Assembly: GCA_019638595.1 (NCBI GenBank)
Contig: JAHBTJ010000017.1
Coordinates: 109,353 to 173,352 of the forward strand
From: Chitinophagaceae bacterium
Lineage (GTDB): Bacteria; Bacteroidota; Bacteroidia; Chitinophagales; Chitinophagaceae
Direction: 5' to 3'
Length of the DNA: 64,000 bases
Below the pieces are notes generated by a model that was given only the letters and a program-made list of their open reading frames with translations, made no database searches and was not told where the DNA came from. Position 1 is the stretch's first letter. Each line of letters starts with the position of its first letter. This document shows, in pieces, positions 1-64,000 of the stretch. Position numbers and translations under genes: made by a program.

Positions 1-190
1 TAACGGATCTCATTTCTCTTTATTAGGGGAAGGAGGTGATTTACAAAGTAATAGCCTGAAATTTGGAAGAATTTCAAAAGGGTACCCAATTAAAAATTAT
101 AACATTATACTACATAGGAAACGCAGGATCTAAAAACGGGTGCAAAAAAACTTTCAATGTTGCAACAAAAATCAAGCCAACACAGCCCTT
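1..190. other. Left edge, no gene seen
   Basis: No convincing coding frame. The stretch is AT-rich, lies downstream of the minus-strand PurF-like gene, and shows no clear terminator. Confidence 0.4.
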
Positions 191-2038
191 TTAGTATCCC
201 CGAACATTTTTTCCTTCCATATAATTTATAAATGCCTTATTAACAACCTTGTTTCCACCGGGTGTGGGATAGTTACCGGTAAAATACCAGTCGCCGGTAT
301 TGGTTGGGCATGAATCGTGCAGATCCTCAATGGTTTGGTATATAACATCAATATGGATGTTTACGTCGGGCGGGGTGATGAGCTGTGCGATCTTTTTAGA
401 GATAGTTTCGGCAGTAAAAGGTTTATATACCTGGCGCACAACATTTTCGGTATGCAACTGGTTGTTCCGCTCCAGTTCCCGGCAACGATCGTACAGATCC
501 TGCAGCAGCCCCTCCATTTTATTCTCTTTAATGAGCCCGATCGCCGCCTGAAAAGCAATAAAATCGCCCATCTTGCTCATATCAATTCCATAACAATCAG
601 GATACCGTATCTGAGGGGCCGAAGAAAGGATAATTACTCTTTTAGGTTCCAGCCTTGATAACATCCGTACAATGCTTTCCCGAAGCGTGGTTCCTCTTAC
701 AATAGAATCGTCAATCACCACCACCGTATCTTCCTTACGCTTAATAGAACCGTAAGTAATATCGTATACGTGCTGCACCAGTTCATTACGGCTTACGTCT
801 TCGGTAATGAATGTGCGCATCTTCACGTCCTTATTGGCAATTTTTTCCACCCTTATACGGCGGTTGACCATTTCCGCCAGCTTCTCGGCATCAAAATCCT
901 TATCCCACGAACGGATGCGCTCAACCTTTACTTTATTCAGGTAATCTTCCATCCCCTTCAGCAAGCCATAAAAGGCTATTTCAGCAGTATTGGGTATAAA
1001 GGAAAAAACAGTATTTTTTAAATCGTAGTTAATGGACTTTAAAACCGCATCACTCAGGTGGTTGCCGAGGGCTATCCGTTCGCGGTATATTTTCTCGTCG
1101 TTACCCCTTGAAAAATAGATCCGTTCAAAACTACAGGCACGCCTTTCTTTAGGCTCAATTATCTGCTCCACCTGGTAACTGCCGTCGGCTCTTACAATAA
1201 GGGCATGTCCCGGCATAAGCTCTATCACTTCTTTTTCGCTTACATTGAACGTTGTCCGGATGGCAGCCCTTTCAGATGCCGCCACTATAATATCATCACT
1301 TACATAGTAATAAGACGGGCGAATGCCATGGGCATCCCGCATCACAAAACTATCTCCATTGCCTATCAGCCCTCCTACATGAAAGCCGCCGTCAAAAAGC
1401 TTTACCGATTTCTTCAACACATTTACAATATCCAGCCTGTCGGGGTGCAGCTCATCTTCTTTCACCAAAAAATGATGAACCACTTCCATCATGGCCGCAA
1501 GATCGCTTTGCTTTTGAAATGTTCCCGGCTCTATATTTACAAGCGAAAAAAGCTCTTCGGTATTAACCAGGTTAAAATTACCTGCCAATGCAAGGTTAAG
1601 GGCAGGTATAGTATGGCATTTTATGAACGGGTGGCAAAATTCAACATTGTTTTTTCCCTGGGTTCCATAACGCAAATGCCCCAGCAAAAGTTCTCCCATA
1701 AAGCGGAGATGCCCCTTCATAAGCCCCGGATGCTTCTTTATGTCCGGTTGATATTTTTCCAGCTCGGCCAGCTCTTCAGATACCTGCCGGAAAAGGTCTG
1801 CAATAGCCATGGTTTGAATACTCCTGATGCGATGCATGAAAGGATAACCCGGCTCCGTATCAAGCTTTACTGCGGCAATCCCGGCCCCATCCTGCCCCCG
1901 GTTGTGTTGCTTTTCCATTAACAGATACAGCTTGTTTAAGCCGTACATTACCGTACCATACTTTTGCTGGTAATATGAAAAGGGCTTTCTAAGTCTTATG
2001 AATGCCAGACCGCATTCATGTTTTATAGGATCGCTCAT
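191..2038 (-). CDS. Amidophosphoribosyltransferase-family protein (PurF paralogue)
   Basis: 615-residue class II glutamine amidotransferase fused to a type I phosphoribosyltransferase, the architecture of PurF, which makes phosphoribosylamine in purine synthesis. I chose the ATG at 2038 because it gives MSDPIKHECG, leaving the nucleophile Cys9 behind a short cleavable leader as in B. subtilis-type PurF. The upstream in-frame extension looks untranslated. Other signatures are NRGQDGAG, HLRYGTQG and the PRPP loop VVVIDDSIVRGTT. It is over 100 residues longer than ordinary PurF (about 470-505), with extra sequence between the two domains. Bacteroidota often carry such a long paralogue, so whether it does the housekeeping reaction cannot be told here. 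Family certain, exact role less so. Confidence 0.85.
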   Translation of the reverse strand: MSDPIKHECGLAFIRLRKPFSYYQQKYGTVMYGLNKLYLLMEKQHNRGQDGAGIAAVKLDTEPGYPFMHRIRSIQTMAIADLFRQVSEELAELEKYQPDIKKHPGLMKGHLRFMGELLLGHLRYGTQGKNNVEFCHPFIKCHTIPALNLALAGNFNLVNTEELFSLVNIEPGTFQKQSDLAAMMEVVHHFLVKEDELHPDRLDIVNVLKKSVKLFDGGFHVGGLIGNGDSFVMRDAHGIRPSYYYVSDDIIVAASERAAIRTTFNVSEKEVIELMPGHALIVRADGSYQVEQIIEPKERRACSFERIYFSRGNDEKIYRERIALGNHLSDAVLKSINYDLKNTVFSFIPNTAEIAFYGLLKGMEDYLNKVKVERIRSWDKDFDAEKLAEMVNRRIRVEKIANKDVKMRTFITEDVSRNELVQHVYDITYGSIKRKEDTVVVIDDSIVRGTTLRESIVRMLSRLEPKRVIILSSAPQIRYPDCYGIDMSKMGDFIAFQAAIGLIKENKMEGLLQDLYDRCRELERNNQLHTENVVRQVYKPFTAETISKKIAQLITPPDVNIHIDVIYQTIEDLHDSCPTNTGDWYFTGNYPTPGGNKVVNKAFINYMEGKNVRGY

Positions 2039-2096
2039 GAAGAGGTTTAAAAAAGAAGTCGCAAAGTTACGTTGTTTACACTTAGAAAAAGCAAAT

Positions 2097-2127
2097 AAAA
2101 AAACCCGCTGAATCATTACAACGGGTT
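2097..2127 (-). terminator. Rho-independent terminator
   Basis: On the minus strand AACCCG, a 14-nt loop, CGGGTT and then a T-run (plus-strand As 2097-2103). It ends the 2179-2817 gene before the PurF paralogue. Confidence 0.65.
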
Positions 2128-2178
2128 ACAATTACAGGCTGCCTTTCATAGTGACGCTATAAAAAGCGCCAGTTTAAA

Positions 2179-2817
2179 CTAACTATTTCGTTTAGCTTTT
2201 AGTTGTTCAAGCATTTTCCGCTGGTTTTCAACGTCCTGGCTCTGGGTTTGCTGCTTCTGCTTGTTCGATTCCAGGTCTTCCTGCAGTCCTTTGATCTTTT
2301 TTTCGAGCGAAGCCTGCTCTTTTACCAGGTCGTCATACTTTTTTTCCGCCTTTTTGGTGGCTTCTTCCTGGGCTAAAATATCCTGTTCCAGCTTATAAGC
2401 TACAGACTGGGAACTGACCTGCGCGTAAAAGCCATCTGAGGTTAACATAGTGCCGGCAAGCGGAACGGGTGTAGCATGCTCATTGGGTTTGCTTGTAAAA
2501 AAATGAACTACACTCACGTCTTTTTCTTTCCTGCTTTTCCTGTCTACCTTTATATACAGGTCACAACGCTCATCGCTGATCTCGGCATTATCAACATCCT
2601 TAAAAGTGAGCCAGCCCTTGCTTTCTTTAGGCTTATATCCCATTTTGGCCATTTTGTTCTTAATAGCCTGCTCAACAATATCAGACTCATTGTTGATCTC
2701 CATTTTCTTTACGGTACGTTTAATTCCGCTGAATTCAATTTCACCTTCACTAACCTGGGCAATTGAAAAGGGGGAGTGGAATAGAAATGCAAAAAGTAGT
2801 AGAAAAAAAACTCTCAT
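2179..2817 (-). CDS. Exported protein with C-terminal coiled coil, unknown function
   Basis: 212 residues from the ATG at 2817 (the longer frame starts at a non-ATG codon). Residues 1-21 form a clear signal peptide ending near SIAQ. A small alpha/beta-looking region follows. From about residue 140 the protein is a charged heptad-rich coiled coil (EEATKKAEKKYDDLVKEQ and on). I recognise no catalytic motif. The export signal and coiled coil suggest a periplasmic scaffold or envelope-associated protein, but this is inference. It is transcribed alone and has its own terminator. Confidence 0.65.
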   Translation of the reverse strand: MRVFFLLLFAFLFHSPFSIAQVSEGEIEFSGIKRTVKKMEINNESDIVEQAIKNKMAKMGYKPKESKGWLTFKDVDNAEISDERCDLYIKVDRKSRKEKDVSVVHFFTSKPNEHATPVPLAGTMLTSDGFYAQVSSQSVAYKLEQDILAQEEATKKAEKKYDDLVKEQASLEKKIKGLQEDLESNKQKQQTQSQDVENQRKMLEQLKAKRNS

Positions 2818-2946
2818 CGCAATAGTTTTTGATACAGACGATAAGGTAATTAAAAATGGTTGCATATATCAAAAAAAATATTCAAAAACTCTTTCGGCAC
2901 AGTACATTACCTTTATTTCTGAACTTAATTTTGTTGTTTAAACATT

Positions 2947-4455
2947 TTGTTTTTGGCAGGCATTAAACAATTAGCAGGACAAACCCTTTGGTATGGAGTA
3001 AGCAGTATTGTACCAAGATTGCTCAACTATTTACTTACCCCCTATCTTACCCTCAAGCTTTCGGGCGCCAGCTATGGCGATATGACCCTGGTATACGCGT
3101 TGATCTCTTTCCTGTTCATTATTTATACTTACGGATTAGAAACCGCCTATTTCAGGTTCAGTCAAAAAAAAGAATACGAGGCAGACCTTTATAATACCAG
3201 CAGCGTTTCCATTATAACATCTACCATTATTTTAAGCGTAGGGTTATGGTTCTTTGTTCAACCACTGGCAACCCTTACCAACGTGCCGGAGCACCCGGAG
3301 TATATTAAGATCGCCATTTTAATTGTAGCGTTCGATACGCTGGCCGTTATACCCTTTGCAAAGCTGAGGCAGGCGGGGCGGCCTGTCAAATACGCGGTGG
3401 TGCGCATTTCGGCAGTGCTGCTTAATATAGGCGTATTATACTTCTTTCTGTCTGTAAGTCCCAGGCTTGCCAGGTCAAATCCCAATAGTGTTTTTACCGT
3501 TATCAGCAATAGCAATTTTGAAACTGCCTATGTTATTATCTCCAACGCGCTGATGTCGCTGTTCACCCTGGTGCTTTTATGGAAGGAATTCCAGGCTTTC
3601 CGCTGGCGGTTCAATCCGGCACTCTGGAAAGAGATCATGATCTACTCTTCGCCTATGCTTATTGTTGGGTTTGGCGGTATGATCAATGAAACGCTCGATC
3701 GCATTATGCTGGGCTGGTGGGGCATACCTGTTGCGGGCGGCAGCATTAAAGACGATATAGGCACCTATGGCGCGTGCTATAAATTGTCTATTTTAATATC
3801 CCTGTCTATCCAGGCTTTCCGCCTGGGCGCAGAACCCTTTTTTTTCAAGCAGGCCTCCGGCGAAAACCCACAACGGGTATATGCCCGGGTAATGAAGTTT
3901 TTTGTGATCATACTGTGCCTGATGTTTTTATTTGTAGCGCTTTACCTGGATGTTTGGAAGCATTTCATACAGAATAAATCCATGTGGGCCGGACTAAAAG
4001 TAGTGCCGGTTTTATTGCTTGCCAACATGTTCCTCGGCATCTACTACAATCTTTCCGTTTGGTATAAAATAACCAACAAAATAAGCTCCGGCGCATGGAT
4101 CACCATAGCCGGAACAATTATTACCATCCTAATCAACTATATTTTTATACCTAAATACAGTTATGTGGCAAGCGCCTGGGCTACTTTTTTCTGCTATCTT
4201 ACTATGATGGTTAGTTGCTATGTTTGGGGGCAAAAGGAATACCCGGTACCCTATGCCTGGAAAAAACTGCTGGCATATATTGTAATTGCAGTGCTGCTGT
4301 ATTTCTTACATACATGGCTTACCGCTTTGTGGACCAACGAAATGTTCAGCTATATACTGGCTACCCTTATATTATTTGCCTTCGGAATATTTGTGCTGAG
4401 AGTTGAAAAAAAAGAGTTTCAAAAAATGCCTGTTATTGGCAAATACATCCGGTAA
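2947..4455 (+). CDS. Polysaccharide/lipid-linked oligosaccharide flippase (MATE/Wzx superfamily)
   Basis: About 500 residues with 12-14 hydrophobic segments and the N-terminal IKQLAGQTLWYG signature of Bacteroidota polysaccharide-export flippases. It should move an undecaprenyl-linked glycan across the inner membrane. There is no ATG near the start; TTG at 2947 or TTG at 2953 (leaving AGIKQLAGQ next to the start, as in relatives) must be used. It is followed after 2 nt by the HemJ homologue, so the pair is probably cotranscribed. The glycan carried cannot be inferred from the neighbours. Confidence 0.85.
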   Translation: MFLAGIKQLAGQTLWYGVSSIVPRLLNYLLTPYLTLKLSGASYGDMTLVYALISFLFIIYTYGLETAYFRFSQKKEYEADLYNTSSVSIITSTIILSVGLWFFVQPLATLTNVPEHPEYIKIAILIVAFDTLAVIPFAKLRQAGRPVKYAVVRISAVLLNIGVLYFFLSVSPRLARSNPNSVFTVISNSNFETAYVIISNALMSLFTLVLLWKEFQAFRWRFNPALWKEIMIYSSPMLIVGFGGMINETLDRIMLGWWGIPVAGGSIKDDIGTYGACYKLSILISLSIQAFRLGAEPFFFKQASGENPQRVYARVMKFFVIILCLMFLFVALYLDVWKHFIQNKSMWAGLKVVPVLLLANMFLGIYYNLSVWYKITNKISSGAWITIAGTIITILINYIFIPKYSYVASAWATFFCYLTMMVSCYVWGQKEYPVPYAWKKLLAYIVIAVLLYFLHTWLTALWTNEMFSYILATLILFAFGIFVLRVEKKEFQKMPVIGKYIR

Positions 4456-4457
4456 AC

Positions 4458-5000
4458 ATGGTTTATATCAAAGCCCTCCATATAATATTTGTAGTTACCT
4501 GGTTTGCAGGACTGTTTTACATGCCGCGGTTATTAATATACAATCGCGAAGCGCAGGACAAGCCTGAACCTGCCCGCAGCATTTTACAGGAACAGCTTAT
4601 CATTATGATGAAGCGGCTCTGGTACGGCATTACGGTACCTTCTGCCATACTAACTTTAATATTCGGACTGGCTACCATGGTAAAAAGCGGGTGGCATAAG
4701 CTACTGTTTCAGCCCGAGGGTAACTGGCTGTTACTGAAGCTCATTTTTGTATTGTTCCTTTATATTTATTTTATTATTGAACACCGCATGTTCCTGCAGC
4801 AAACAAAAGGAATATTTAAACAAAGCTCGCAACAGTTACGTATATGGAATGAAATAGCCACTATTTTTTTAATAGCCATTGTAATGCTGGTGGTGGTAAA
4901 GCAAAATATGAGCGTGGTGTGGGGGCTGACTGGTTTGATATTATTTATTATTGTATTAATGAGCGCCATCAGGGTGTACAAACTGCTTCGAAAAAAATAG
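4458..5000 (+). CDS. hemJ: HemJ-type protoporphyrinogen IX oxidase
   Basis: 180-residue integral membrane protein of the HemJ family, with ALHIIFVVTWFAGLFYMPRL at the N-terminus (conserved His8, probable heme ligand) and the WLLLK segment carrying the conserved Lys. HemJ oxidises protoporphyrinogen IX to protoporphyrin IX in the penultimate step of heme synthesis in organisms lacking HemG/HemY. The family's usual length is 140-180 residues. It sits 2 nt after the flippase gene and just upstream of the heme-uptake locus, putting heme synthesis and import side by side. Confidence 0.82.
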   Translation: MVYIKALHIIFVVTWFAGLFYMPRLLIYNREAQDKPEPARSILQEQLIIMMKRLWYGITVPSAILTLIFGLATMVKSGWHKLLFQPEGNWLLLKLIFVLFLYIYFIIEHRMFLQQTKGIFKQSSQQLRIWNEIATIFLIAIVMLVVVKQNMSVVWGLTGLILFIIVLMSAIRVYKLLRKK

Positions 5001-5132
5001 GCACAGCTACGGGCGCTTTACCCTGGTAAACCAGCTTCCCTTATTGACATGGCAGGCAGCTCCTGTTGCATGCAGCGCTATAAGATTCCGCTTTTCGAAA
5101 ACGATTTTCCCGATTACAAAAAGAAGCCCGGG

Positions 5133-5171
5133 CAGGGCCGAATACCTTTGCACGTTACGTATTTCGCCCTG
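5133..5171 (+). promoter_or_regulatory. Dyad around a -7 promoter element upstream of the heme-uptake locus
   Basis: A 13-bp inverted repeat (11 of 13 paired), CAGGGCCGAATAC at 5133-5145 and GTATTTCGCCCTG at 5159-5171, flanks the Bacteroidota -7 element TACCTTTG at 5143-5150. A transcript would begin near 5157 and lead into the TonB receptor at 5203. The overlap of dyad and promoter is what an operator or a 5'-UTR hairpin would look like. Which regulator binds is unknown. Confidence 0.55.
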
Positions 5172-5202
5172 CGATTTTCCATAATAACAGGTTGTTTAAA
5201 CT

Positions 5203-7509
5203 ATGGCGTGCAGATATTCATATATTTTGTTTTTGATATTACTGGGAAATATCTCCGCATATGCCCAGCAGCAGCCGGGTGAGATCGCCGGTAAAATTTT
5301 TACCAGTGACGGGCTGCCTGCTCCTGGGATCAGCTTAACACTCAAAGACACCCGGTTTTCGGGTATTACCAACGAAACAGGAGTTTTCCGTATTAAAGCC
5401 CCTGCCGGAACTTATACGCTTGTTGTAGAATCTGTAAGCAATCAACCCGAAACAGTTACAGTGTCGGTAAAAGGTGGTTTGGTTACCAATATTCCTGCTA
5501 TTACCCTCCCGCAAAACTCAAAGCAATTACCGGAAGTGGTTGTAACGGGGCAGTATGGGGTACAGTCGCTCAAAAACTCTGTTTATAAAGTTCGGTCTAT
5601 TGGCAAAGAGCTGATACAAATGCGCAATGCAACTGACCTTGCCGGAGTATTGAACAATGAACTGGGCATTCGTTTCAGTTCAGACTTTGCTTTGGGAGAG
5701 ACTGATATTAACGTAATGGGTATGTCGGGGCAAAATGTAAAAATTTTATTAAATGGCGTACCGCTAGTAGACAGGGGAAGCATACGGCAGAGCCTGAGCC
5801 AGATTGATATCAATAGCATAGAAAAGGTTGAGATAGTGGAAGGACCTATGTCTGTAATGTACGGCACGGATGCGCTTGCAGGAGTGATCAATATCATTAC
5901 TAAAAAAAATGCTGCTAAACAAAACAACACTTACAATATTGGTGCACGAATACAAGAAGAAACTGCCGGGAGCGAATATGACCCCTTTCGAAAAAAGGGA
6001 CTGCATAACCAGAATATACATGCAGGCTGGACCCACAAATCAGGTATAAATGTAGGTGTTGGTGCCACAAGAAACAACTTTGGAGGCTGGCAGGGAACAA
6101 AAACAGGACGCCAGAAAGATTTTCGTCCCAAAGACCAGCTTTTTGCAAACGGAACAATAGGTTACCGGAATCAAAAGCTCAATACATGGTACAGGCTCGA
6201 CCTGCTTGACGAAACCATCACCATCGAAGGGCCTGTTGCTGCTGACATGGCAACAGACCAGGAATTTATTACACGCCGCTTTACTCATACAATGCAGGCC
6301 GATTGGCTTTTGAATGAAAAATTAAATTTCAATGGTAGCTTTTCTTACCAGGATTACCACCGCCGCACGCGGACAACAGATCTTGATTTATTGACCGGTA
6401 AACGCACATTAAATACACGGTTAGAAGGAGGACAGGATATGTCTGAATTCAGTACCCTGTTTTTTAGGGGAACAGCTCAATACAAAATGTCGCCAATGGT
6501 GTCATTTCAGCCTGGTATTGAAATAAAATCTGACCGGACAACCGGTCCAAGAATAACCGGGAACCCTACTATTACCGATTATTCACTATTTGCTTCTGCT
6601 GAAATAAAGCCGGTTTCATTCATTAATATTCGTCCGGGAGTTCGATTTTCAAAAAACTCGGTATACGATGCTCCGCCGGTGATCCCTTCACTTAATACTA
6701 AAATTTCGCTTAGCAAAAAAACAGATTTGCGCCTGTCCTATGGAAGAGGGTTCCGTGCACCTGCATTGCAGGAATTGTATTTTGATTTTCACGATGCCAA
6801 CCATAGCATTAACGGAAATCCTGATCTGAAAGCAGAATACTCCAACAGCTTTACAGGTTCGCTTTCTGTACTGGCAGTTGAAAAGCAACAGTTAAGATTT
6901 AATACTTCATTATCTGGATTTTATAACCATTTTAAAAACCGGATTGACATAGCCAACAATATTAATCCCTCCCGCCCTAATGAATATTATTACATTAATG
7001 TTTACCAATACAAAACAACCGGCGGTACGCTTGAAAACACTGTATACTGGAAAAAACTCCAGGCAACGCTGGGTGTGTCTTATATAGGCAGGTACAACGA
7101 TTATTTTGGAGATGGCACTTATGACGACAACAAAACGTTGCCTCAATTTGTATGGTCTCCTGAAATAAACAGCAACATACTGTATTATATTGATAAGGCC
7201 GGAATGAAATTAGGCCTGTTTTATAAATATACCGGCAAGCTCCCGCAATACCAGTTGGTTACTGCCGGCAACGGGCAACAATCTGTTGTTTTAGGAACCG
7301 TAGCAGGCTTTCACACAGCAGATTTCACTGCATCGAAAAATATAGGCAGGTATGTTATTTTAAATACCGGCGTAAAAAACATCTTTAATGTAAAACGTAT
7401 TAATAATAGTATTCAGGATACCGGGGGGGTGCATTCTTCAGGCGGGGATGTCCTAAAATCGTATGGCACTTCTTTCTTTCTCGGACTGGCTTTTAGCTGG
7501 AACAAATAA
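5203..7509 (+). CDS. hmuR: TonB-dependent outer-membrane receptor, probable heme receptor
   Basis: 768 residues: signal peptide to about residue 21 (ending AYAQ), a carboxypeptidase-regulatory-like beta domain (about 26-105), a TonB-box-like segment PEVVVTGQY, a plug domain (about 125-235, with VKILLNGVPL and the IEKVEIVEGPMSVMYG signature), then a 22-strand-type barrel ending in aromatic FSWNK. The gene family covers siderophore, vitamin and heme receptors. The heme assignment rests on the HmuY-family lipoprotein 33 bp downstream and on the heme ABC and HemS-like genes after it. ATG start at 5203. Confidence 0.85.
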   Translation: MACRYSYILFLILLGNISAYAQQQPGEIAGKIFTSDGLPAPGISLTLKDTRFSGITNETGVFRIKAPAGTYTLVVESVSNQPETVTVSVKGGLVTNIPAITLPQNSKQLPEVVVTGQYGVQSLKNSVYKVRSIGKELIQMRNATDLAGVLNNELGIRFSSDFALGETDINVMGMSGQNVKILLNGVPLVDRGSIRQSLSQIDINSIEKVEIVEGPMSVMYGTDALAGVINIITKKNAAKQNNTYNIGARIQEETAGSEYDPFRKKGLHNQNIHAGWTHKSGINVGVGATRNNFGGWQGTKTGRQKDFRPKDQLFANGTIGYRNQKLNTWYRLDLLDETITIEGPVAADMATDQEFITRRFTHTMQADWLLNEKLNFNGSFSYQDYHRRTRTTDLDLLTGKRTLNTRLEGGQDMSEFSTLFFRGTAQYKMSPMVSFQPGIEIKSDRTTGPRITGNPTITDYSLFASAEIKPVSFINIRPGVRFSKNSVYDAPPVIPSLNTKISLSKKTDLRLSYGRGFRAPALQELYFDFHDANHSINGNPDLKAEYSNSFTGSLSVLAVEKQQLRFNTSLSGFYNHFKNRIDIANNINPSRPNEYYYINVYQYKTTGGTLENTVYWKKLQATLGVSYIGRYNDYFGDGTYDDNKTLPQFVWSPEINSNILYYIDKAGMKLGLFYKYTGKLPQYQLVTAGNGQQSVVLGTVAGFHTADFTASKNIGRYVILNTGVKNIFNVKRINNSIQDTGGVHSSGGDVLKSYGTSFFLGLAFSWNK

Positions 7510-7542
7510 AGTAATTAACAACACAACAATAATTATTTGCAC

Positions 7543-8928
7543 ATGAAACAACTACAGTATTTACTGGCAATTATTTTTATGGCGGCAACGATCGTATCAT
7601 GTAAGGACAGCGATCCGCCGCTACCCGATAATCTTGCTAATTTCGAAAGCGGCGAAACCGGCATTGGTACTGATATAACAGAAAAGGAAGTAAAGATCAA
7701 TCTTTCCCGCGCAGCCACTACGGATATAACCGTAACACTGTCTTTAGAAGGTACGGGAGTAACCTACGGCACAGAGTTTACCACCACCCCGGCAGCTACC
7801 GGCAACAATATTTCTGTAGTGATCCCTTCCGGCAGTACCAGCGGATCGTTTAAAATAACTAAAAAAGATGATATTTTCCTGTCAGGAGAAGAGAAAGTGA
7901 AGTTTATAATGGTATCTGTCACATCACCTGTTCTTGTAGGCACTACCAAAGAACTTACCGTAAGCTTTTCTTCCATTGTTTCCGAAGGCTCGCAACTAAC
8001 GCTGGAAGGGAAAATTGGCCCGCAAGACTCGATATATTTCAATGCAGTATACGTTGACCTCAGCAACAATAGCCAATTGCCGGTTGGCAGAAAAACATGG
8101 AACCTGGGTTTTGAAAACGGCTCCGAATTCAGGGTCATCCTGAATCCCGGCTATCAAAGCACGGTTGCTGCCATTGACAAAACTGACCTGGCAGCTTTTG
8201 AAATTTCTGATACTACCGGCGTTGGGCTTGACCATAGTATTACAGATCCCACTAGCGCCGTATTGGTAGACTATTGGGATGGCGACCTTACTAAAACCGC
8301 CATTGCGCCTGTTTCTGCCAACGATGCTGAAAACAAGGTTTACCTGTTAAGCTTTGAAGGCAGCAAGGAAAGCGATAAATGGTATAAGCTGAAAATAACA
8401 CGAAATGGTACTGGCTATAAAATACAATATGCATTAGTTGGAGAAACTACGCTTAAAAACCTCGACGTTCCAAAGAATGACGCGTACAATTTCACTTTCG
8501 TTTCGCTCGAAACCGACAAGATTGTAGATGTTGAACCTCAAAAAGAAAAATGGGATATTATGTGGGGCTACAGCACTTATAATTCAGGGCTTGGCTCACC
8601 TTACTGGTTCCAGGACTTTGTATTATTAAACTACGTTGGCGGAGCCCAGGCGGCAGAAGTGCTGGAATCTACCGTTACTTACGATGCATTTGTAGAATCA
8701 AATATAGCAGCTATTACATTTTCCAGCACCCGCGATGCCATTGGCAGCAAATGGAGACAAGGTGCAGGCCCCTCAGGCCCCGGCACTATCAAACGCGACC
8801 GCTTTTATGTAGTAAAAGATCCTTCCGGCAATGTATACAAACTTAAGTTTGTAAGCTGGGGCGGTGGCGGCGACAGCGGTGAAAGAGGCAAACCTGTTAT
8901 TGAATACAAACTGGTGAAACAGGGATAA
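7543..8928 (+). CDS. hmuY: HmuY-family heme-binding lipoprotein with N-terminal Calx-beta-like domain
   Basis: 461 residues from the ATG at 7543. Lipobox ATIVSC predicts lipidation at Cys20. Residues about 30-135 look like a Calx-beta-type sandwich. From about 140 the protein matches the HmuY fold, recognisable in YVDLSNNSQ followed by W-N-L-G-F and later WDIMWGYSTYN. HmuY proteins capture heme and hand it to HmuR. The extra N-terminal domain makes it about twice the length of Porphyromonas HmuY. It lies 33 bp after the receptor gene, with its own terminator downstream. Confidence 0.82.
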   Translation: MKQLQYLLAIIFMAATIVSCKDSDPPLPDNLANFESGETGIGTDITEKEVKINLSRAATTDITVTLSLEGTGVTYGTEFTTTPAATGNNISVVIPSGSTSGSFKITKKDDIFLSGEEKVKFIMVSVTSPVLVGTTKELTVSFSSIVSEGSQLTLEGKIGPQDSIYFNAVYVDLSNNSQLPVGRKTWNLGFENGSEFRVILNPGYQSTVAAIDKTDLAAFEISDTTGVGLDHSITDPTSAVLVDYWDGDLTKTAIAPVSANDAENKVYLLSFEGSKESDKWYKLKITRNGTGYKIQYALVGETTLKNLDVPKNDAYNFTFVSLETDKIVDVEPQKEKWDIMWGYSTYNSGLGSPYWFQDFVLLNYVGGAQAAEVLESTVTYDAFVESNIAAITFSSTRDAIGSKWRQGAGPSGPGTIKRDRFYVVKDPSGNVYKLKFVSWGGGGDSGERGKPVIEYKLVKQG

Positions 8929-8952
8929 TTAATTTTTTAAATATGAACGAAG

Positions 8953-8980
8953 ATACCGGCTGTACTGGCCGGTATTTTTG
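8953..8980 (+). terminator. Rho-independent terminator after hmuY
   Basis: Perfect 8-bp stem ATACCGGC/GCCGGTAT with a 7-nt loop, followed by a T-run. It separates hmuRY from the ABC-transporter part of the locus. Confidence 0.8.
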
Positions 8981-8994
8981 TTGGTGGGAGGTAG

Positions 8995-9180
8995 CTATGG
9001 GCTGTTGGCAGTGAGCTATCGGTTATCAGCAATTTATAGTTTATGGTTTGTTGTTTGTGGTTACACAGTTGGCAAACCTTGCACAGACGAAGGCACAGAC
9101 CATAAACTATAAACCTCAAACCCGAAATTTGTAACCTGAACCCCTGTAACCCGCCCTCACTCCTTCCCCTTTGCGCAACT
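8995..9180. repeat. Low-complexity intergenic phrase repeat
   Basis: Degenerate words such as GAGCTATCGG, GTTTATGG, ACCATAAAC and TGTAACC recur here and in four other gaps (32.1, 35.3, 36.9 and 41.2 kb). No coding potential. It fills the gap before the heme-binding protein gene. Confidence 0.55.
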
Positions 9181-9250
9181 ATTTTTCCCGATTTAATAAA
9201 TCATTGTTGAGGTTTTACAGGATTTTTGTACCCTTAAATTTTCCACGTTG

Positions 9251-10102
9251 ATGAATCCTTTAAAAAGAATACAGTTCTGCCTGTATGGTATTATATTAAT
9301 ATATGCTTCCTGTACTCCCGAAGCAAAGAAACCTGCTATTAACTCAGAAAGGATTGTTTCCCTCGACGGTTCCCTTACAGAAATTATTGCCGAAATAGGC
9401 CTGGAAAAAAATATTGTAGGTGTGGATGTTACCAGCACCTACCCTGCTTCGGTAAACGCTTTACCTAAAGCCAGTCATACCCGTACCGTAAACCCCGAAG
9501 CTGTTATAGCCATGAAGCCCAGCGTAATATTTGCGCTCGAAAAAGGCATGAAGCCTGAAGTGGAGCAGCAATTTTATTCTGCAGGCATACCGCTGGTCAT
9601 CCTGAAAAAAGACTACAGCATACAAGGCACTAAAGATCTGATAAAACAGGTGGCCGATACATTAGGAAAAGGAGACAGGGTAGACGCATTGTGGAAGCAG
9701 GTTGACGATGACATGGCCTCCGTAAAAAACTATGATACCAAACCCAAAGTGCTTTTTGTATATGCCCGCGGAGTAGGCGCCATGAGTGTAGCCGGCAAAA
9801 AAACCGCGCTTGATAAAATGATCGAACTGGCGGGAGGCATCAATGCCGCTTCGGAAATAGAGGATTTTAAACCTTTTACACAGGAAGCGCTGGTGGAAGA
9901 AAATCCTGATGTAATATTGTTTTTTGACAGCGGGCTCGAAAGCCTGGGCGGTATAGACGGTTTATTAAAAATGCCCGGCATAGCGGCTACCAGTGCAGGT
10001 AAAAATAAAAAGATCGTAACAATGGACGGGCAACTCCTGGCCGGCTTTACGCCGCGGGTTGGAAAAGCAGTAGCCCGGTTATCGGAACTTATTCATCAAT
10101 AA
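9251..10102 (+). CDS. hmuT: Heme/siderophore ABC transporter substrate-binding lipoprotein (HmuT-like)
   Basis: 283 residues from the ATG at 9251 (a TTG lies directly before it). Lipobox IYASC predicts Cys19 lipidation. The body is a class III periplasmic binding protein with the HmuT hallmark RIVSLDGSLTEII and VGVDVTSTYP, and later VSxAGKKTALDKMIELAGG-like sequence. It would deliver heme to the HmuUV importer, whose genes follow with 28-bp and 1-bp junctions. A cobalamin or siderophore ligand is the alternative. Confidence 0.85.
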   Translation: MNPLKRIQFCLYGIILIYASCTPEAKKPAINSERIVSLDGSLTEIIAEIGLEKNIVGVDVTSTYPASVNALPKASHTRTVNPEAVIAMKPSVIFALEKGMKPEVEQQFYSAGIPLVILKKDYSIQGTKDLIKQVADTLGKGDRVDALWKQVDDDMASVKNYDTKPKVLFVYARGVGAMSVAGKKTALDKMIELAGGINAASEIEDFKPFTQEALVEENPDVILFFDSGLESLGGIDGLLKMPGIAATSAGKNKKIVTMDGQLLAGFTPRVGKAVARLSELIHQ

Positions 10103-10130
10103 AAGCGTTATTTCTAACCCCGGAGAAAAC

Positions 10131-11174
10131 ATGAAACCTGCTGTACTGGTAACCACTTTAACCGGCATTTTACTTGTAGCGGTAATTATTTCCGCCGGGT
10201 TGGGCGCGCTATCCGTATCGCCGTTGCAAAGCATCGCTATTTTATTAAGGCAGGTGGGCATACACCTGGATGTACCATACAGCGATCAGCAGGAAGTAGT
10301 AATTACCGCTATACGGCTGCCCAGGGTATTGTTTGGCATTTTTATAGGCGCCACCCTGGCTATGTGCGGAACCGCCATCCAGGGCTTGTTCAGGAATCCG
10401 CTGGCAGACCCTGTGCTGATAGGCATTAGCAGCGGAGCCGCCCTTTTTACAGTAGTTATGATAGTAGCAGGACTGCAATTATTTGCCGGGCTGTTCAATA
10501 TGATAGGTGCGTACGCATTAAGCCTGGCTGCTTTTGCCGGCGCTTTTATTACGGCTATTATTGTGTACCGTATTTCGCAGGCGGGCGGAAAAACCATTGT
10601 AAGCACTATGTTGCTGGCTGGTATTGCCATCAGCGCTATGGCAGCAGCCGGTACCGGCATCATGACGTTAATGGCGAATGATGCCCAGTTGCGTACCATC
10701 ACCTTCTGGAACCTTGGAAGCCTGGGGGGCGCCAACTGGCAAAGCCTGGGGGTACTGGTTCCGGTTTGCATGATCTGCCTGGTTGGACTGCCAACGCTTT
10801 CCAAACCATTGAACGCGCTGGTGCTGGGCGAAACCAACGCAGCGCATATAGGCATTAATGTAGAATCGCTGAAAACAAAAGTAATTGTATTAACAGCCCT
10901 TGGAGTAGGCGTGTGTGTGAGCGTGAGCGGTATTATTGGTTTTGTAGGGCTGGTAACGCCGCATATTATACGCAAGCTGATCGGCCCCGAACACAAAAAT
11001 GTTTTTATAGCATCGGGGCTGCTGGGAGCCATTATACTGGTAATAGCCGACCTGCTGTGCCGGACAATTATTGCCCCTGTAGAAATACCGATAGGAATAG
11101 TAACGGCTTTACTGGGCGCTCCTTTCTTTTTGTACCTGTTATTAAAAGAGAAAAAAACACAGATCGTTTTTTAA
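10131..11174 (+). CDS. hmuU: FecCD-family ABC permease (HmuU-like)
   Basis: 347 residues, about ten membrane helices, with family motifs RLPRVL (about 60-65) and NPLADPVLIGISSGA. A homodimer would form the inner-membrane channel for heme with HmuV as ATPase. Its TAA stop overlaps the ATG of hmuV (TAATG), indicating translational coupling. Confidence 0.9.
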   Translation: MKPAVLVTTLTGILLVAVIISAGLGALSVSPLQSIAILLRQVGIHLDVPYSDQQEVVITAIRLPRVLFGIFIGATLAMCGTAIQGLFRNPLADPVLIGISSGAALFTVVMIVAGLQLFAGLFNMIGAYALSLAAFAGAFITAIIVYRISQAGGKTIVSTMLLAGIAISAMAAAGTGIMTLMANDAQLRTITFWNLGSLGGANWQSLGVLVPVCMICLVGLPTLSKPLNALVLGETNAAHIGINVESLKTKVIVLTALGVGVCVSVSGIIGFVGLVTPHIIRKLIGPEHKNVFIASGLLGAIILVIADLLCRTIIAPVEIPIGIVTALLGAPFFLYLLLKEKKTQIVF

Positions 11175-11950
11175 TGTTACAGGCAGCACACATATCGTTT
11201 AAGAACAGCCATCGCTATTTGCTTCATAACGTAAGCTTTGAGGTAAAGGCGGGTGAAGTATTATCGGTACTGGGCGCTAACGGAGCGGGCAAAAGCACTT
11301 TGCTGAAAAACATCAGCGGGGAGTTGCAGCCGCATAAGGGAACGCTTATTTTTAAGAACAAGCCTTTGCATTCCTGGAAAAACCACGAGCTGGCCCGGCA
11401 AAGAGGCGTATTAAGCCAGCATTACCAGGTATCCCTGCCATTCACCTCGTTCCAGATAGCCATGATGGGCAGGTACCCGCATTTTAAAAACCATCCGCTG
11501 CCGAATGACCACGATATTGTTAAACAATGCCTCTGTTTCAGCGGCATTGAACATCTTGCCGACCGTAATTACCTTACCCTGAGCGGCGGTGAGCAGCAGC
11601 GCGTGCAAATTGCCAGGGTATTGGCGCAGTTGTGGGACGATGCTTCAACCGATAAATTATTATTGCTGGATGAGCCGGTAAGCGCCCTGGATATACAGTA
11701 CCAGCATCACATTATGCAGCTCATCCGCAAGCTGGCTGTAAGGGGATTTGCCATCATAAGCGTAGTACACGACCTGAACCTGGCACTTCAATACAGCGAC
11801 AGGATCTTGCTGCTAAAGAATGGAACGCAGGTAGCCTTTGGCGATACCGCCCTGCTTAACAAACAACATATTAAAGAAGTATACGGGGTAGAGTCGGAAC
11901 TGATAGCGCACCCCGTGGAGAACAGGAAATATATCATCATAACCGAATAA
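11174..11950 (+). CDS. hmuV: Heme ABC transporter ATP-binding protein (HmuV-like)
   Basis: 258 residues from the ATG at 11174, which overlaps the hmuU stop; an in-frame extension back into hmuU is not the real start. Walker A GANGAGKST, signature LSGGEQQRV, Walker B LLLLDEP and switch His in VVHDLNLA are all present. Typical HmuV length. It powers HmuU. Confidence 0.9.
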   Translation: MLQAAHISFKNSHRYLLHNVSFEVKAGEVLSVLGANGAGKSTLLKNISGELQPHKGTLIFKNKPLHSWKNHELARQRGVLSQHYQVSLPFTSFQIAMMGRYPHFKNHPLPNDHDIVKQCLCFSGIEHLADRNYLTLSGGEQQRVQIARVLAQLWDDASTDKLLLLDEPVSALDIQYQHHIMQLIRKLAVRGFAIISVVHDLNLALQYSDRILLLKNGTQVAFGDTALLNKQHIKEVYGVESELIAHPVENRKYIIITE

Positions 11951-11973
11951 TTTAATAATATAATTTTACAAAC

Positions 11974-13008
11974 ATGTCAGCAACTACTACCACATTACTG
12001 GAAAAATACGAAGAAGTGAAAAGGCAAAATCCCAAAATGCGCATCAGGGATATTGCCAAACATTTACAATCAAGTGAAGCCGAATTACTGGCTACCGGCA
12101 TTGGCAGCCATGTAACCCTGCTGGAAGGTGATTTTGAAAACTTCCTGAAAGAAGTAAGCAGTATGGGAAAAGTAATGGCGCTTACACGCAACGATCATTG
12201 TGTACATGAGCGTAAAGGCGTATACAACAATGTATCGTTTGAAAATCATGTTGGGCTCGTGCTTGATCCCGATATTGATCTGCGGCTGTTCATGATGCAC
12301 TGGAAATATGGCTTCGCGGTAAATGAGAACGACCGCTTCAGCTTCCAGTTTTTTGATAAAAGCGGCGAGGCTGTTCACAAAATTTACATGATCGAACAGA
12401 GCGATATGTTGGCCTATGAACGCATTAAAGCCGCCTATACCGCGCCCGACCAGTCAAAACCCGTTATAACCGAAGCTTACAAACCCACGCCTGCGGAAAA
12501 ACCGGATAGTGAAATTGATGTAGCAGGATTCCGGGATGAATGGAAAAACATGACCGATACCCACCAGTTTTTTGGCATCACCCGTAAGTACGGAGTAAGC
12601 CGGGTGCAGGCGCTGCGCCTGGCACCCGAAGGTTTTGTACAGGAAGTGAGCAACGATACTACGGAAAGGCTATTGCAGTATTCCGCCGATAAGCAGGTGC
12701 CCATTATGATATTTGTTGGCAGCAGGGGCTGCATTCAAATACATACAGGAGAAATCAACAAGCTCATGCGTACAGGCCCCTGGTATAATATACTGGACCC
12801 GGAGCTTAACCTGCACTTGCGCACAGACATGATAGCACGAAGCTTTATTGTAAAGAAACCCAGCGAAGCGGGCATTGTAACCGCACTGGAGGTTTTTGAT
12901 AAAGAAGGGAACCTGATCGTTCAATTCTTCGGGAAGCGAAAACCCGGCATACCCGAACTGGAAAGCTGGAGAGAAGCGGTGGAGACGGTTGTTAGTGGCA
13001 AGGAATAA
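11974..13008 (+). CDS. hmuS: HemS/ChuS-family hemin-degrading factor
   Basis: 344-residue cytosolic protein with the duplicated HemS/ChuS fold: repeat 1 about 20-160 (GKVMALTRNDHCVHERKG, LDPDIDLRLF), repeat 2 about 185-340 (VGSRGCIQIHTG, LDPELNLHLR). Family members bind incoming heme and release or transfer iron, some with oxygenase activity. It begins 23 bp after hmuV and ends the heme-uptake operon. Which member function applies cannot be read from sequence. Confidence 0.88.
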   Translation: MSATTTTLLEKYEEVKRQNPKMRIRDIAKHLQSSEAELLATGIGSHVTLLEGDFENFLKEVSSMGKVMALTRNDHCVHERKGVYNNVSFENHVGLVLDPDIDLRLFMMHWKYGFAVNENDRFSFQFFDKSGEAVHKIYMIEQSDMLAYERIKAAYTAPDQSKPVITEAYKPTPAEKPDSEIDVAGFRDEWKNMTDTHQFFGITRKYGVSRVQALRLAPEGFVQEVSNDTTERLLQYSADKQVPIMIFVGSRGCIQIHTGEINKLMRTGPWYNILDPELNLHLRTDMIARSFIVKKPSEAGIVTALEVFDKEGNLIVQFFGKRKPGIPELESWREAVETVVSGKE

Positions 13009-13024
13009 GTGTATGAAATAAGAT

Positions 13025-13066
13025 AAGTGAAAGGAATCACCACCTGTTTTGTTTTTCCTTTCACTT
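13025..13066. repeat. Perfect 12-bp inverted repeat, possible terminator
   Basis: AAGTGAAAGGAA (13025-13036) and TTCCTTTCACTT (13055-13066) form a hairpin just after the hmuS stop, followed by a T-rich stretch. It plausibly ends the heme operon. The words GTGAAAGG and CTTTCACC also recur near 32.16 kb. Confidence 0.55.
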
Positions 13067-13093
13067 TTCACCTTTTATAAAACTATAAGCGCA

Positions 13094-13678
13094 ATGCAAT
13101 ACAATGCAGAGGTCATCAATCATTTGATCCGCAACAGGAGATCTGTTTTTCCCGACCAGTTTGAAACAGGCAGGCGGGTACCTGATGAAACGATAGAAGA
13201 AATACTTATAAATGCAACCTGGGCGCCTAATCATGGACGCAATGAGCCCTGGTTGTTCACAGTATTTACAGGCAGCGGACTTCAAAAACTGGCCGATTTT
13301 CAGTCATCGTTATACAAAGCAGAAGCCGGAGATACTTTTAGCGACGCTGCTTTTACCAAATTGCAGAAACAACCGTTAAAAGCGTCGCATATTATTGCCA
13401 TAGGAATGAAAAGAGGAATGAACCGTCGTATACCCGAAATAGAAGATATAGAAGCTGTAGCCTGTGCGGTACAAAATATTTACCTGTCTGTAAGCGCTTA
13501 TGGATTGGGCGGGTACTGGACAACAGGAGGCATTACTTATAAAGATGCTGCCAAATCATTTTTCGGACTGGGCGAAGAAGACAGGCTGCTTGGGTTCTTT
13601 TATATCGGCTATGCGGGAGTGCCATCTGCGGGAAGTCAAAGAAATACCCGGGAAAAAATAATCTGGGTAAAAAACTAA
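13094..13678 (+). CDS. Nitroreductase-family protein
   Basis: 194 residues from the ATG at 13094. It has the FMN-binding start HLIRNRRSVFPDQFE, then ILINATWAPNHGRNEPW and a C-terminal glycine-rich YGLGGYWTTGG. Family members are NAD(P)H-dependent FMN oxidoreductases acting on nitro compounds, quinones or flavins. The compact size and RRSV form resemble the YdjA subgroup. It stands alone between the heme operon and ileS; no substrate can be named. Confidence 0.82.
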   Translation: MQYNAEVINHLIRNRRSVFPDQFETGRRVPDETIEEILINATWAPNHGRNEPWLFTVFTGSGLQKLADFQSSLYKAEAGDTFSDAAFTKLQKQPLKASHIIAIGMKRGMNRRIPEIEDIEAVACAVQNIYLSVSAYGLGGYWTTGGITYKDAAKSFFGLGEEDRLLGFFYIGYAGVPSAGSQRNTREKIIWVKN

Positions 13679-14457
13679 ACAAAGAAAACGCCGAAAGAAA
13701 AAATACGACTATAGCCAACGGGATAGCAATTACTACATCAGCCAACTGTTAAGTGAAAGTTAAAGGATATCAGGCAGCATATTCTTTTCCGTTTTTACAG
13801 CAATCATTTGTTCTTTTTTATAAAAGTTTTTTGAGCAAAAGAAGAAGGGAGCACGACTGCTCCCCTCGATCCCTAATCCCTAAACCCTGGAAAAAATTTA
13901 TCTAATAAGAATGTTGTATTGTTTGATGATCGTTTTCCTGTATTGCAGTATTTTTCTGCTTTGTAATTTTCATTCGCTATGTTACTCCATTTTCAGAAAT
14001 TGTGCCAAACATTGCTAATATGAACATTCGCGCATGTTTTTTTTCTTTGCCATAAAATTTTATGCTCTAACATCCATCCAGGTAGCTGTTTATTATACGG
14101 TGCTGTTTTAGTTTTTCGCTCTATACATAACCTGCCTGCATGTAGTACATCTGCCGGTAGCAGATCCTGCGGGCAGGTATTATCATTTATAATTTTTAAC
14201 TGTGTAACCCGGTACACAGTTAACCTGTACCCGTGGGAAATTGTTACCTCAAAAACAGCGTTGCTGCAAAACAGGCAGCCCTGCACAACTATTCAATTCG
14301 TACCACATTCGTTTATGCGTTACTGTTCTACACACACATACGGGCTTTTAAAAATAAAATACCACAATGCGGGTATATGCCCTGACAATCATTTATATCA
14401 AAACGTGGCATAGTGTGGAAATCTCCGCCGAAGCCGACCCGCTTTGCTTTACCGGCG
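13679..14457. other. Non-coding gap with a 9-bp dyad
   Basis: About 780 bp without a convincing gene. It holds a perfect dyad AACTGTGTA (14198-14206), 6-nt spacer, TACACAGTT (14213-14221), which could be an operator but is about 285 bp from ileS. A 97-codon minus frame over 13993-14286 has no recognisable similarity and is probably not a gene. Confidence 0.45.
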
Positions 14458-14485
14458 TTGAATAGCCTTTATTTCTGTAACTTCG
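14458..14485 (+). promoter_or_regulatory. Probable ileS promoter
   Basis: TTG at 14458-14460 and TAACTTCG at 14478-14485 (one mismatch to TAnnTTTG), 17-nt spacer, 20 bp upstream of the ileS ATG. Confidence 0.5.
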
Positions 14486-14505
14486 CCAACATTTTTCTGG
14501 CAGAT

Positions 14506-17500
14506 ATGGCTACAAAATACAAGGAATATACAGGATTGAACTTACCGGCAATAGAACAGGAAATACTTTCAAAATGGATTGATAATCAAACATTTAAAAA
14601 AAGTATTGCCATACGTGAGGGTGCTGCGCCCTTTGTTTTTTACGAAGGTCCGCCCAGCGCCAACGGCATGCCCGGCATTCACCATGTAATTTCGCGTACA
14701 TTAAAAGACCTGGTATGCCGCTATAAAACCATGCAGGGCTTCCAGGTAAAAAGGAAAGCCGGGTGGGATACACACGGGCTGCCGGTAGAGCTGGGTGTGG
14801 AAAAAATGCTGGGTATTACCAAAGAAGATATCGGTAAAAAAATATCCGTTGAAGATTACAATGCTACCTGTCGCCGGGAAGTTTTAAAATATAAAGACAA
14901 ATGGGATGAGCTTACCCGGAAAATGGGGTATTGGGTGGACCTCTCCGATCCTTATATCACTTTTGACAATAATTATATAGAAACCCTTTGGTGGTGCCTG
15001 AGTGAGCTGTATAAAAAAGGATTATTGTACGAAAGCGTAAGCATACAACCCTACTCCCCCGCCGCAGGTACAGGTTTAAGCTCTCATGAACTGAACCAGC
15101 CCGGTACCTATAAAATGGTAAAAGATACTTCTGCAACAGTACTTTTCAGTTTAGCAAAATCACCAGGATATTCCCGTTTAGGAAATGAGGAGGGATTGTC
15201 TACTTGGCAGAATATGGAAAAATATGGAGAGTCTGATTTCTATAGACAACTATTCCAAAAAACCCAGGATGCATGGAAAGAAAACCCGGTAGGTTCTAAA
15301 AGCGTTTTTTTCATGGCATGGACTACAACTCCTTGGACCCTACCCTCAAACTTAGGTCTTGCCGTTGGAAGAAATATTGATTACGTACTAATCAAAACCT
15401 TTAACCCTTATACGCATGAGCCTATAAACGTAATTCTCGCAAAATCTCTCGTCCTTAAATACTTTAAAGCCGAAAATGAGAACGGAGATTTTAACACTTA
15501 TACTTCTGACTCAAAAAATATCCCCTGGAAAATATTAAAAGAATTTAAAGGACATGACTTAGCAACACTTTATTATGAGCAACTATTACCATTTGAAGCA
15601 AATACTGTTGCCAAGGTAAGGGAATTTACTCCTAACGCTAATCCATTTAAGGTAGTAATTGGTGATTTTGTTACAACTGAGGATGGTACCGGCATCGTAC
15701 ATGTAGCACCCGCATTTGGCGCTGATGACTTCCGGGTAGGACAAAAAAACAATATCGGCATTGTAACACTGGTGGATCGTGAGGGTAAGTTTATTGATGG
15801 TGTGGGTGAGTTCAGCGGGCGATATGTAAAAAATTATAAAGACGAAAAAGATTATGTAGATGTAAATGTGGACATCTGTGTAAAGCTGAAAAAAGAGAAC
15901 CGCGCCTTTAAAATAGAAAAGTACGAGCACAATTATCCGCATTGCTGGCGTACAGATAAACCTGTACTGTATTACCCGCTGGATGCCTGGTTCATAAAAA
16001 CCACGGCCTTAAAGAACCGGATGGTGGAGCTCAACAAAACCATCAACTGGAAACCCAAATCCACAGGCGAAGGCCGCTTTGGTAACTGGCTGGAAAATAT
16101 GGTAGACTGGAACCTGAGCCGCAGCCGCTACTGGGGTACTCCCCTGCCGGTATGGAGAACAGAGGATGGAGAGGAAGAAATTTGCATAGGTTCAATAGCC
16201 GAGCTGAATGCTGAGATCAAAAAAGCCGGCGAAATATTAGGTGGAGGCGTAAATAAAAACTATTTGCATGAAGGGATACTGGACCTGCATAAGCCTTATG
16301 TGGATGAGGTAATACTGGTTAGCAAAACCGGTAAGCCCATGAAAAGAGTTCCCGACCTGGTGGATGTTTGGTTCGACAGCGGCGCCATGCCGTATGCGCA
16401 ATGGCATTTCCCTTTTGAAAATAAAGAGATATTCGCACAAAACTACCCGGCCGATTTCATTGCCGAAGGGGTGGACCAAACCCGCGGATGGTTCTATACT
16501 TTACATGCTTTGGGCAGCCTGCTCAAGGAATCTGTTCAGGAAGAACTTAAAAAAGCCGGTTTTGAAGTAAGCGATGAAAAATATCCCGGGCTGGCATATA
16601 AAACCTGCGTTTCTAACGGGCTGGTGCTCGATAAGAACGGCAACAAAATGAGCAAACGCCTGGGCAATGTGGTAGATCCTTTTAAAACCATTGAACAGTT
16701 TGGCGCCGATGCCACCCGCTGGTATCTTATTACCAATGCTTCCCCCTGGGACAGCCTGAAGTTTGACCTGGAAGGCATTAAAGAAGTGCAGCGCAAATTC
16801 TTTGGTACCTTATATAATACATACCAGTTTTTCGCGCTGTACGCCAATGTGGATGGCTTTGCATTTAAAGAAGCCTATATTCCGCTGGCAAACCGGCCGG
16901 AAATAGACAGGTGGATACTTTCGTCGCTTAACAGCCTTATTAAAAAGGTTACCGACTACATGAACGACTATGAGCCTACCCATGCGGGAAGGGCAATAGA
17001 AGATTTTGTAGATGAACACCTGAGCAACTGGTATGTGCGCCTGTGCCGCCGCCGTTTCTGGAAAGGAGAATACGGGCACGACAAGATCTGCGCCTATCAA
17101 ACATTGTTTGAATGCCTTGAAACCATCCTGCGGCTAATGGCTCCCCTCTCTCCATTTTTCAGCGATGCGGTTTTTAATAACCTCAACGCCGTTTCAGGCA
17201 GGCACAATGTGGCATCCGTACATCATACCCTGTTTCCGGCAGTTAATACCGGAGCAATAGATGAAGCGCTGGAAGAGCGTATGCAACTGGCGCAGGATAT
17301 TTCTTCCCTGATATTATCGCTCCGCAAAAAAGTGAATATTAAAGTACGGCAGCCCCTGCAAAAGGTATTAATACCTGTGCTGAATCCCGGAATGAAAGCC
17401 CAGGTTGAAAAAATTGAAGAACTTATTAAAACAGAAGTTAATATTAAGGGAATTGAATATCTTACAGAAAATAACGGCTTTATAAGTAAAAAGATAAAGC

Positions 17501-18009
17501 CCAATTTTGTGGCACTGGGCAAAAAACTGGGCCCTAAAATGAAGCTGGTAACCAGCGCTTTAGCATCCTTCAGCCAGGAAGATATCAACACTATTGAACG
17601 GGAAGGAGCATATAACCTGCAGTTAAACGGCGAAATAATCCCCCTTCAGTTAAGCGAAGTAGAAATACAAAGTGAAGATGTGCCCGGCTGGATAGTAGCT
17701 AATAAAGGGATGTTAACAGTAGCGCTGGATGTTACCATTACCCCTGAGCTGGAAAATGAAGGGAACGCGCGGGAGCTTGTTAACCGGATCCAAAAAATCC
17801 GGAAAGACAACGGGTATGAATTAACGGACCGTATTTTGGTAAAACTGTCTGAAAATCCCATACTCAAACCATCAATCAGTGAATTTAATACATATATTTG
17901 CGCCGAAATTTTGTCAGACAAGTTAGAATGGTTACAAGATATTCCGGATGGTATTGAAATTGAAGTAAATGACATACCTTTAAAAATTTTAGTGACCAAA
18001 AAAGCATAA
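14506..18009 (+). CDS. ileS: Isoleucyl-tRNA synthetase
   Basis: 1167-residue class Ia synthetase charging tRNA-Ile. ATG at 14506 gives MATKYKEYTGL; an upstream in-frame extension is not coding. The HIGH-type motif is PSANGMPGIHH, the CP1 editing domain contains TTTPWTLPSN, and KMSKR sits in NKMSKRLGN. Length fits the family. Between about 15.13 and 15.67 kb, inside the editing domain, codon choice changes: more CTA/CTT/TCT/GGT/GGA and fewer CTG/GGC codons than on either side, hinting at a recombined segment. The TraR/DksA-like gene starts 4 bp after the stop. Confidence 0.95.
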   Translation: MATKYKEYTGLNLPAIEQEILSKWIDNQTFKKSIAIREGAAPFVFYEGPPSANGMPGIHHVISRTLKDLVCRYKTMQGFQVKRKAGWDTHGLPVELGVEKMLGITKEDIGKKISVEDYNATCRREVLKYKDKWDELTRKMGYWVDLSDPYITFDNNYIETLWWCLSELYKKGLLYESVSIQPYSPAAGTGLSSHELNQPGTYKMVKDTSATVLFSLAKSPGYSRLGNEEGLSTWQNMEKYGESDFYRQLFQKTQDAWKENPVGSKSVFFMAWTTTPWTLPSNLGLAVGRNIDYVLIKTFNPYTHEPINVILAKSLVLKYFKAENENGDFNTYTSDSKNIPWKILKEFKGHDLATLYYEQLLPFEANTVAKVREFTPNANPFKVVIGDFVTTEDGTGIVHVAPAFGADDFRVGQKNNIGIVTLVDREGKFIDGVGEFSGRYVKNYKDEKDYVDVNVDICVKLKKENRAFKIEKYEHNYPHCWRTDKPVLYYPLDAWFIKTTALKNRMVELNKTINWKPKSTGEGRFGNWLENMVDWNLSRSRYWGTPLPVWRTEDGEEEICIGSIAELNAEIKKAGEILGGGVNKNYLHEGILDLHKPYVDEVILVSKTGKPMKRVPDLVDVWFDSGAMPYAQWHFPFENKEIFAQNYPADFIAEGVDQTRGWFYTLHALGSLLKESVQEELKKAGFEVSDEKYPGLAYKTCVSNGLVLDKNGNKMSKRLGNVVDPFKTIEQFGADATRWYLITNASPWDSLKFDLEGIKEVQRKFFGTLYNTYQFFALYANVDGFAFKEAYIPLANRPEIDRWILSSLNSLIKKVTDYMNDYEPTHAGRAIEDFVDEHLSNWYVRLCRRRFWKGEYGHDKICAYQTLFECLETILRLMAPLSPFFSDAVFNNLNAVSGRHNVASVHHTLFPAVNTGAIDEALEERMQLAQDISSLILSLRKKVNIKVRQPLQKVLIPVLNPGMKAQVEKIEELIKTEVNIKGIEYLTENNGFISKKIKPNFVALGKKLGPKMKLVTSALASFSQEDINTIEREGAYNLQLNGEIIPLQLSEVEIQSEDVPGWIVANKGMLTVALDVTITPELENEGNARELVNRIQKIRKDNGYELTDRILVKLSENPILKPSISEFNTYICAEILSDKLEWLQDIPDGIEIEVNDIPLKILVTKKA

Positions 18010-18013
18010 ATGC

Positions 18014-18862
18014 ATGGCGACTAACAAAAAAGCAGCAAAAAAAGCAGCACCAGCGAAAGCAGCCAAATCTGGAAAACAAGTTTCCAAAAAAGTTGCAAAA
18101 CCTTCAAAGTCAGCACCTAAGAAAGTTGCTAAAGCAGCAAAACCGGCAAAAACTGCCAAACCGGTAGCTAAAAAGCCTGCCGCAAAGCCTGCACCAAAAG
18201 TGGAAGCTAAAAAAGCTGCGCCTGCACCTGCTAAAAAAGCGGTTGCCCCGGTAAAGGCAGCTCCTGCAAAAAAGGCAGTTAAGCCAACCGCCCCCGCTGC
18301 AGAGGTAAAAGCGCCGGTAACCGCCAAGCCGGTTAAAGCGGCTGCCAAAGCAGAAGAAAGCAAACCGGCAAAGCCCGTTGTTATTCCTAAGTTGAGCACC
18401 AGCACTGCCAGAAAGTATGAACCAGAATTTACTCAATCCGTGCTTGATAAGCCAGTAGCACAACAAAATGGACCAATAATGAGATATAGTGATGCTGAAT
18501 TACTTGAATTTAAAGACTTGATACAACGCAAACTGGAAGCCGCAAAAAAAGAGCTGAATTACCTGCAGGGTTTAATTACCCGCAAGGACGATATGGGAGG
18601 CGATGAAAGCGAAAACAGGTACATGACCATGGAGGATGGCAGCATAAGTATGGAAAGGGAGCAATTAAGCCAGATGGCCAGCCGCCAGATCCAATACATT
18701 GACCACCTGGAAAAGGCTATGATGCGCATAGAAAACAAAACATACGGTATTTGCAGGGTAACAGGTAAGTTGATAGACAAAGCCCGTTTGCGCGCTGTGC
18801 CTCATGCCACATTAAGCATAGAAGCTAAAATGGGTTATGCAAAAAACCCGAATGTTCAATAA
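18014..18862 (+). CDS. DksA/TraR-family protein with long Lys/Ala/Pro-rich N-terminal tail
   Basis: 282 residues. Residues 1-125 are almost only K, A, P and V in AKK/PAKKA repeats like histone H1 or bacterial HctB/AlgP tails. Residues about 155-280 are a DksA/TraR-like coiled-coil plus C-terminal finger: acidic EENRYMTMEDG-like tip region, then YGICRVTGKLIDKARLRAVP. Only one of the four zinc cysteines of classical DksA remains, so the finger is degenerate. DksA proteins enter the RNA-polymerase secondary channel; the basic tail should add DNA or RNA binding. Likely cotranscribed with ileS. Confidence 0.82.
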   Translation: MATNKKAAKKAAPAKAAKSGKQVSKKVAKPSKSAPKKVAKAAKPAKTAKPVAKKPAAKPAPKVEAKKAAPAPAKKAVAPVKAAPAKKAVKPTAPAAEVKAPVTAKPVKAAAKAEESKPAKPVVIPKLSTSTARKYEPEFTQSVLDKPVAQQNGPIMRYSDAELLEFKDLIQRKLEAAKKELNYLQGLITRKDDMGGDESENRYMTMEDGSISMEREQLSQMASRQIQYIDHLEKAMMRIENKTYGICRVTGKLIDKARLRAVPHATLSIEAKMGYAKNPNVQ

Positions 18863-18887
18863 GAAGCAGTTTATCGTAAATATTGTA

Positions 18888-18918
18888 AGCCGGATGCTTT
18901 GATAGTGTCCGGTTTTTT
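18888..18918 (+). terminator. Rho-independent terminator
   Basis: AGCCGGA (18888-18894), 13-nt loop, TCCGGTT with an immediate T-run to 18918. Ends the ileS-DksA-like unit. Confidence 0.75.
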
Positions 18919-18947
18919 ATTTTGTATACCCCTGCAGGAAATCATAC

Positions 18948-19433
18948 CTATTTCTTTTGCGGAATTTTATTCCTCAGCAACAGGCGCGCTTCATGTAATT
19001 CGTCGCTGTCGCGAAAAACATCTTTGGGAAGCAGGAAAAAGCTGCGCGGGTTAAAATACAAATGAAAAAAATGAGGAGTTTCCATCATTTCGCTAAACTC
19101 ACGCCAGGCCCAGGTTTTAGTGCTTCCCCGGCTGTTATCTATAAAAAAATGGTTTTCCTCAAGGCTTATATTAAAAGTATCCCTGAATGTATTTGACCTT
19201 TTATAAATAGTGGCAGGCAGCCACCAAAAAAAAGCCAGCATGCAAAATATCCACAAAAAAGAGCTGATGAGGAAAGCCAGGGGCGTTACTTTTTTATAAA
19301 AAAAAAGCGCGGCAGCAAAGAGCGCGAATACGTTCACCAGGATGATCATCAGCTTAATTTCTCTTTTGCTGATGAAATGATATCGTAAAGCCTGTAATAC
19401 CTGTGGTTTTTGGTAGCTTACTTTTATCTGCAT
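18948..19433 (-). CDS. YcxB-like membrane protein
   Basis: 161 residues from the ATG at 19433. Two transmembrane helices (about 30-50 and 55-75) are followed by a soluble C-terminal domain with NTFRDTFNISLEENHFFI and FYFNPRSFFLLPKDVF-type sequence, the YcxB-like domain. Function of this family is not known. It faces the ileS unit convergently. Confidence 0.7.
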   Translation of the reverse strand: MQIKVSYQKPQVLQALRYHFISKREIKLMIILVNVFALFAAALFFYKKVTPLAFLISSFLWIFCMLAFFWWLPATIYKRSNTFRDTFNISLEENHFFIDNSRGSTKTWAWREFSEMMETPHFFHLYFNPRSFFLLPKDVFRDSDELHEARLLLRNKIPQKK

Positions 19434-19565
19434 GGCATGAAGATATAAAAAAGAAAAGTTTAAACAAGAAGCATACAATTAACCCTTGTTTAAACTACAG
19501 GAACTCCGGAAACAGGAGCTCAAAATACAACTGATAAAATACCCGGAACCAGGTACGCTTTTCAA

Positions 19566-19688
19566 TTAACGCACACTCCGGCATTTCTTTTTGCTACCAT
19601 TCCAATGAGCAGCCTGGTAAGGCGTAATAGATTGTGCACAGGATGAAACAAAAATTACAACCAATAACAAAACAATCAATCTTTTCAT
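19566..19688 (-). CDS. Small lipoprotein, 40 residues
   Basis: An ATG at 19688 on the minus strand opens a 40-residue frame: basic start MKRLIV, hydrophobic core, lipobox FVSSC (Cys17), then a short tail rich in basic residues and ending KKKCRSVR. Mature length would be about 24 residues. Tiny lipoproteins with a Cys and a C-terminal Arg are common in Bacteroidota. Its codon use is normal, and an intact lipobox in so short a frame is unlikely by chance. Function unknown. Confidence 0.6.
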   Translation of the reverse strand: MKRLIVLLLVVIFVSSCAQSITPYQAAHWNGSKKKCRSVR

Positions 19689-20132
19689 TTTTGCGATTTA
19701 GAGTTAACAGAAGCATTGTGGCGCTTCATCAGGCTGCATCCGGATTAAAAAAGTTCGCATCCGGGATCTGTTTATTGAATACAAAGAAACTACCGGGATT
19801 GCACCTGTACAATACATGCATGTTGATATTCTATGATATATCCCAATGCTTCTACAAAATGCTAAAATCGTCCAAAACAGTCCTTTTGGCGGTAAACAAC
19901 CCTTTAATCATATACAGTAACTCCTTTATGCAATTGATATTTCATAACAGCATAAAAAAATCATGGTAATATCCCCTTTAACATGGAAAGGGTAACACCT
20001 ACGGTGTATGAAGCTATGTTGTTATTATACCTACAACCGGGTAACCTCTACGAGGCACAATAAAAGCTTGCTTTTGCAATCCCGCTGCGCTAAGCGTCCC
20101 CGACTGCCATGCCTGCGGCAGATGAAGCGTCA
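19689..20132. other. Non-coding stretch with TAC-loop hairpins
   Basis: No supported gene. Contains two short hairpins with a TAC loop: ACACC-TAC-GGTGT (19995-20007) and CCTC-TAC-GAGG (20045-20055), and a fragment resembling chromosomal repeats. Confidence 0.45.
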
Positions 20133-20163
20133 GGCAGGCTCGCATAACACGTTTTCTTATCGC
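20133..20163 (+). repeat. Left copy of direct repeat flanking the Rpn-like gene
   Basis: 31 nt beginning GGCAGGCTCGC and ending GTTTTCTTATCG. 29 of 31 positions match the copy at 21363-21393. Confidence 0.75.
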
Positions 20164-20358
20164 CGGGCGATTTCGAACACCGGCAATGCAAGAAAAAATG
20201 CCTAAGCCATTACATTTAAATTCCTGTTTATAATGCTTGCGAATCAGGAAGCCACAGGAAATATAATATTAAGTGATTATTTGGCAGTAGATCTCGTTAT
20301 GTATAGGGCAATGCTACCCAATCTGCGCTATCAGTCAAAACTTTGCATGCGGAGATAT

Positions 20359-21249
20359 TTATTTCTTTTTCCTCATGCCGGCACGAACCATCTTTACAAA
20401 GGCTTCAGTAACATTGACAAGAGCGGCAATTTTCCTGACATTAAAATCTGTGTTCATCAAAAGATTTTCTACAAATTCATGATTCTTTCGCTCAATACCT
20501 TCTTCCAGCAATGTTTTTCTGATGGCATATTCATCCCATGATGCCATCAGGTCTTTTTCGTATTTCATATATTGCTCCTTCGTTAAATTTGACACTGCTG
20601 CAATATTGAATAATTTTGTAAATATTCTTGTGTTCAGCATTACCGGCACTTTCTTTAACCGGCTCATATTTTTTAACACAAACAACCATTTATCAACACC
20701 GGTTTTTAACTCCTTTTCAGCTTTTGCAAATTTAGGTATTTCTATAAAAATGAACCCCAGCTTTTTGTAAAATTCCCTGCCTGTTCTGGCATAGCTCATA
20801 CGCACATAATGAACACATTGTGCAGGATCGGAATCTTCCAAAACAGCATCCATCACCCCGATAAAATAAACTTCTTTCAGCGAGTAGTCCCATTCTTTTC
20901 CTTTCGGAGCCTGGTCGTGTATCAGCCTTGAACAGTAATAAACTGCCCTGTCCTTAAAATATTGCTGACGTATTCGCTGCACCTCAATAATAAATACTTC
21001 TCCGTTCTGCCCTGTACAAGTCAGGTCAAATACCATTCTGCGGCTTTGCGGTACCGGTCCACCATGCTCATTCCTGTTATACACAATGTCGGCAATTACT
21101 TTTTTACCTTTAAAAAGCTCATTCAAAAAATCAATCAGTAATTCCTTTGTAGGCTCACTGCCAAGCAGAAATTTAAATCCAAAGTCGCTGAGCGGATCTA
21201 TAAAGGTACCTATTACAGGCTTTGGCGGAAGTTGGTTGCGTTTATTCAT
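20359..21249 (-). CDS. Rpn/PDDEXK_2-family recombination-promoting nuclease
   Basis: 296 residues. The N-terminus IDPLSDFGFKFLLGSE is the family signature. The nuclease core shows D in FDLTCTGQNG and the E-x-Q triad in VFIIEVQR, followed by FKDRAVYYCSRLI and a C-terminal helical region. Homologues in E. coli (Rpn) are Ca-dependent DNA endonucleases that raise RecA-independent recombination and were once called transposases. The gene is solitary, lies between 31-nt direct repeats and so behaves as a movable unit. Confidence 0.85.
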   Translation of the reverse strand: MNKRNQLPPKPVIGTFIDPLSDFGFKFLLGSEPTKELLIDFLNELFKGKKVIADIVYNRNEHGGPVPQSRRMVFDLTCTGQNGEVFIIEVQRIRQQYFKDRAVYYCSRLIHDQAPKGKEWDYSLKEVYFIGVMDAVLEDSDPAQCVHYVRMSYARTGREFYKKLGFIFIEIPKFAKAEKELKTGVDKWLFVLKNMSRLKKVPVMLNTRIFTKLFNIAAVSNLTKEQYMKYEKDLMASWDEYAIRKTLLEEGIERKNHEFVENLLMNTDFNVRKIAALVNVTEAFVKMVRAGMRKKK

Positions 21250-21362
21250 GGTTATCTCAAAGCGGGTTATCTCAAAGATAAGGACATAAGAGTAGATAAT
21301 GACTTAGCGCAAGGGAGATAAAGTTTTGATATATGGAGCAGCCCTTGCTGTCAAGATAAACC

Positions 21363-21393
21363 GGCAGGCTCGCTTAGCACGTTTTCTTATCGG
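21363..21393 (+). repeat. Right copy of direct repeat flanking the Rpn-like gene
   Basis: Partner of 20133-20163, same orientation, 29/31 identical. Both lie just outside the nuclease gene. Confidence 0.75.
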
Positions 21394-21412
21394 CAGCGAT
21401 TCATTCACTTCA

Positions 21413-21447
21413 ATAAAAAAATCCATCCCGAAGAATCGGGACGGATT
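21413..21447 (-). terminator. Rho-independent terminator of nrdJ
   Basis: Minus-strand stem AATCCGTCCCGA / TCGGGATGGATT (11 pairs plus one wobble, loop about 4 nt) and a T-run (plus-strand As 21415-21421). Confidence 0.8.
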
Positions 21448-21496
21448 TGTGTAGGTTTATGTTCCTAACCGTCCTAAATGAAAAATATATTGAAGC

Positions 21497-24400
21497 CTAG
21501 CTGCAGCCCATGCTGTTGCCGCAGTTCAGGCATTTATAACAGGTTCCGCTGCGCACTGTAATATGCCCGCAGGTATTACAGGCAGGCGCATCGCTCTGCA
21601 TACTTTTTAAATGTTCGCTTACCGCGTTGGTATTCACCGCCGCCCTTTGCGCCTTCAACGGCTGAACAGCAGATCCTGCGGCTACCGGTCCGCCCACTAC
21701 CCTCACATCACTTAACGCGGGCTTGGGCGCATATTCCAGCCCGGTGGGTATATCATCCCAGTCATCATTACCAACGTTACCCAGCTCTGGCTTATCAAGC
21801 ACATGTACCAGGTCTGTTCTTCCAAGGTATTCGTACGCCAGGCAGCGGAATACAAAATCCACGATAGAAGTAGTAGATTTAATATTAGGATGATCTACCA
21901 TGCCCGCGGGCTCAAACTTGGTGAAAACAAATTTCTCCACAAACTCTTCCAGCGGCACCCCGTACTGAAGTCCCACGGAAACAGATATCGCGAAGCAGTT
22001 CATTAAGCTGCGCAGTGTAGATCCTTCCTTAGCCAGGTCAATAAATATTTCGCCCAGCGTTCCGTCACCATATTCTCCTGTTCTCAAAAAAAGCGCCTGC
22101 CCGTTAATTTTCGCCTTTTGGGTAAAGCCGCGGCGTTTAGCGGGTAATTGTTTCCTTTCCACTATCCTCGATAACTGGCGTTTCAGCTTGGTATCTACCG
22201 ATTCCTGCATTCGTTTATGCAGCTCCTCCAGCAGCTCATCTACCGTAAGCTTGCCCATATCTATTAACTGGCTTTCGGGGTTGTTAGCATCTTCTTTCGC
22301 GTCAGCGTTGTCTTTGCCTTTTGTTTTTTTGCTGTCGCTCTTATTGCTAAGCGGCTGGCTCAGTTTAGAACCATCGCGGTACAGGGCGCAGGCTTTTAAG
22401 CCCAATTGCCAGCTCAGCATATAACTGTCCGCTATTTCTTCTACGGTAGCTTCGTTGGGCAGGTTAATGGTTTTAGAAATAGCCCCGCTGATAAAAGGCT
22501 GAGCGGCAGCCATCATCCTGATATGACCATGCGCATGAATAAATCGCTCCCCTTTTTTACCACATTTATTGGCGCAGTCAAACACAGCGTAATGTTCCTT
22601 TTTCAGGTAAGGAGCGCCTTCTATAGTCATAGTGCCACAGATATAATCATTTGCAGCTTCCACCTGTTCAGGAGTAAAGCCAAGCGCTTCCAGCAGGTTG
22701 AAATTCCAGTCGTTGTATTGCTCGGGAGTAAAGCCTAATCTTTCCAGGCAAGGCTCACCCAGTGTAAACTTGTTAAAAACAAAGCCTATTTCAAAAGCAG
22801 AAGCCAGCGCATTATCCAGCTTCCTGATCTCTTCGGCAATAAACCCTTTTTCGCTGAGTGTTTGAGAGTTAATATGAGGAGCCCCGGCAAAACCGGCAGA
22901 TCCTACCGCGTATTTAATGATCGCTTCTGCTTCCCGGGCAGCGTATCCGAGATTTTTAAGCGCCTGCGGAACAGATTGATTGATGATCTTAAAGTAACCT
23001 CCCCCGCTCAGCTTTTTAAACTTAACCAGGGCGAAATCAGGCTCTACCCCGGTGGTATCGCAATCCATTACCAGCCCTATGGTGCCTGTGGGTGCAATTA
23101 CGGTAGACTGCGCGTTGCGGTATCCATACTTTTCACCCAGCTCTACGGCTTCATCCCAGGCATTGCAGGCAGCCTTTAACAGGTAATCGGGGCAATATTT
23201 GGCTTTAATACCCTGCGGCTTAATGCTCAGTTGCTCATACTCATCCGCATCATAAGCGGCCAGGCGATGATTGCGCATTACACGCATCATATCTTCCTTA
23301 TTTTCTTCGTAACGGGCAAAAGGTCCCAGCACGGACGCAATTTCCGCAGATGTTTTGTAGGAAATACCGGTCATAATAGCTGTAATGGCGCCTGCTATTC
23401 CCCTTGCTTCCTCACTGTCGTATGGTATGCCGCTTACCATCAGCATAGAGCCCAGGTTGGCATATCCCAAACCAAGGGTACGGTAGTCGTAGGAGAGCTG
23501 GGCAACTTCTTTAGACGGGAACTGTGCCATTAATACAGAAATTTCCAGCACCGTTGTCCATAAACGCACGGTATACTCAAATCCCTTAACATCAAAGATG
23601 TTCTTTTCTTCGTTGAAGAACTTGCGAAGGTTAACAGAAGCCAGATTGCAGGCAGTATTGTCTAAAAACATATACTCGCTGCAAGGGTTGGAGGCCCGGA
23701 TACGTCCACCTTTGGGGCTTGTATGCCATTCATTAATGGTGGTATCGTATTGGGTACCCGGGTCCGCACAACGCCAGGCTGCGTACGCAATTTGGTTCCA
23801 CACTTCCTGCGATGGTAATTTTTTCATCACCCTTCCGTCGGAACGTGCCTTCAGTTCCCAGTCTTCACCTTTCTGTAGTTTTTCAAAAAAGTCGTTGGGT
23901 ATGCGTACCGAATTATTTGAGTTTTGCCCGCTTACCGTTCTGTATGCTTCGCCCTCATAATCAGAAGCATAACCGGCGGCGATCAAAGCGGCAACTTTGT
24001 TTTCTTCCTCCACCTTCCAGTTAATGAATTCCATTACCTCGGGATGGTCGAGATCAAGACAAACCATTTTAGCGGCCCGCCTTGTTGTGCCACCGCTTTT
24101 AATGGCGCCTGCGGCACGGTCGCCAATTTTAAGAAAGCTCATCAGCCCGGAAGAAGTTCCGCCACCGCTCAGCTTTTCGCCTTCGCCACGAATATTGGAG
24201 TAATTGGTGCCAACACCGCTGCCATATTTAAAAATACGCGCCTCCCTTACCCACAGATCCATGATGCCCCCTTCGTTTACCAGGTCGTCTTCCACACTTA
24301 ATATAAAACAGGCATGCGGCTGAGGGCGTTCGTATGCAGAAGTTGATTTTTTTAATTCGCCGTCTGCAGGGTCCACATAGTAATGCCCCTGGGGCTTTCC

Positions 24401-24847
24401 TTTTATACCATAGCTTTCGTATAAGCCTGTATTGAACCATTGCGGGCTGTTAGGCACGCAGGCCTGGTTCAATATATTGTACACAAGCTCTTCGTAAAAA
24501 ACCTGCGCGTCTTCTGCAGAAGCAAAATAACCATAGCGCTCGCCCCAAACCTTCCAGCAATTTGCCATACGGTGAGCAACCTGCCTTGCCGATGTTTCCC
24601 GCCCCAGCGTACCATCAGGCTGCGGTACGCCTGCTTTACGAAAATATTTTTGCGCCAATATATCTGTTGCTATCTGGCTCCATTGCTTAGGCACTTCCAC
24701 GTCCTTCATTTCAAACACTACTTCACCATTCGGGTTTCTTATTACCGAAGTGCGGTAATCGTATTCAAACAAATCAAATACAGACGTTCCACTTTTTGTA
24801 AAATGGCGACGAAACTTCAAGCCACCTGTTTGGTTACTCCTGCTCAT
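21497..24847 (-). CDS. nrdJ: Adenosylcobalamin-dependent ribonucleotide reductase
   Basis: 1116-residue class II reductase making dNTP precursors without oxygen dependence. ATG at 24847 (MSRSNQTGG) is preferred to the upstream TTG. The finger-loop region [21 protein letters not shown]-like holds the N-C-E radical triad, and [19 protein letters not shown] is family-typical. A C-terminal extension ends in a Cys-rich CNTCGH...CYKCLNCG motif seen in long bacterial NrdJ. Solitary gene, own terminator, with DnaA-box-like sites upstream. No cobalamin riboswitch could be seen in the leader. Confidence 0.95.
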
Positions 24848-24959
24848 ATCTCCCAAAATTTATAGTTTGAATAGAAGGGTTAACTAAATATTATCAAATG
24901 ATAAGAGAACGAAAATATCAGCCAAAATTGTTTTATCAAACCGGTAAATATCAACACTC

Positions 24960-25026
24960 TGTGGATAAGTATGCCAATAGCTGTCAACCTGTTTAATTTC
25001 AATGGTTATGCACACCTGTGCAATAA
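24960..25026. promoter_or_regulatory. Two DnaA-box-like 9-mers and a palindrome upstream of nrdJ
   Basis: TTATCCACA, the perfect DnaA box, reads on the minus strand at 24960-24968. TTATGCACA, fitting TTATNCACA, reads on the plus strand at 25006-25014 and forms the left arm of a palindrome TTATGCACA-CC-TGTGCAATAA. They lie 113-170 bp before the nrdJ start. DnaA control of ribonucleotide reductase genes is known in E. coli (nrdAB); here it is an inference. Confidence 0.45.
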
Positions 25027-25339
25027 AAAATTTTAATTTCCGGCAGGTTTTCTTTAGCTGTAACGGAATGTAGCGCAGCAGGCATATTGCAACGGGCAAC
25101 AACCATTTGCTTTTGTAGCAAAACTGTTTTCACCTGCTTATTGGTTACCGGTATTTCAATAAAGCTTTACAACCGGGAAAACTGATGATAAAATTTTGTT
25201 AACGGAGCCTGTTTTATAACATAGAGTATTTATACGCTTATTATACGATAAATTTACGCTACAGCCTATTTTACTTTTTAAAACGGTTAACCCAAAAACT
25301 TTTTGCATTTTTGCAAATACAGGAACCAATAGCATTAGA

Positions 25340-26098
25340 ATGACCAACCGCATTTACCATTCCATAGCAGATAAAAAAAAGGCAGGCAAAAAAATGTTTG
25401 CGGTACTCATTGATCCTGACAAGGTAGATAACCGGAAAATAGAAGAGCTGGTTGCCCTTACAACAGAGGCGCAGGTAGATTACCTGCTGGTTGGCGGCAG
25501 CCTGGTGATCAGTAACCATTTGGATGAAGTGGTGATAGGGATCAAAAAGCTAAGCAATATCCCGGTAATTCTTTTTCCGGGTACACCATCGCAGGTAAGC
25601 CGGTATGCCGATGCGTTACTCTATCTTTCCCTTATTTCGGGCAGAAATCCCGAACTACTTATAGGACAGCATGTTATTTCCGCTCCGGCAGTAAAACAGA
25701 GCGGGCTGGAGCTTATGTCAACCGGCTATATGGTAATTGACGGAGGCGCCCCTACAACAGTTTCCTATATCAGCAATGCCACGCCTATTCCCTCCAACAA
25801 AAATGAAATAGCCATGTGTACTGCCATGGCCGGCGAAATGCTGGGTATGAAGCTTATTTACATGGATGCGGGCAGCGGAGCCGAAAAAGCCATTACCGAG
25901 TCAATGATCCATAGCGTATCGAAAGTAATTGACGTACCGCTGGTAATAGGCGGTGGTATAAACACGCCCGAGAAAGCATACCTGAACTGCAAAGCCGGCG
26001 CCGATGTGATCGTAGTAGGCAATGCTATTGAAAAAGATACTTCTCTTATCAGGGAAATAAGCGCTGCGATACATAGTGTGCCGGTTCTATTAAAATAA
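25340..26098 (+). CDS. Geranylgeranylglyceryl/heptaprenylglyceryl phosphate synthase family (PcrB-like)
   Basis: 252-residue TIM barrel. Motifs: AVLIDPDK (about 22-29), YLLVGGS, ILFPGTPSQ, LSLISGRNPELLIGQH, KLIYMDAGSGA, PLVIGGGI and VVGNAIEK. The family joins sn-glycerol-1-phosphate to a polyprenyl diphosphate, the first ether-lipid step in archaea, and has active bacterial members in Bacteroidota. The polyprenyl chain length used here cannot be told by eye. Monocistronic. Confidence 0.88.
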   Translation: MTNRIYHSIADKKKAGKKMFAVLIDPDKVDNRKIEELVALTTEAQVDYLLVGGSLVISNHLDEVVIGIKKLSNIPVILFPGTPSQVSRYADALLYLSLISGRNPELLIGQHVISAPAVKQSGLELMSTGYMVIDGGAPTTVSYISNATPIPSNKNEIAMCTAMAGEMLGMKLIYMDAGSGAEKAITESMIHSVSKVIDVPLVIGGGINTPEKAYLNCKAGADVIVVGNAIEKDTSLIREISAAIHSVPVLLK

Positions 26099-26177
26099 TT
26101 CATCTGCCCCTATAAAATAACCTTTCCCTATTTAATTCTCTATTCTATTGTATACCTTTAAGTATACATGTACAACC

Positions 26178-26780
26178 ATGGCCAGGTTCTTACTTTTAGC
26201 TTTCTTTTTATTTACAGGTAAGCTATCTTATTGCCAGGTAACCAAACAAAACTGGCTGGTTGGTGGCACAGGCTCTTTTAACTCAAATAGCTATACTGAT
26301 GATCTGGGTAATAAATCATACAAAGAAACATATCTGCAACTGCAACCCAATGTCGGGTTTTTCTTTATAGATAAATTAGCGGCGGGCATTAAGCTTAATA
26401 TATCATTTTTAAGAAATAAAGTAGAGAGCGAGAATTATAATCTGCAAAAATCCAACTTCTATGGCTTCGGGCCTTTTATCCGCTATTATATATTGAACAG
26501 CGAAAACAGGATCAATTTTCTTATAGAAGGCAGCTATCAATACCAGGTGGAACGGAGTGGTGGTGTGAGCGCTAATAACAATAACCCAATTTCTATACAA
26601 ATGACACAGTATACCAGGAATATGCTGGGTTTTGCCGGCGGCCCGGTAATGTATTTTAACAGAAGCGTTGGTTTAGAGCTTTTGGCGGGATACAGTTTTA
26701 CTGACTATGTACAGAACAAAAGCAATATCAAAAAATTTTATGTGGGTATTGGCTTGCAGGTGCACCTGGAGAAAGAATAA
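26178..26780 (+). CDS. Outer-membrane beta-barrel protein, tandem copy 1
   Basis: 200 residues from the ATG at 26178. Signal peptide MARFLLLAFFLFTGKLSYCQ, then alternating strands (FGPFIRYYILNSENRINFL, GFAGGPVMYFNRSVGLELL) and a terminal LQVHLEKE. Small porin-like barrel of unknown role. A close paralogue follows 11 bp later. Confidence 0.75.
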   Translation: MARFLLLAFFLFTGKLSYCQVTKQNWLVGGTGSFNSNSYTDDLGNKSYKETYLQLQPNVGFFFIDKLAAGIKLNISFLRNKVESENYNLQKSNFYGFGPFIRYYILNSENRINFLIEGSYQYQVERSGGVSANNNNPISIQMTQYTRNMLGFAGGPVMYFNRSVGLELLAGYSFTDYVQNKSNIKKFYVGIGLQVHLEKE

Positions 26781-26791
26781 AACGTATAACG

Positions 26792-27331
26792 ATGACCAGG
26801 CTCCTATTTTTAGCTTTCTTTTTATTTACGCTTAAACTATCCTATTGCCAGGTAACCAAACAAAACTGGCTGCTCGGAGGCACAGGGCAATACAATTCAG
26901 GCTCCCTGGCAGACACCTATGGAAATGAAAGTATAAAAGAGCATAATATTCAAATTCAACCAAACATCGGGTATTTTTTCGTGGATAAGTTAGCGGTAGG
27001 TATTAGGATTAATATTGCTTTATCGCGGCATACAGACCTGGGCAACCGTAGTAATATGCAAAGCAACTCCTTTGGCTTCGGGCCTTTCATCCGTTATTAT
27101 ATATTGAACAGCGAAAACAGGATCAATTTTCTTACAGAAGGCAGCTATCAATACCAGTTTGACAGGAAAAATGTGCTGGGTTTTGCCGGCGGCCCGGTCA
27201 TCTATTTTAACAGGAGCGTTGGTTTAGAGTTTTTGGCAGGATATACTTTTACCGACTATGTACAGAACAAAAGTAATATCAAAAATTTTTATGTAGGCAT
27301 CGGGTTACAGGTGCACCTGGAGAAAGAATAA
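26792..27331 (+). CDS. Outer-membrane beta-barrel protein, tandem copy 2
   Basis: 179-residue paralogue of the preceding gene. The 3' two-thirds are nearly identical at DNA level, while the loop after the signal peptide has diverged. It lacks about 20 residues that copy 1 carries between the strands near SANNNNPIS. ATG at 26792, 11 bp after the copy 1 stop, so the pair is cotranscribed. Confidence 0.75.
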   Translation: MTRLLFLAFFLFTLKLSYCQVTKQNWLLGGTGQYNSGSLADTYGNESIKEHNIQIQPNIGYFFVDKLAVGIRINIALSRHTDLGNRSNMQSNSFGFGPFIRYYILNSENRINFLTEGSYQYQFDRKNVLGFAGGPVIYFNRSVGLEFLAGYTFTDYVQNKSNIKNFYVGIGLQVHLEKE

Positions 27332-27765
27332 GATGATAATACTCATGATTGATACACCATTGATCCGCCTGTTTCAGGCGCATTCTACCCTGCCTTGGGC
27401 ATAATTTTATATTTGATTACTAAAATTTCACATAAAAAAATGCCCTGCATTTAAAAAATGTATTTTCTTTGCAGGGTTAAAAGCTTTATTCAAGTATATC
27501 TCTTACTAAAATGCAAAAAAATCGCACCACGACAATAGCCGAAGGGTTCGCAGGAACGGGCACTTCTTTGCGTGGGGTTTTTCCTGTTCTTCCAGGAGCA
27601 GTTTTTTTCTGTCGCCCAACTCCCTTCAGGGTGCGACGTTGATACTTCCTTACAACATAGTACACCTATTCTGGCAAAAAGGAACTATGGCCCGGGCGCA
27701 AAGAACCGGGGCTAATGACGTTTATACTATCCTTTTACGGCGTTTATCAAGTATTTAAAAAGAAA
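27332..27765 (+). other. Leader region before the arginine cluster, with a possible 43-codon leader ORF
   Basis: A frame from ATG 27511 to TGA 27642 encodes 43 residues ending CRPTPFRVRR; four of its last nine codons are Arg (CGC, AGG, CGA, CGT). The same DNA can fold as GTCGCCC...GGGTGCGAC. Upstream, CCCTGCA and TGCAGGG form a 7-bp inverted repeat around 27450-27480. An arginine-sensing leader is possible but unproven. Confidence 0.3.
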
Positions 27766-28482
27766 ATGAAGACCCAGGAACAATTTCAGGTATTGGTTGC
27801 AAATGAAAGTCACTTCGGCTTTGCCCGGATCATATGCGATGAAATGGCATCTTCGGCTAAGGCCCGCGGAACAGGCATCGCTAAAAGAAGCCCTGAATAT
27901 ATACAGCAGAAAATGAAAGAAGGCAAGGCTGTAATTGCTTTTAGCAAAGAAGGCATATGGGCAGGCTTTTGCTATATAGAAACCTGGAGCCACGGTCAGT
28001 ACGTGGCCAACTCAGGGCTGATCGTAGCGCCTGCATTCCGCAAGGGAGGGCTGGCGAAGGCTATAAAAAGAAAGATCTTTGATTTGAGCAGGAAGCTATA
28101 TCCCGAGGCTAAAATATTCGGGCTTACTACCGGGTTGGCTGTAATGAAAATAAATTCGGAGCTGGGTTACGAGCCGGTTACTTATTCCGAGCTTACGCAG
28201 GACGAAGCGTTTTGGGCCGGCTGTAAAAGCTGTGTAAATTATGAAATACTGATGAGCAAAGAGCGTAAAAACTGCTTTTGCACCGCTATGCTATACGATC
28301 CTAAGGATCACTACGAACCTGAAGAGACCAAAGAAGATTTCCGGCAGCACTCTAAATTATATGAACGCTTTATGCGCATCAAAAAATGGAAGCTGCTGCA
28401 ACCTTTCCTGAAAAAAGATAAGGAAGAACCGGCTTCAAAAAAAGGCATGAAGGCAATGCTGCATTTCTTCTTTAACCTGTAG
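27766..28482 (+). CDS. GNAT acetyltransferase, candidate first enzyme of arginine synthesis
   Basis: 238 residues from ATG 27766. The GNAT core is visible: VIAFSKEGIWAGFCYIETW (strands 3-4), SGLIVAPAFRKGGLAKAIKRK with the acyl-CoA loop, then KIFGLTTGLAVMKINSELGY. The C-terminal third (KSCVNYEILMSKERKNCFCT) holds clustered Cys. It lies 82 bp before argG at the head of the arg cluster, where no argA or argJ is otherwise visible. This suggests an N-acylglutamate synthase role, an inference from context. Confidence 0.75.
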   Translation: MKTQEQFQVLVANESHFGFARIICDEMASSAKARGTGIAKRSPEYIQQKMKEGKAVIAFSKEGIWAGFCYIETWSHGQYVANSGLIVAPAFRKGGLAKAIKRKIFDLSRKLYPEAKIFGLTTGLAVMKINSELGYEPVTYSELTQDEAFWAGCKSCVNYEILMSKERKNCFCTAMLYDPKDHYEPEETKEDFRQHSKLYERFMRIKKWKLLQPFLKKDKEEPASKKGMKAMLHFFFNL

Positions 28483-28509
28483 CATTTATCATGTTTTCAT
28501 TATATTAAC

Positions 28510-28533
28510 TGCAAAGCCATTCTTAGCTTTGCA
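28510..28533 (+). promoter_or_regulatory. argG promoter inside a perfect dyad
   Basis: TGCAAAGC (28510-28517), 8-nt spacer, GCTTTGCA (28526-28533). The -7 element TAGCTTTG (28524-28531) overlaps the right arm. A regulator bound here would block argG transcription. Start codon is 32 bp downstream. Confidence 0.55.
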
Positions 28534-28564
28534 TCACCACTCATTAATAATAAAAAATATACGG

Positions 28565-29764
28565 ATGAAAAAAATAGTACTGGGCTTTAGCGGTGGATTG
28601 GATACTTCTTATTGTGTAAAATACCTGAGCGAGGATAAAGGATATGAAGTGCATTCCGTGATAGTGAATACAGGCGGATTTAGCGATGAAGAACTCAAAA
28701 AGATTGAAGAGCACGCGTATACGCTGGGCGTTACCACCCATACTACCATACATGCCGTTAAGTCGTACTACGACAGCATTATCAAATACCTTATTTACGG
28801 GAACGTATTAAAGAACAATACCTATCCTTTAAGTGTAAGCGCCGAAAGGCTAAGCCAGGCGCTGCACATAGCGGAACATGTTAAAAAGCTGAACGCGGAT
28901 GCTGTTGCCCATGGCAGCACCGGCGCGGGCAACGACCAGGTAAGGTTTGATATGGTGTTTCACATCATGATACCAGGCGTTGAAATTATTACCCCCATAC
29001 GTGATATGAAGCTGAGCCGGGAAGAAGAAATTGCTTACCTCAAGAGCAAGGGTGTGAACATGAACTTCGAAAAAGCGTTGTATTCGATCAATAAAGGCTT
29101 ATGGGGCACCAGTGTGGGGGGCAGGGAAACCCTATCGTCAAAAGGCATGTTGCCTGAAGAAGCCTGGCCAACGCAGGTAACAGCTACGGATAGCCGCGAA
29201 GTGAAATTGAGCTTTGTAAAAGGTGAATTGAAGGGAGTAGAGGGTAAAACTTTTACTCATCCGGCAGAAGCCATACAATACCTGCAAGCTATTGCGGGAC
29301 CTTACGGGATTGGGCGCGATATACATGTGGGCGATACCATTATTGGCATCAAAGGGCGCGTTGGCTTTGAAGCGGCGGCGCCTATGGTAATCCTCAAAGC
29401 GCATCATGCCCTGGAAAAACATGTGCTTACCAAATGGCAGCTCAACTGGAAAGACCAATTGGCGCAGTTTTACGGCAACTGGCTGCACGAAGGGCAGATA
29501 CTGGACCCGGTAATGCGCGATATTGAAGCGTTTTTAAGCAATTCGCAGCAAACGGTTACCGGCGATGTATACGTGCAATTACTGCCCTACCGCTTCCAGG
29601 TAACCGGTATTGAATCGCCGTACGATCTTATGAACAGCAGGTTTGGCAAATATGGAGAAATGAATACCGGTTTTACCGGCGAGGATGTGAGAGGCTTCAG
29701 CAAAATATTCGGCAACCAAACAGGCATATACCGGTTGGTGCAGCAAGATGTTGCCGGTAAATAA
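28565..29764 (+). CDS. argG: Argininosuccinate synthase
   Basis: 399 residues from ATG 28565 (MKKIVLGFSGGLDTSYCV). The PP-loop SGGLDTS binds ATP; GSTGAGNDQVRFD and TPIRDMKLSREEE are typical. Joins citrulline and aspartate. First ordinary arg-pathway gene in a same-strand series extending to argH. Confidence 0.95.
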   Translation: MKKIVLGFSGGLDTSYCVKYLSEDKGYEVHSVIVNTGGFSDEELKKIEEHAYTLGVTTHTTIHAVKSYYDSIIKYLIYGNVLKNNTYPLSVSAERLSQALHIAEHVKKLNADAVAHGSTGAGNDQVRFDMVFHIMIPGVEIITPIRDMKLSREEEIAYLKSKGVNMNFEKALYSINKGLWGTSVGGRETLSSKGMLPEEAWPTQVTATDSREVKLSFVKGELKGVEGKTFTHPAEAIQYLQAIAGPYGIGRDIHVGDTIIGIKGRVGFEAAAPMVILKAHHALEKHVLTKWQLNWKDQLAQFYGNWLHEGQILDPVMRDIEAFLSNSQQTVTGDVYVQLLPYRFQVTGIESPYDLMNSRFGKYGEMNTGFTGEDVRGFSKIFGNQTGIYRLVQQDVAGK

Positions 29765-29865
29765 ATATTAACCGCTGCTTCCGGTAAACAGAACAAATTT
29801 AGAAATGATGGAGGGCTTGCAGGTAACACAGCTTTTGATAACACGGGGGCACAATATTATTGGAT

Positions 29866-30855
29866 ATGCAAAAAATTAAAGTTGGTATAATAGGCGGGGC
29901 AGGATATACAGGCGGAGAGTTAATAAGGTTACTCATCAATCATCCTGCCGCCGACACCATTTTTATACACAGCCGCAGCAATGCCGGTAAACCGGTTTTT
30001 GATATTCACCAGGACCTGTTCGGTGAAACCAAACTAACTTTTACTAACGACCTTTCGGGGTTAAATGGCGGCATTGATGTATTGTTTTTATGCCTGGGTC
30101 ATGGAGAATCAAAGAAGTTCCTGACGGAAAATAAAGTTGCCGATCAAATAAAGATCGTTGACCTGGCAAATGATTTCAGGCTTATCAAAAACTCAGCTAT
30201 TGGTAACCGTAAGTTTGTATACGGTTTACCTGAATTGAACAAAGTGTACATAAAAAGTGCGCATAATATCGCTAATCCCGGCTGCTTTGCAACCACCATA
30301 CAGTTGGGATTATTGCCCCTGGCAAAAGCAGGATTGCTGGAAGAAGTATATACCACCGGCATTACCGGCAGCACGGGCGCCGGACAAAGTCTTTCCGCTA
30401 CCTCTCATTTCAGTTGGCGCGCAAACAATATACAGGCATATAAAACTTTAACGCATCAGCACCTGGGTGAGATAGGCGAATCATTATTGCAACTGCAACC
30501 TGAAAGCAATATTGATTTAAACTTCGTGCCCTGGCGCGGAGATTTTACCAGGGGGATTTTTGTCAGCTCTACCGTGCATTGTAATTTGAGCGCTGAAGAG
30601 CTCAAAACACTGTATAAAGATTTTTACAAAGATGCGGCATTCACTTTCGTAAGTGATCAGCCCATTTTTTTAAAACAGGTAGTAAATACCAATAAAGCGA
30701 TCATACAACTGGAAAAAGTAGGTACCAAGCTGGTAGTACATTCCATTGCCGATAATTTATTGAAAGGCGCAAGCGGGCAGGCTGTACAGAATATGAACCT
30801 GATGTTTGGACTGGATGAAACCGCGGGACTGAGGTTGAAAGCGGCGGGATTTTGA
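29866..30855 (+). CDS. argC: N-acetyl-gamma-glutamyl-phosphate reductase (acyl form may be succinyl)
   Basis: 329 residues from ATG 29866. NAD(P)-binding GGAGYTGGELIRLL at the start and the active-site Cys in NPGCFATTIQLGLLPL. Reduces N-acyl-glutamyl phosphate to the semialdehyde. Confidence 0.93.
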   Translation: MQKIKVGIIGGAGYTGGELIRLLINHPAADTIFIHSRSNAGKPVFDIHQDLFGETKLTFTNDLSGLNGGIDVLFLCLGHGESKKFLTENKVADQIKIVDLANDFRLIKNSAIGNRKFVYGLPELNKVYIKSAHNIANPGCFATTIQLGLLPLAKAGLLEEVYTTGITGSTGAGQSLSATSHFSWRANNIQAYKTLTHQHLGEIGESLLQLQPESNIDLNFVPWRGDFTRGIFVSSTVHCNLSAEELKTLYKDFYKDAAFTFVSDQPIFLKQVVNTNKAIIQLEKVGTKLVVHSIADNLLKGASGQAVQNMNLMFGLDETAGLRLKAAGF

Positions 30856-30968
30856 GAAAAAGCCCCTCTAAATCTCCCCCAAGGGGAGACTTGTGGAGCG
30901 ATTGAAATAATAATAAACTTTTTTAAATTTAAAATTCCCTCCTTTGGAGGGTTAGGGAGGCTTCTATA
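30856..30968. repeat. Bacteroidota-type GC-rich repeat pair
   Basis: AGCCCCTCTAAATCTCCCCC directly after argC and CCTCCTTTGGAGGGTTAGGG just before argD are opposite-orientation members of the same repeat family seen at 33158 and 33514. Confidence 0.6.
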
Positions 30969-32117
30969 ATGAACTTATTCGACGTATACCCAATCAACAA
31001 TATCGCCATCGTAAAGGCAAAAGGCTCTTATGTTTGGGATGATAAAGGCGAACAGTATCTTGACCTGTATGGCGGTCATGCGGTAATCTCTATCGGTCAT
31101 ACACACCCGCACTGGGTACAGCGGATAGAAGACCAATTGAAGAAAATTGCGTTCTACAGCAATTCCATAAAAATTCCTTTGCAGGAAGAGCTGGCAACAA
31201 AACTTGGTAAATTATCCGGCAAGGAAGATTACCAGTTGTTTTTGTGCAACAGTGGCGCCGAAGCCAACGAGAACGCCTTAAAATTAGCTTCCTTTCACAA
31301 CGGAAGGAAAAAGGTAGTTGCTTTCAGCAAAGCATTCCACGGAAGAACGTCTTTGGCCGTATCCGTTACAGATAATAAAAACTATGTTGCCCCGGTAAAT
31401 GAAACCGACAATGTGGTTTTTCTCCCGTTTAATGATGAGCAGGCACTGGAAGATTATTTTGATAAAAACGGAGACAACATTTCTTCCGTAATTATTGAAG
31501 GCATACAGGGCGTTGGCGGCATTAACGTAGCAAGCGATGATTTTTTGAAAAAGATCAGGGCACTATGCGATAAATATGGCGCAGCATATATAGCAGATAG
31601 CGTACAGTGCGGTTATGGCAGAAGCGGAAAATTTTTCAGTCACGACTTTGCCGGTGTAAAAGCGGATATCTATACCATGGCAAAAGGCATGGGCAACGGT
31701 TTTCCGGTGGCGGGGCTTATTATTGCGCCTCATATAAAGCCCAAACATTTTCAGTTGGGGACTACTTTTGGAGGCAATCACCTTGCCTGCGCTGCGGCAA
31801 TAGCAGTACTTGAGGTATTGGAAGCCGAAAAATTGTTAGGCAACGCAGTTATGGTGGGTAAATACCTGAAAGAAGCGTTGAACGAAATACCACAGATAAA
31901 AAATGTAAGAGGCAGGGGGTTGATGATAGGCTTTGACGTACCGGAAGCGCTAAAGGAACTGAGAAAGAACCTGCTGACAAACCATAAAATATTTACCGGC
32001 GAAGCCAAACCGAATGTAATAAGGCTATTGCCTTCGCTGGCGCTAAAAAGAAGAGACGCGGAAGATTTTATCGAGGCGCTGAAAGAAGAGATTGGAGTGA
32101 TGGAAGAAACGGCTTAG
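30969..32117 (+). CDS. argD: Class III aminotransferase, N-acylornithine aminotransferase
   Basis: 382 residues. PLP motifs: NSGAEANENALKLA, DSVQCGYGRSGKFF (Asp of the pyridine contact) and YTMAKGMGNGFPVAG with the Schiff-base Lys. Converts N-acylglutamate semialdehyde to N-acylornithine. Confidence 0.93.
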   Translation: MNLFDVYPINNIAIVKAKGSYVWDDKGEQYLDLYGGHAVISIGHTHPHWVQRIEDQLKKIAFYSNSIKIPLQEELATKLGKLSGKEDYQLFLCNSGAEANENALKLASFHNGRKKVVAFSKAFHGRTSLAVSVTDNKNYVAPVNETDNVVFLPFNDEQALEDYFDKNGDNISSVIIEGIQGVGGINVASDDFLKKIRALCDKYGAAYIADSVQCGYGRSGKFFSHDFAGVKADIYTMAKGMGNGFPVAGLIIAPHIKPKHFQLGTTFGGNHLACAAAIAVLEVLEAEKLLGNAVMVGKYLKEALNEIPQIKNVRGRGLMIGFDVPEALKELRKNLLTNHKIFTGEAKPNVIRLLPSLALKRRDAEDFIEALKEEIGVMEETA

Positions 32118-32197
32118 GGTATAGGGTTTAGGGTATAGGGCCTTAAACCTCATACACTACCTTTCACCTTATACCTTTCACCTTAAAAAAAGCCACA
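32115..32197. repeat. Phrase repeat between argD and argF'
   Basis: GGGTATAGGG-type words and CCTTTCACCTTATACC duplicated next to each other. Same low-complexity class as at 9.0 and 35.3 kb. Confidence 0.5.
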
Positions 32198-33166
32198 TTG
32201 AAACAGTTTATTTCGGCAAATGATGTGAACGATATCAATGCTTTTGTGAAAAAAGCGTTAAACTACAAAGCCAACCCGTTTAAGGATAAAGCACTTGGCG
32301 CCAATAAACGCATTGGACTGTTATTCCTTAACCCCAGCATGCGTACCCGCTTAAGCACCCAGATAGCGGCACAGAACCTGGGTATGGAGCCGATAGTATT
32401 TAATGTAGGCAGCGAAGGTTGGGCTTTGGAGTTTGAAGAAGAAGCCATCATGAGCGGCAGTAAAGTGGAGCACGTAAAAGATGCGGCTCCCATTATGGGA
32501 AAGTATTTTGATATACTGTGCATACGCACCTTTCCATCTTTAAAAAACCGCGAAGACGATTACAGTGAGCTGTATATAAAGCAATTTATCAAATACTCAG
32601 GTATACCGGTGGTTAGCCTGGAAAGCGCTACCCGGCATCCATTGCAAAGCCTTACGGATATTATAACCATTACCGAGGTTTTACAAAACAATCAACTACA
32701 AACCCTAAACCGCAAGCCCAGGATCGTCCTCACCTGGGCGCCCCATGTAAAAGCGCTGCCGCAGTGTGTAGCCAACAGTTTTGCCGAATGGATCAACGCT
32801 TGGGGGCAGGCGGATTTTACCATTACGCATCCCGAAGATTATGAGCTGGATGAACAGTTTACCAAAGGAGCAACCATCACCCATAACCAGGAAGAAGCAT
32901 TGAAAGAGGCAGACTTTGTATACGTGAAGAACTGGAGCACGTACAAAGATTATGGTAAAATATATTGCAACGACCCGGAGTGGATGCTTACCAATGAAAA
33001 GCTGAAGCTGACCAATAATGCTAAAGTAATGCACTGTCTTCCTGTTCGCAGAAATGTGGAGTTGAGCGATGAAATACTGGACGGCCCGAACAGCATTATT
33101 ACGCAACAGGCTTCCAACAGGGTGTGGGCGGCGCAAACTGTTTTGTCGGAAATACTCAGCCCCTAA
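32198..33166 (+). CDS. argF': N-acylornithine carbamoyltransferase (succinyl-type likely)
   Basis: 322 residues starting at TTG 32198; no ATG fits and relatives begin MKKF/MKQF. Carbamoyl-phosphate motif SMRTR, later ESATRHPLQSLTD, TWAPHVKALPQ and HCLPVRRN. This is the AOTC/SOTC branch, not true ArgF. The residue separating them (Glu92 in Xanthomonas AOTC, Pro90 in Bacteroides SOTC) aligns by eye to Val90 in GSKVEH. Published substitutions of Glu92 including Val gave succinylornithine activity, so SOTC function is favoured. Confidence 0.9.
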   Translation: MKQFISANDVNDINAFVKKALNYKANPFKDKALGANKRIGLLFLNPSMRTRLSTQIAAQNLGMEPIVFNVGSEGWALEFEEEAIMSGSKVEHVKDAAPIMGKYFDILCIRTFPSLKNREDDYSELYIKQFIKYSGIPVVSLESATRHPLQSLTDIITITEVLQNNQLQTLNRKPRIVLTWAPHVKALPQCVANSFAEWINAWGQADFTITHPEDYELDEQFTKGATITHNQEEALKEADFVYVKNWSTYKDYGKIYCNDPEWMLTNEKLKLTNNAKVMHCLPVRRNVELSDEILDGPNSIITQQASNRVWAAQTVLSEILSP

Positions 33167-33181
33167 CCCCTGAAGGGGGAT
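33158..33181 (-). repeat. GC-rich repeat over the argF' stop codon
   Basis: Reverse complement of the 24-nt unit inside argB at 33514-33537, 23 of 24 identical. It contributes the last residues (SP) and the stop of argF'. Confidence 0.75.
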
Positions 33182-33209
33182 GGCTACGCCTTTTCTTAAA
33201 TTTAGCTAA

Positions 33210-33356
33210 CCAGTTAAAATACACGAAGATGAACAGGTAAAAGAAAATGATAAGATCAGGGAGGATCATTTAAAAAGTTTAGGATTACACATAATAAGAT
33301 TTAAGAACGAATATATCATCCAAAATTTAGGAACTACGTTGGCAACTATTTCAAAA
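33210..33356 (+). pseudogene. DUF559 endonuclease C-terminal remnant upstream of argB
   Basis: Reading from 33210 in the argB frame, the DNA encodes HEDEQVKENDKIREDHLKSL and then GLHIIRFKNEYIIQNL. This matches the C-terminal half of DUF559 (Vsr-like) endonucleases: H after the catalytic Asp strand, then K-x-R-E, then IRF. There is no start codon and the catalytic core is missing, a stop lying at 33207. It runs uninterrupted into argB. It is a degraded insertion, not a gene. Confidence 0.65.
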
Positions 33357-34226
33357 ATGATAGACGCAATTAAAAGTGAGCAGGCAAAAAAAGAAAAACA
33401 ATCTCTTTTCGTAGTAAAGATTGGTGGCAACATTATTGATGACGAAGCCAAACTATCAGCCTTCCTTAAATCATTTGCCCAACCTGCTGCTACGGAAACA
33501 AATGCTGCTATAAATCCCCCTTTAGGGGTTAGGGGCTTTGTGCTTGTACATGGCGGGGGCAAACTAGCTACCCGTTTAGCTGAACAGATGGGCATTGAGC
33601 AGCAAATGGTGGATGGCAGGAGAATTACAGATGCGGAAACACTGAAGATCGTAACGATGGTATACGCCGGGCATATCAATAAAAACATTGTAGCTCAATT
33701 ACAGGCAAATGGCTGTAACGCTATCGGGCTGAGCGGCGCGGATGGCAACGCTATACTGGCACACAAACGCATCAGCAAAAACAATATTGATTACGGCTTT
33801 GCCGGCGATATTGACGCGGTGAATGCATACCTGCTTACACAATTACTCGCACAGGGTATAACAGTAGTGCTGGCTCCCATTACTCATAACGGGAAAGGAC
33901 AACTGCTCAACACCAATGCCGATACCATTGCCCAGGAAACCGCCAAAGCATTATCTGCACACTATAATGTATCATTGATCTATTCGTTTGAGAAAAGCGG
34001 CGTATTGCTTAACGCAAATGACGACACTACGGTGATCCCCGAAATTAACCCGGCCTCCTACGAACAACTGAAAAAAGAGCAGAAGATCTTCGCAGGCATG
34101 ATCCCCAAGCTCGACAACGCATTTGCCGCGCTGAACAGCGGCGTAAAAAAAGTAATTATAGGAAAAGCGGAAGCGCTGGAAGAGTTGCTGGAAGGTAAGT
34201 CGGGTACAACTATAATCAATGAGTAA
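33357..34226 (+). CDS. argB: Acetylglutamate kinase with an in-frame repeat insertion
   Basis: 289 residues from ATG 33357; TTG 33339 is possible but belongs to the DUF559 remnant. Core motifs: VVKIGGNIID, FVLVHGGGKLATRL, GLSGADGNAI, INKNIVAQLQANGCNAIGL, LNTNADTIAQE. Phosphorylates N-acylglutamate. Between the first strand and LVHGGGK it carries about 15 extra residues including INPPLGVRGF, the translation of an intergenic repeat. The frame is intact. The argE-like gene overlaps its end by 8 bp. Confidence 0.9.
   Translation: MIDAIKSEQAKKEKQSLFVVKIGGNIIDDEAKLSAFLKSFAQPAATETNAAINPPLGVRGFVLVHGGGKLATRLAEQMGIEQQMVDGRRITDAETLKIVTMVYAGHINKNIVAQLQANGCNAIGLSGADGNAILAHKRISKNNIDYGFAGDIDAVNAYLLTQLLAQGITVVLAPITHNGKGQLLNTNADTIAQETAKALSAHYNVSLIYSFEKSGVLLNANDDTTVIPEINPASYEQLKKEQKIFAGMIPKLDNAFAALNSGVKKVIIGKAEALEELLEGKSGTTIINE
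33514..33537 (+). repeat. Intergenic GC-rich repeat inside argB
   Basis: 24-nt unit ATCCCCCTTTAGGGGTTAGG plus GGCT, translated as the NPPLGVRG stretch. Same unit as 33158-33181 in reverse orientation. Confidence 0.8.
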
Positions 34227-35307
34227 AGATTTTTCCATATTAACAACTGAGGCAATTGCTTTGCTGAAAGAGCTGATCGCGGTTCCGTCCTTCAGCAAGG
34301 AAGAAGATCAAACGGCAGGTATACTATGCCTTTTTTTTGCCAAAAAGGGTATACCCCATTTCAGGATCGCCAACAACGTATATGCTTCCAACAGGCATTT
34401 CGATGAAAAAAAACCAACGATCTTGCTGAATTCGCATCACGATACGGTAAGACCCAACAAGGGCTACACGCTCGATCCGTTCAATCCTGTTGAAAAAGAT
34501 GGAAAATTGTATGGACTGGGCAGTAATGACGCGGGAGGAGCATTGGTTGCACTCATTGCTACTTTCCTGTTCTATTACGAAGAAAAAGACCTCTTGTATA
34601 ATATCGTATTCGCAGCCAGCGCGGAGGAAGAGATCTCGGGTAAGAACGGTATTGAATTGCTGCTGCAACACATATCCTTTAATCCGCCGGGCAGAACCTG
34701 GGCTGTTGCAATAGTGGGCGAGCCGACGAAGATGCAGATGGCTGTTGCTGAAAAAGGCTTATTGGTACTGGATTGCATGGCAAATGGCAGAGCGGGGCAT
34801 GCGGCGAGAGAAGAAGGCGACAACGCGATTTACAAAGCAATAAAAGACATTGAGTGGTTTAACTCGTTTCGTTTTCCGAAAGTATCTGACCTGCTGGGGC
34901 CGGTAAAAATGAGCGTAACAGTGATCAATACAGAAAACAAAGCGCACAATGTAGTACCCTCGCAGTGCAATTTCGTGGTAGATATCCGGGTGAATGAGCT
35001 GTATACTTTTGAAGAGCTCCTGGCTATTGTTAAAAGTAATACTTATGTTGACGTACAGCCGCGAAGCCTGAGAATGCGTTCTTCATCCATCCCGTTGGAT
35101 CACCCGGTTGTAAAAGCAGGATTGGAATTGGGAAGAACGTATTACGGATCGCCCACCACTTCGGACAAGGCGTTGATGCCTTTTCTTTCTTTGAAAATTG
35201 GCCCGGGCGATTCTGCAAGAAGTCACACTGCAGATGAGTATATTTTTACAGACGAGATAAGGGAAGGGATTGAACTGTATGTGGGATTGTTGGGGAAGAT
35301 GGTATAG
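34219..35307 (+). CDS. argE: M20-family deacylase, probable N-acylcitrulline/acylornithine deacylase
   Basis: 362 residues. Metal/active-site signatures: NSHHDTV (His and Asp), GLGSNDAGGALVA (bridging Asp), ASAEEEISG (catalytic Glu-Glu) and a C-terminal SDKALMPF...ARSHTADEYI His. With an AOTC/SOTC route, the acyl group is removed after carbamoylation, so acylcitrulline is the expected substrate. Overlaps argB by 8 bp. Confidence 0.87.
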   Translation: MSKDFSILTTEAIALLKELIAVPSFSKEEDQTAGILCLFFAKKGIPHFRIANNVYASNRHFDEKKPTILLNSHHDTVRPNKGYTLDPFNPVEKDGKLYGLGSNDAGGALVALIATFLFYYEEKDLLYNIVFAASAEEEISGKNGIELLLQHISFNPPGRTWAVAIVGEPTKMQMAVAEKGLLVLDCMANGRAGHAAREEGDNAIYKAIKDIEWFNSFRFPKVSDLLGPVKMSVTVINTENKAHNVVPSQCNFVVDIRVNELYTFEELLAIVKSNTYVDVQPRSLRMRSSSIPLDHPVVKAGLELGRTYYGSPTTSDKALMPFLSLKIGPGDSARSHTADEYIFTDEIREGIELYVGLLGKMV

Positions 35308-35584
35308 GATGCAGGTTTGTGGTTACAGTTACACTATTTGAGATTTGAAATTTGAGATTTGATGGCTGTTGCAGGTTGCGGGGTCAGGTTTGTGGTTTCG
35401 GGTTTGTAGTTTATGGTTGCTGATAGCTGACTGCTGATAGCCGATAGCTCATCGCCCACGGCTGATAGCTATTCAGGTTACAGGTTCCAAGTTTGTGTAA
35501 ACCATAAACCAATAAACAAAAAACCACAAACTATACTTGTATCCGAAACCCCTAACTTGCAACCTGTAACCTGTAACTTGTATT
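35308..35584. repeat. Long low-complexity phrase repeat before argH
   Basis: 277 bp of GCTGATAGC/GCCGATAGC, TTTGTGGTT/TTTGTAGTTTATGG and CAACCTGTAACCTGTAAC words. No gene. Same family as 8995, 36887 and 41176. Confidence 0.6.
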
Positions 35585-36886
35585 ATGAAACTCTGGCAAA
35601 AAGACAATTCTTCGGTAAACGAACTGATTGAAAAATTTACGGTAGGGAGAGATAAGGAATTTGACCTGCTGCTGGCACAGTACGATGTGCAGGGCTCTAT
35701 AGCGCATGTTAAAATGCTGAAAGAAGTAGGCTTAATGAGCGAACAGGACGCATCGGACGCGGTTAAAGGGCTGGAAAGCATTTTGCAGGATATACTAAAC
35801 TCAAAATTTACGATTGAGGAAGGTATTGAAGATGTACACTCCCAGGTTGAATATTTACTAACGCAACGCATAGGCGAAGCCGGCAAAAAAATTCACAGCG
35901 GCAGAAGCCGGAACGACCAGGTAGCGGTTGACCTGAAGCTGTACCTGCGGGCAGAAGTGTTGGCGATAAAAGATGAGGTAAAATCCCTTTTTGATCTGCT
36001 TATCAGCCAGAGTGAAAAATTCAAAGACAAATTACTGCCGGGTTATACGCATTTACAGATCGCTATGCCCTCCTCGTTCGGATTATGGTTTGGAGCATAT
36101 GCCGAAAGCCTTACCGACGATATAGAGCTGCTGGCAGCCGCATACCAGGTAGCTAACAAAAACCCGTTGGGTAGCGGGGCTGGTTATGGTTCTTCTTTTC
36201 CTTTGAACAGGACGCTTACTACCGAACTACTGCAGTTCGGTTCGCTGAATTATAATTCGGTATACGCGCAAATGAGCCGCGGCAAAACCGAAAAGATCGT
36301 CGCTATCGGCATCGGCAGTGTTGCGGCAACACTCAGTAAGCTGGCAATGGATGCCTGCCTGTACATCAACCAGAATTTCGGCTTTATTTCTTTCCCCAAT
36401 GAACTGACGACAGGCAGCAGCATTATGCCGCATAAAAAAAACCCGGATGTATTTGAACTGATCCGTGGCAAATGCAACCGCATACAATCTGCCCCCAACG
36501 AGCTTACCTTGCTCATCAACAATCTTCCGTCGGGCTATCACCGGGATATGCAGTTGACCAAGGAAATTTTATTTCCTGCTATAGAAGAGCTGAAAGCCTG
36601 TATCCAAATGACAAAGCTGATGCTGGAAAACATCAGTATCAAGGACAATATACTGGACGATGAAAAATACAAATACCTGTTTAGCGTGGAAGCGGTCAAT
36701 GAGCTGGTGAACAAAGGTATTTCGTTCCGCGATGCTTACCGGCAGGTAGGCAATGATATTGAGCAGGGAAAATTCAATTTCGATTATAAAAAACAACTGC
36801 ATCACACCCACGAAGGCAGTTTGGGTAATTTAAGCAATGATGGTATTGTTACTCAAATGGAAAAAGTGTTGAAGAAGTTTGAATAG
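35585..36886 (+). CDS. argH: Argininosuccinate lyase
   Basis: 433 residues of the fumarase/aspartase superfamily. Signature GSSIMPHKKNPD, plus HSGRSRNDQVAVD and TRHTHLQ-like PGYTHLQIAMP. Splits argininosuccinate into arginine and fumarate; last gene of the cluster, separated from argE by repeats. Slightly shorter than the E. coli enzyme. Confidence 0.94.
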   Translation: MKLWQKDNSSVNELIEKFTVGRDKEFDLLLAQYDVQGSIAHVKMLKEVGLMSEQDASDAVKGLESILQDILNSKFTIEEGIEDVHSQVEYLLTQRIGEAGKKIHSGRSRNDQVAVDLKLYLRAEVLAIKDEVKSLFDLLISQSEKFKDKLLPGYTHLQIAMPSSFGLWFGAYAESLTDDIELLAAAYQVANKNPLGSGAGYGSSFPLNRTLTTELLQFGSLNYNSVYAQMSRGKTEKIVAIGIGSVAATLSKLAMDACLYINQNFGFISFPNELTTGSSIMPHKKNPDVFELIRGKCNRIQSAPNELTLLINNLPSGYHRDMQLTKEILFPAIEELKACIQMTKLMLENISIKDNILDDEKYKYLFSVEAVNELVNKGISFRDAYRQVGNDIEQGKFNFDYKKQLHHTHEGSLGNLSNDGIVTQMEKVLKKFE

Positions 36887-36975
36887 CTGTCAGCGATCAG
36901 CAGTCAGCCATCAGCCATGCTATCAGTGTCATGCCCTGGTATAAGTAGAACAAACCCGAAACTTGCAACCTGCAA
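36887..36975. repeat. Phrase repeat after argH
   Basis: CAGCGATCAGCAGTCAGCCA and AACTTGCAACCTGCAAC words; no gene. Confidence 0.5.
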
Positions 36976-37671
36976 CTAAAAAATACCTTTCAGCTCCTTC
37001 AGCGAACCAACCGTATACGTTGCTTCTACACGATCGGGTATATTTTTATGATTGATAAATACCTGGTCAATGCCTGCGTTTCTTGCACCAGCTATATCCG
37101 CTTCTATATCATCGCCCAGCATAATACTTTCCATTGGAAGCGCACCTGTTTTTGAAAACGCGTAATCAAATATCTCTTTCTGCGGTTTAAGACTGTTGCT
37201 TCCTTCGGAAGTGATAACATTGCCGAAAAAGCCGGTGAGCCCTGAATACTTCAGCTTGTTATGCTGCACGCTCTCGAAGCCATTTGTTATAAGATGTAAA
37301 GCATACCCTTTGTTACGAAGATACCCGAGTATTTCAAGCGTACCGGGGAACAACAACGTACGTGTAGGCAGTTGATCCAGGAATTGCGTATCCATGGTGT
37401 GGGCTAAACTTTCATTGCCTATTTTAAAATCAAGCAGGGTAAGCCGCATCCGCTTCAGTCTCAGTTCTTCCCTTTTAATAAAACCTTTACGATACCGCTC
37501 CCACAGCCTTGTATTGTGATAAATATACCTTTCATAAAAAGCCTCAAAATTTTCCACACCGTATGAAGCTAATTGTAATGTATGATGAAGCTCCTGCAGT
37601 GTAAGCTTGGCGTTCGATTCAAAATCCCACAAAGTATGATCCAGGTCAAAAAATAAATGTTTGTATTTCAT
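36976..37671 (-). CDS. YjjG-family HAD phosphatase (noncanonical pyrimidine nucleotidase)
   Basis: 231 residues from ATG 37671. Motif I FFDLDHTLWDF with the DxD pair, motif II LITNGFESVQ, motif III KPQKEIFDYA and motif IV LGDDIEADIAGA. YjjG-type enzymes dephosphorylate pyrimidine nucleoside monophosphates, including damaged ones. Stands alone. Confidence 0.85.
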   Translation of the reverse strand: MKYKHLFFDLDHTLWDFESNAKLTLQELHHTLQLASYGVENFEAFYERYIYHNTRLWERYRKGFIKREELRLKRMRLTLLDFKIGNESLAHTMDTQFLDQLPTRTLLFPGTLEILGYLRNKGYALHLITNGFESVQHNKLKYSGLTGFFGNVITSEGSNSLKPQKEIFDYAFSKTGALPMESIMLGDDIEADIAGARNAGIDQVFINHKNIPDRVEATYTVGSLKELKGIF

Positions 37672-37757
37672 CACTCCAAAAATAAAAAAGCAAAAATACA
37701 CTGTTTCGTATAAGTATGTAGCTTTGAGCGCACATCACTTATCAGCACTACAATTCT

Positions 37758-38459
37758 ATGAATGTTATCATTACAGGCGCATCCAAAGGTTTTGGAAAAT
37801 CTATAGCGGAAGTATTTGCTGCCAATGGTCATAATATATATATGTGTTCCCGCACCGAAAGCACGTTATATAAAACACTCGGGGGGCTAATTACACGCTT
37901 TCCTGAACGTATTATAAAAGCCCGGCCCTTCGATATCAGCAAAAAAGAAGAAGCACAGGCATTTGGCAAATGGATACTGGATCTCAACATCCCCATTGAT
38001 GTGTTGGTGAACAATGCCGGATCCTTTGAGCCCGGAAGCGTATTCAACGAGCCCGGCAACACGCTTGAAAATATGATGGCGGTCAATCTTTACAGCGCCT
38101 ATCACCTTACCAGGACATTATTGCCCAAAATGATGGAGCAGAAGAACGGGCATATTTTCAATATGTGTTCCATCGCATCGCTACAAGCCTATAAAAATGG
38201 TGGCGCTTACAGCATCAGCAAGTTTGCTTTGGCCGGGTTCTCTAAAAATTTACGGGAAGAAATGAAGCCCTGTAATATTAAGGTAACCACCGTATACCCC
38301 GGCGCCGCCTATACCGATTCGTGGGCGGGTAGTGGTGTGGACCCCAGGCGCATTATGGAAGCTGCCGACATAGCCAAAATGATCTATGCCGCATCACAAC
38401 TGTCGGCACAGGCCTGCGCGGAAGAAATAATACTCCGCCCGCAATTGGGCGACTTATAA
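37758..38459 (+). CDS. Short-chain dehydrogenase/reductase
   Basis: 233 residues. Cofactor loop TGASKGFGKSIA, NNAGSFEPG, catalytic Ser in CSIAS, YSISK (Tyr-Lys). Classical SDR fold, NADP(H) preference plausible. Substrate unknown. Confidence 0.85.
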   Translation: MNVIITGASKGFGKSIAEVFAANGHNIYMCSRTESTLYKTLGGLITRFPERIIKARPFDISKKEEAQAFGKWILDLNIPIDVLVNNAGSFEPGSVFNEPGNTLENMMAVNLYSAYHLTRTLLPKMMEQKNGHIFNMCSIASLQAYKNGGAYSISKFALAGFSKNLREEMKPCNIKVTTVYPGAAYTDSWAGSGVDPRRIMEAADIAKMIYAASQLSAQACAEEIILRPQLGDL

Positions 38460-38488
38460 TACAACTGCTGCTTTTCGGCGCATTGTTT

Positions 38489-39334
38489 TTATTTCAGGCT
38501 TTTTAAATACGCGAGGCTTTGCGGCACCTGCTCCATGGAACGGGAGGACTCGTCTTCTATAAAATAATGTTTAACGCCGGCCTTCTTTGCTGCTTTCATT
38601 ACCGCCGCTATACCAACATCGCCCGAGCCCAATACAACATTGGTTTCTACATCGGCCTGTCCTTTCTGGTTACCTTCCGTACCCGGCCTGCGATCTTTGA
38701 GATGCATCAACGGGAACCTCCCGGGATATTTTTGCAGCAATGCCACGGGATCCTGCCCGGGATGCTTCACCCAGAAAACATCCATTTCAAAATTAAAGTA
38801 CCTGCGATCTGTATTTTGGGCAATATAGTCAAACAAAGTACCCTCTTCATATGGAGTAAACTCGTACCCATGTGCATGATAGCAAAGCGATAAGCCATTC
38901 TCTTTTAAAATTTTCCCGGCTTTATTAAATACCTCAACAGCCTTTTTTGCATGCTCAATAGTAAAGTCGCCATCGTGGGGAACCCAGAAGGTAACCACAT
39001 ACTTCGCGCCATAGGTTTTAGCCGCTTCAACCGCCGCCATCGGATTTTCGTCGAGTTGCTTAAAGTCGGCGCCCACACTTACTATTTTCAGATCATTCTT
39101 CTTCAGCAACGCTTTAAATTCGTCTACAGGCAGGCCATAGCTGCCTCCTCCTTCCAGTTCCCTGATACCCATTTTACTTATTTTTTCAAGCATGCCGGGA
39201 ATATCTTTTGGTATCTGGTTACGGAAAGTATATAGCTGTACCCCTATTTCCTGGCAAAAAGCAGGTATCGTAATAAAAACAACAAAGCTTAATAACATTA
39301 CGCGTGTAAGCCGGGCAAAATTAAAAGGAACCAT
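38489..39334 (-). CDS. Exported sugar phosphate isomerase/epimerase-like TIM barrel
   Basis: 281 residues from ATG 39334 (39298 is an alternative). Signal peptide ending PAFCQE, then GVQLYTFRNQI, MGIRELEGGG, SLCYHAHGYEF and FEMDVFWVKHPGQDPV, and later MHLKDRRPG. AP-endonuclease-2/xylose-isomerase-like fold; probably a periplasmic sugar epimerase or dehydratase-type enzyme. Convergent with the SDR gene. Confidence 0.82.
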   Translation of the reverse strand: MVPFNFARLTRVMLLSFVVFITIPAFCQEIGVQLYTFRNQIPKDIPGMLEKISKMGIRELEGGGSYGLPVDEFKALLKKNDLKIVSVGADFKQLDENPMAAVEAAKTYGAKYVVTFWVPHDGDFTIEHAKKAVEVFNKAGKILKENGLSLCYHAHGYEFTPYEEGTLFDYIAQNTDRRYFNFEMDVFWVKHPGQDPVALLQKYPGRFPLMHLKDRRPGTEGNQKGQADVETNVVLGSGDVGIAAVMKAAKKAGVKHYFIEDESSRSMEQVPQSLAYLKSLK

Positions 39335-39566
39335 ATATAAAGTTTTTACAGGTGAATAAATGTACAACATTCATGCTTACTTATAAAAAGTAAAAGATTG
39401 CCGTTATTGCGGGGGATGAAGCAGGTTGCATTGATTTAAACGCCCCTTGTGGCGGGGAGCGCTTTCTCATTCGTGTGATATAGCTGTATTTCAAAAATTA
39501 AAGTAATTTAAATCCCCGTTCATATATTTCATAATTTGCCATTGTTTGCGTATTAAAACAACATTT
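39335..39566. other. Divergent intergenic region, nothing specific seen
   Basis: AT-rich gap holding promoters for the isomerase-like gene and RidA; no strong motif picked out. Confidence 0.4.
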
Positions 39567-40037
39567 ATGCAAAGTGCATCACCAGAAGAAAAATTAAAGC
39601 AACTGGGGCTAATATTACCGCCGGCACCCAAGCCCAAGGGTGTTTACAAGCCTTGTCTTATTGACGGAAAATATTTATACCTGTCAGGACATGGTCCTGT
39701 TCAAAACGATCAATCGCTTATGAAAGGGCGCATAGGGCGCGATATGGATGAAGAGCAGGGAAAGCTTGCCGCCAAACAGGTGGGACTTACCATGCTTGCC
39801 ACCATTAAAGCGCATATCGGCAGTCTTGATAATATTCAAAGAGTGATCAAAGTACTGGGAATGGTGAACTGTACGCCCGATTTTGAAAAGCACCCGTATG
39901 TAATAAACGGCTGCAGCGAACTGTTTGCCGCTATATGGGGCGAAGAAAACGGCGTGGGTGTAAGAAGCGCGGTAGGGTTTGGATCGTTACCGGAAAATAT
40001 ACCTGTAGAAATTGAAGCATTATTTGAACTGGCATAA
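39567..40037 (+). CDS. RidA/YjgF-family protein
   Basis: 156 residues from ATG 39567. RidA fold: YLYLSGHGPVQ, KQVGLTMLATIKAHIGSLD, IKVLGMVNCTPDF and GVRSAVGFGSLP in the C-terminal active loop. RidA hydrolyses enamine/imine intermediates from PLP enzymes. It sits 13 bp before a PLP enzyme gene, supporting a joint role in amino-acid breakdown. Confidence 0.85.
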   Translation: MQSASPEEKLKQLGLILPPAPKPKGVYKPCLIDGKYLYLSGHGPVQNDQSLMKGRIGRDMDEEQGKLAAKQVGLTMLATIKAHIGSLDNIQRVIKVLGMVNCTPDFEKHPYVINGCSELFAAIWGEENGVGVRSAVGFGSLPENIPVEIEALFELA

Positions 40038-40050
40038 GCATTTATAAGCA

Positions 40051-41175
40051 ATGAGCTATTTAAAAGATACATCGGCGGAGTGGTACAACATATCCAATAT
40101 TCAAACCATTGATTCCCCGGCACTGGTAGTGTATAAGGAACGGGTGGCCCAAAATATAAAGCTGGCAACCGGAATGGTAAAAGACATTTCGCTGTTACGC
40201 CCGCATATTAAAACGCATAAAATGCGGGAAGTAGCGCAAATGCAGATGCAGGCGGGCATTACCAAATTCAAATGTGCTACCATTGCAGAAGCGGAAATGC
40301 TGGCCCTGGCAGCAGCACCGGATGTATTGCTGGCGTATCAACCGGTGGGGCCTAAAATTGATCGCTTCATCAATCTTATTAAAGCATACCCCAACACGCA
40401 TTTTTCCTGCCTTACCGATAATACAACCGCCGCACAGGCTATCGCGGAAAAAGCAAACGCCCATAATATAGTCATTGATGTTTACATTGATCTGAATACC
40501 GGCATGAACAGAACCGGCATACCCGCATTAAAAGCCATGCCGCTGATAGATGAGCTGCAGCTCCTGAAAGGCATACGGCTGGTTGGGTTACACGCTTACG
40601 ATGGTCATATAAGAGATATTGACCCGGCGGCAAGAAAAAAGAACAGCGATGAAGGATTTGCCCCTGTGGCAGCATTGAAAAAACAGGTGCAGGAAAAATA
40701 CGGGCAGTTGCTCAACATCGTAACCTCGGGCACACCTACTTTTCCCACGCACAATACACGCGAACATGTAGAATGCAGTCCCGGCACGTTTGTATTTAAC
40801 GACTGGGGGTACAAGCACGGCATTCCCGATGAGCCTTTTGAATATGCCGCGCTGATCATTACAAGAATAATATCAATAGTAGACAAAAATACGGTGTGCA
40901 CCGACCTGGGGCATAAATCCGTAGCGGCGGAAAACCCGCTGCCGAGGGTTCATTTTTTAAATGCGCCCGATGTTACACCCGTGGGCCAAAGCGAGGAGCA
41001 CCTGGTACTAAAAGTAGCAGACAGCTCGTTGTTTACACCCGGCGATGTTTTATACGGAGTGCCGGTGCATATATGTCCTACCGTTGCGCTGTACGATAAG
41101 GCATACGTGGTAGAAAACAACGCGGTAACAACCGAATGGCAGGTGGTGGCAAGGAACAGGTTTATTAATTTTTGA
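40051..41175 (+). CDS. D-threonine aldolase-like PLP enzyme
   Basis: 374 residues, alanine-racemase-type barrel. IDSPALVVYKERV, LRPHIKTHKM with the PLP Lys (in KTHK), QAGITKFKCATIAEAEMLA, and the C-terminal DSSLFTPGDVLYGVPVHICPTV, where His and Cys bind a divalent metal in D-threonine aldolase/D-serine dehydratase. Pairs with RidA. Confidence 0.85.
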   Translation: MSYLKDTSAEWYNISNIQTIDSPALVVYKERVAQNIKLATGMVKDISLLRPHIKTHKMREVAQMQMQAGITKFKCATIAEAEMLALAAAPDVLLAYQPVGPKIDRFINLIKAYPNTHFSCLTDNTTAAQAIAEKANAHNIVIDVYIDLNTGMNRTGIPALKAMPLIDELQLLKGIRLVGLHAYDGHIRDIDPAARKKNSDEGFAPVAALKKQVQEKYGQLLNIVTSGTPTFPTHNTREHVECSPGTFVFNDWGYKHGIPDEPFEYAALIITRIISIVDKNTVCTDLGHKSVAAENPLPRVHFLNAPDVTPVGQSEEHLVLKVADSSLFTPGDVLYGVPVHICPTVALYDKAYVVENNAVTTEWQVVARNRFINF

Positions 41176-41260
41176 AGCGGGGAGCTATGAATGGGCTGTG
41201 GGCTATGAGCTATCGGCTATGGGCTATGGGTTGTGGGTTGTGGGTTATGAGCCACTGACG
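41176..41260. repeat. GGCTATGG-type phrase repeat
   Basis: Consecutive 7-8-mers GGCTATGA, GCTATCGG, GGCTATGGG, GGTTGTGGG in tandem. Marks the left border of the accessory island. Confidence 0.6.
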
Positions 41261-41400
41261 GCTCCATTGCTACTACCGGCTTCTGTTGCCCTCCCGGATG
41301 ACACGAGTCGGACGGGTGTCACTCACTTATACGTTCTGTACGCTATTCAGCAATGCGCAGTGTTAACTATGGTTTTCACGTTATTTATTTTCCTGGAATT

Positions 41401-41712
41401 TTATAACCAATCCTGATAGCAATATGTGGAAATGTTCTCCGTAATCAGCACGATCAATTCCTGTTTCTTCTTCGTCCTTTTTACTTCCTCTACCACCTTA
41501 TCAAAATCAGATTTATAGTCCATATCTTGTATAACCCGGAATTTTTCATATTCCGTTTCTGCTGTTTTTTAGCAACGGCAGCCGAAATTTTTCCGGCATC
41601 CTTTAAAATCAAGATTATAAAAATCTATTTCCCTGCTAACATTTCTGCCTCCTTCGTTTTGAACTGTTCGGATTTTCCGGACAGTTGATGCTCTTTCTAA
41701 TGCTTTGTTTTC
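41401..41712 (-). pseudogene. RhuM-family pseudogene
   Basis: Reading minus from about 41712, one frame gives NKALERASTVRKIRTVQ then NEGGRNVSREIDFYNLD, the middle of a RhuM-family protein. After the LD the frame jumps straight to DAGKISAAVAKK and, one base out of frame, AETEYEKFRVIQDMDYKSDF and a stop at 41401, the family's C-terminus. About 150 residues are deleted in between, there is at least one frameshift and no start. RhuM is known as a Salmonella island protein of unclear function. Confidence 0.78.
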
Positions 41713-41774
41713 GAATAAGAGAAGTCATACAGCATTTATTTGAAAAATAATTTCTTGTATTCGATATAGCAGGT

Positions 41775-42782
41775 TTATTCATTAAGCGTTTCTTCTATCG
41801 CTGCCCGTAGTTCCTCTTTATTGGGCAGGTACAGTTGATATTTACTCACAAATAATTGCGAAGAAACATTGTGCATAGCATATTGTATCAGCAGGTCATC
41901 TTTTTCTCTTGCCAGCACAATACCAATAGGCGGGTTATCTCCTTCCGTTTTTTCTTCGTTCTCAAAATACCCCAGATACATATTCATTTGTCCCACATCT
42001 TCGTATCCGGCTTCACTTTTCTTGAGGTCTATTAAAATAAAACACTTGAGGATCCTGTGGTAAAAAACCAGATCAACATAATGATGTTTGTTGCCCAGCG
42101 TAACCCGGTATTGCCTGCCAATAAAAGCAAAGCCCTTGCCCAGCTCAAGCAAAAAATGCTGAAGATGCTCAATGATCCGGCCTTCCAGCTCGGTTTCGCT
42201 ATAATGGTACAGCTCCGGTATTTTCAGGAAATCCAGTATATAAGGGTCGCGGATAACATCTTCGGGCCTGGAAACAAACTGCCCCTGCTTTGCCAGGTGT
42301 AAAATGCCCTCTTTGTCTTTAGAAGCAGCCAGGCGCAGGAATAAGGCTGCTTTTTTCTGCCGTTTTAGCTCTGTTGTGCTCCAGTTTTCTATAACAGCCT
42401 GTTTCGCATAAAAAGAGCGTTCTAAAGAGTCGTCTATTTTAACCAGTTCGCATAAATGTGTCCAGCTCAATTTGTGAGGAACCTCCTCACAAATTGGATA
42501 ATATCTGTATACCAGCCTCATATAGTTGAGGTTAGACCTGCTAAAGCCCTTTCCATGCATCATTGACAAATCTGCCGCAAGCTGCTCTAATAACGCTTTT
42601 CCATATGCTGCTCTGCCTTCTCCTTTTTGTTCAAATTCAACAATATAGCGGCCTATTTCCCAGTAAGTAGTTACTAACTGTATGTTTACGGTCTGAACGG
42701 CTTGTTGCCTTCCCTGGTTGTAAGTGGCAGAGATCTGGCTGACAAGCTCGTTATAATCCTTTTGATTGGTCAGGTTGTTCAT
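41775..42782 (-). CDS. DUF1016/YhcG-family PD-(D/E)XK nuclease
   Basis: 335 residues from ATG 42782. N-terminal helical domain (about 20-140; TTYWEIGRYIVEFEQKGEGR, LSMMHGKGFSRSNLNYMRL) and C-terminal nuclease-like domain with LGNKHHYVDLVFYHRILKCF and VLIDLKK-type D-x-K motif (IDLKKSEAGYEDVGQMNMYL). YhcG proteins occur in defence islands and near type I restriction genes. Divergent from the small genes to its right. Confidence 0.83.
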   Translation of the reverse strand: MNNLTNQKDYNELVSQISATYNQGRQQAVQTVNIQLVTTYWEIGRYIVEFEQKGEGRAAYGKALLEQLAADLSMMHGKGFSRSNLNYMRLVYRYYPICEEVPHKLSWTHLCELVKIDDSLERSFYAKQAVIENWSTTELKRQKKAALFLRLAASKDKEGILHLAKQGQFVSRPEDVIRDPYILDFLKIPELYHYSETELEGRIIEHLQHFLLELGKGFAFIGRQYRVTLGNKHHYVDLVFYHRILKCFILIDLKKSEAGYEDVGQMNMYLGYFENEEKTEGDNPPIGIVLAREKDDLLIQYAMHNVSSQLFVSKYQLYLPNKEELRAAIEETLNE

Positions 42783-42999
42783 AAGTAGCAAAATTTTTTA
42801 TAAGCGAAATATTGATCAAACGTACATGAAATTTTTCATTCATAAAACCTGCCCGTTCCGGCAGGCGGGCGCACAAAGGATGAATGAATCCCGAATGATT
42901 TCGGGATATGGGAGTTCCTCTTTTTTCTACTGGTATGTGTATTCATATACCAGCATAAAAGAGTGAGTATTTCGGCATGTGAAGACATATACCGATGGG
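42783..42999. other. Gap with hairpins
   Basis: ATCCCGAA-TGA-TTTCGGGAT hairpin near 42890-42908 and a CCTGCCCG...CGGCAGGCGGGC palindromic stretch. No gene. Confidence 0.45.
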
Positions 43000-43100
43000 A
43001 AATAGATTGCATTACACAGCATTTTGTAAATTAAGTGAGTTATGAATCACCAGGAAGAACACCGGGAGCTGTATATCCGCATTGGTGAAATATATTTTTG
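43000..43100 (+). repeat. 101-bp direct repeat, left copy (transposase-start remnant)
   Basis: Identical to 44512-44612 at 100 of 101 positions. It encodes a frame beginning MNHQEEHRELYIRIGEIYF; this resembles the first residues of Bacteroidota Y1 (REP-associated) transposases, truncated by TGA. Confidence 0.8.
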
Positions 43101-43144
43101 AACGGCGAAATGACGGTTGCAGCTTCTGTATAACGACAAGTAAT

Positions 43145-43306
43145 TTATAACTTAGGAAGCCCTACTGTTTTCAGAATAGGATTTGCCCTGTCAACTTTAT
43201 CTTTAAACAGCGGCTGATCATCATATTTCCCGTTCAGGGTTTTATCAATACTAAAACCTTTGGAGAGCTTTAGCTTTGCTGATTTTATTTGTTTTTTGGG
43301 TTTCAT
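43145..43306 (-). CDS. Small Lys-rich protein, 53 residues
   Basis: ATG 43306 opens a 53-codon frame: basic start MKPKKQIKSAKLKLSKG, then GFSIDKTLNGKYDDQPLFKD and a C-terminus ending LKTVGLPKL. No cysteine, no signal peptide. Composition and codon use look coding, and it is divergent from the toxin-antitoxin pair. Function unknown; a DNA- or RNA-binding or antitoxin-type small protein would fit. Confidence 0.5.
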   Translation of the reverse strand: MKPKKQIKSAKLKLSKGFSIDKTLNGKYDDQPLFKDKVDRANPILKTVGLPKL

Positions 43307-43389
43307 GGCAAATCAAATTTACGATTTTCTGTGCGCTAAAAGCTTTTCTCAACAATGTAGGATTCAACAAAACAATGTAAATTTGAACT

Positions 43390-43608
43390 ATGAAAATCGC
43401 ACTTCAATATGTTAACGACATGAATGGCAGGACAAATGCTGTTCAGCTACCCCTGACAGAATGGGAAAAAGTACTGAATAAGCTAAAAAAGTATGAACAG
43501 GCTTTAAAGCTGAAATCAGACCTTAAAGAGGCATTTGAACAAGTCGAAAGTCTTAAAAAAGCAAAAGGACATAAGCAGACACTAAACGAGTTTTTAAATG
43601 AGCTTTAG
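43390..43608 (+). CDS. Antitoxin of a RelE-type pair
   Basis: 72 residues, mostly helical: MKIALQYVNDMNGRTNAVQLP then LTEWEKVLNKLKKYEQ and a charged C-terminus. The N-terminal part may bind DNA and the rest the toxin. Its end overlaps the toxin gene by 11 bp, the usual antitoxin-first coupling. Confidence 0.75.
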   Translation: MKIALQYVNDMNGRTNAVQLPLTEWEKVLNKLKKYEQALKLKSDLKEAFEQVESLKKAKGHKQTLNEFLNEL

Positions 43609-43933
43609 TGTTATTCCCAGCGACAAGTTTAAGCGGGAAGCAAAACGGCTTATCAGGAAATTTCCATCTCTCAAAAAAGAGCTTGCCGGCTTAGGTGCTA
43701 TATTAGAAAAAGAACCAGACACGGGAACACCTTTAGGAAATGAAACTTATAAAATCAGGCTTGCTATTAAAAGCAAAGGAAAAGGAAAAAGTGGCGGAGC
43801 CAGAGTTATAACTTATATTGTTACTGACAACAAAGAAGTTTATTTATTGACAATTTATGACAAATCGGAATTTGATAGCATAGATGACAAAACAATCAAA
43901 TTAATTATAGAAAGTTTAAATGCTGACAAATAG
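43598..43933 (+). CDS. RelE/ParE-family toxin
   Basis: 111 residues. RelE fold: FSVIPSDKFKREAKRLIRKFP (basic helix), ETYKIRLAIKSKGKGKSGGARVITY (central strands with basic patch) and VYLLTIYDKSEFDSI. Family toxins cleave mRNA on the ribosome or inhibit gyrase. The pair lies between the 101-bp direct repeats. Confidence 0.8.
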   Translation: MSFSVIPSDKFKREAKRLIRKFPSLKKELAGLGAILEKEPDTGTPLGNETYKIRLAIKSKGKGKSGGARVITYIVTDNKEVYLLTIYDKSEFDSIDDKTIKLIIESLNADK

Positions 43934-44187
43934 TGTGAACATTCCCGCCGTGGTTCGCACCTCTGGATCTCCTGCCGATCATTTGTTTTACCCGATAGTT
44001 ATCTGATAAAGCATGAATATCCCTTAAATCCTTCTTTTCCTCTCAGCTTTTCATGAGCTTCTCCGTAACGTCTGCCTGTGATTAGCCTTGTGTGCCGGAA
44101 AGATGAACCAGTACGGGTAAAGACACAAACCAGTACAGGAAATAGTGTCAAGGAAAGCCATCCCCTTGCAGCTAATACCATTATAAT

Positions 44188-44515
44188 GATACCTGCCTGC
44201 CATTCTTCAAGCATTCACCCGCATGCGTTACTTCCCTTACATCCACCAGGTGCGCGGCCACAAGTGTTCGAAACCTTTCACAATAACCGCTTTCAGCCGC
44301 AGCGCGGCGGTATATTTGTAGACAATTGATTCCGTGGATGCAAGGTGCAGCGCACCGGAATATCACATTTTAGTGGGTAAAAAATATTTCGCCGCTCTGC
44401 GGCTAAAAAAACATTCATGATAATCAGCTACAAAGATTAAGGTGCGCTGCACCTCTTGAGTAAATTTCAGGTTTCGAACACTTGTGGTGCGCGGCTTCTA
44501 CCAGCTTTATTAAAT
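44188..44515 (-). pseudogene. 3'-end fragment of the 45147 gene, split by a MITE
   Basis: Bases 44188-44258 and 44496-44515 match the 3' end of the 45147-45749 gene (EAAHLVDVREVTH-type sequence). The two parts are separated by the 228-bp element at 44259-44486. Only the gene's last 30 or so codons are present, so it is a duplicated remnant. Confidence 0.7.
44250..44495. mobile_element. 228-bp MITE with 17-bp terminal inverted repeats and 9-bp target duplication
   Basis: Element 44259-44486. Left end CACAAGTGTTCGAAACC (44259-44275), right end its perfect inverse (44470-44486). Flanks are GTGCGCGGC at 44250-44258 and again at 44487-44495, a perfect 9-bp duplication. The uninterrupted site GTGCGCGGC occurs once at 45219-45227 in the parent gene. 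Inside are two interleaved inverted repeats: AGCCGCAG...GCGGCG (44295-44309) with 44390-44404, and GGTGCAGCGCACC (44344-44356) with 44441-44453. No ORF. Confidence 0.88.
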
Positions 44516-44612
44516 AGATTGCATTACACAGCATTTTGTAAATTAAGTGAGTTATGAATCACCAGGAAGAACACCGGGAACTGTATATCCGCATTGGTGA
44601 AATATATTTTTG
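44512..44612 (+). repeat. 101-bp direct repeat, right copy
   Basis: Partner of 43000-43100 (100/101 identical). Here TGG replaces the TGA, so the transposase-like frame runs a little further before stopping. Confidence 0.8.
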
Positions 44613-44635
44613 GATGGCGAATACGGATGCGGTTT

Positions 44636-44812
44636 CCGTCTTTTCGACCGAGCCAACACGAACACTATAGTTTAATGCAACTTTTGCGAGGGAGAAATCT
44701 GCCGGGCATTTGTACTAATGCTCAATATCTGCACTACTGCTCAACGGATTTCTCTCCCGCCGCGATAGTCGTTTAGTTCATTACAACTTTAGGGCGGGAT
44801 CGAAATGACGAT
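44636..44812. repeat. Palindromic CGTCATTTCGA-type repeat, copy A
   Basis: Begins CCGTCTTTTCGACCGAG and ends GGGCGGGATCGAAATGACG. The centre holds GGAGAAATCTGCCGGGC ... CAACGGATTTCTCTCCCGC in inverse orientation around ACTAATGCTCAATATCTGCA. Repeated as copy B (44820-45012) and copy C (63638-63806). Confidence 0.7.
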
Positions 44813-44819
44813 GTGTGTG

Positions 44820-45012
44820 CCGTCATATCGACCGAGCAGCACGGAGATTGTAGTATAATCGCTTTTTCGCGAGTGAGATATCTGCCGGGCTTTGGCACTA
44901 ATGTTCATCTTTTGCACTACTGCCTAACAGATTTACCTTCGGTGAGAAAAGTTCTCTCCCGCCGCAAGATGCTTTTAATTTAATTTTCAGAATGGCGGGA
45001 TCGAAATGACGG
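44820..45012. repeat. Palindromic CGTCATTTCGA-type repeat, copy B
   Basis: Begins CCGTCATATCGACCGAG, ends GGCGGGATCGAAATGACGG. Same plan as copy A, sequence diverged. Sits tail to tail with A. Confidence 0.7.
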
Positions 45013-45146
45013 CGAGAGTGTTTGTATTTTGCCGTCAGCACTAAGGCAAAGTTTGTAATTTTTGAACCACACGGTCATTATGCTACCGCACCTATAGGAA
45101 ACGGAATCTCAATTCCCTCATCAACTTTCTTTTATTGTAATACCTT

Positions 45147-45749
45147 TTAAGTAGCTGATACTGACCTGCCATTCTTTACACATTCACCCACATGCGTTAC
45201 CTCCCTTACATCAACCAGGTGCGCGGCTTCTACCAGCTTTATTAAATGGGTGCATACTGTCAGCGGGGCGGTTATAGCCGTAGTATCACTGTTCAGGGCA
45301 TTCTCCACTACCTGCTCCCAGCACTGCAGCCAGTTGTTGAGCGACCGGTAGCTGAAAAACTGCTGAAATGCCCGGTAGGGATCACTGTATTCTTTTTCAG
45401 ACAGGCAGCGCGGAAACTCCTTCCACGCATCAGCGCTAACATAATGGCTGCAATAGTATTTTTTATTAAAGAGCTCTTCTTTTTTAATATTAACCGCGCT
45501 GTGCTTTGTATGCCTCAAAGCATGAGCGGCTTTTATAAGCGAGCGGATGAGCCTGCTATATAACAATATATCGCCGGGCGGATATCCTTTGCCCCGCCTG
45601 GCATGGCACACCAGCTTTTTGATGAGCCTGCGAAAATGGTGCACATGCGCTTCGGCAAAGAAGTGGGCAATTACCTGGTAAGGATCGGTAATGCACTCGC
45701 AGAGCCAGCATTGGGTAGTAAACGGGTCTTTGTGGTGTTTGGTTTTCAT
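45147..45749 (-). CDS. Unknown protein, 200 residues, with internal DPY..FF repeat
   Basis: I do not recognise this family. Two internal segments look alike: ITDPYQVIAHFFAEAHVHHF (about 21-40) and YSDPYRAFQQFFSYRSLNNW (about 122-141), each followed by a hydrophobic helix. Cys cluster CWLCEC at about 14-19. Basic overall, no signal peptide or membrane helix. ATG 45749. A fragment of its 3' end is duplicated at 44188. Follows the 45800-46294 gene on the same strand. Confidence 0.55.
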   Translation of the reverse strand: MKTKHHKDPFTTQCWLCECITDPYQVIAHFFAEAHVHHFRRLIKKLVCHARRGKGYPPGDILLYSRLIRSLIKAAHALRHTKHSAVNIKKEELFNKKYYCSHYVSADAWKEFPRCLSEKEYSDPYRAFQQFFSYRSLNNWLQCWEQVVENALNSDTTAITAPLTVCTHLIKLVEAAHLVDVREVTHVGECVKNGRSVSAT

Positions 45750-45777
45750 CTTTTTATTTTTAGGTGAGGCTTAGACA

Positions 45778-45808
45778 GCCCTATAAGGTTTTTAAAACCT
45801 TATAGGGC
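45778..45808. terminator. 31-nt perfect palindrome over a stop codon
   Basis: GCCCTATAAGGTTTT and its exact inverse around one central T. The minus-strand gene upstream ends inside it (stop at 45800). It resembles a Bacteroidota repeat hairpin and may serve as a terminator. Confidence 0.6.
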
Positions 45809-46294
45809 TTGTTGCGGCGGTATTACGCCGGGTAAGGCGGTGATGATCTCTCCGCCGGTGCTGGTAATGACCGTAATGGTGGTTACGGTATTGCCGGAAG
45901 TATCGTGCCCGAGCGGCGTGCCAGTATCCAGTACCCGCTGCAGGTGAGGACTGCCCGGCATAGGCTGGGGCGGTTGCTGGCAGGCATCTCTTATGCAGGC
46001 TACAATTTGCGGTATGGGTATGGTAAACTTGCCGGTAAGCGGAGCCTGTCCGCCTGCCGGCGGATGGCGCGGCACTTTGTAGTAATGGCGCTCCGGTATA
46101 TGCGCCAGGGCTTTGCTGCTTAGGTACGAGCCTTTACGCAGCAGCTTTTTGCGGTGCTTTACGGGCAGTTGCCAGGTAAGCCCTTCCTGCAATTGCTGCA
46201 GCCAGCTTTGGGTATCTGCCAGCAGGAACAGCCATTGGGTTTCGTTAAAATGGATGTTGGTGCTTTGTGCAGGTGTGACAACGGCGTTGTTCAT
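45800..46294 (-). CDS. Unknown protein, 164 residues
   Basis: No family recognised. N-terminal helical part with IHFNETQWLFLLADTQSWLQ, then basic LPVKHRKKLLRKGSYLSSKA, then ERHYYKVPRHPPAGG, LTGKFTIPIPQIVACIRD, and a Thr/Val-rich tail (GNTVTTITVITST). No signal peptide. ATG 46294. Paired with the 200-residue gene downstream and preceded by a long hairpin element. Confidence 0.5.
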   Translation of the reverse strand: MNNAVVTPAQSTNIHFNETQWLFLLADTQSWLQQLQEGLTWQLPVKHRKKLLRKGSYLSSKALAHIPERHYYKVPRHPPAGGQAPLTGKFTIPIPQIVACIRDACQQPPQPMPGSPHLQRVLDTGTPLGHDTSGNTVTTITVITSTGGEIITALPGVIPPQQAL

Positions 46295-46348
46295 AACAAA
46301 AAGTTTTAGGCTGGCACCCGCACAAAAAAGGCGTGGCGCTCAACTTAC

Positions 46349-46461
46349 CGCTTTTGAGGCCCTGAGAAGCCCAGCACACGGATAAGAGAGCTCACGCCTA
46401 GGTCGTGAGCTATTCTGCTTATCACCCCGCATGCTTAGAAATTTCTCAGGTTTCAAAAGCG
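46349..46461. ncRNA. 113-nt nested hairpin, candidate structured RNA or leader
   Basis: Stems: CGCTTTTGA (46349-46357) with TCAAAAGCG (46453-46461); CCTGAGAA (46361-46368) with TTCTCAGG (46443-46450); GATAAG (46381-46386) with CTTATC (46418-46423); AGCTCACG (46389-46396) with CGTGAGCT (46404-46411), loop CCTAGGT. It ends 55 bp before the minus-strand pair of unknown genes, so it could be their leader RNA. A palindromic transposon relic is the alternative. Confidence 0.45.
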
Positions 46462-46542
46462 AGATTCAAAGCGAATGCTTCAAATGATTTTATGAAGTAG
46501 TCGCGAAAATAATTTCTTTGTAAATATAAAGGGAAAATATTG

Positions 46543-46568
46543 AAATGTGGTATATTAATACCACATTT
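46543..46568 (+). promoter_or_regulatory. Perfect 11-bp dyad, probable XRE operator
   Basis: AAATGTGGTAT, ATTA, ATACCACATTT. A -7-like TTTCTTTG lies at 46513-46520 upstream. The dyad is 37 bp before the XRE start, where an autorepressor would bind. Confidence 0.65.
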
Positions 46569-46604
46569 ATTTTTTCTCATAGTGAGACCTTGCTACAAAT
46601 CAAC

Positions 46605-46844
46605 ATGATGACTAAAGTTGTAGAAAGCGATTTTTTAGTCCGGTTTGGCAAGCAGCTTGAGAAGCTAAGAAAGAAGAAAGGTCTAAGCTACAGAAAGCTT
46701 GCACAAAATTGCAATATAGATTATAGCAATATTAGCAAAATTGAAAAGGGAACCGAAAAAGCTAACATTACTATGTTAACGTTACTGGAATTGGCCAAGG
46801 GTCTGGAAGTACATCCTAAGAAGCTGCTGGATTTTGAGGATTGA
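46605..46844 (+). CDS. XRE-family helix-turn-helix regulator
   Basis: 79 residues from ATG 46605 (46608 possible). FGKQLEKLRKKKGLSYRKLAQ and CNIDYSNISKIEKGTEKANI form the five-helix HTH_3 domain with nothing else. Likely controls itself and perhaps island genes. A 70-codon frame follows in overlap (TTGA at 46841) with CPDGYKCPFGNIMLE, but its C-terminus is repeat-like, so I do not call it. Confidence 0.82.
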   Translation: MMTKVVESDFLVRFGKQLEKLRKKKGLSYRKLAQNCNIDYSNISKIEKGTEKANITMLTLLELAKGLEVHPKKLLDFED

Positions 46845-47049
46845 AGTCAACGGAATTCATTAATTGTCCAGACGGGTACAAATGTCCATTTGGAAATATT
46901 ATGTTGGAGTTAAGTACAAAAGCAGATAGTTATTCATCAGTCCGAACTGTAGCTGATAGACAAGACGAAGCGGGGACTGTATTGTCTGTTCGCCAACATG
47001 ACACAAACGCACATATTATCGGCTGCCTCTCTGTTAGCCTACGAGGCTA

Positions 47050-48270
47050 TTAAATTATATGTTTGATGTCAGTTCTTGTTTTTAATTTATTGAAAATATA
47101 GTCCATTGACTTTACGTCGTCCTCAATATATGCGTAAATATTTTTTGGAAGTTTTTTCCCTGTCCGCTGGCAACGTAAATACTGAAATGCAACATATAAG
47201 CCGTTAAGATGGTCATGTTTAAATTTGTATCCAAAATATCTTCCAACTGGTTTAAGTCCGTAAGCCCCTATTGGTAAAATGTAATTTTGTCGAATGAGAG
47301 TACAAAGGTCGAAGTGATTGCAGCTTAAAAAATATTCAAAATCTAAATCATGTCGCTTTAGCGCCGCGCTGAGAATTTTTGTATCAAATCCTACTCCAGA
47401 ATAGCTAAATAAATGAGGACTGTTTACCCTTTTAATATAAGCCAAAAAGTCTTTTAAAATTTTCTTCTCTTGCTTCCACGTTTCTGCATAAAAGTGCTTG
47501 ATTTTTTTGTTATGATAAATAGCAATGCTCCATATCTTTTTGTCGGCAAATGAAGAAGATAGATCTGTTTCAATATCAAAGTGCATTATTTCTCCTTCTG
47601 GAAATTCAATGGGAGTTAATCGATAAATTTTATTTTCAATTTGAGAAAGTGCGGAAAGTTTTAGTCTATTAATTCTTTCTTGTGTTATCCCAACCCCTGA
47701 CATTTTTTTTGAAGTATCAAAGGCTATCAAGTCGTCAAAATTCTCAATTCCTATTTGCCTTAGAATTTGAATTTTACCCCAACTAATGCCATGAAGTGAA
47801 GCAAGATCAAATTTTTTATAACTCTTCGTTGCCTTGCTTACATACTTACTGATATTTTTTGCGCCATTTACTTTATATTGCCCTGAGATGGTGTCATCGT
47901 CTGTTTTGTAATAAAGAGTCTGTCCTATCCCAATTTTTCTTAGCGATCTTTCAACCCTATAAACATCATCAACATCTAACCAATTATACGTATATACGCA
48001 AATAACTTTCTCATCAGCAGACGGAGCATTGGGACTCGGCTTCGAAGTAGCTGCTTTTGCGCTAACGCCTAAAATCCCATCTTGTGTTGCTCGTTTAATT
48101 TTTTGCCAAATGTTGTCATGATCACTAACATTCGAAAAGACAAGCCACTTACCCGACTTAGTATGTTTATATTTTTGTGGGTGTCGTTTAACCTTAATTA
48201 CAGAAGCATAAACCCAATAGTCATCCATTAGCTCTGTCGGAAAATCGCTGTCTAAATTTTGTGTTGCCAT
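47050..48270 (-). CDS. DUF1917-like + HhH + DnaQ/RNase H-like nuclease fusion
   Basis: 406 residues. About 15-145 look like the DUF1917/Bles03 (putative phosphothreonine lyase-like) domain: DYWVYASVIKV, KSGKWLVFSNV, VICVYTYNWLDVDDVYRV. About 160-215 are a helix-hairpin-helix region (FDLASLHGISWGKIQILRQIG, SGVGITQERI). About 225-400 are a DEDD exonuclease-like domain: MHFDIETD, SYSGVGFDTKIL, HFDLCTLI, IEDDVKSMDYIF. Acidic residues at the expected places suggest an active nuclease. AT-rich relative to the core genome, consistent with transfer. Confidence 0.68.
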   Translation of the reverse strand: MATQNLDSDFPTELMDDYWVYASVIKVKRHPQKYKHTKSGKWLVFSNVSDHDNIWQKIKRATQDGILGVSAKAATSKPSPNAPSADEKVICVYTYNWLDVDDVYRVERSLRKIGIGQTLYYKTDDDTISGQYKVNGAKNISKYVSKATKSYKKFDLASLHGISWGKIQILRQIGIENFDDLIAFDTSKKMSGVGITQERINRLKLSALSQIENKIYRLTPIEFPEGEIMHFDIETDLSSSFADKKIWSIAIYHNKKIKHFYAETWKQEKKILKDFLAYIKRVNSPHLFSYSGVGFDTKILSAALKRHDLDFEYFLSCNHFDLCTLIRQNYILPIGAYGLKPVGRYFGYKFKHDHLNGLYVAFQYLRCQRTGKKLPKNIYAYIEDDVKSMDYIFNKLKTRTDIKHII

Positions 48271-48456
48271 AAACTATCTGATTGAACATGATGCATCTTA
48301 AGGTAACTGATAATATCAAATATTTATTGTGGTAGCCCCAATCCATTATTCTTGTTTCAATATACTGCCAATGTAAACACAATGAGCTCGCAATGAACAT
48401 AAATCAATAATCAATATCCTGTTGCTCCGTTTATATCCTGTACCTAACCCATCTTT
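48271..48456. other. Divergent promoter region
   Basis: Between the nuclease fusion and the endonuclease gene; no clear motif. Confidence 0.4.
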
Positions 48457-48960
48457 ATGAATAATGTCTTTCAACAGCAAACCACAAAAGCTAACCAGGA
48501 CTCATACGAAAAGGGCTATCTCTTTGAGAAGTTTGTTATCAGTCTTTTCAACGAAAAAAACTTCAAGGTGCAAGAATGCCGGGAGTCAAAAAGAATAGTA
48601 GAAGGAGCGACGCTGCTGGCTGATCATTATTACCCCGATATTGAACTTATTTTTCTGGGAAAAAAGAAATATTTTTTTGCGGTAGAATGCAAATGGCGTA
48701 GAAGCTTACAAAATGGCATGACCACCTGGGCTAAAGAGCACCAAATTAGAAGGTATGAGGAATTCCAGGTGCGCAAAAGGATACCAGTATTTATTGCCAT
48801 CGGTATAGGAGGCGAGCCCTATGCTCCCGAAAAATTATTTGTTACACCTTTCGAAAAGATTAAGGGATCGTCTCACGTTTTTGAATCCGACCTGATTCCA
48901 TACAAAAGAAAGCCTTCACATAAGTTCTTTTATGATACCGTTCAGCTAAAGCTATTTTAA
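48457..48960 (+). CDS. PD-(D/E)XK restriction-endonuclease-like protein
   Basis: 167 residues. ANQDSYEKGYLFEKFVISLF opens the Mrr/restriction-endonuclease fold. The catalytic triad is YPDIEL (Asp) and FFAVECKWRR (E-x-K). A stand-alone nuclease domain without a specificity region. Convergent with the three-gene operon, so cotranscription is excluded, but it may still be functionally linked. Confidence 0.75.
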   Translation: MNNVFQQQTTKANQDSYEKGYLFEKFVISLFNEKNFKVQECRESKRIVEGATLLADHYYPDIELIFLGKKKYFFAVECKWRRSLQNGMTTWAKEHQIRRYEEFQVRKRIPVFIAIGIGGEPYAPEKLFVTPFEKIKGSSHVFESDLIPYKRKPSHKFFYDTVQLKLF

Positions 48961-48997
48961 TAGGGGGAAAGGAAAGGACTAAAATTACATATTTGGT

Positions 48998-50827
48998 TTA
49001 TTTTGCAAAATCATGTGAATCAGCAATCCTGGCCAAATATTTAGCATACTTATCCAGCATGTTCTTACTAAATGGTATTCTAAGTCGTTTAATTCGCTTA
49101 ATCCCGAATTTGAAATCTTGACCATCAAAAGGAATGGAAATACCAATAGAGGTACCTAAACTGAATGGTTGATTAAGTTTCTGAGTTATTTTCTGTTTAA
49201 CTTCATCTGGGATTCCTGTGATATTTTGATAAAGCTCGCTCAATTCCTTCTTTTGAGCCTCATAATGAGCTATGAGTTTTTTCAAACGTCTTTCCCATGA
49301 ATGGCTTAGGATATTAATATCTGTTGTTGATAATCCAACAGTAGAAGCAGTTCCTTCGGTATTGAAAACAACTAAATCAAGAGCGTTTAAATCGGCCAAA
49401 ATAGGTTTCTTAAAATTAATAACGCCTACCGTATCAGCACTTTCCTTAAAATAGTCCAGTATGAATTTGTTAAAAAGATAATGATTCTGCACTCCATTCT
49501 TTTCAGCAAACTTGTGAATGTCCTGGATAACGTCGTCAATTAACTTTTCTTCAATTTTACATAAATTGCCAAACTTCGATTCTCTTGAGCCATCCTTTCT
49601 AATAACCAAATCACATTCTTGCCCTAAGAGAATGTAAGTCCCAATTCCTGAGCCTTCAAATACTTCAAAAATATCACCGTTTTCTATTGGTGAATTCAAC
49701 GGGTTTAATAAGCCAGCCTTTAAATATATTTCTGATCTTCTAATTTCATCGCTATCCTTATAAGGATATATGTCTGATGGAATTTCAAAGCGTATATCGC
49801 TTATTTTTTTTGCTTTCTTAATGCTTGGGTTTACTTCTTCTGAGTATTTTTTCTCAATCATGAGTTTTTTAATACTATCATCATGGATAATATTTGCCAC
49901 TCGTAAAAGTGTCTCCACTTCCCAAACCCCTTCCTCCACAGAAGAAATCAAAATAGATTGGTCAAAATCGTAGGTATCTATTTTATTAATTTCCTCGATC
50001 ACCTTTCCCTGCGCCTCTTTTATTAATTCAACTGATTTGATCTTGATCAATTCAAAATATCGGTCTAAAATTGCCTTTTTTATCCCATCGCATAATAATT
50101 CAGGGTTTTCATTTCGCTTTTTGGATAATGCGAAAAAATCTTTCTCTTGAAGTCCTCCTTTATTTTCAGAAGCAATAGTTTTTCTTTTCTCAAACTCTTT
50201 AGGTACAGATTCGATCACATGAGTAATTAGAGTGCAGTATGATTTATCCCAAATAGAAGACTTTTTTACTTCAACAATCAAATCATCACCTTTTACTCTG
50301 CCGCTTTTAAAATCCTCATGTGTGGCTCTTGTTAAATCCTGATCAAAAATCAAGAGCACTTTTTCATTATCTTTTAATTCAGCTTCTAATTCTTTAGATT
50401 TATCTTTCCACTCATCAGGGCTAATTAATGAAAGTGATTTGTCTGGAAAAATTGATTTTAGCTGCATTGTTCTTTCAAAATCTTCTGCACTAAAAGAACT
50501 ATCATCGAGGGCTGATATCTGTTTAAATACCTCTATTCGTTTTGTATTATCAAAGTCTTCCCATTTTGAAGAAAAATCATCTAATATTATATCTGTTTCA
50601 GGCAATTCTAAATCAATTGCTTCTCCTAGCGCTTCCTTTACTTTATTACCTTCCCCTTTATCAATTAGAGTCTTAATCATTCCCGATACCATCGGAAACT
50701 CTACCAGGCAGTTATAGTCATCAACATAAAAAGCTGACGTGATATTTAATTCCTTTAAAAGTCGGCCAAATCTCGCAATTGTTTCTGCAATTGCAGCATC
50801 ATTGCCGGGAGCAATCAGTTTGGTCAT
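48998..50827 (-). CDS. Receiver-like protein of a methyltransferase/GHKL operon
   Basis: 609 residues. Residues 30-237 look like a divergent two-component receiver with an inserted helical block: SAFYVDDYN (acidic pair D36-D37), VLLIFDQDL (candidate phosphoacceptor D162/D164), Thr in YCTLITH and Lys in FFALSKK. About 240-350 is helical, about 360-425 a beta-rich piece with NGDIFEVFEGSGIGTYILL and GQECDLVIRKDGSR, and the C-terminus is basic and helical. Third gene, 3 nt after the ATPase. AT-rich. Confidence 0.6.
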   Translation of the reverse strand: MTKLIAPGNDAAIAETIARFGRLLKELNITSAFYVDDYNCLVEFPMVSGMIKTLIDKGEGNKVKEALGEAIDLELPETDIILDDFSSKWEDFDNTKRIEVFKQISALDDSSFSAEDFERTMQLKSIFPDKSLSLISPDEWKDKSKELEAELKDNEKVLLIFDQDLTRATHEDFKSGRVKGDDLIVEVKKSSIWDKSYCTLITHVIESVPKEFEKRKTIASENKGGLQEKDFFALSKKRNENPELLCDGIKKAILDRYFELIKIKSVELIKEAQGKVIEEINKIDTYDFDQSILISSVEEGVWEVETLLRVANIIHDDSIKKLMIEKKYSEEVNPSIKKAKKISDIRFEIPSDIYPYKDSDEIRRSEIYLKAGLLNPLNSPIENGDIFEVFEGSGIGTYILLGQECDLVIRKDGSRESKFGNLCKIEEKLIDDVIQDIHKFAEKNGVQNHYLFNKFILDYFKESADTVGVINFKKPILADLNALDLVVFNTEGTASTVGLSTTDINILSHSWERRLKKLIAHYEAQKKELSELYQNITGIPDEVKQKITQKLNQPFSLGTSIGISIPFDGQDFKFGIKRIKRLRIPFSKNMLDKYAKYLARIADSHDFAK

Positions 50828-50830
50828 AAG

Positions 50831-53341
50831 CTAAAGTTCAATTATAGAAGAAAGATCAATCTGGAAGATATACCTTTTACCATATTGATTTTTTTCACTC
50901 GAAAGTATTATTTCACAATTTGTAGTTTCTATTAATTGCTGCACAATAAACAACCCTAAACCTCGTCCTATTTTTTTAGGTTTGCCAGAAACAAAAGGTT
51001 GGAAAATTCGATCTTGGATAGCAGGCTCAATACCATTTCCATTATCATATATTTTGATAAAAGGCTCTTTTGCTTCAACAGTTACGACTGGCTTAAATCT
51101 TGGATGTTGTTTTAGTTTTTCTTTTAACCAGTATTCAGAATTGATGATAATGTTATCGAAAATCTGTGTTAATTTCCCTTTGTTTATTTTTAATGTAAAG
51201 TCACTTCCTTTGATTGAAGTCACAAAACCTATTTCGCCATCAAATCTTTCTTCATAGTATTCTTTTAGCTCCGCTAAAAAGCCTTTGACTGAAATCTTCT
51301 CTTTGCTTTCCCTAACGTATTTCAACGACGGAGCTAAATGGCTTAGTTGCTTTCTGAAGGACTTTGTTGCACTTCTAATATATTCTACATATACGTTGAT
51401 CGAGGATATATCTATTGCAGTCTTTCCTCTAATCTTTTTATTAAGCCTTTCTGTCTCTTCCACTATTCTATCCACGATATTTGAAAGCTCATGTGATAAA
51501 GCCTCTGCTGTTAAGCCGAGTCCTGCAAGCTCCGCAAAGTCAGACAATTGTTCTTCTAGGCTCTCAATTTGAGGTTGCAGGTATTTTACATATTCATCTA
51601 GCTTGTTTGTTTCCGTTAAAATATCTTCCACTTGTTCAAGCAATTCTTGGGCTTCTTCCAATAGAGAAGATATTTCAGCAAAGAGTTGTCTTCTTTCTTC
51701 ATCCTCTGCTGTACCCTTACTACTTCCTTGCTTTTTAGAGGCTTCCCTAACTTTTATTGCTGCATTAGCGAGGTGATACTTTACCTCTTGTGTTTTCTTA
51801 GTAATCTTTTTTGCTTTTGATGAAGCTTTATTTAGCTTATCAAAAGAATCGGACATGCTTTTAATTCCCGCAGACTGCTGAGCTTTTTGCTTCCTATATT
51901 CATTGTAACTTCGTCTCGTTCCTTCTAAAATGTTATTAGCCTGGTCAATCACATAGTTCATGACCCTCATAAAATTTCTTGAATAAGGAGTGTCTGTAAA
52001 CCCCTCTCTATCTGTTTTTTCTTTTAAGTTCCTGTTTTCCTTCGCTGTAATAGAAACAAAACCGACCACATTGCCCGGTCTTAATCCATAAAAAGACCCA
52101 CCGGAAGTTTGTCCTCCAGATAGATTAAGCCAATCTTGCCCATCAATACCATAAGGTTTAATACCAAAGCCATCCCGAAATATTCGCACCCCAACCTGGT
52201 TTTGAACTATTCTTTTAAATTCAGCAATTGAACTGAATGCTTGAGTAATCGAATCAGTATCTTTAAAGAAGAAGTCATCAATTTCTCCTTTAAAATTTCC
52301 AGGATGAGCAATTTCAGCTACGGAATTTGTATCGTCAATATTAAGAGAAAGGCGATCCAAAGTATTAAATTCAATTTCTCTTTTAAATGTATAGAATACT
52401 CCCTTTTTCCCTGAATACTTTAAATCATCTACATGATTTTGTTTATTATCAACCGGATCAGTCAGAAATGTAAAAAAGTCCTCTCCGAAATCAGGTAATA
52501 TTTTTGTTTCGTAAAACTCAGTAGCATCGGCACTATTAGAACCGTTAAGCTTCTGAAATTTGACAGTGCCGTTAATTATTACATTATTGTCAGTTAACTC
52601 AAATTTTAGTGTTGTAACTGAATTTTTCCGAACTTTTTCACTCAATTCATCAAGATCAATGTTTTCTCCATTGATTTTAAGATAAACGTTGAAAATCCGA
52701 TCTTCCTTGAAAGGGAAAATCATCTGAGAAATTTGGCCCCTAAATTTGTCCCAGGATACCCCTTCCCATTTTTGTGCCTCCTTTAAATTGGTAACAACTA
52801 ATGTTGTACCTTTTTCAGATGGGTCTTTCTTGAGCTGGTCTATATGAACAGGGACAGAAGTTAAAGACGTATCATCATCAAAGGTTTCCCAATCAAACGC
52901 GACATGATTTTTTTTATCGCTCTTAGCTTTTCCTGTAAAAAGTTCGAGACGACTACCAAGCTTATTTGTACTTAGTCTACCAACTCCCTTTTCTCCTAAT
53001 GGCGTTCTCCCTTTTGGAGTAACCAGTCCATCAGCTTTAAATTTCTTTTTTGAAGATAATGAAATCTTCATCCAGCTATTCCATATATCATCATCTGACA
53101 TTCCAAAGCCGTTGTCAGTTATTGATATAAACCCAGGTGGTGAATCTTTGTAGAAAATGTTTGGATTACTGTAATCGTCCTTTGTGTTTATTTCAACCCT
53201 TGCCCAATCAGCATCTGCATCATAAGAGTTTTTTATCAACTCCATCATAGCAGTTACTTCATCAGAAACAAGTTCTTCCCCTAATTGACGGATAAGAGCT
53301 GCGCTGACATCAAAATGAGGTTTTCGTGTTTCTTTAGCCAA
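50831..53341 (-). CDS. Protein with two GHKL ATPase modules (MORC/Hsp90-like and histidine-kinase-like)
   Basis: 836 residues from a TTG start (53341); the next Met is at residue 32, inside the ATPase. Module 1: MELIKNSYDADA (N-box), ITDNGFGM (G1, D76), LGEKGVGRLS (G2), GTTLVVTNL, a MutL/MORC/Hsp90-type site. About 470-600 is coiled coil. Module 2: H617 in EALSHELSNIVDRI, IFDNIIINSEYW, IYDNGNGIEP and GRGLGLFIV, a histidine kinase core. Overlaps the methyltransferase gene by 8 bp. It could sense and then phosphorylate the receiver-like protein. Confidence 0.8.
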   Translation of the reverse strand: MAKETRKPHFDVSAALIRQLGEELVSDEVTAMMELIKNSYDADADWARVEINTKDDYSNPNIFYKDSPPGFISITDNGFGMSDDDIWNSWMKISLSSKKKFKADGLVTPKGRTPLGEKGVGRLSTNKLGSRLELFTGKAKSDKKNHVAFDWETFDDDTSLTSVPVHIDQLKKDPSEKGTTLVVTNLKEAQKWEGVSWDKFRGQISQMIFPFKEDRIFNVYLKINGENIDLDELSEKVRKNSVTTLKFELTDNNVIINGTVKFQKLNGSNSADATEFYETKILPDFGEDFFTFLTDPVDNKQNHVDDLKYSGKKGVFYTFKREIEFNTLDRLSLNIDDTNSVAEIAHPGNFKGEIDDFFFKDTDSITQAFSSIAEFKRIVQNQVGVRIFRDGFGIKPYGIDGQDWLNLSGGQTSGGSFYGLRPGNVVGFVSITAKENRNLKEKTDREGFTDTPYSRNFMRVMNYVIDQANNILEGTRRSYNEYRKQKAQQSAGIKSMSDSFDKLNKASSKAKKITKKTQEVKYHLANAAIKVREASKKQGSSKGTAEDEERRQLFAEISSLLEEAQELLEQVEDILTETNKLDEYVKYLQPQIESLEEQLSDFAELAGLGLTAEALSHELSNIVDRIVEETERLNKKIRGKTAIDISSINVYVEYIRSATKSFRKQLSHLAPSLKYVRESKEKISVKGFLAELKEYYEERFDGEIGFVTSIKGSDFTLKINKGKLTQIFDNIIINSEYWLKEKLKQHPRFKPVVTVEAKEPFIKIYDNGNGIEPAIQDRIFQPFVSGKPKKIGRGLGLFIVQQLIETTNCEIILSSEKNQYGKRYIFQIDLSSIIEL

Positions 53342-54746
53342 CTTTTCTAAAAATTAAGATATCTTCAAATGACATCAGTTCTGAATCTTTGTTTCGTTTT
53401 GCCATTCGTTTATTGAGAATTTCTCTTGAAATCTTCTTAATTAGAATGGCTCCTTGATTTTCAACAAGCTCTTTGATTATTTTATCATTGGGAATTTCGA
53501 TGCCGCCAACATTTCTATTGCCGACAGTCCAGATTTGATATGAATTGACTTTTAGGGAAGAATGAATATTTATTATGGAGATATATAAATCATTTATGAA
53601 TGATACAACCTTTTTCAGTTTATCTGGAGATTTAATTTGAAGTGTCTTATAAGTGTTTTCAAACGAAGGTGAGTTTCGGAATAAAATAGCTAACTGGCTT
53701 GCTTCAATCTGTTTCAGCCTTCCTCCTAATCCCCGTGAATCAATTTCAGAAGTTGTTTTTAAAAAATCGGCTGTTGCGAGTTCATGTATATCACCTAAGT
53801 CAATCCATTGTAAAGGAAGGTATGAATGTTGGCCATAGGTTACGGTAGTCTTATTATCCCCGTAAGGTGGCGAAGTCACCAGCAGGTCAAAAAAATTATC
53901 CTGGCCATTAGGTGTAAAAATTGATTCTTTACTGTCTAATAATTTAAGGCTTACTTGACCGATATAAGCCCCTTTTGAAAGTTTATCAGCATTAGTTAAT
54001 AAATCGGAATACCAATTCAAATCTTCAATACAACTTTCAAAATGTTCCTTGAATGATTGAATTGGCGAGAGATCGCGGCTATTAATATCCTCAGCTTTTC
54101 GAATATGCAATTTGAAAGTAGATGTTCTATCGTTGGAAGTCAATCTTACAACTTCTGCTAAAACTACCCAATAAAATCTCCTGATGGCAGGTCTTTTTTC
54201 TTCCCGTACTGCTCTTACAATTCTTGATAGTTCAATCGCAACAGAGTCTTTAAACCATTTTTTTAAGCCTTTAAAATTAGCCTCAATTTTGTTAGAGCTA
54301 TCTTTTTCGAATTGTTGGAAAAAAAATGGTTTTCTTTCTTTTATAGCCTTGATATAATATGGGCCTGTTCTGGTTTTTGACACTAATATCGCAAGAGGAT
54401 TGATGTCTTGACCATAACAGTCTAGCCCATTTTCCATACATGCTACTAACGATGTTCCCGAACCCATATAAGGATCCAGTACACTTGAGATTGTGGGCTT
54501 ATTTCGAACTATTATTTCAATGAGTTTCCGTTGAACGACAGGAACCATCATTGCAGGATACTGAAAGAAACTATGCAAATATTCACTTCTATCGTGATCT
54601 GGTGATGACCAAAAAGTGTTATTTTCTTCTGTTAATGCATCAATTTCATTACAGACTTGTTCATCAACATCTTTTGGTGTCAAAGCAAGCGAACAGTCTG
54701 TTATAATTACTCGTTTTATTAGTGGAACTTTTTCAATTACTTCCAT
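53334..54746 (-). CDS. DNA methyltransferase (SPPY type)
   Basis: 470 residues from ATG 54746. SAM site LDPYMGSGTSLV (91-100), amine-binding LLVTSPPYGDN (SPPY 292-295), separated by about 200 residues of insert containing helical and target-recognition-like sequence. SPPY points to N4-cytosine or N6-adenine methylation of the beta-like group. First gene of the operon. No restriction enzyme is in the operon. Confidence 0.82.
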   Translation of the reverse strand: MEVIEKVPLIKRVIITDCSLALTPKDVDEQVCNEIDALTEENNTFWSSPDHDRSEYLHSFFQYPAMMVPVVQRKLIEIIVRNKPTISSVLDPYMGSGTSLVACMENGLDCYGQDINPLAILVSKTRTGPYYIKAIKERKPFFFQQFEKDSSNKIEANFKGLKKWFKDSVAIELSRIVRAVREEKRPAIRRFYWVVLAEVVRLTSNDRTSTFKLHIRKAEDINSRDLSPIQSFKEHFESCIEDLNWYSDLLTNADKLSKGAYIGQVSLKLLDSKESIFTPNGQDNFFDLLVTSPPYGDNKTTVTYGQHSYLPLQWIDLGDIHELATADFLKTTSEIDSRGLGGRLKQIEASQLAILFRNSPSFENTYKTLQIKSPDKLKKVVSFINDLYISIINIHSSLKVNSYQIWTVGNRNVGGIEIPNDKIIKELVENQGAILIKKISREILNKRMAKRNKDSELMSFEDILIFRKVG

Positions 54747-54767
54747 ATAATGAGTTAATAAATGAAA

Positions 54768-54775
54768 CAAATATA
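54768..54775 (-). promoter_or_regulatory. -7 element of the three-gene operon
   Basis: TATATTTG on the minus strand, 22 bp before the methyltransferase ATG, implying a short 5' UTR. No -33 TTG stands out. Confidence 0.45.
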
Positions 54776-55961
54776 TTTATTTTTTGCCTATTTTTATAAT
54801 ATGCTGTAATTCATATAATTACATAAAAAATGTACATGGTTTTTGTTGGTTAACAAAACCAAATAAACAACAATTTTAATGTTGTGCATATAACCGGAGT
54901 ATGCATAGGGATTACAACCCATTATTAACTATTTCACACTTCTTATTGATTTGTGTCCTCTAAAAACAGCACTTGATCTTTAATCCGCATGTGTAAACAC
55001 ACCGATTAAAAAATATAACTTAACTCTCTTTTTCGTTCCACATTTTTTGCATTTTCTGCAAAATGGATATATACAAAGACAACTGTCCTCCTGTTATATT
55101 GGAGTATATTTATAAAGCCACTAAAAATTTTTGAAATGCAGGTTCGGGTAGTGGCAGGCAGTCAAAAGATTGAAGGATTAAAAGTGTATTTCAAGGTAAG
55201 ATGTTTTTTGGTAATATCAAATATTTTATTGGTGAGGGTTAGCAATTACTATATAGCAAATTAGATAAGGAATTGTTTGATGAATTTTATAACGATCGCC
55301 AACGGCTCAGGCAAATTGCTCACCAAATAAGGCAGGGAATTACCAGTGAATCGTTATGATGACCGGTGTATCAGGTTGAAAAATTTAAAATTTTGTGTGA
55401 GTCATTGTTTTTTTGATCCGCATAGGTTTGTAGATTTCCATAAAGAGTTAGCATGCTTTTTTACATTTATCTATTTGCAAAAAGATTTTTTGCTTTATAC
55501 TTCGTACATGCTTCATATTGAACGGAACTACCGCCGATATTCAGCGGGATGCTTCATGAGCAGTTGAATAGAATTGTTGACGTACAAGAGTGCGATCCCG
55601 CCCCCGGCGGGACAGGCTGCACAAAAGCCCAATAGAAATCCAACTGCCGGCTACCCAAAAATAATAATACACTACTCATTCAGCCTGGTGATTGTGTACG
55701 GCAGCAGCTATAACAATTTCCTTTGCTACCAGGGCAGGTAGAATACTCCGCAACAACAAAAAGCCGCACCCCAATTCAAATGTTAAACCAGCGATTATGC
55801 CCGCCATACAACCTACTGGTTTATCCTTCCCCACCAGTTCCTGGTGCTGTGCCGGCAGATGGGTACGCCTCCCCGTAGCGTGCTCCCCGATTATTTTATT
55901 GGTATGTGTGTAGCATTAGCAGAGGATTTTGTTGGTGAGTAAGACACCTAAATAAGAAAAA
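54776..55961. other. Gene-poor AT-rich gap with gene debris
   Basis: Nearly 1.2 kb with no intact gene. About 55200-55356 contains a broken frame (KYFIGEG, stop, LYSKLDKELFDEFYNDRQRL) that looks like the end of a lost gene. A 73-codon frame at 55692-55913 has no recognisable family. The rest is featureless. Confidence 0.4.
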
Positions 55962-56330
55962 TTAAAATACCAGCTCGCTTCTGTGCCGGCTTAGATAGTC
56001 GTGATTTTGTAGTGATAGGCTTTTGATCATTTCCTTTCCACTAATGCCTGTCCTATGATAGTCACTTGCTTTGAGGGGGTCTGATAAAATAATTTTACCG
56101 TTGTTTTCAAAACTGATCAGATGCTGATCAAACAATGCATCGTAAGTGGGTGAAAGTAATATACCATTATGCACATCTGATCTTTCATTATTGCTGGCAT
56201 GGCACCATGGTACAATAGGAGAGGCAATTAAAATTTCATGCTTTGTATAACCGGTTACAGCACAAGCAAACTTCCAACGGTGTAATACACTTTTACGGTA
56301 AGCTCCCTGCCCTATCCGGATATGCTTTTT
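55962..56330 (-). pseudogene. HNH endonuclease fragment (HNH_2-like), start lost and a catalytic His replaced
   Basis: The C-terminal HNH domain reads IGQGAYRKSVLHRWKFACAV, then SPIVPWCHASNNERSDVHNG, ILLSPTYDALFD. The family motif is A-S-H-I-x-P-W; here ASPI has Pro for the key His, a one-base change. No ATG precedes it, and its first residues come from other DNA (56317-56360). Nonfunctional by all signs. Confidence 0.7.
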
Positions 56331-56360
56331 AAAATGTATGTATGAAGCATATTCCACAAA
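56317..56360. repeat. 44-nt fragment of a DUF234 ATPase gene
   Basis: 41 of 44 bases equal 58993-59036 inside the DUF234 ATPase gene (the YAFENVCMKHIP coding part). It is joined to the HNH fragment, marking a recombination junction. Confidence 0.75.
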
Positions 56361-56389
56361 CAAAAACAGGAGCCTCCCGGAAGCTCCTG
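56361..56389 (-). terminator. Terminator of the fasciclin gene, separated from it by a MITE
   Basis: CAGGAGC (56367-56373) and GCTCCTG (56383-56389) with T-run on the minus strand (plus-strand As 56362-56366). Confidence 0.7.
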
Positions 56390-56433
56390 CTTAAACAGTC
56401 ATAGCGTAAAAGTCTATTGCGCGGGTGTAACGC

Positions 56434-56578
56434 CATAAACGTTCGAAACCTGCGAAAATGCCGCTCCTACGGAGCTTTGTCAATGCCTTACTTTATAATT
56501 GCCACCAAACTTTCGCGTCTATGACGCTATAAAATTGTTGATATGGCGGCCTTCAAAATAACGTTTCGAACACTTATG
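56434..56578. mobile_element. Second MITE, 145 bp, at the end of the fasciclin gene
   Basis: Ends CATAAACGTTCGAAACC (56434-56450) and GTTTCGAACACTTATG (56563-56578), 14 of 16 complementary and related to the ends of the 44259 element. A GCTCC-TAC-GGAGC hairpin lies at 56463-56475. The right end supplies the fasciclin stop codon. Flanking 9-mers GTGTAACGC and GTGTTAATA agree at only 5 of 9 positions, so a target duplication is eroded or absent. Confidence 0.7.
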
Positions 56579-57119
56579 GTGTTAATACCTCATCAATTAC
56601 ATGAACAATTCCGTTTGATGCAGGCACGGAAGCAACGATATTTGCCGTTCCGTTGATCAGCGGCTTGCCATTTACTATTTTGATCGTTACATTTTTTCCA
56701 TCTACCATGCCGAGGCTTTGACCATCCTGCAGTTGTCCGGCTTTAAGCACGCCCACATACACATGATGCTGTAATATATCAGTCAAAACATCTTTCTTTC
56801 CGGGTTTCAGCAAGTCTTCCACTGTGCCTGCCGGGAGCTTGTCAAAAGCAGCGTTGGTGGGGGCAAACACTGTAAAGGGTCCGGCGTTACTCAGCGAAGT
56901 TACCAGGTCGGCGGCTTTTACCGCTTTCACCAAAGTGCTGTGGTCTGCACTGCCAACCGCAACCTGCACAACGTTTGGCTGGGATGTGTTATCTATCACA
57001 CCCTCCTGTGAGTGCGTTTCAATAGCTGTTCCTGGTGATGCGTTAGTGTTTGTGCCGGTACCGGAGTTGCAGGCAATCAGTATACCGGCACCAAGAAAAA
57101 TGAAAAGTAGTTTTTTCAT
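56574..57119 (-). CDS. Fasciclin-domain lipoprotein
   Basis: 181 residues from ATG 57119. Lipobox LIAC (Cys17), linker rich in Thr and Asn, then one FAS1 domain: VAVGSADHSTLVKAVKAADL, GPFTVFAPTNAAFDKLPAG, LQHHVYVGVLKAGQL, NGIVHVIDEVLTP. FAS1 proteins act in adhesion or matrix binding. The stop TAA is contributed by the MITE end; before insertion the protein may have continued as GVTPAQ, whose codons and stop remain on the far side. Confidence 0.85.
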   Translation of the reverse strand: MKKLLFIFLGAGILIACNSGTGTNTNASPGTAIETHSQEGVIDNTSQPNVVQVAVGSADHSTLVKAVKAADLVTSLSNAGPFTVFAPTNAAFDKLPAGTVEDLLKPGKKDVLTDILQHHVYVGVLKAGQLQDGQSLGMVDGKNVTIKIVNGKPLINGTANIVASVPASNGIVHVIDEVLTP

Positions 57120-57838
57120 GTTCAAATAGTTTCCTGTAAGTTATTAGAAGCTTATCCTAAACCTTATGAGGGCAGTCATATAAGGAACTGATTCTTCTCC
57201 AGGTGCAGGTTTGCTCCGGTATTTCCAAGATCTTTTTGCATGGCCCGGCGCCTTCAATAATATAATTAAGATGAAATTGTTTAAAAGACCATTGGAGATA
57301 TTACAAGCGTTTCTTCAATGCAGGTATTAGAAGGGCAATAAGGATAACAGCTGCAATATTCATGAGCAGGAAACAGTAAGTGGAAATAAAATTTCTACGC
57401 ATAGCTTTATGACCGGTGTAACAGAAAGGTTTTGAATTTTAATAAAAAAGGAGGGCGCAATGGAATCAGGTATAAAAAATAATATGCAAGCTTCCTGATT
57501 CAGAGACCGGAAATCATATTCCCCGGAGGAAATATGGGCTGCCGGCGGCACTACCGCTTTCGGCAAAAAGAAAGGACAAAACAATGAAAAATTGATTGAA
57601 GCTTTGGAGGCAAGCCCGGATAGAAAAACCTGGCAACTTTTTGGATGCCACAATTATAGCGGAGATTAACCACCAGTATATCAATAGCTCTGTTGAGATA
57701 GATACCTATTCACAAAGGCGCACATAATTATTGAAAGCGTAAACAATTTCCATTACAGATAGGGAGCTCTTTAGCCTTGTAGCATGAAGCAAAATCCACC
57801 GAGGTTCAAATATCAGGTAAGTCCCACTAGTTATTAGC
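57120..57838. other. Gap without a supported gene
   Basis: Roughly 720 bp; short frames only. A few broken phrases (such as MNIAAVILIALLIPALKK near 57310-57365 on the minus strand) suggest decayed genes. Confidence 0.35.
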
Positions 57839-57925
57839 TGCCAAATCTTACCTTTTTGATATACTTTTGGCAGATAATAATTTTTATTAGTTGCCAAATC
57901 TATGTTTTTTTTGCTACTTTTGGCA
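57839..57925 (+). promoter_or_regulatory. Duplicated promoter/operator before the DUF234 ATPase
   Basis: Two tandem units. Each starts TGCCAAA (57839-57845; 57892-57898) and ends TTTGGCA (57866-57872; 57919-57925), an inverted pair, with -7 element TACTTTTG (57862-57869; 57915-57922) overlapping the right arm. The second lies 16 bp before the start codon. Confidence 0.6.
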
Positions 57926-57940
57926 GGTAATAGAAAAGAG

Positions 57941-59377
57941 ATGAAGCATACGATCATAGGCCGGACAGCAGAAATAAAAATACTGGAGCAGTTGCTGAGA
58001 AGCGATCAGCCCGGGCTGCTGGCCATCTATGGAAGAAGACGGGTAGGCAAGACTTACCTGGTAAAAAATTATTATGCAGATCACCTGAAGTTCGTTTGCA
58101 GCGGGGAATCCGGTGGCAGCCTGCGCACGCAGCTTGCCAATTTTCAGCAGCAATTGAATACCTGGTTCCCCGCCAACCGGCAGCTTCAGCCGCCCGCCAA
58201 CTGGCAGCAGGCTTTTATTATGCTTCGAGAATGCCTTGAAACGGTTAAAACGAAAGGTAAAAAAGTTATTTTTTTTGACGAGCTGCCCTGGCTGGACACC
58301 CATAAATCGGGGTTTGTTTCTGCCTTCGGGTATTTCTGGAATATATACCTTTCTGACAGGCCGGACATACTCGCGGTAATATGTGGTTCCGCAGCCTCCT
58401 GGATGATCAAAAAGATAGTCAACAATAAAGGAGGGTTGCATAACAGGATCACGCAACGGGTGAGGTTGATGCCTTTTACCTTAAAAGAAACAAAAGATTA
58501 CCTGCAATACAGGAATATCCGTTTCAGCGATTACCAGGTACTGCAACTGTATATGATAACCGGGGGCATACCACATTACCTGAATGCCGTTAAACGGGGA
58601 GAAAGCCTGCACCAGGCGATTGATCATACCTGCTTTGTGCCTAACGGCCTGCTGGCAGATGAATTCCAGAACCTGTATCCAGCACTGTTCAATAATTATG
58701 AAAAGCATGTGCATGTAATACAAGCCCTGGCTAAAAAGAATAAGGGGTTGACCAGGAATGAGCTGCTGGCCAGCGGGGATTTAGTGACAGGAGGCGGCCT
58801 TACCGCTGTGCTTGAAGAACTGACAGAGAGCGGCTTTGTAGAAAAGACGGAGCCTTTTAATAAAAAAAAGAAGGAAAGCCTTTATCGGCTGGTGGATGAG
58901 TTTTCCCTGTTTTATTTAAGGTTCATGAGGGGTAACAGCAGTAAGAATGACTGGCTGACGATCAGTAAAACAGGAAAATACCTGTCATGGTGCGGATATG
59001 CTTTTGAAAATGTGTGTATGAAGCATATTCCACAGATCAAAAAAGCGCTGGGCATATCGGGCATCAGCGTATCTTACTGTTCCTGGTATCGTGCAGGCAG
59101 TAAACAGGCAGCCGGTGCACAGATAGACCTTTTACTGGACCGGAGCGATAATACCATTCATATTTGCGAGATAAAATTCAGTATAAAGCAGTTTGTTATT
59201 GACAAGCGGTATAGCCAGCTATTACAGCAAAAAATAGCCGCTTTTCGTGAAAGCATTCCGCCCGGAAAAGGATTGCTTTTGGCGTTTATAACCACTTACG
59301 GTGTGGCTGATAATGAATATAAGCTACAACTTGTGGATAACGAGATCAGGATGGAATCGTTGTTTGACCAGGTGTGA
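57941..59377 (+). CDS. DUF234-type AAA ATPase with C-terminal nuclease-like domain
   Basis: 478 residues from ATG 57941; the longer frame starts in the promoter. Walker A IYGRRRVGKTYLV (about 27-39), Walker B KKVIFFDELPW, then ITQRVRLMPFTLKE. Winged-helix region about 250-330 (KNKGLTRNELLASG). C-terminus has GAQIDLLLDRSDNTIHICEIKFS, a D...E-x-K triad of the restriction-endonuclease fold. Common in Bacteroidota and archaea in many copies; role unknown, perhaps conflict-related. Confidence 0.85.
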   Translation: MKHTIIGRTAEIKILEQLLRSDQPGLLAIYGRRRVGKTYLVKNYYADHLKFVCSGESGGSLRTQLANFQQQLNTWFPANRQLQPPANWQQAFIMLRECLETVKTKGKKVIFFDELPWLDTHKSGFVSAFGYFWNIYLSDRPDILAVICGSAASWMIKKIVNNKGGLHNRITQRVRLMPFTLKETKDYLQYRNIRFSDYQVLQLYMITGGIPHYLNAVKRGESLHQAIDHTCFVPNGLLADEFQNLYPALFNNYEKHVHVIQALAKKNKGLTRNELLASGDLVTGGGLTAVLEELTESGFVEKTEPFNKKKKESLYRLVDEFSLFYLRFMRGNSSKNDWLTISKTGKYLSWCGYAFENVCMKHIPQIKKALGISGISVSYCSWYRAGSKQAAGAQIDLLLDRSDNTIHICEIKFSIKQFVIDKRYSQLLQQKIAAFRESIPPGKGLLLAFITTYGVADNEYKLQLVDNEIRMESLFDQV

Positions 59378-59401
59378 ATGTACACGCACGATCGGCAGTC
59401 C

Positions 59402-59528
59402 GGGGTCTTCTCTTCCGGATACCGCTGTACGTGATATTAATGACCTCGTTGCCAAAGGCATACTTATGAAAGGCCCGGAAGGCGGGAGGAGCACAAGGTA
59501 TTTGATGGTGGAGGATACGGGCGGGTAA
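59402..59528 (+). pseudogene. Fic/DUF4172-like C-terminal remnant
   Basis: The frame DTAVRDINDLVAKGILMKGP then GGRSTRYLMV, stop 59526, is a winged-helix ending as found in Fic-family proteins. No upstream Fic domain. Confidence 0.55.
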
Positions 59529-59549
59529 AAGGCTGGTGCAATGCCAAAC

Positions 59550-59587
59550 GTGAGATGTGAGGCGTGAAAGCTCGTTTCACATCTCAC
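59550..59587. repeat. Perfect 11-bp hairpin
   Basis: GTGAGATGTGA / TCACATCTCAC with a 16-nt loop, following the Fic remnant. Confidence 0.6.
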
Positions 59588-59725
59588 ATTCACGACAATA
59601 CACCGACATAGTTTGATTGACATAATATAGTTAATATCCGCCTGTCGTCGGACAGGTTTGAGATACCCGGGAAAGCCCGAAGGGCCCGTCCGACCGGCCA
59701 TCCGGGCGGGCTTGAATGTGCATAG

Positions 59726-59781
59726 CCCCCAACGTTGTTGGGGGTAAACAGGCAGATGAATGGCACAACCCTGAAAGGGTT
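59726..59781. repeat. REP palindromes left of the transposase
   Basis: CCCCCAAC-GTT-GTTGGGGG (59726-59744) and AACCCT-GAA-AGGGTT (59767-59781). Confidence 0.8.
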
Positions 59782-59793
59782 GAATTGAACATT

Positions 59794-60237
59794 TCAGAGC
59801 AGGTATTTTTCATTAAATTCCACACCATTTTCTATAAGCAGTCTTTTGAATTCGTCATAGAACGTTTCTTTTTTGTGATGCTCTTTTTGGTTTTTAACAT
59901 AATTGATAATGACATCTTTTTCTCTTACCGAATAGGTGAAAGCGCCATAGCTATCCTGCCATGCTTCAAAATCCGGAAACAAACCACTATCCTTCATCCA
60001 GCCATTGCTGGCTATCTTTATGTCCTTAATATAATCAGCAAGTGATGTGGAGGGATGGAGGTCTGAAAAAATATGAATATGATCTTCTGCTCCATTAATA
60101 CGATAAAGTTTGCACTTTTTATTCTGTATAATGCCCCAAATGTATTTGTAAAGCTGCTCACAATTTTCTTCAGCAATAGTCATCTTGCGGTGCTTCGTAC
60201 CAAAAACGATCTGGTAAAAAATCTGACGATAGCTCAT
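59794..60237 (-). CDS. REP-associated Y1 (IS200/IS605-like) transposase
   Basis: 147 residues from ATG 60237 (MSYRQIFYQIVFGTKHRK); an upstream extension would translate REP sequence. HUH motif DHIHIFSDLHP (His-x-His), Tyr in WQDSYGAFTYS, C-terminal YVKNQKEHHKKETFYDEF. Such RAYTs process the REP palindromes next to them. REP hairpins lie directly on both sides, as expected for an active or recent unit. Confidence 0.87.
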   Translation of the reverse strand: MSYRQIFYQIVFGTKHRKMTIAEENCEQLYKYIWGIIQNKKCKLYRINGAEDHIHIFSDLHPSTSLADYIKDIKIASNGWMKDSGLFPDFEAWQDSYGAFTYSVREKDVIINYVKNQKEHHKKETFYDEFKRLLIENGVEFNEKYLL

Positions 60238-60306
60238 AGTGTTTAATTCAATGGTTATAAAATGTGGTGTTATGCATCTGTAATTTACATCAAGTTTCCA
60301 ACATTC

Positions 60307-60386
60307 AACCCCGCAAGGGGTTGTTTTGACTTGTCTGTTATCCCCCAACTTTGTTGGGGGCTATTCATGTATAAGCCCTTCGGGCT
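60307..60386. repeat. REP palindromes right of the transposase
   Basis: AACCCC-GCAA-GGGGTT (60307-60322), CCCCCAAC-TTT-GTTGGGGG (60342-60360) and AGCCC-TTC-GGGCT (60374-60386). Confidence 0.8.
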
Positions 60387-60504
60387 ACAATACAATACCC
60401 GATACCGCAAAATACTAATTAGTCATAAATCCTACCGTACCTGTTATAACATCTACCTTTATCTGAACCTGGTTAAAAGTACTTTTGCTGCAAAAGAATA
60501 ACAG

Positions 60505-61836
60505 GTGAATGCACAAAACAATATCTCCCGTAAAAATTTTATCAAAAATTCAGCTTTGGCCATGGCAGGATTGACTATAACACCGGGCACGCCGGGTTTA
60601 AAAGCTGCCGCAGGTAATACATCCGCAGCAGGCAAAAATAAATTAAACCTCAAAAATGTTCGCCTGGAAACCGGCTTTGTATACGAAGAAGGCGAAGTAA
60701 CGGCAACTACCACAGGGTTGTTTTATATTGAGATAGAGAACGGCAAAATTACAGCCATATCTCCCAACCAGCCCAACGCCAATGCCATTGATGCCAAAGG
60801 TTACCTGGCGCTGCCTTCTTTTAAGGACATGCATATTCATATGGATAAAACCTTTTACGGCGATAGCTGGCGGGCAACGCGGAAAAGAACAGGCGGCGTG
60901 AAAGGAATGATCGCGCTGGAGCAAAAGATACTGCCTGAAATGCTGAAAAATTCCACCTTCAAAGCGGAAAAAATGATAGAGCTGCTGCAATCCAAAGGCA
61001 CGGGCTTTGCACGCAGTCATGTGAATATAGAACCAACTTCAAAACTGGAATCATTACAGCATCTTCAGCAAGCCCTGGAAAACCGGAAAGACAGCTTTGG
61101 CGCTGAGCTGGTGGCATTTCCGCAACACGGCGTATTTTATACCAACTCCGTTCCTTACATGAAGGAAGCGGCTAAGATGGATATTGATTTTATAGGAGGA
61201 CTGGATCCCTATACGATTGACGGTGCCATTGAAAAAACGATTGACTTTACCGTTCAACTGGCGCTGGATCATAACAAGGGTATAGATATTCACCTGCACG
61301 AAACAGGGGAATCAGGATTGAAGACGGTGGAATATTTAATAGACAAAGTAAATGAAAATCCTGTGCTGAAAGGTAAGACCTATATCAGCCATTGCTTTGT
61401 ATTGGGAAAGATTGACAACATTAAACAGGAAGCAATAGCAGAAAAATTAGGCGCTGCACAGATAGGCATCAACTCCACTATTCCATTCGGCGGACTGATC
61501 ATGCCCATTCCCACATTGTATAAGCATAACGTAAAAGTTATGACCGGCAACGACAGCATTGTGGATCACTGGAACACTTTCGGCACAGGAAGCGTATTGC
61601 ACAAAGCCAACCTGGCGGCGCAGCTGTATGGTTATTCCACAGAATTCGGTTTGTCGAGAAGCCTGGGGCTGGCGACAGTAGGCGTGCTGCCCTTGGATGA
61701 TAAAGGCAACCGGCAATGGCCTAAAGCAGGAGACAAAGCCAACCTGGCGCTTTTGAATGCGAGCTGCTCTGCCGAAGCAGTATCGAGGGTTTCGCAGGTG
61801 GAGTCGCTGATCTATGAGGGGAAGGTGGTGTTTTAA
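60505..61836 (+). CDS. Exported amidohydrolase (cytosine deaminase-like)
   Basis: 443 residues from GTG 60505. N-terminus SRKNFIKNSALAMAGL resembles a Tat signal (Arg-Lys pair). Metal motifs: KDMHIHMDK (His-x-His), IDIHLHETG, YISHCF, MTGNDSI (Asp). CodA-like TIM barrel; deaminates or hydrolyses a ring substrate that cannot be named. In tandem with an ankyrin lipoprotein gene 16 bp later. Confidence 0.83.
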   Translation: MNAQNNISRKNFIKNSALAMAGLTITPGTPGLKAAAGNTSAAGKNKLNLKNVRLETGFVYEEGEVTATTTGLFYIEIENGKITAISPNQPNANAIDAKGYLALPSFKDMHIHMDKTFYGDSWRATRKRTGGVKGMIALEQKILPEMLKNSTFKAEKMIELLQSKGTGFARSHVNIEPTSKLESLQHLQQALENRKDSFGAELVAFPQHGVFYTNSVPYMKEAAKMDIDFIGGLDPYTIDGAIEKTIDFTVQLALDHNKGIDIHLHETGESGLKTVEYLIDKVNENPVLKGKTYISHCFVLGKIDNIKQEAIAEKLGAAQIGINSTIPFGGLIMPIPTLYKHNVKVMTGNDSIVDHWNTFGTGSVLHKANLAAQLYGYSTEFGLSRSLGLATVGVLPLDDKGNRQWPKAGDKANLALLNASCSAEAVSRVSQVESLIYEGKVVF

Positions 61837-61852
61837 ATTAAATATTCCGGCT

Positions 61853-62521
61853 ATGCAGCTATTGCTATTGTTATTTTCATTCGTGGTTTTTAATGCATGT
61901 AAACCGACTATTATTGAACCTTCAACTTATACAATGCAGCAGCAACAAACTATTATTGAGTCTGTAAAGAAGAATGATATGGAAGCTGTGAAGAAGCTGT
62001 TGAGCAGTGGTGCAGATGTGAATACAAGTGATAAAAGCGGGCGGTCATTATTGCTGATCGCTACGATACAGCAGCAGGCAGAGATGGCAAAGCTATTGGT
62101 AGCACACGGAGCTGATGTGAACCTGCAGGCTGATAACCTCGACAGCCCGTTTCTTTATGCAGGCGCCAGCGGGCAAACCGCGCTGGTACAACTTTTTTTA
62201 GCGAACGGTGCACGCTTTGACCTGTTCAACCGCTACAACGGTACGGCATTGATCCCTGCCTGCGAGCGGGGTCATGTGGAAACCGTCAAAATACTGGCTT
62301 ATACCAAGGGCTTCCCTGTTGATCATGTGAATCGCCTGGGCTGGACGGCATTACTGGAGGCTGTTATTTTAGGCAACGGGAGTGAAAGCTACCTGCGGAT
62401 CGTCGGGATACTAAAAGGTGCCGGCGCTGATCTCACTATTGCGGATAAGGATGGCGTCACCCCATTGCAACATGCGCGGTCGAGGGGCTTTAAAGAGATC
62501 GTTAAAATACTGGAACCATAA
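61853..62521 (+). CDS. Ankyrin-repeat lipoprotein
   Basis: 222 residues from ATG 61853. Lipobox VVFNAC (Cys16). Five or so ankyrin repeats: AVKKLLSSGADVNTSDKSGR, AKLLVAHGADVNLQADNLD, LVQLFLANGARFDLFNRYNG, and DGVTPLQHARSRGF. Probably a periplasmic protein-binding scaffold. Confidence 0.85.
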   Translation: MQLLLLLFSFVVFNACKPTIIEPSTYTMQQQQTIIESVKKNDMEAVKKLLSSGADVNTSDKSGRSLLLIATIQQQAEMAKLLVAHGADVNLQADNLDSPFLYAGASGQTALVQLFLANGARFDLFNRYNGTALIPACERGHVETVKILAYTKGFPVDHVNRLGWTALLEAVILGNGSESYLRIVGILKGAGADLTIADKDGVTPLQHARSRGFKEIVKILEP

Positions 62522-62591
62522 AAGCACAGGATAAGATGACCGGTTATTGCTTCAGAATATCCTATTTTTAAGCAACAAGTTTTGAAGCTGT

Positions 62592-63440
62592 ATGAAGCAT
62601 TCGCCCGGTAACTTCCCTGTTTTGAGCATCAGCGGGTTCAGCGAAGACCAGTCTCCGCACTGTAATGTATTATTCCATGAGCTGAGGGGAGCGCGTTCGA
62701 TTGATGATCCGCATAAGCATGATTTTTTTGTGATCATGCTGTTTGAGCGGGGTAGCGGCACACATACAATAGATTTTATACCTCACAGGATCAAAAGCCA
62801 CCAGGTTCACCTGCTTTTTCCCGGCCAGGTGCACCAGTGGAAAATGACGCAGCAAACCATCGGCTACCAACTGATGATCAGCCGTGAATGGTTTGAGTGG
62901 TTCCAGCCTTCTTTGCGGTTCTCTGTATCCTATTACCAAAGCCATCCCGTTATGGATATTTCCGCGGCGCATTATCAATTGCTGCTGTATGAATTCAGGG
63001 CGATCCGGGAAGAATTGAACGGAGCAAACATTACCTGGGCGCTTGTTCAAACCCGTTGCCAGTTGATCTGCTTATTGATCAGCAAGATCGCGGAAGGCGG
63101 TTCTGCAGATTTTGAAGGATATCATTCCAACCCTATCATAACAAAATATATAGCCCTGATTGACCTGCATTTTAAGCAGGAGCATTCGGTAACATTTTAT
63201 GCCGGTAAGCTGCATATCTCTGCCAACTATCTCAATATTGTTTGCCGGAAAAACCTGCATGCGGCCGCTTCCTCGCTTATCTACGACCGCATTTTACTGG
63301 AGGCAAAGCGGCTGTTGAAGGTTTCGGAAATGTCAGTAAAGGATATAGTGTATGCGCTGGGGTTTTACGATCACGCTAATTTTTCAAAATTCTTCAGATC
63401 GCAAACCGGCATGACGCCAACACAGTTTAAGGAATTGTAA
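62592..63440 (+). CDS. AraC-family transcriptional regulator
   Basis: 282 residues. N-terminal cupin-like ligand domain (HKHDFFVIMLFERGSGTHTI, HLLFPGQVHQW), C-terminal double HTH (about 185-282): FYAGKLHISANYLNIVCRKN and VKDIVYALGFYDHANFSKFF, RSQTGMTPTQFK. The last gene; may regulate the two upstream genes. Confidence 0.87.
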   Translation: MKHSPGNFPVLSISGFSEDQSPHCNVLFHELRGARSIDDPHKHDFFVIMLFERGSGTHTIDFIPHRIKSHQVHLLFPGQVHQWKMTQQTIGYQLMISREWFEWFQPSLRFSVSYYQSHPVMDISAAHYQLLLYEFRAIREELNGANITWALVQTRCQLICLLISKIAEGGSADFEGYHSNPIITKYIALIDLHFKQEHSVTFYAGKLHISANYLNIVCRKNLHAAASSLIYDRILLEAKRLLKVSEMSVKDIVYALGFYDHANFSKFFRSQTGMTPTQFKEL

Positions 63441-64000
63441 CATCGCTATACAAATTATTCCACCCCTTTCCAATCCGGCGCTCTTATATTCCCTGAAATA
63501 CAAATGGCTTTGCAATTTACCGGGAGCTTACAGCGATACTTCCGTATCGTGATCTCCATTTGATGGAGTTGCTCTCTGCGTTGCCGGTGCGTTCCATTCC
63601 TCCTGGAAAGCGCCAGTTACAAAACAAGACGCTCTTGCCCGTCATTTCGATCCCGCCCGCAGGTTGTATTGATTTAAACGCAATTGCTGCGGGAGAAAAA
63701 CCAGCCTGCGGCAGGCAGGTCTGCCAGGCAACAGTACAAATGCTGAGCAATAGTACGGAAGCCCAACGGATTTCTCTCCCGACCTTCGGTTGGGATGCCA
63801 ATGACGTATTTGGTTTTGCAATCAGCATTAAAAAGAGATACCCTGTTACTCAACCACTTGTCGTCTTTGCGAGACCGCCCGCATCGAAATTTAAATTGGA
63901 ACAATGTTACGGCGGACGAAGCAATCCTCGTGCGTATACAGCTTTCAAACTGCGGACCCGCCGCGATATACCTTACATTCAAAGCAACAAGCGGGCGGGT
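63441..64000. repeat. Repeat-rich right edge with palindromic repeat copy C
   Basis: Copy C, 63638-63806, begins CCCGTCATTTCGATCCCGC and ends TTGGGATGCCAATGACG, with a CAACGGATTTCTCTCCCG arm shared with copies A and B. From 63860 a second type GTCTTTGCGAGACC ... GGACGAAGCAATCCTCGTG appears. No gene. Confidence 0.6.

What the first reader, a model, noticed from the sequence alone, without database searches (positions are those of the whole stretch)
48998..54775. Three-gene methyltransferase / double-GHKL ATPase / receiver-like operon: likely undescribed conflict system
Seen: SPPY DNA methyltransferase, an 836-residue protein combining a MORC/Hsp90-like ATPase and a histidine-kinase-like ATPase (H617) separated by a coiled coil, and a 609-residue protein with receiver-like D36-D37, D162/D164, Thr and Lys. 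The genes overlap by 8 bp and are spaced 3 bp, share one promoter, are AT-rich and lie in an island of nucleases. Known: MutL/MORC-type GHKL ATPases occur in restriction-modification neighbourhoods. Inference: self-marking methylation plus an ATPase/phosphorelay that senses foreign or unmodified DNA. I do not recognise the trio as an established named system.
Basis: partly seen in the sequence, partly recalled or inferred. Interest (0 to 1): 0.88.

Follow-up and report, generated by a model that had tools for sequence, protein, structure and literature searches.

The report
DNA-marking immune system with phosphorelay switch
Three neighbouring genes, kept together across many bacterial phyla, appear to mark the cell's own DNA and pass an alarm through a kinase relay to a response protein; related relay pairs sit beside two other kinds of DNA-marking genes, which hints at a general self/non-self alarm, but none of it has been tested in a cell.

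Summary
In detail: an amino-DNA-methyltransferase (SPPY), an 836-aa fusion of a MORC/MutL/Hsp90-like ATPase with a histidine-kinase core (H617), and a 609-aa receiver protein form one AT-rich operon. Of 44 loci from over ten phyla, 32 keep the order MTase-ATPase/kinase-receiver and 4 carry the MTase convergently; no fourth gene recurs as a partner. H617, receiver D162/K236 and both ATP sites are nearly invariant.

The kind is not unrecognised: a 2021 in-silico paper (PMC8011034) described a sister system (HEF_HK + Response_reg_2, mostly beside C5 methylases). The window family matches neither Pfam model but has the same layout. New here: (1) related kinases sit beside three kinds of mark writer, amino-MTase, C5-MTase and phosphorothioation (Ssp) genes: 32 of 39 other kinase places in a Bacteroidota sample; (2) the receiver protein ends in a predicted MazF-like barrel with a conserved GDIF...QPCDLxxR signature, a candidate effector. 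In a congener the same flank carries Thoeris-type genes.

Best reading: self-marking plus a mark-sensing kinase that phosphorylates a receiver-gated effector. Layout is secure; phosphotransfer and defence likely; effector chemistry unproven, and distant kinases often lack a recognisable receiver partner. New variant of a known, untested kind.

The parts
53334..54770 (-). amino-DNA-methyltransferase (SPPY; N4-cytosine more likely than N6-adenine, recalled rule); likely start ATG 54746 (470 aa)
   Evidence: Pfam N6_N4_Mtase 2.8e-9; PADLOC MTase_II PDLC03360 2e-99, residues 34-476; SPPY 35 of 35
50831..53341 (-). double GHKL ATPase / histidine kinase fusion, 836 aa
   Evidence: HATPase_c_3 and HATPase_c; 35 of 35 aligned homologues have both
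51914..53326 (-). residues 6-476: MORC/MutL/Hsp90-type GHKL + S5 ATPase half
50834..51517 (-). residues 609-836: DHp (H617) and kinase catalytic domain
48998..50827 (-). receiver (REC) protein with C-terminal barrel, 609 aa; no Pfam family over its cut-off, no NCBIfam or PADLOC match
   Evidence: D162 and K236 39 of 39, D36 and D37 37 of 39 each
50054..50755 (-). residues 25-258: receiver domain with long insertions
49022..49693 (-). residues 379-602: predicted MazF/PemK-like barrel with GDIF...QPCDLxxR signature; candidate effector
48457..48960 (+). 167-aa gene with a weak PD-(D/E)XK match, convergent with the operon; probably co-cargo
   Evidence: PDDEXK_11 E 0.085, below cut-off; PADLOC Csx1 9.4e-5; no relative among genes near the other trio loci
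47050..48270 (-). Bles03 + RNase_H_2 gene, AT-rich, probably co-cargo
   Evidence: Pfam 3.4e-20 and 1.8e-17; GC 0.341
55212..55226 (.). 15-bp TAATATCAAATATTT, repeated at 48311-48325; exact single copy at the matching flank of L079 and L081, not shown to be the insertion junction
   Evidence: 6 of 300 shuffled flank pairs share some 15-mer

Best explanation
A mobile, mark-gated immune system. (1) The MTase marks a short motif in host DNA. (2) The MORC/MutL-like ATPase half of the second protein acts as a DNA clamp that probes mark status. (3) On foreign, unmarked DNA the clamp drives its C-terminal kinase to autophosphorylate H617. (4) The phosphate passes to D162 of the receiver protein. (5) This releases the C-terminal MazF-like barrel, the effector, which stops the infection (RNA cleavage or another poison-type activity) in place of a restriction nuclease. 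Shown by sequence and structure prediction: the gene unit, conserved residues, domain folds (barrel weakly), correlated divergence, no recurring fourth gene, exchange of mark writers among related kinases. Inferred: sensing of mark status, direction of the relay, defence, effector chemistry.
For: Unit: of 44 loci 32 have the three genes on one strand in this order, 4 have the MTase convergent just downstream, 5 are cut by contig ends, 3 are exceptions. L046 fuses kinase and receiver in one 1266-aa ORF. Distances correlate (receiver-kinase r 0.95, receiver-MTase 0.84, kinase-MTase 0.83; 0 of 2000 permutations as high, n=34). H617 37/37; D162, K236 39/39. No non-core cluster is shared by more than 5 of the 44 loci. 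Writers: amino-MTase (window family), C5 (L060, directly upstream; L062-L068 7 of 7), phosphorothioation genes (L083, L086, L089, L091, L092). In the Bacteroidota sample 32 of 39 other kinase places have a writer in the fetched stretch: 4 amino-MTase, 23 C5, 5 PT. Mobility and setting: 0 of 11 other congeners has it; the same flank carries SIR2-STALD and ThsB-TIR genes in L079 and an AAA_21-DUF4435 gene in L081.
Against: No functional data. MazF match: Z in the range where chance arrangements occur (tool note); Foldseek gave no hit at E<=0.001; profile comparison with 14 PemK sequences failed (probability 0.6%); MazF's Arg before the second strand is not kept (role recalled). Of the 39 sampled kinase places 7 show no writer (L175, L176, L179, L183, L187, L190, L192; L175 is a 5.7-kb contig, the L183 kinase runs into a contig end, L190 is a 217-aa ORF), and a receiver-like gene follows the kinase in 17 of the first 20 but, by profile or motif, in only about 5 of the weaker 19. 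Crude control: 135 kb not chosen for the kinase (window minus operon, L078-L081) holds one C5 gene, so a chance neighbour is possible. The MTase's wider family occurs without the kinase: L130-L134, 5 of 5, have none within about 1.3-1.5 kb.
Confidence: 0.45

Rival explanations
1. Epigenetically tuned two-component regulator: mark status is sensed and the phosphorylated receiver protein controls gene expression or element transfer, not immunity.
For: Kinase and receiver with canonical residues; the barrel could bind nucleic acid; 61 of 115 plasmid records with kinase hits are typed conjugative, though 43 of the 115 are Campylobacter and the weakest hits are annotated as ordinary sensor kinases.
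Against: No DNA-binding domain recognised; writers of three kinds beside related kinases; variable site shared with Thoeris-type genes.
Confidence: 0.2
2. Restriction-modification in which kinase and receiver regulate a DNA nuclease supplied in trans (the 167-aa gene, HNH genes or host nucleases).
For: Weak PD-(D/E)XK match in the window cargo; HNH_2 genes beside L005/L033; PMC8011034 names HNH_2 as the best-represented endonuclease domain near the sister system; N-terminus resembles BbrUII/HgiDII restriction enzymes (NCBIfam 6.8e-18, below the curated cut-off).
Against: No gene family recurs widely beside the trio. The neighbours of the 44 loci were clustered, not annotated one by one, so unrelated nucleases could have been missed.
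Confidence: 0.2
3. The receiver-barrel is itself a DNA nuclease with a new active site (QxCD...R) that cuts unmarked DNA after phosphorylation.
For: 13 of the 16 columns that are 39/39 lie at or after N375; no recurring separate nuclease.
Against: No restriction-type nuclease among the 50 structure rows listed; such absence is weak evidence.
Confidence: 0.1

Closest known systems
HEF_HK (PF19191) / Response_reg_2 (PF19192) two-component-like elements (PMC8011034; parts 1-4 of 7 read)
   Same: HATPase_c_3 + DHp + HATPase_c protein next to a receiver-like protein and a DNA methylase. The 7 PF19192 loci over the cut-off all read C5 MTase-kinase-receiver (C5 by its N-terminal motif by eye, by PADLOC for L062); kinase homologous at 3.5e-60 or better; a G[DT][IV]...CD signature in the receiver protein
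   Different: Window family matches neither Pfam model (0 of 36, 0 of 35); amino-MTase; kinase 836 aa against 966-1001; receiver similarity is three colinear weak matches, best 32 columns (hhalign probability 25%, E 7.6e-4)
paraMORC ATPases in restriction-modification operons (PMC2292703; abstract and section 5 seen)
   Same: GHKL + S5 ATPase beside DNA methylases
   Different: Several of those families end in nuclease, TIR or unknown domains; here the C-terminus is a histidine kinase
Ssp phosphorothioation loci, e.g. A. baumannii L092 (PMC12421847, passages seen)
   Same: A related kinase and receiver protein lie beside SspB-C-D-like genes; [quoted passage not shown]
   Different: Mark is phosphorothioate. 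Whether the paper means this pair is not clear: L092 also holds an ordinary OmpR-like regulator gene
Detocs defensive two-component system (recalled, not tested)
   Same: Kinase-to-receiver immune signalling
   Different: As recalled, no DNA-mark writer and other effectors

Membership tests
HEF_HK / Response_reg_2 system | receiver protein matches Pfam Response_reg_2 (PF19192) | tested here: not met
   0 of 36 members at E<=0.1; no match in the own genome
HEF_HK / Response_reg_2 system | kinase matches Pfam HEF_HK (PF19191) | tested here: not met
   0 of 35 at E<=0.001; window protein 11.8 bits, E 0.36, cut-off 24.1
HEF_HK / Response_reg_2 system | HATPase_c_3 + His-Glu/Asp DHp + HATPase_c next to a receiver gene | tested here: met
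   35 of 35 have both ATPase domains; H617 37/37, E618 34/37; adjacency
HEF_HK / Response_reg_2 system | C5 cytosine methylase neighbour | tested here: not met
   window MTase is N6_N4_Mtase, no C5 hit in the window; C5 present in the distant member L060
paraMORC ATPase | N-terminal GHKL plus S5 domain beside a DNA methylase | tested here: met
   Morc3, MutL and Hsp90 matches over residues 1-480; MTase adjacent. Assignment to one of paraMORC1-5 not tested
Type II restriction-modification | DNA methyltransferase | tested here: met
   activity not tested
Type II restriction-modification | cognate restriction endonuclease encoded with it | tested here: not met
   no gene family recurs as partner across the loci; unrelated nucleases not excluded
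Two-component system | phospho-acceptor His and Asp with DD, T/S, K | tested here: met
   H617 37/37, D162 39/39, K236 39/39, D36 and D37 37/39 each; T202 is T or S in 20 of 20 rows printed of 39
Two-component system | phosphotransfer | not testable with these tools
   needs biochemistry
MazF/PemK toxin | fold | tested here: inconclusive
MazF/PemK toxin | sequence profile and the Arg before the second strand | tested here: not met
   hhalign probability 0.6%; no conserved Arg in that column; role recalled
Phosphorothioation-based (Ssp) defence | PAPS-reductase-like, DUF4007 and SspC-like genes nearby | tested here: not met
   no hit in the 64-kb window with profiles built here; met at other kinase loci
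Detocs | DtcA/B/C components | not tested
   recalled only

The most novel reading that the evidence does not exclude
A mark-agnostic immune relay: a paraMORC-kinase/receiver pair works as a general read-out of DNA self-marking and is plugged into different writers (N4/N6-methyl, 5-methylcytosine, phosphorothioate); instead of cutting DNA it phosphorylates a receiver-gated MazF-fold effector, so epigenetic self/non-self discrimination becomes a classical His-Asp phosphorelay.
Probability: 0.36. Interest if true: 0.9.

Novelty: new variant of a known kind. Interest (0 to 1): 0.68.

Why it matters
In classical restriction the enzyme that cuts also reads the mark. Here reading and response seem split by a His-Asp phosphorelay, and related relays sit beside three chemically different marks. 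If true, it could explain modification loci that lack a nuclease, and it would give MORC-like clamps, known from eukaryotic chromatin silencing, a testable bacterial role as sensors of DNA status that signal through a kinase.

Tried and rejected
Rejected or failed: a conserved fourth gene (the widest cluster is in 5 independent loci and not adjacent; a recombinase-looking cluster, identity not tested, is in 4). Membership in PF19191/PF19192. Phage carriage: no phage record; single-protein viral scan nothing; profile scan one IMG/VR contig, L061. PDB by sequence for the receiver protein: none at E<=1. Foldseek PDB and viral: none at E<=0.001. MazF by sequence. The 15-bp repeat as element end: homology with congeners runs past it to 55026-55110. 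Promoter scan not above shuffles. A first sample of 20 kinase loci gave 20 of 20 with a writer, but three (L155-L157) were picked because one search had shown an MTase there and most of the rest were the best-scoring; I then fetched the remaining 19 listed places, 12 of which have a writer. The odds of the novel case were lowered from 0.40 to 0.36 for this.

Literature: 8 searches showed no experimental paper on this trio; only listings and the passages cited were seen, one search listed 15 of 151, and subscription papers and preprints are not held. PMC10853773: six terms (GHKL, receiver, histidine kinase, MORC, MazF, two-component) absent from the main text. DefensePredictor (PMC13092281; passages and section 8) names HATPase and REC in the legend of predicted systems; I could not tell whether one is related. 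PMC12839542, PMC12137116, PMC8713573: passages only.

Rows dropped: L005 (same locus as L033) before counts; L046 (fused) from kinase and receiver alignments; L059 from the MTase alignment; sequences under 550/760/400 aa. Eight PF19192 hits below cut-off (L013-L020) were not read. In one search two genome loci (L057, L059) and six plasmid loci were labelled 'na'; PT rows needed 4 label changes, so they do not form one clade. Counts are lower bounds, since only 2-4 candidates per genome were scored.

Full report
OBSERVATION. Pfam finds N6_N4_Mtase in the first and HATPase_c_3 plus HATPase_c in the second; the third has no family over its cut-off. H617, D36-D37, D162, T202 and K236 are there. 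GC is 0.344 against 0.436.

CO-OCCURRENCE. Plasmid tblastn found the receiver protein in two records, Hymenobacter and Rhizobium, both with the whole trio. A profile scan of the species collection gave 66 pattern matches, 40 of them relatives; one of viral contigs gave 1. With window, L003, L004 and L005 that is 45; L005 duplicates L033, leaving 44. Of these 32 have MTase-kinase-receiver on one strand (in L023 two genes are split, in L046 two are fused), 4 have the MTase convergent just downstream (L050, L052, L054, L055), 5 are cut by contig ends (L039, L041, L056, L057, L061), and 3 are exceptions: L053 has only a receiver fragment, L059 a weak MTase 3.3 kb upstream, L060 a C5 methylase whose gene overlaps the kinase gene by 8 bp. 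By record title or the 44 include Bacteroidota, Balneolota, Pseudomonadota, Myxococcota, Gemmatimonadota, Planctomycetota, Lentisphaerota, Armatimonadetes, Acidobacteriota, Actinomycetota, a nanoarchaeal and a clostridial genome bin; many are metagenome bins, where a contig can be misassigned. Distances of the three proteins correlate (n=34). Clustering of neighbours shows no shared fourth gene.

RARITY AND MOBILITY. The receiver query hits 2 of 395 phylum genomes (this single-sequence search missed G167, found later) and 1 of 12 genomes of the genus, the own one. In 395 genomes the MTase profile at E<=1e-20 is in 23; the three over 300 bits (G000, G364, G167) have the kinase adjacent, and five of the next seven, held as L130-L134, have none within about 1.3-1.5 kb. 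The kinase profile at E<=1e-30 is in 36 of 395. In congeners the right flank (to window 55026-55110) is kept in L078, L079 and L081 and the left (45163-46518) in L081, but the cargo differs: SIR2-STALD and ThsB-TIR genes in L079, AAA_21-DUF4435 and TPR genes in L081.

RELATION TO KNOWN. PMC8011034 described HEF_HK/Response_reg_2 pairs with a conspicuous presence of C5 methylases; N6/N4 methylases appear in its network legend. 0 of 36 receiver and 0 of 35 kinase members match those models. The 7 PF19192 loci over cut-off are all C5 MTase-kinase-receiver; their kinases are clear homologues, their receivers show three colinear weak matches. So the window trio is a sister branch with another MTase.

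WRITER EXCHANGE. The window kinase hits 115 plasmid records. I read 17 neighbourhoods (L004 and L092 by ORFs): phosphorothioation genes near L083, L086, L089, L091, L092; C5 MTase near L084, L087, L090, L096 (in L096 about 3.5 kb from the kinase); amino-MTase L003, L004; none next to the pair in L082 (a class I methyltransferase gene lies 5.7 kb on), L085, L088, L093, L094, L095. FtsK/SpoIIIE genes occur in L085, L091, L093, L094, L095. Partner proteins carry receiver motifs; two short ones score as Response_reg below cut-off (2.4e-5, 2.6e-6). In the Bacteroidota list there are 47 rows, six being second pieces of one gene, so 41 places, 39 without G000 and G364. I fetched all 39, in two lots. 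First lot: 20 of 20 with a writer (3 amino-MTase L155-L157, chosen with knowledge; 13 C5; 4 PT L164, L165, L172, L173) and 17 with a receiver-like gene downstream (not L165, L167, L174). Second, weaker lot: 12 of 19 with a writer (L191 amino-MTase fragment; L177, L180-L182, L184-L186, L188, L189, L193 C5; L178 PT); a receiver-like partner is clear in L184-L186 and L191 and likely in L176, while many have a 220-310-aa downstream gene without the motifs. Together 32 of 39: 4 amino, 23 C5, 5 PT. A crude control of 135 kb not chosen for the kinase has one C5 gene. In the kinase tree amino-MTase rows group (98, with two unlabelled rows), PT rows fall in one 100 clade with five unlabelled rows, C5 rows in several.

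MECHANISM. Most likely: mark, sense with a MORC-like clamp, signal by His-Asp phosphotransfer, respond through the receiver's own barrel. My probabilities: one functional unit 0.95; phosphotransfer H617 to D162 0.75; immunity 0.75; mark-gated sensing 0.6; barrel as toxin-type effector 0.35; the statement as a whole 0.45, taken loosely on step 5.

VERDICT. Confirmed observation; interpretation right in outline, but the kind was already predicted in silico. New are the separate family, its spread without a recurring nuclease, the link of related kinases to three mark writers including phosphorothioation, and the candidate effector domain.

Noticed in passing
L079:7087-9050 (G399 contig C40): SIR2-STALD and ThsB-TIR genes (Thoeris-type) at the flank that in the window borders the trio: a variable defence site in this genus.
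   Followed up: partly
L092:7989-17330 (A. baumannii record NZ_CP077849): SspB-C-D-like genes beside a paraMORC-kinase and a receiver protein with ITQPCDL; no nuclease recognised by eye among the eight ORFs of 200 aa or more listed. The record is labelled a plasmid but is 3.66 Mb long.
   Followed up: partly
L041:3257-7475 and L051:12743-16835: A second recurring three-gene set beside the trio: AAA/SMC-like ATPase, GHKL protein, canonical-looking receiver protein.
   Followed up: no
L046:6787-10587: Natural fusion of kinase and receiver protein in one 1266-aa ORF (Armatimonadetes bin).
   Followed up: partly
window 41775-42791: YhcG/DUF1016 PD-(D/E)XK nuclease (PADLOC PDC-S02, 3e-134), about 6 kb from the operon.
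   Followed up: no
window 57902-59377: ATPase_2 protein matching PADLOC candidate PDC-S27 (3.6e-194).
   Followed up: no
L167:10339-11253, L174:10480-11196, L181:5362-6267, L182:5679-6608: Genes of 238-309 aa after C5-linked kinases without receiver motifs; possible alternative response proteins.
   Followed up: no
L061 (IMG/VR contig): Kinase and receiver genes on a 10-kb contig classed as viral.
   Followed up: no
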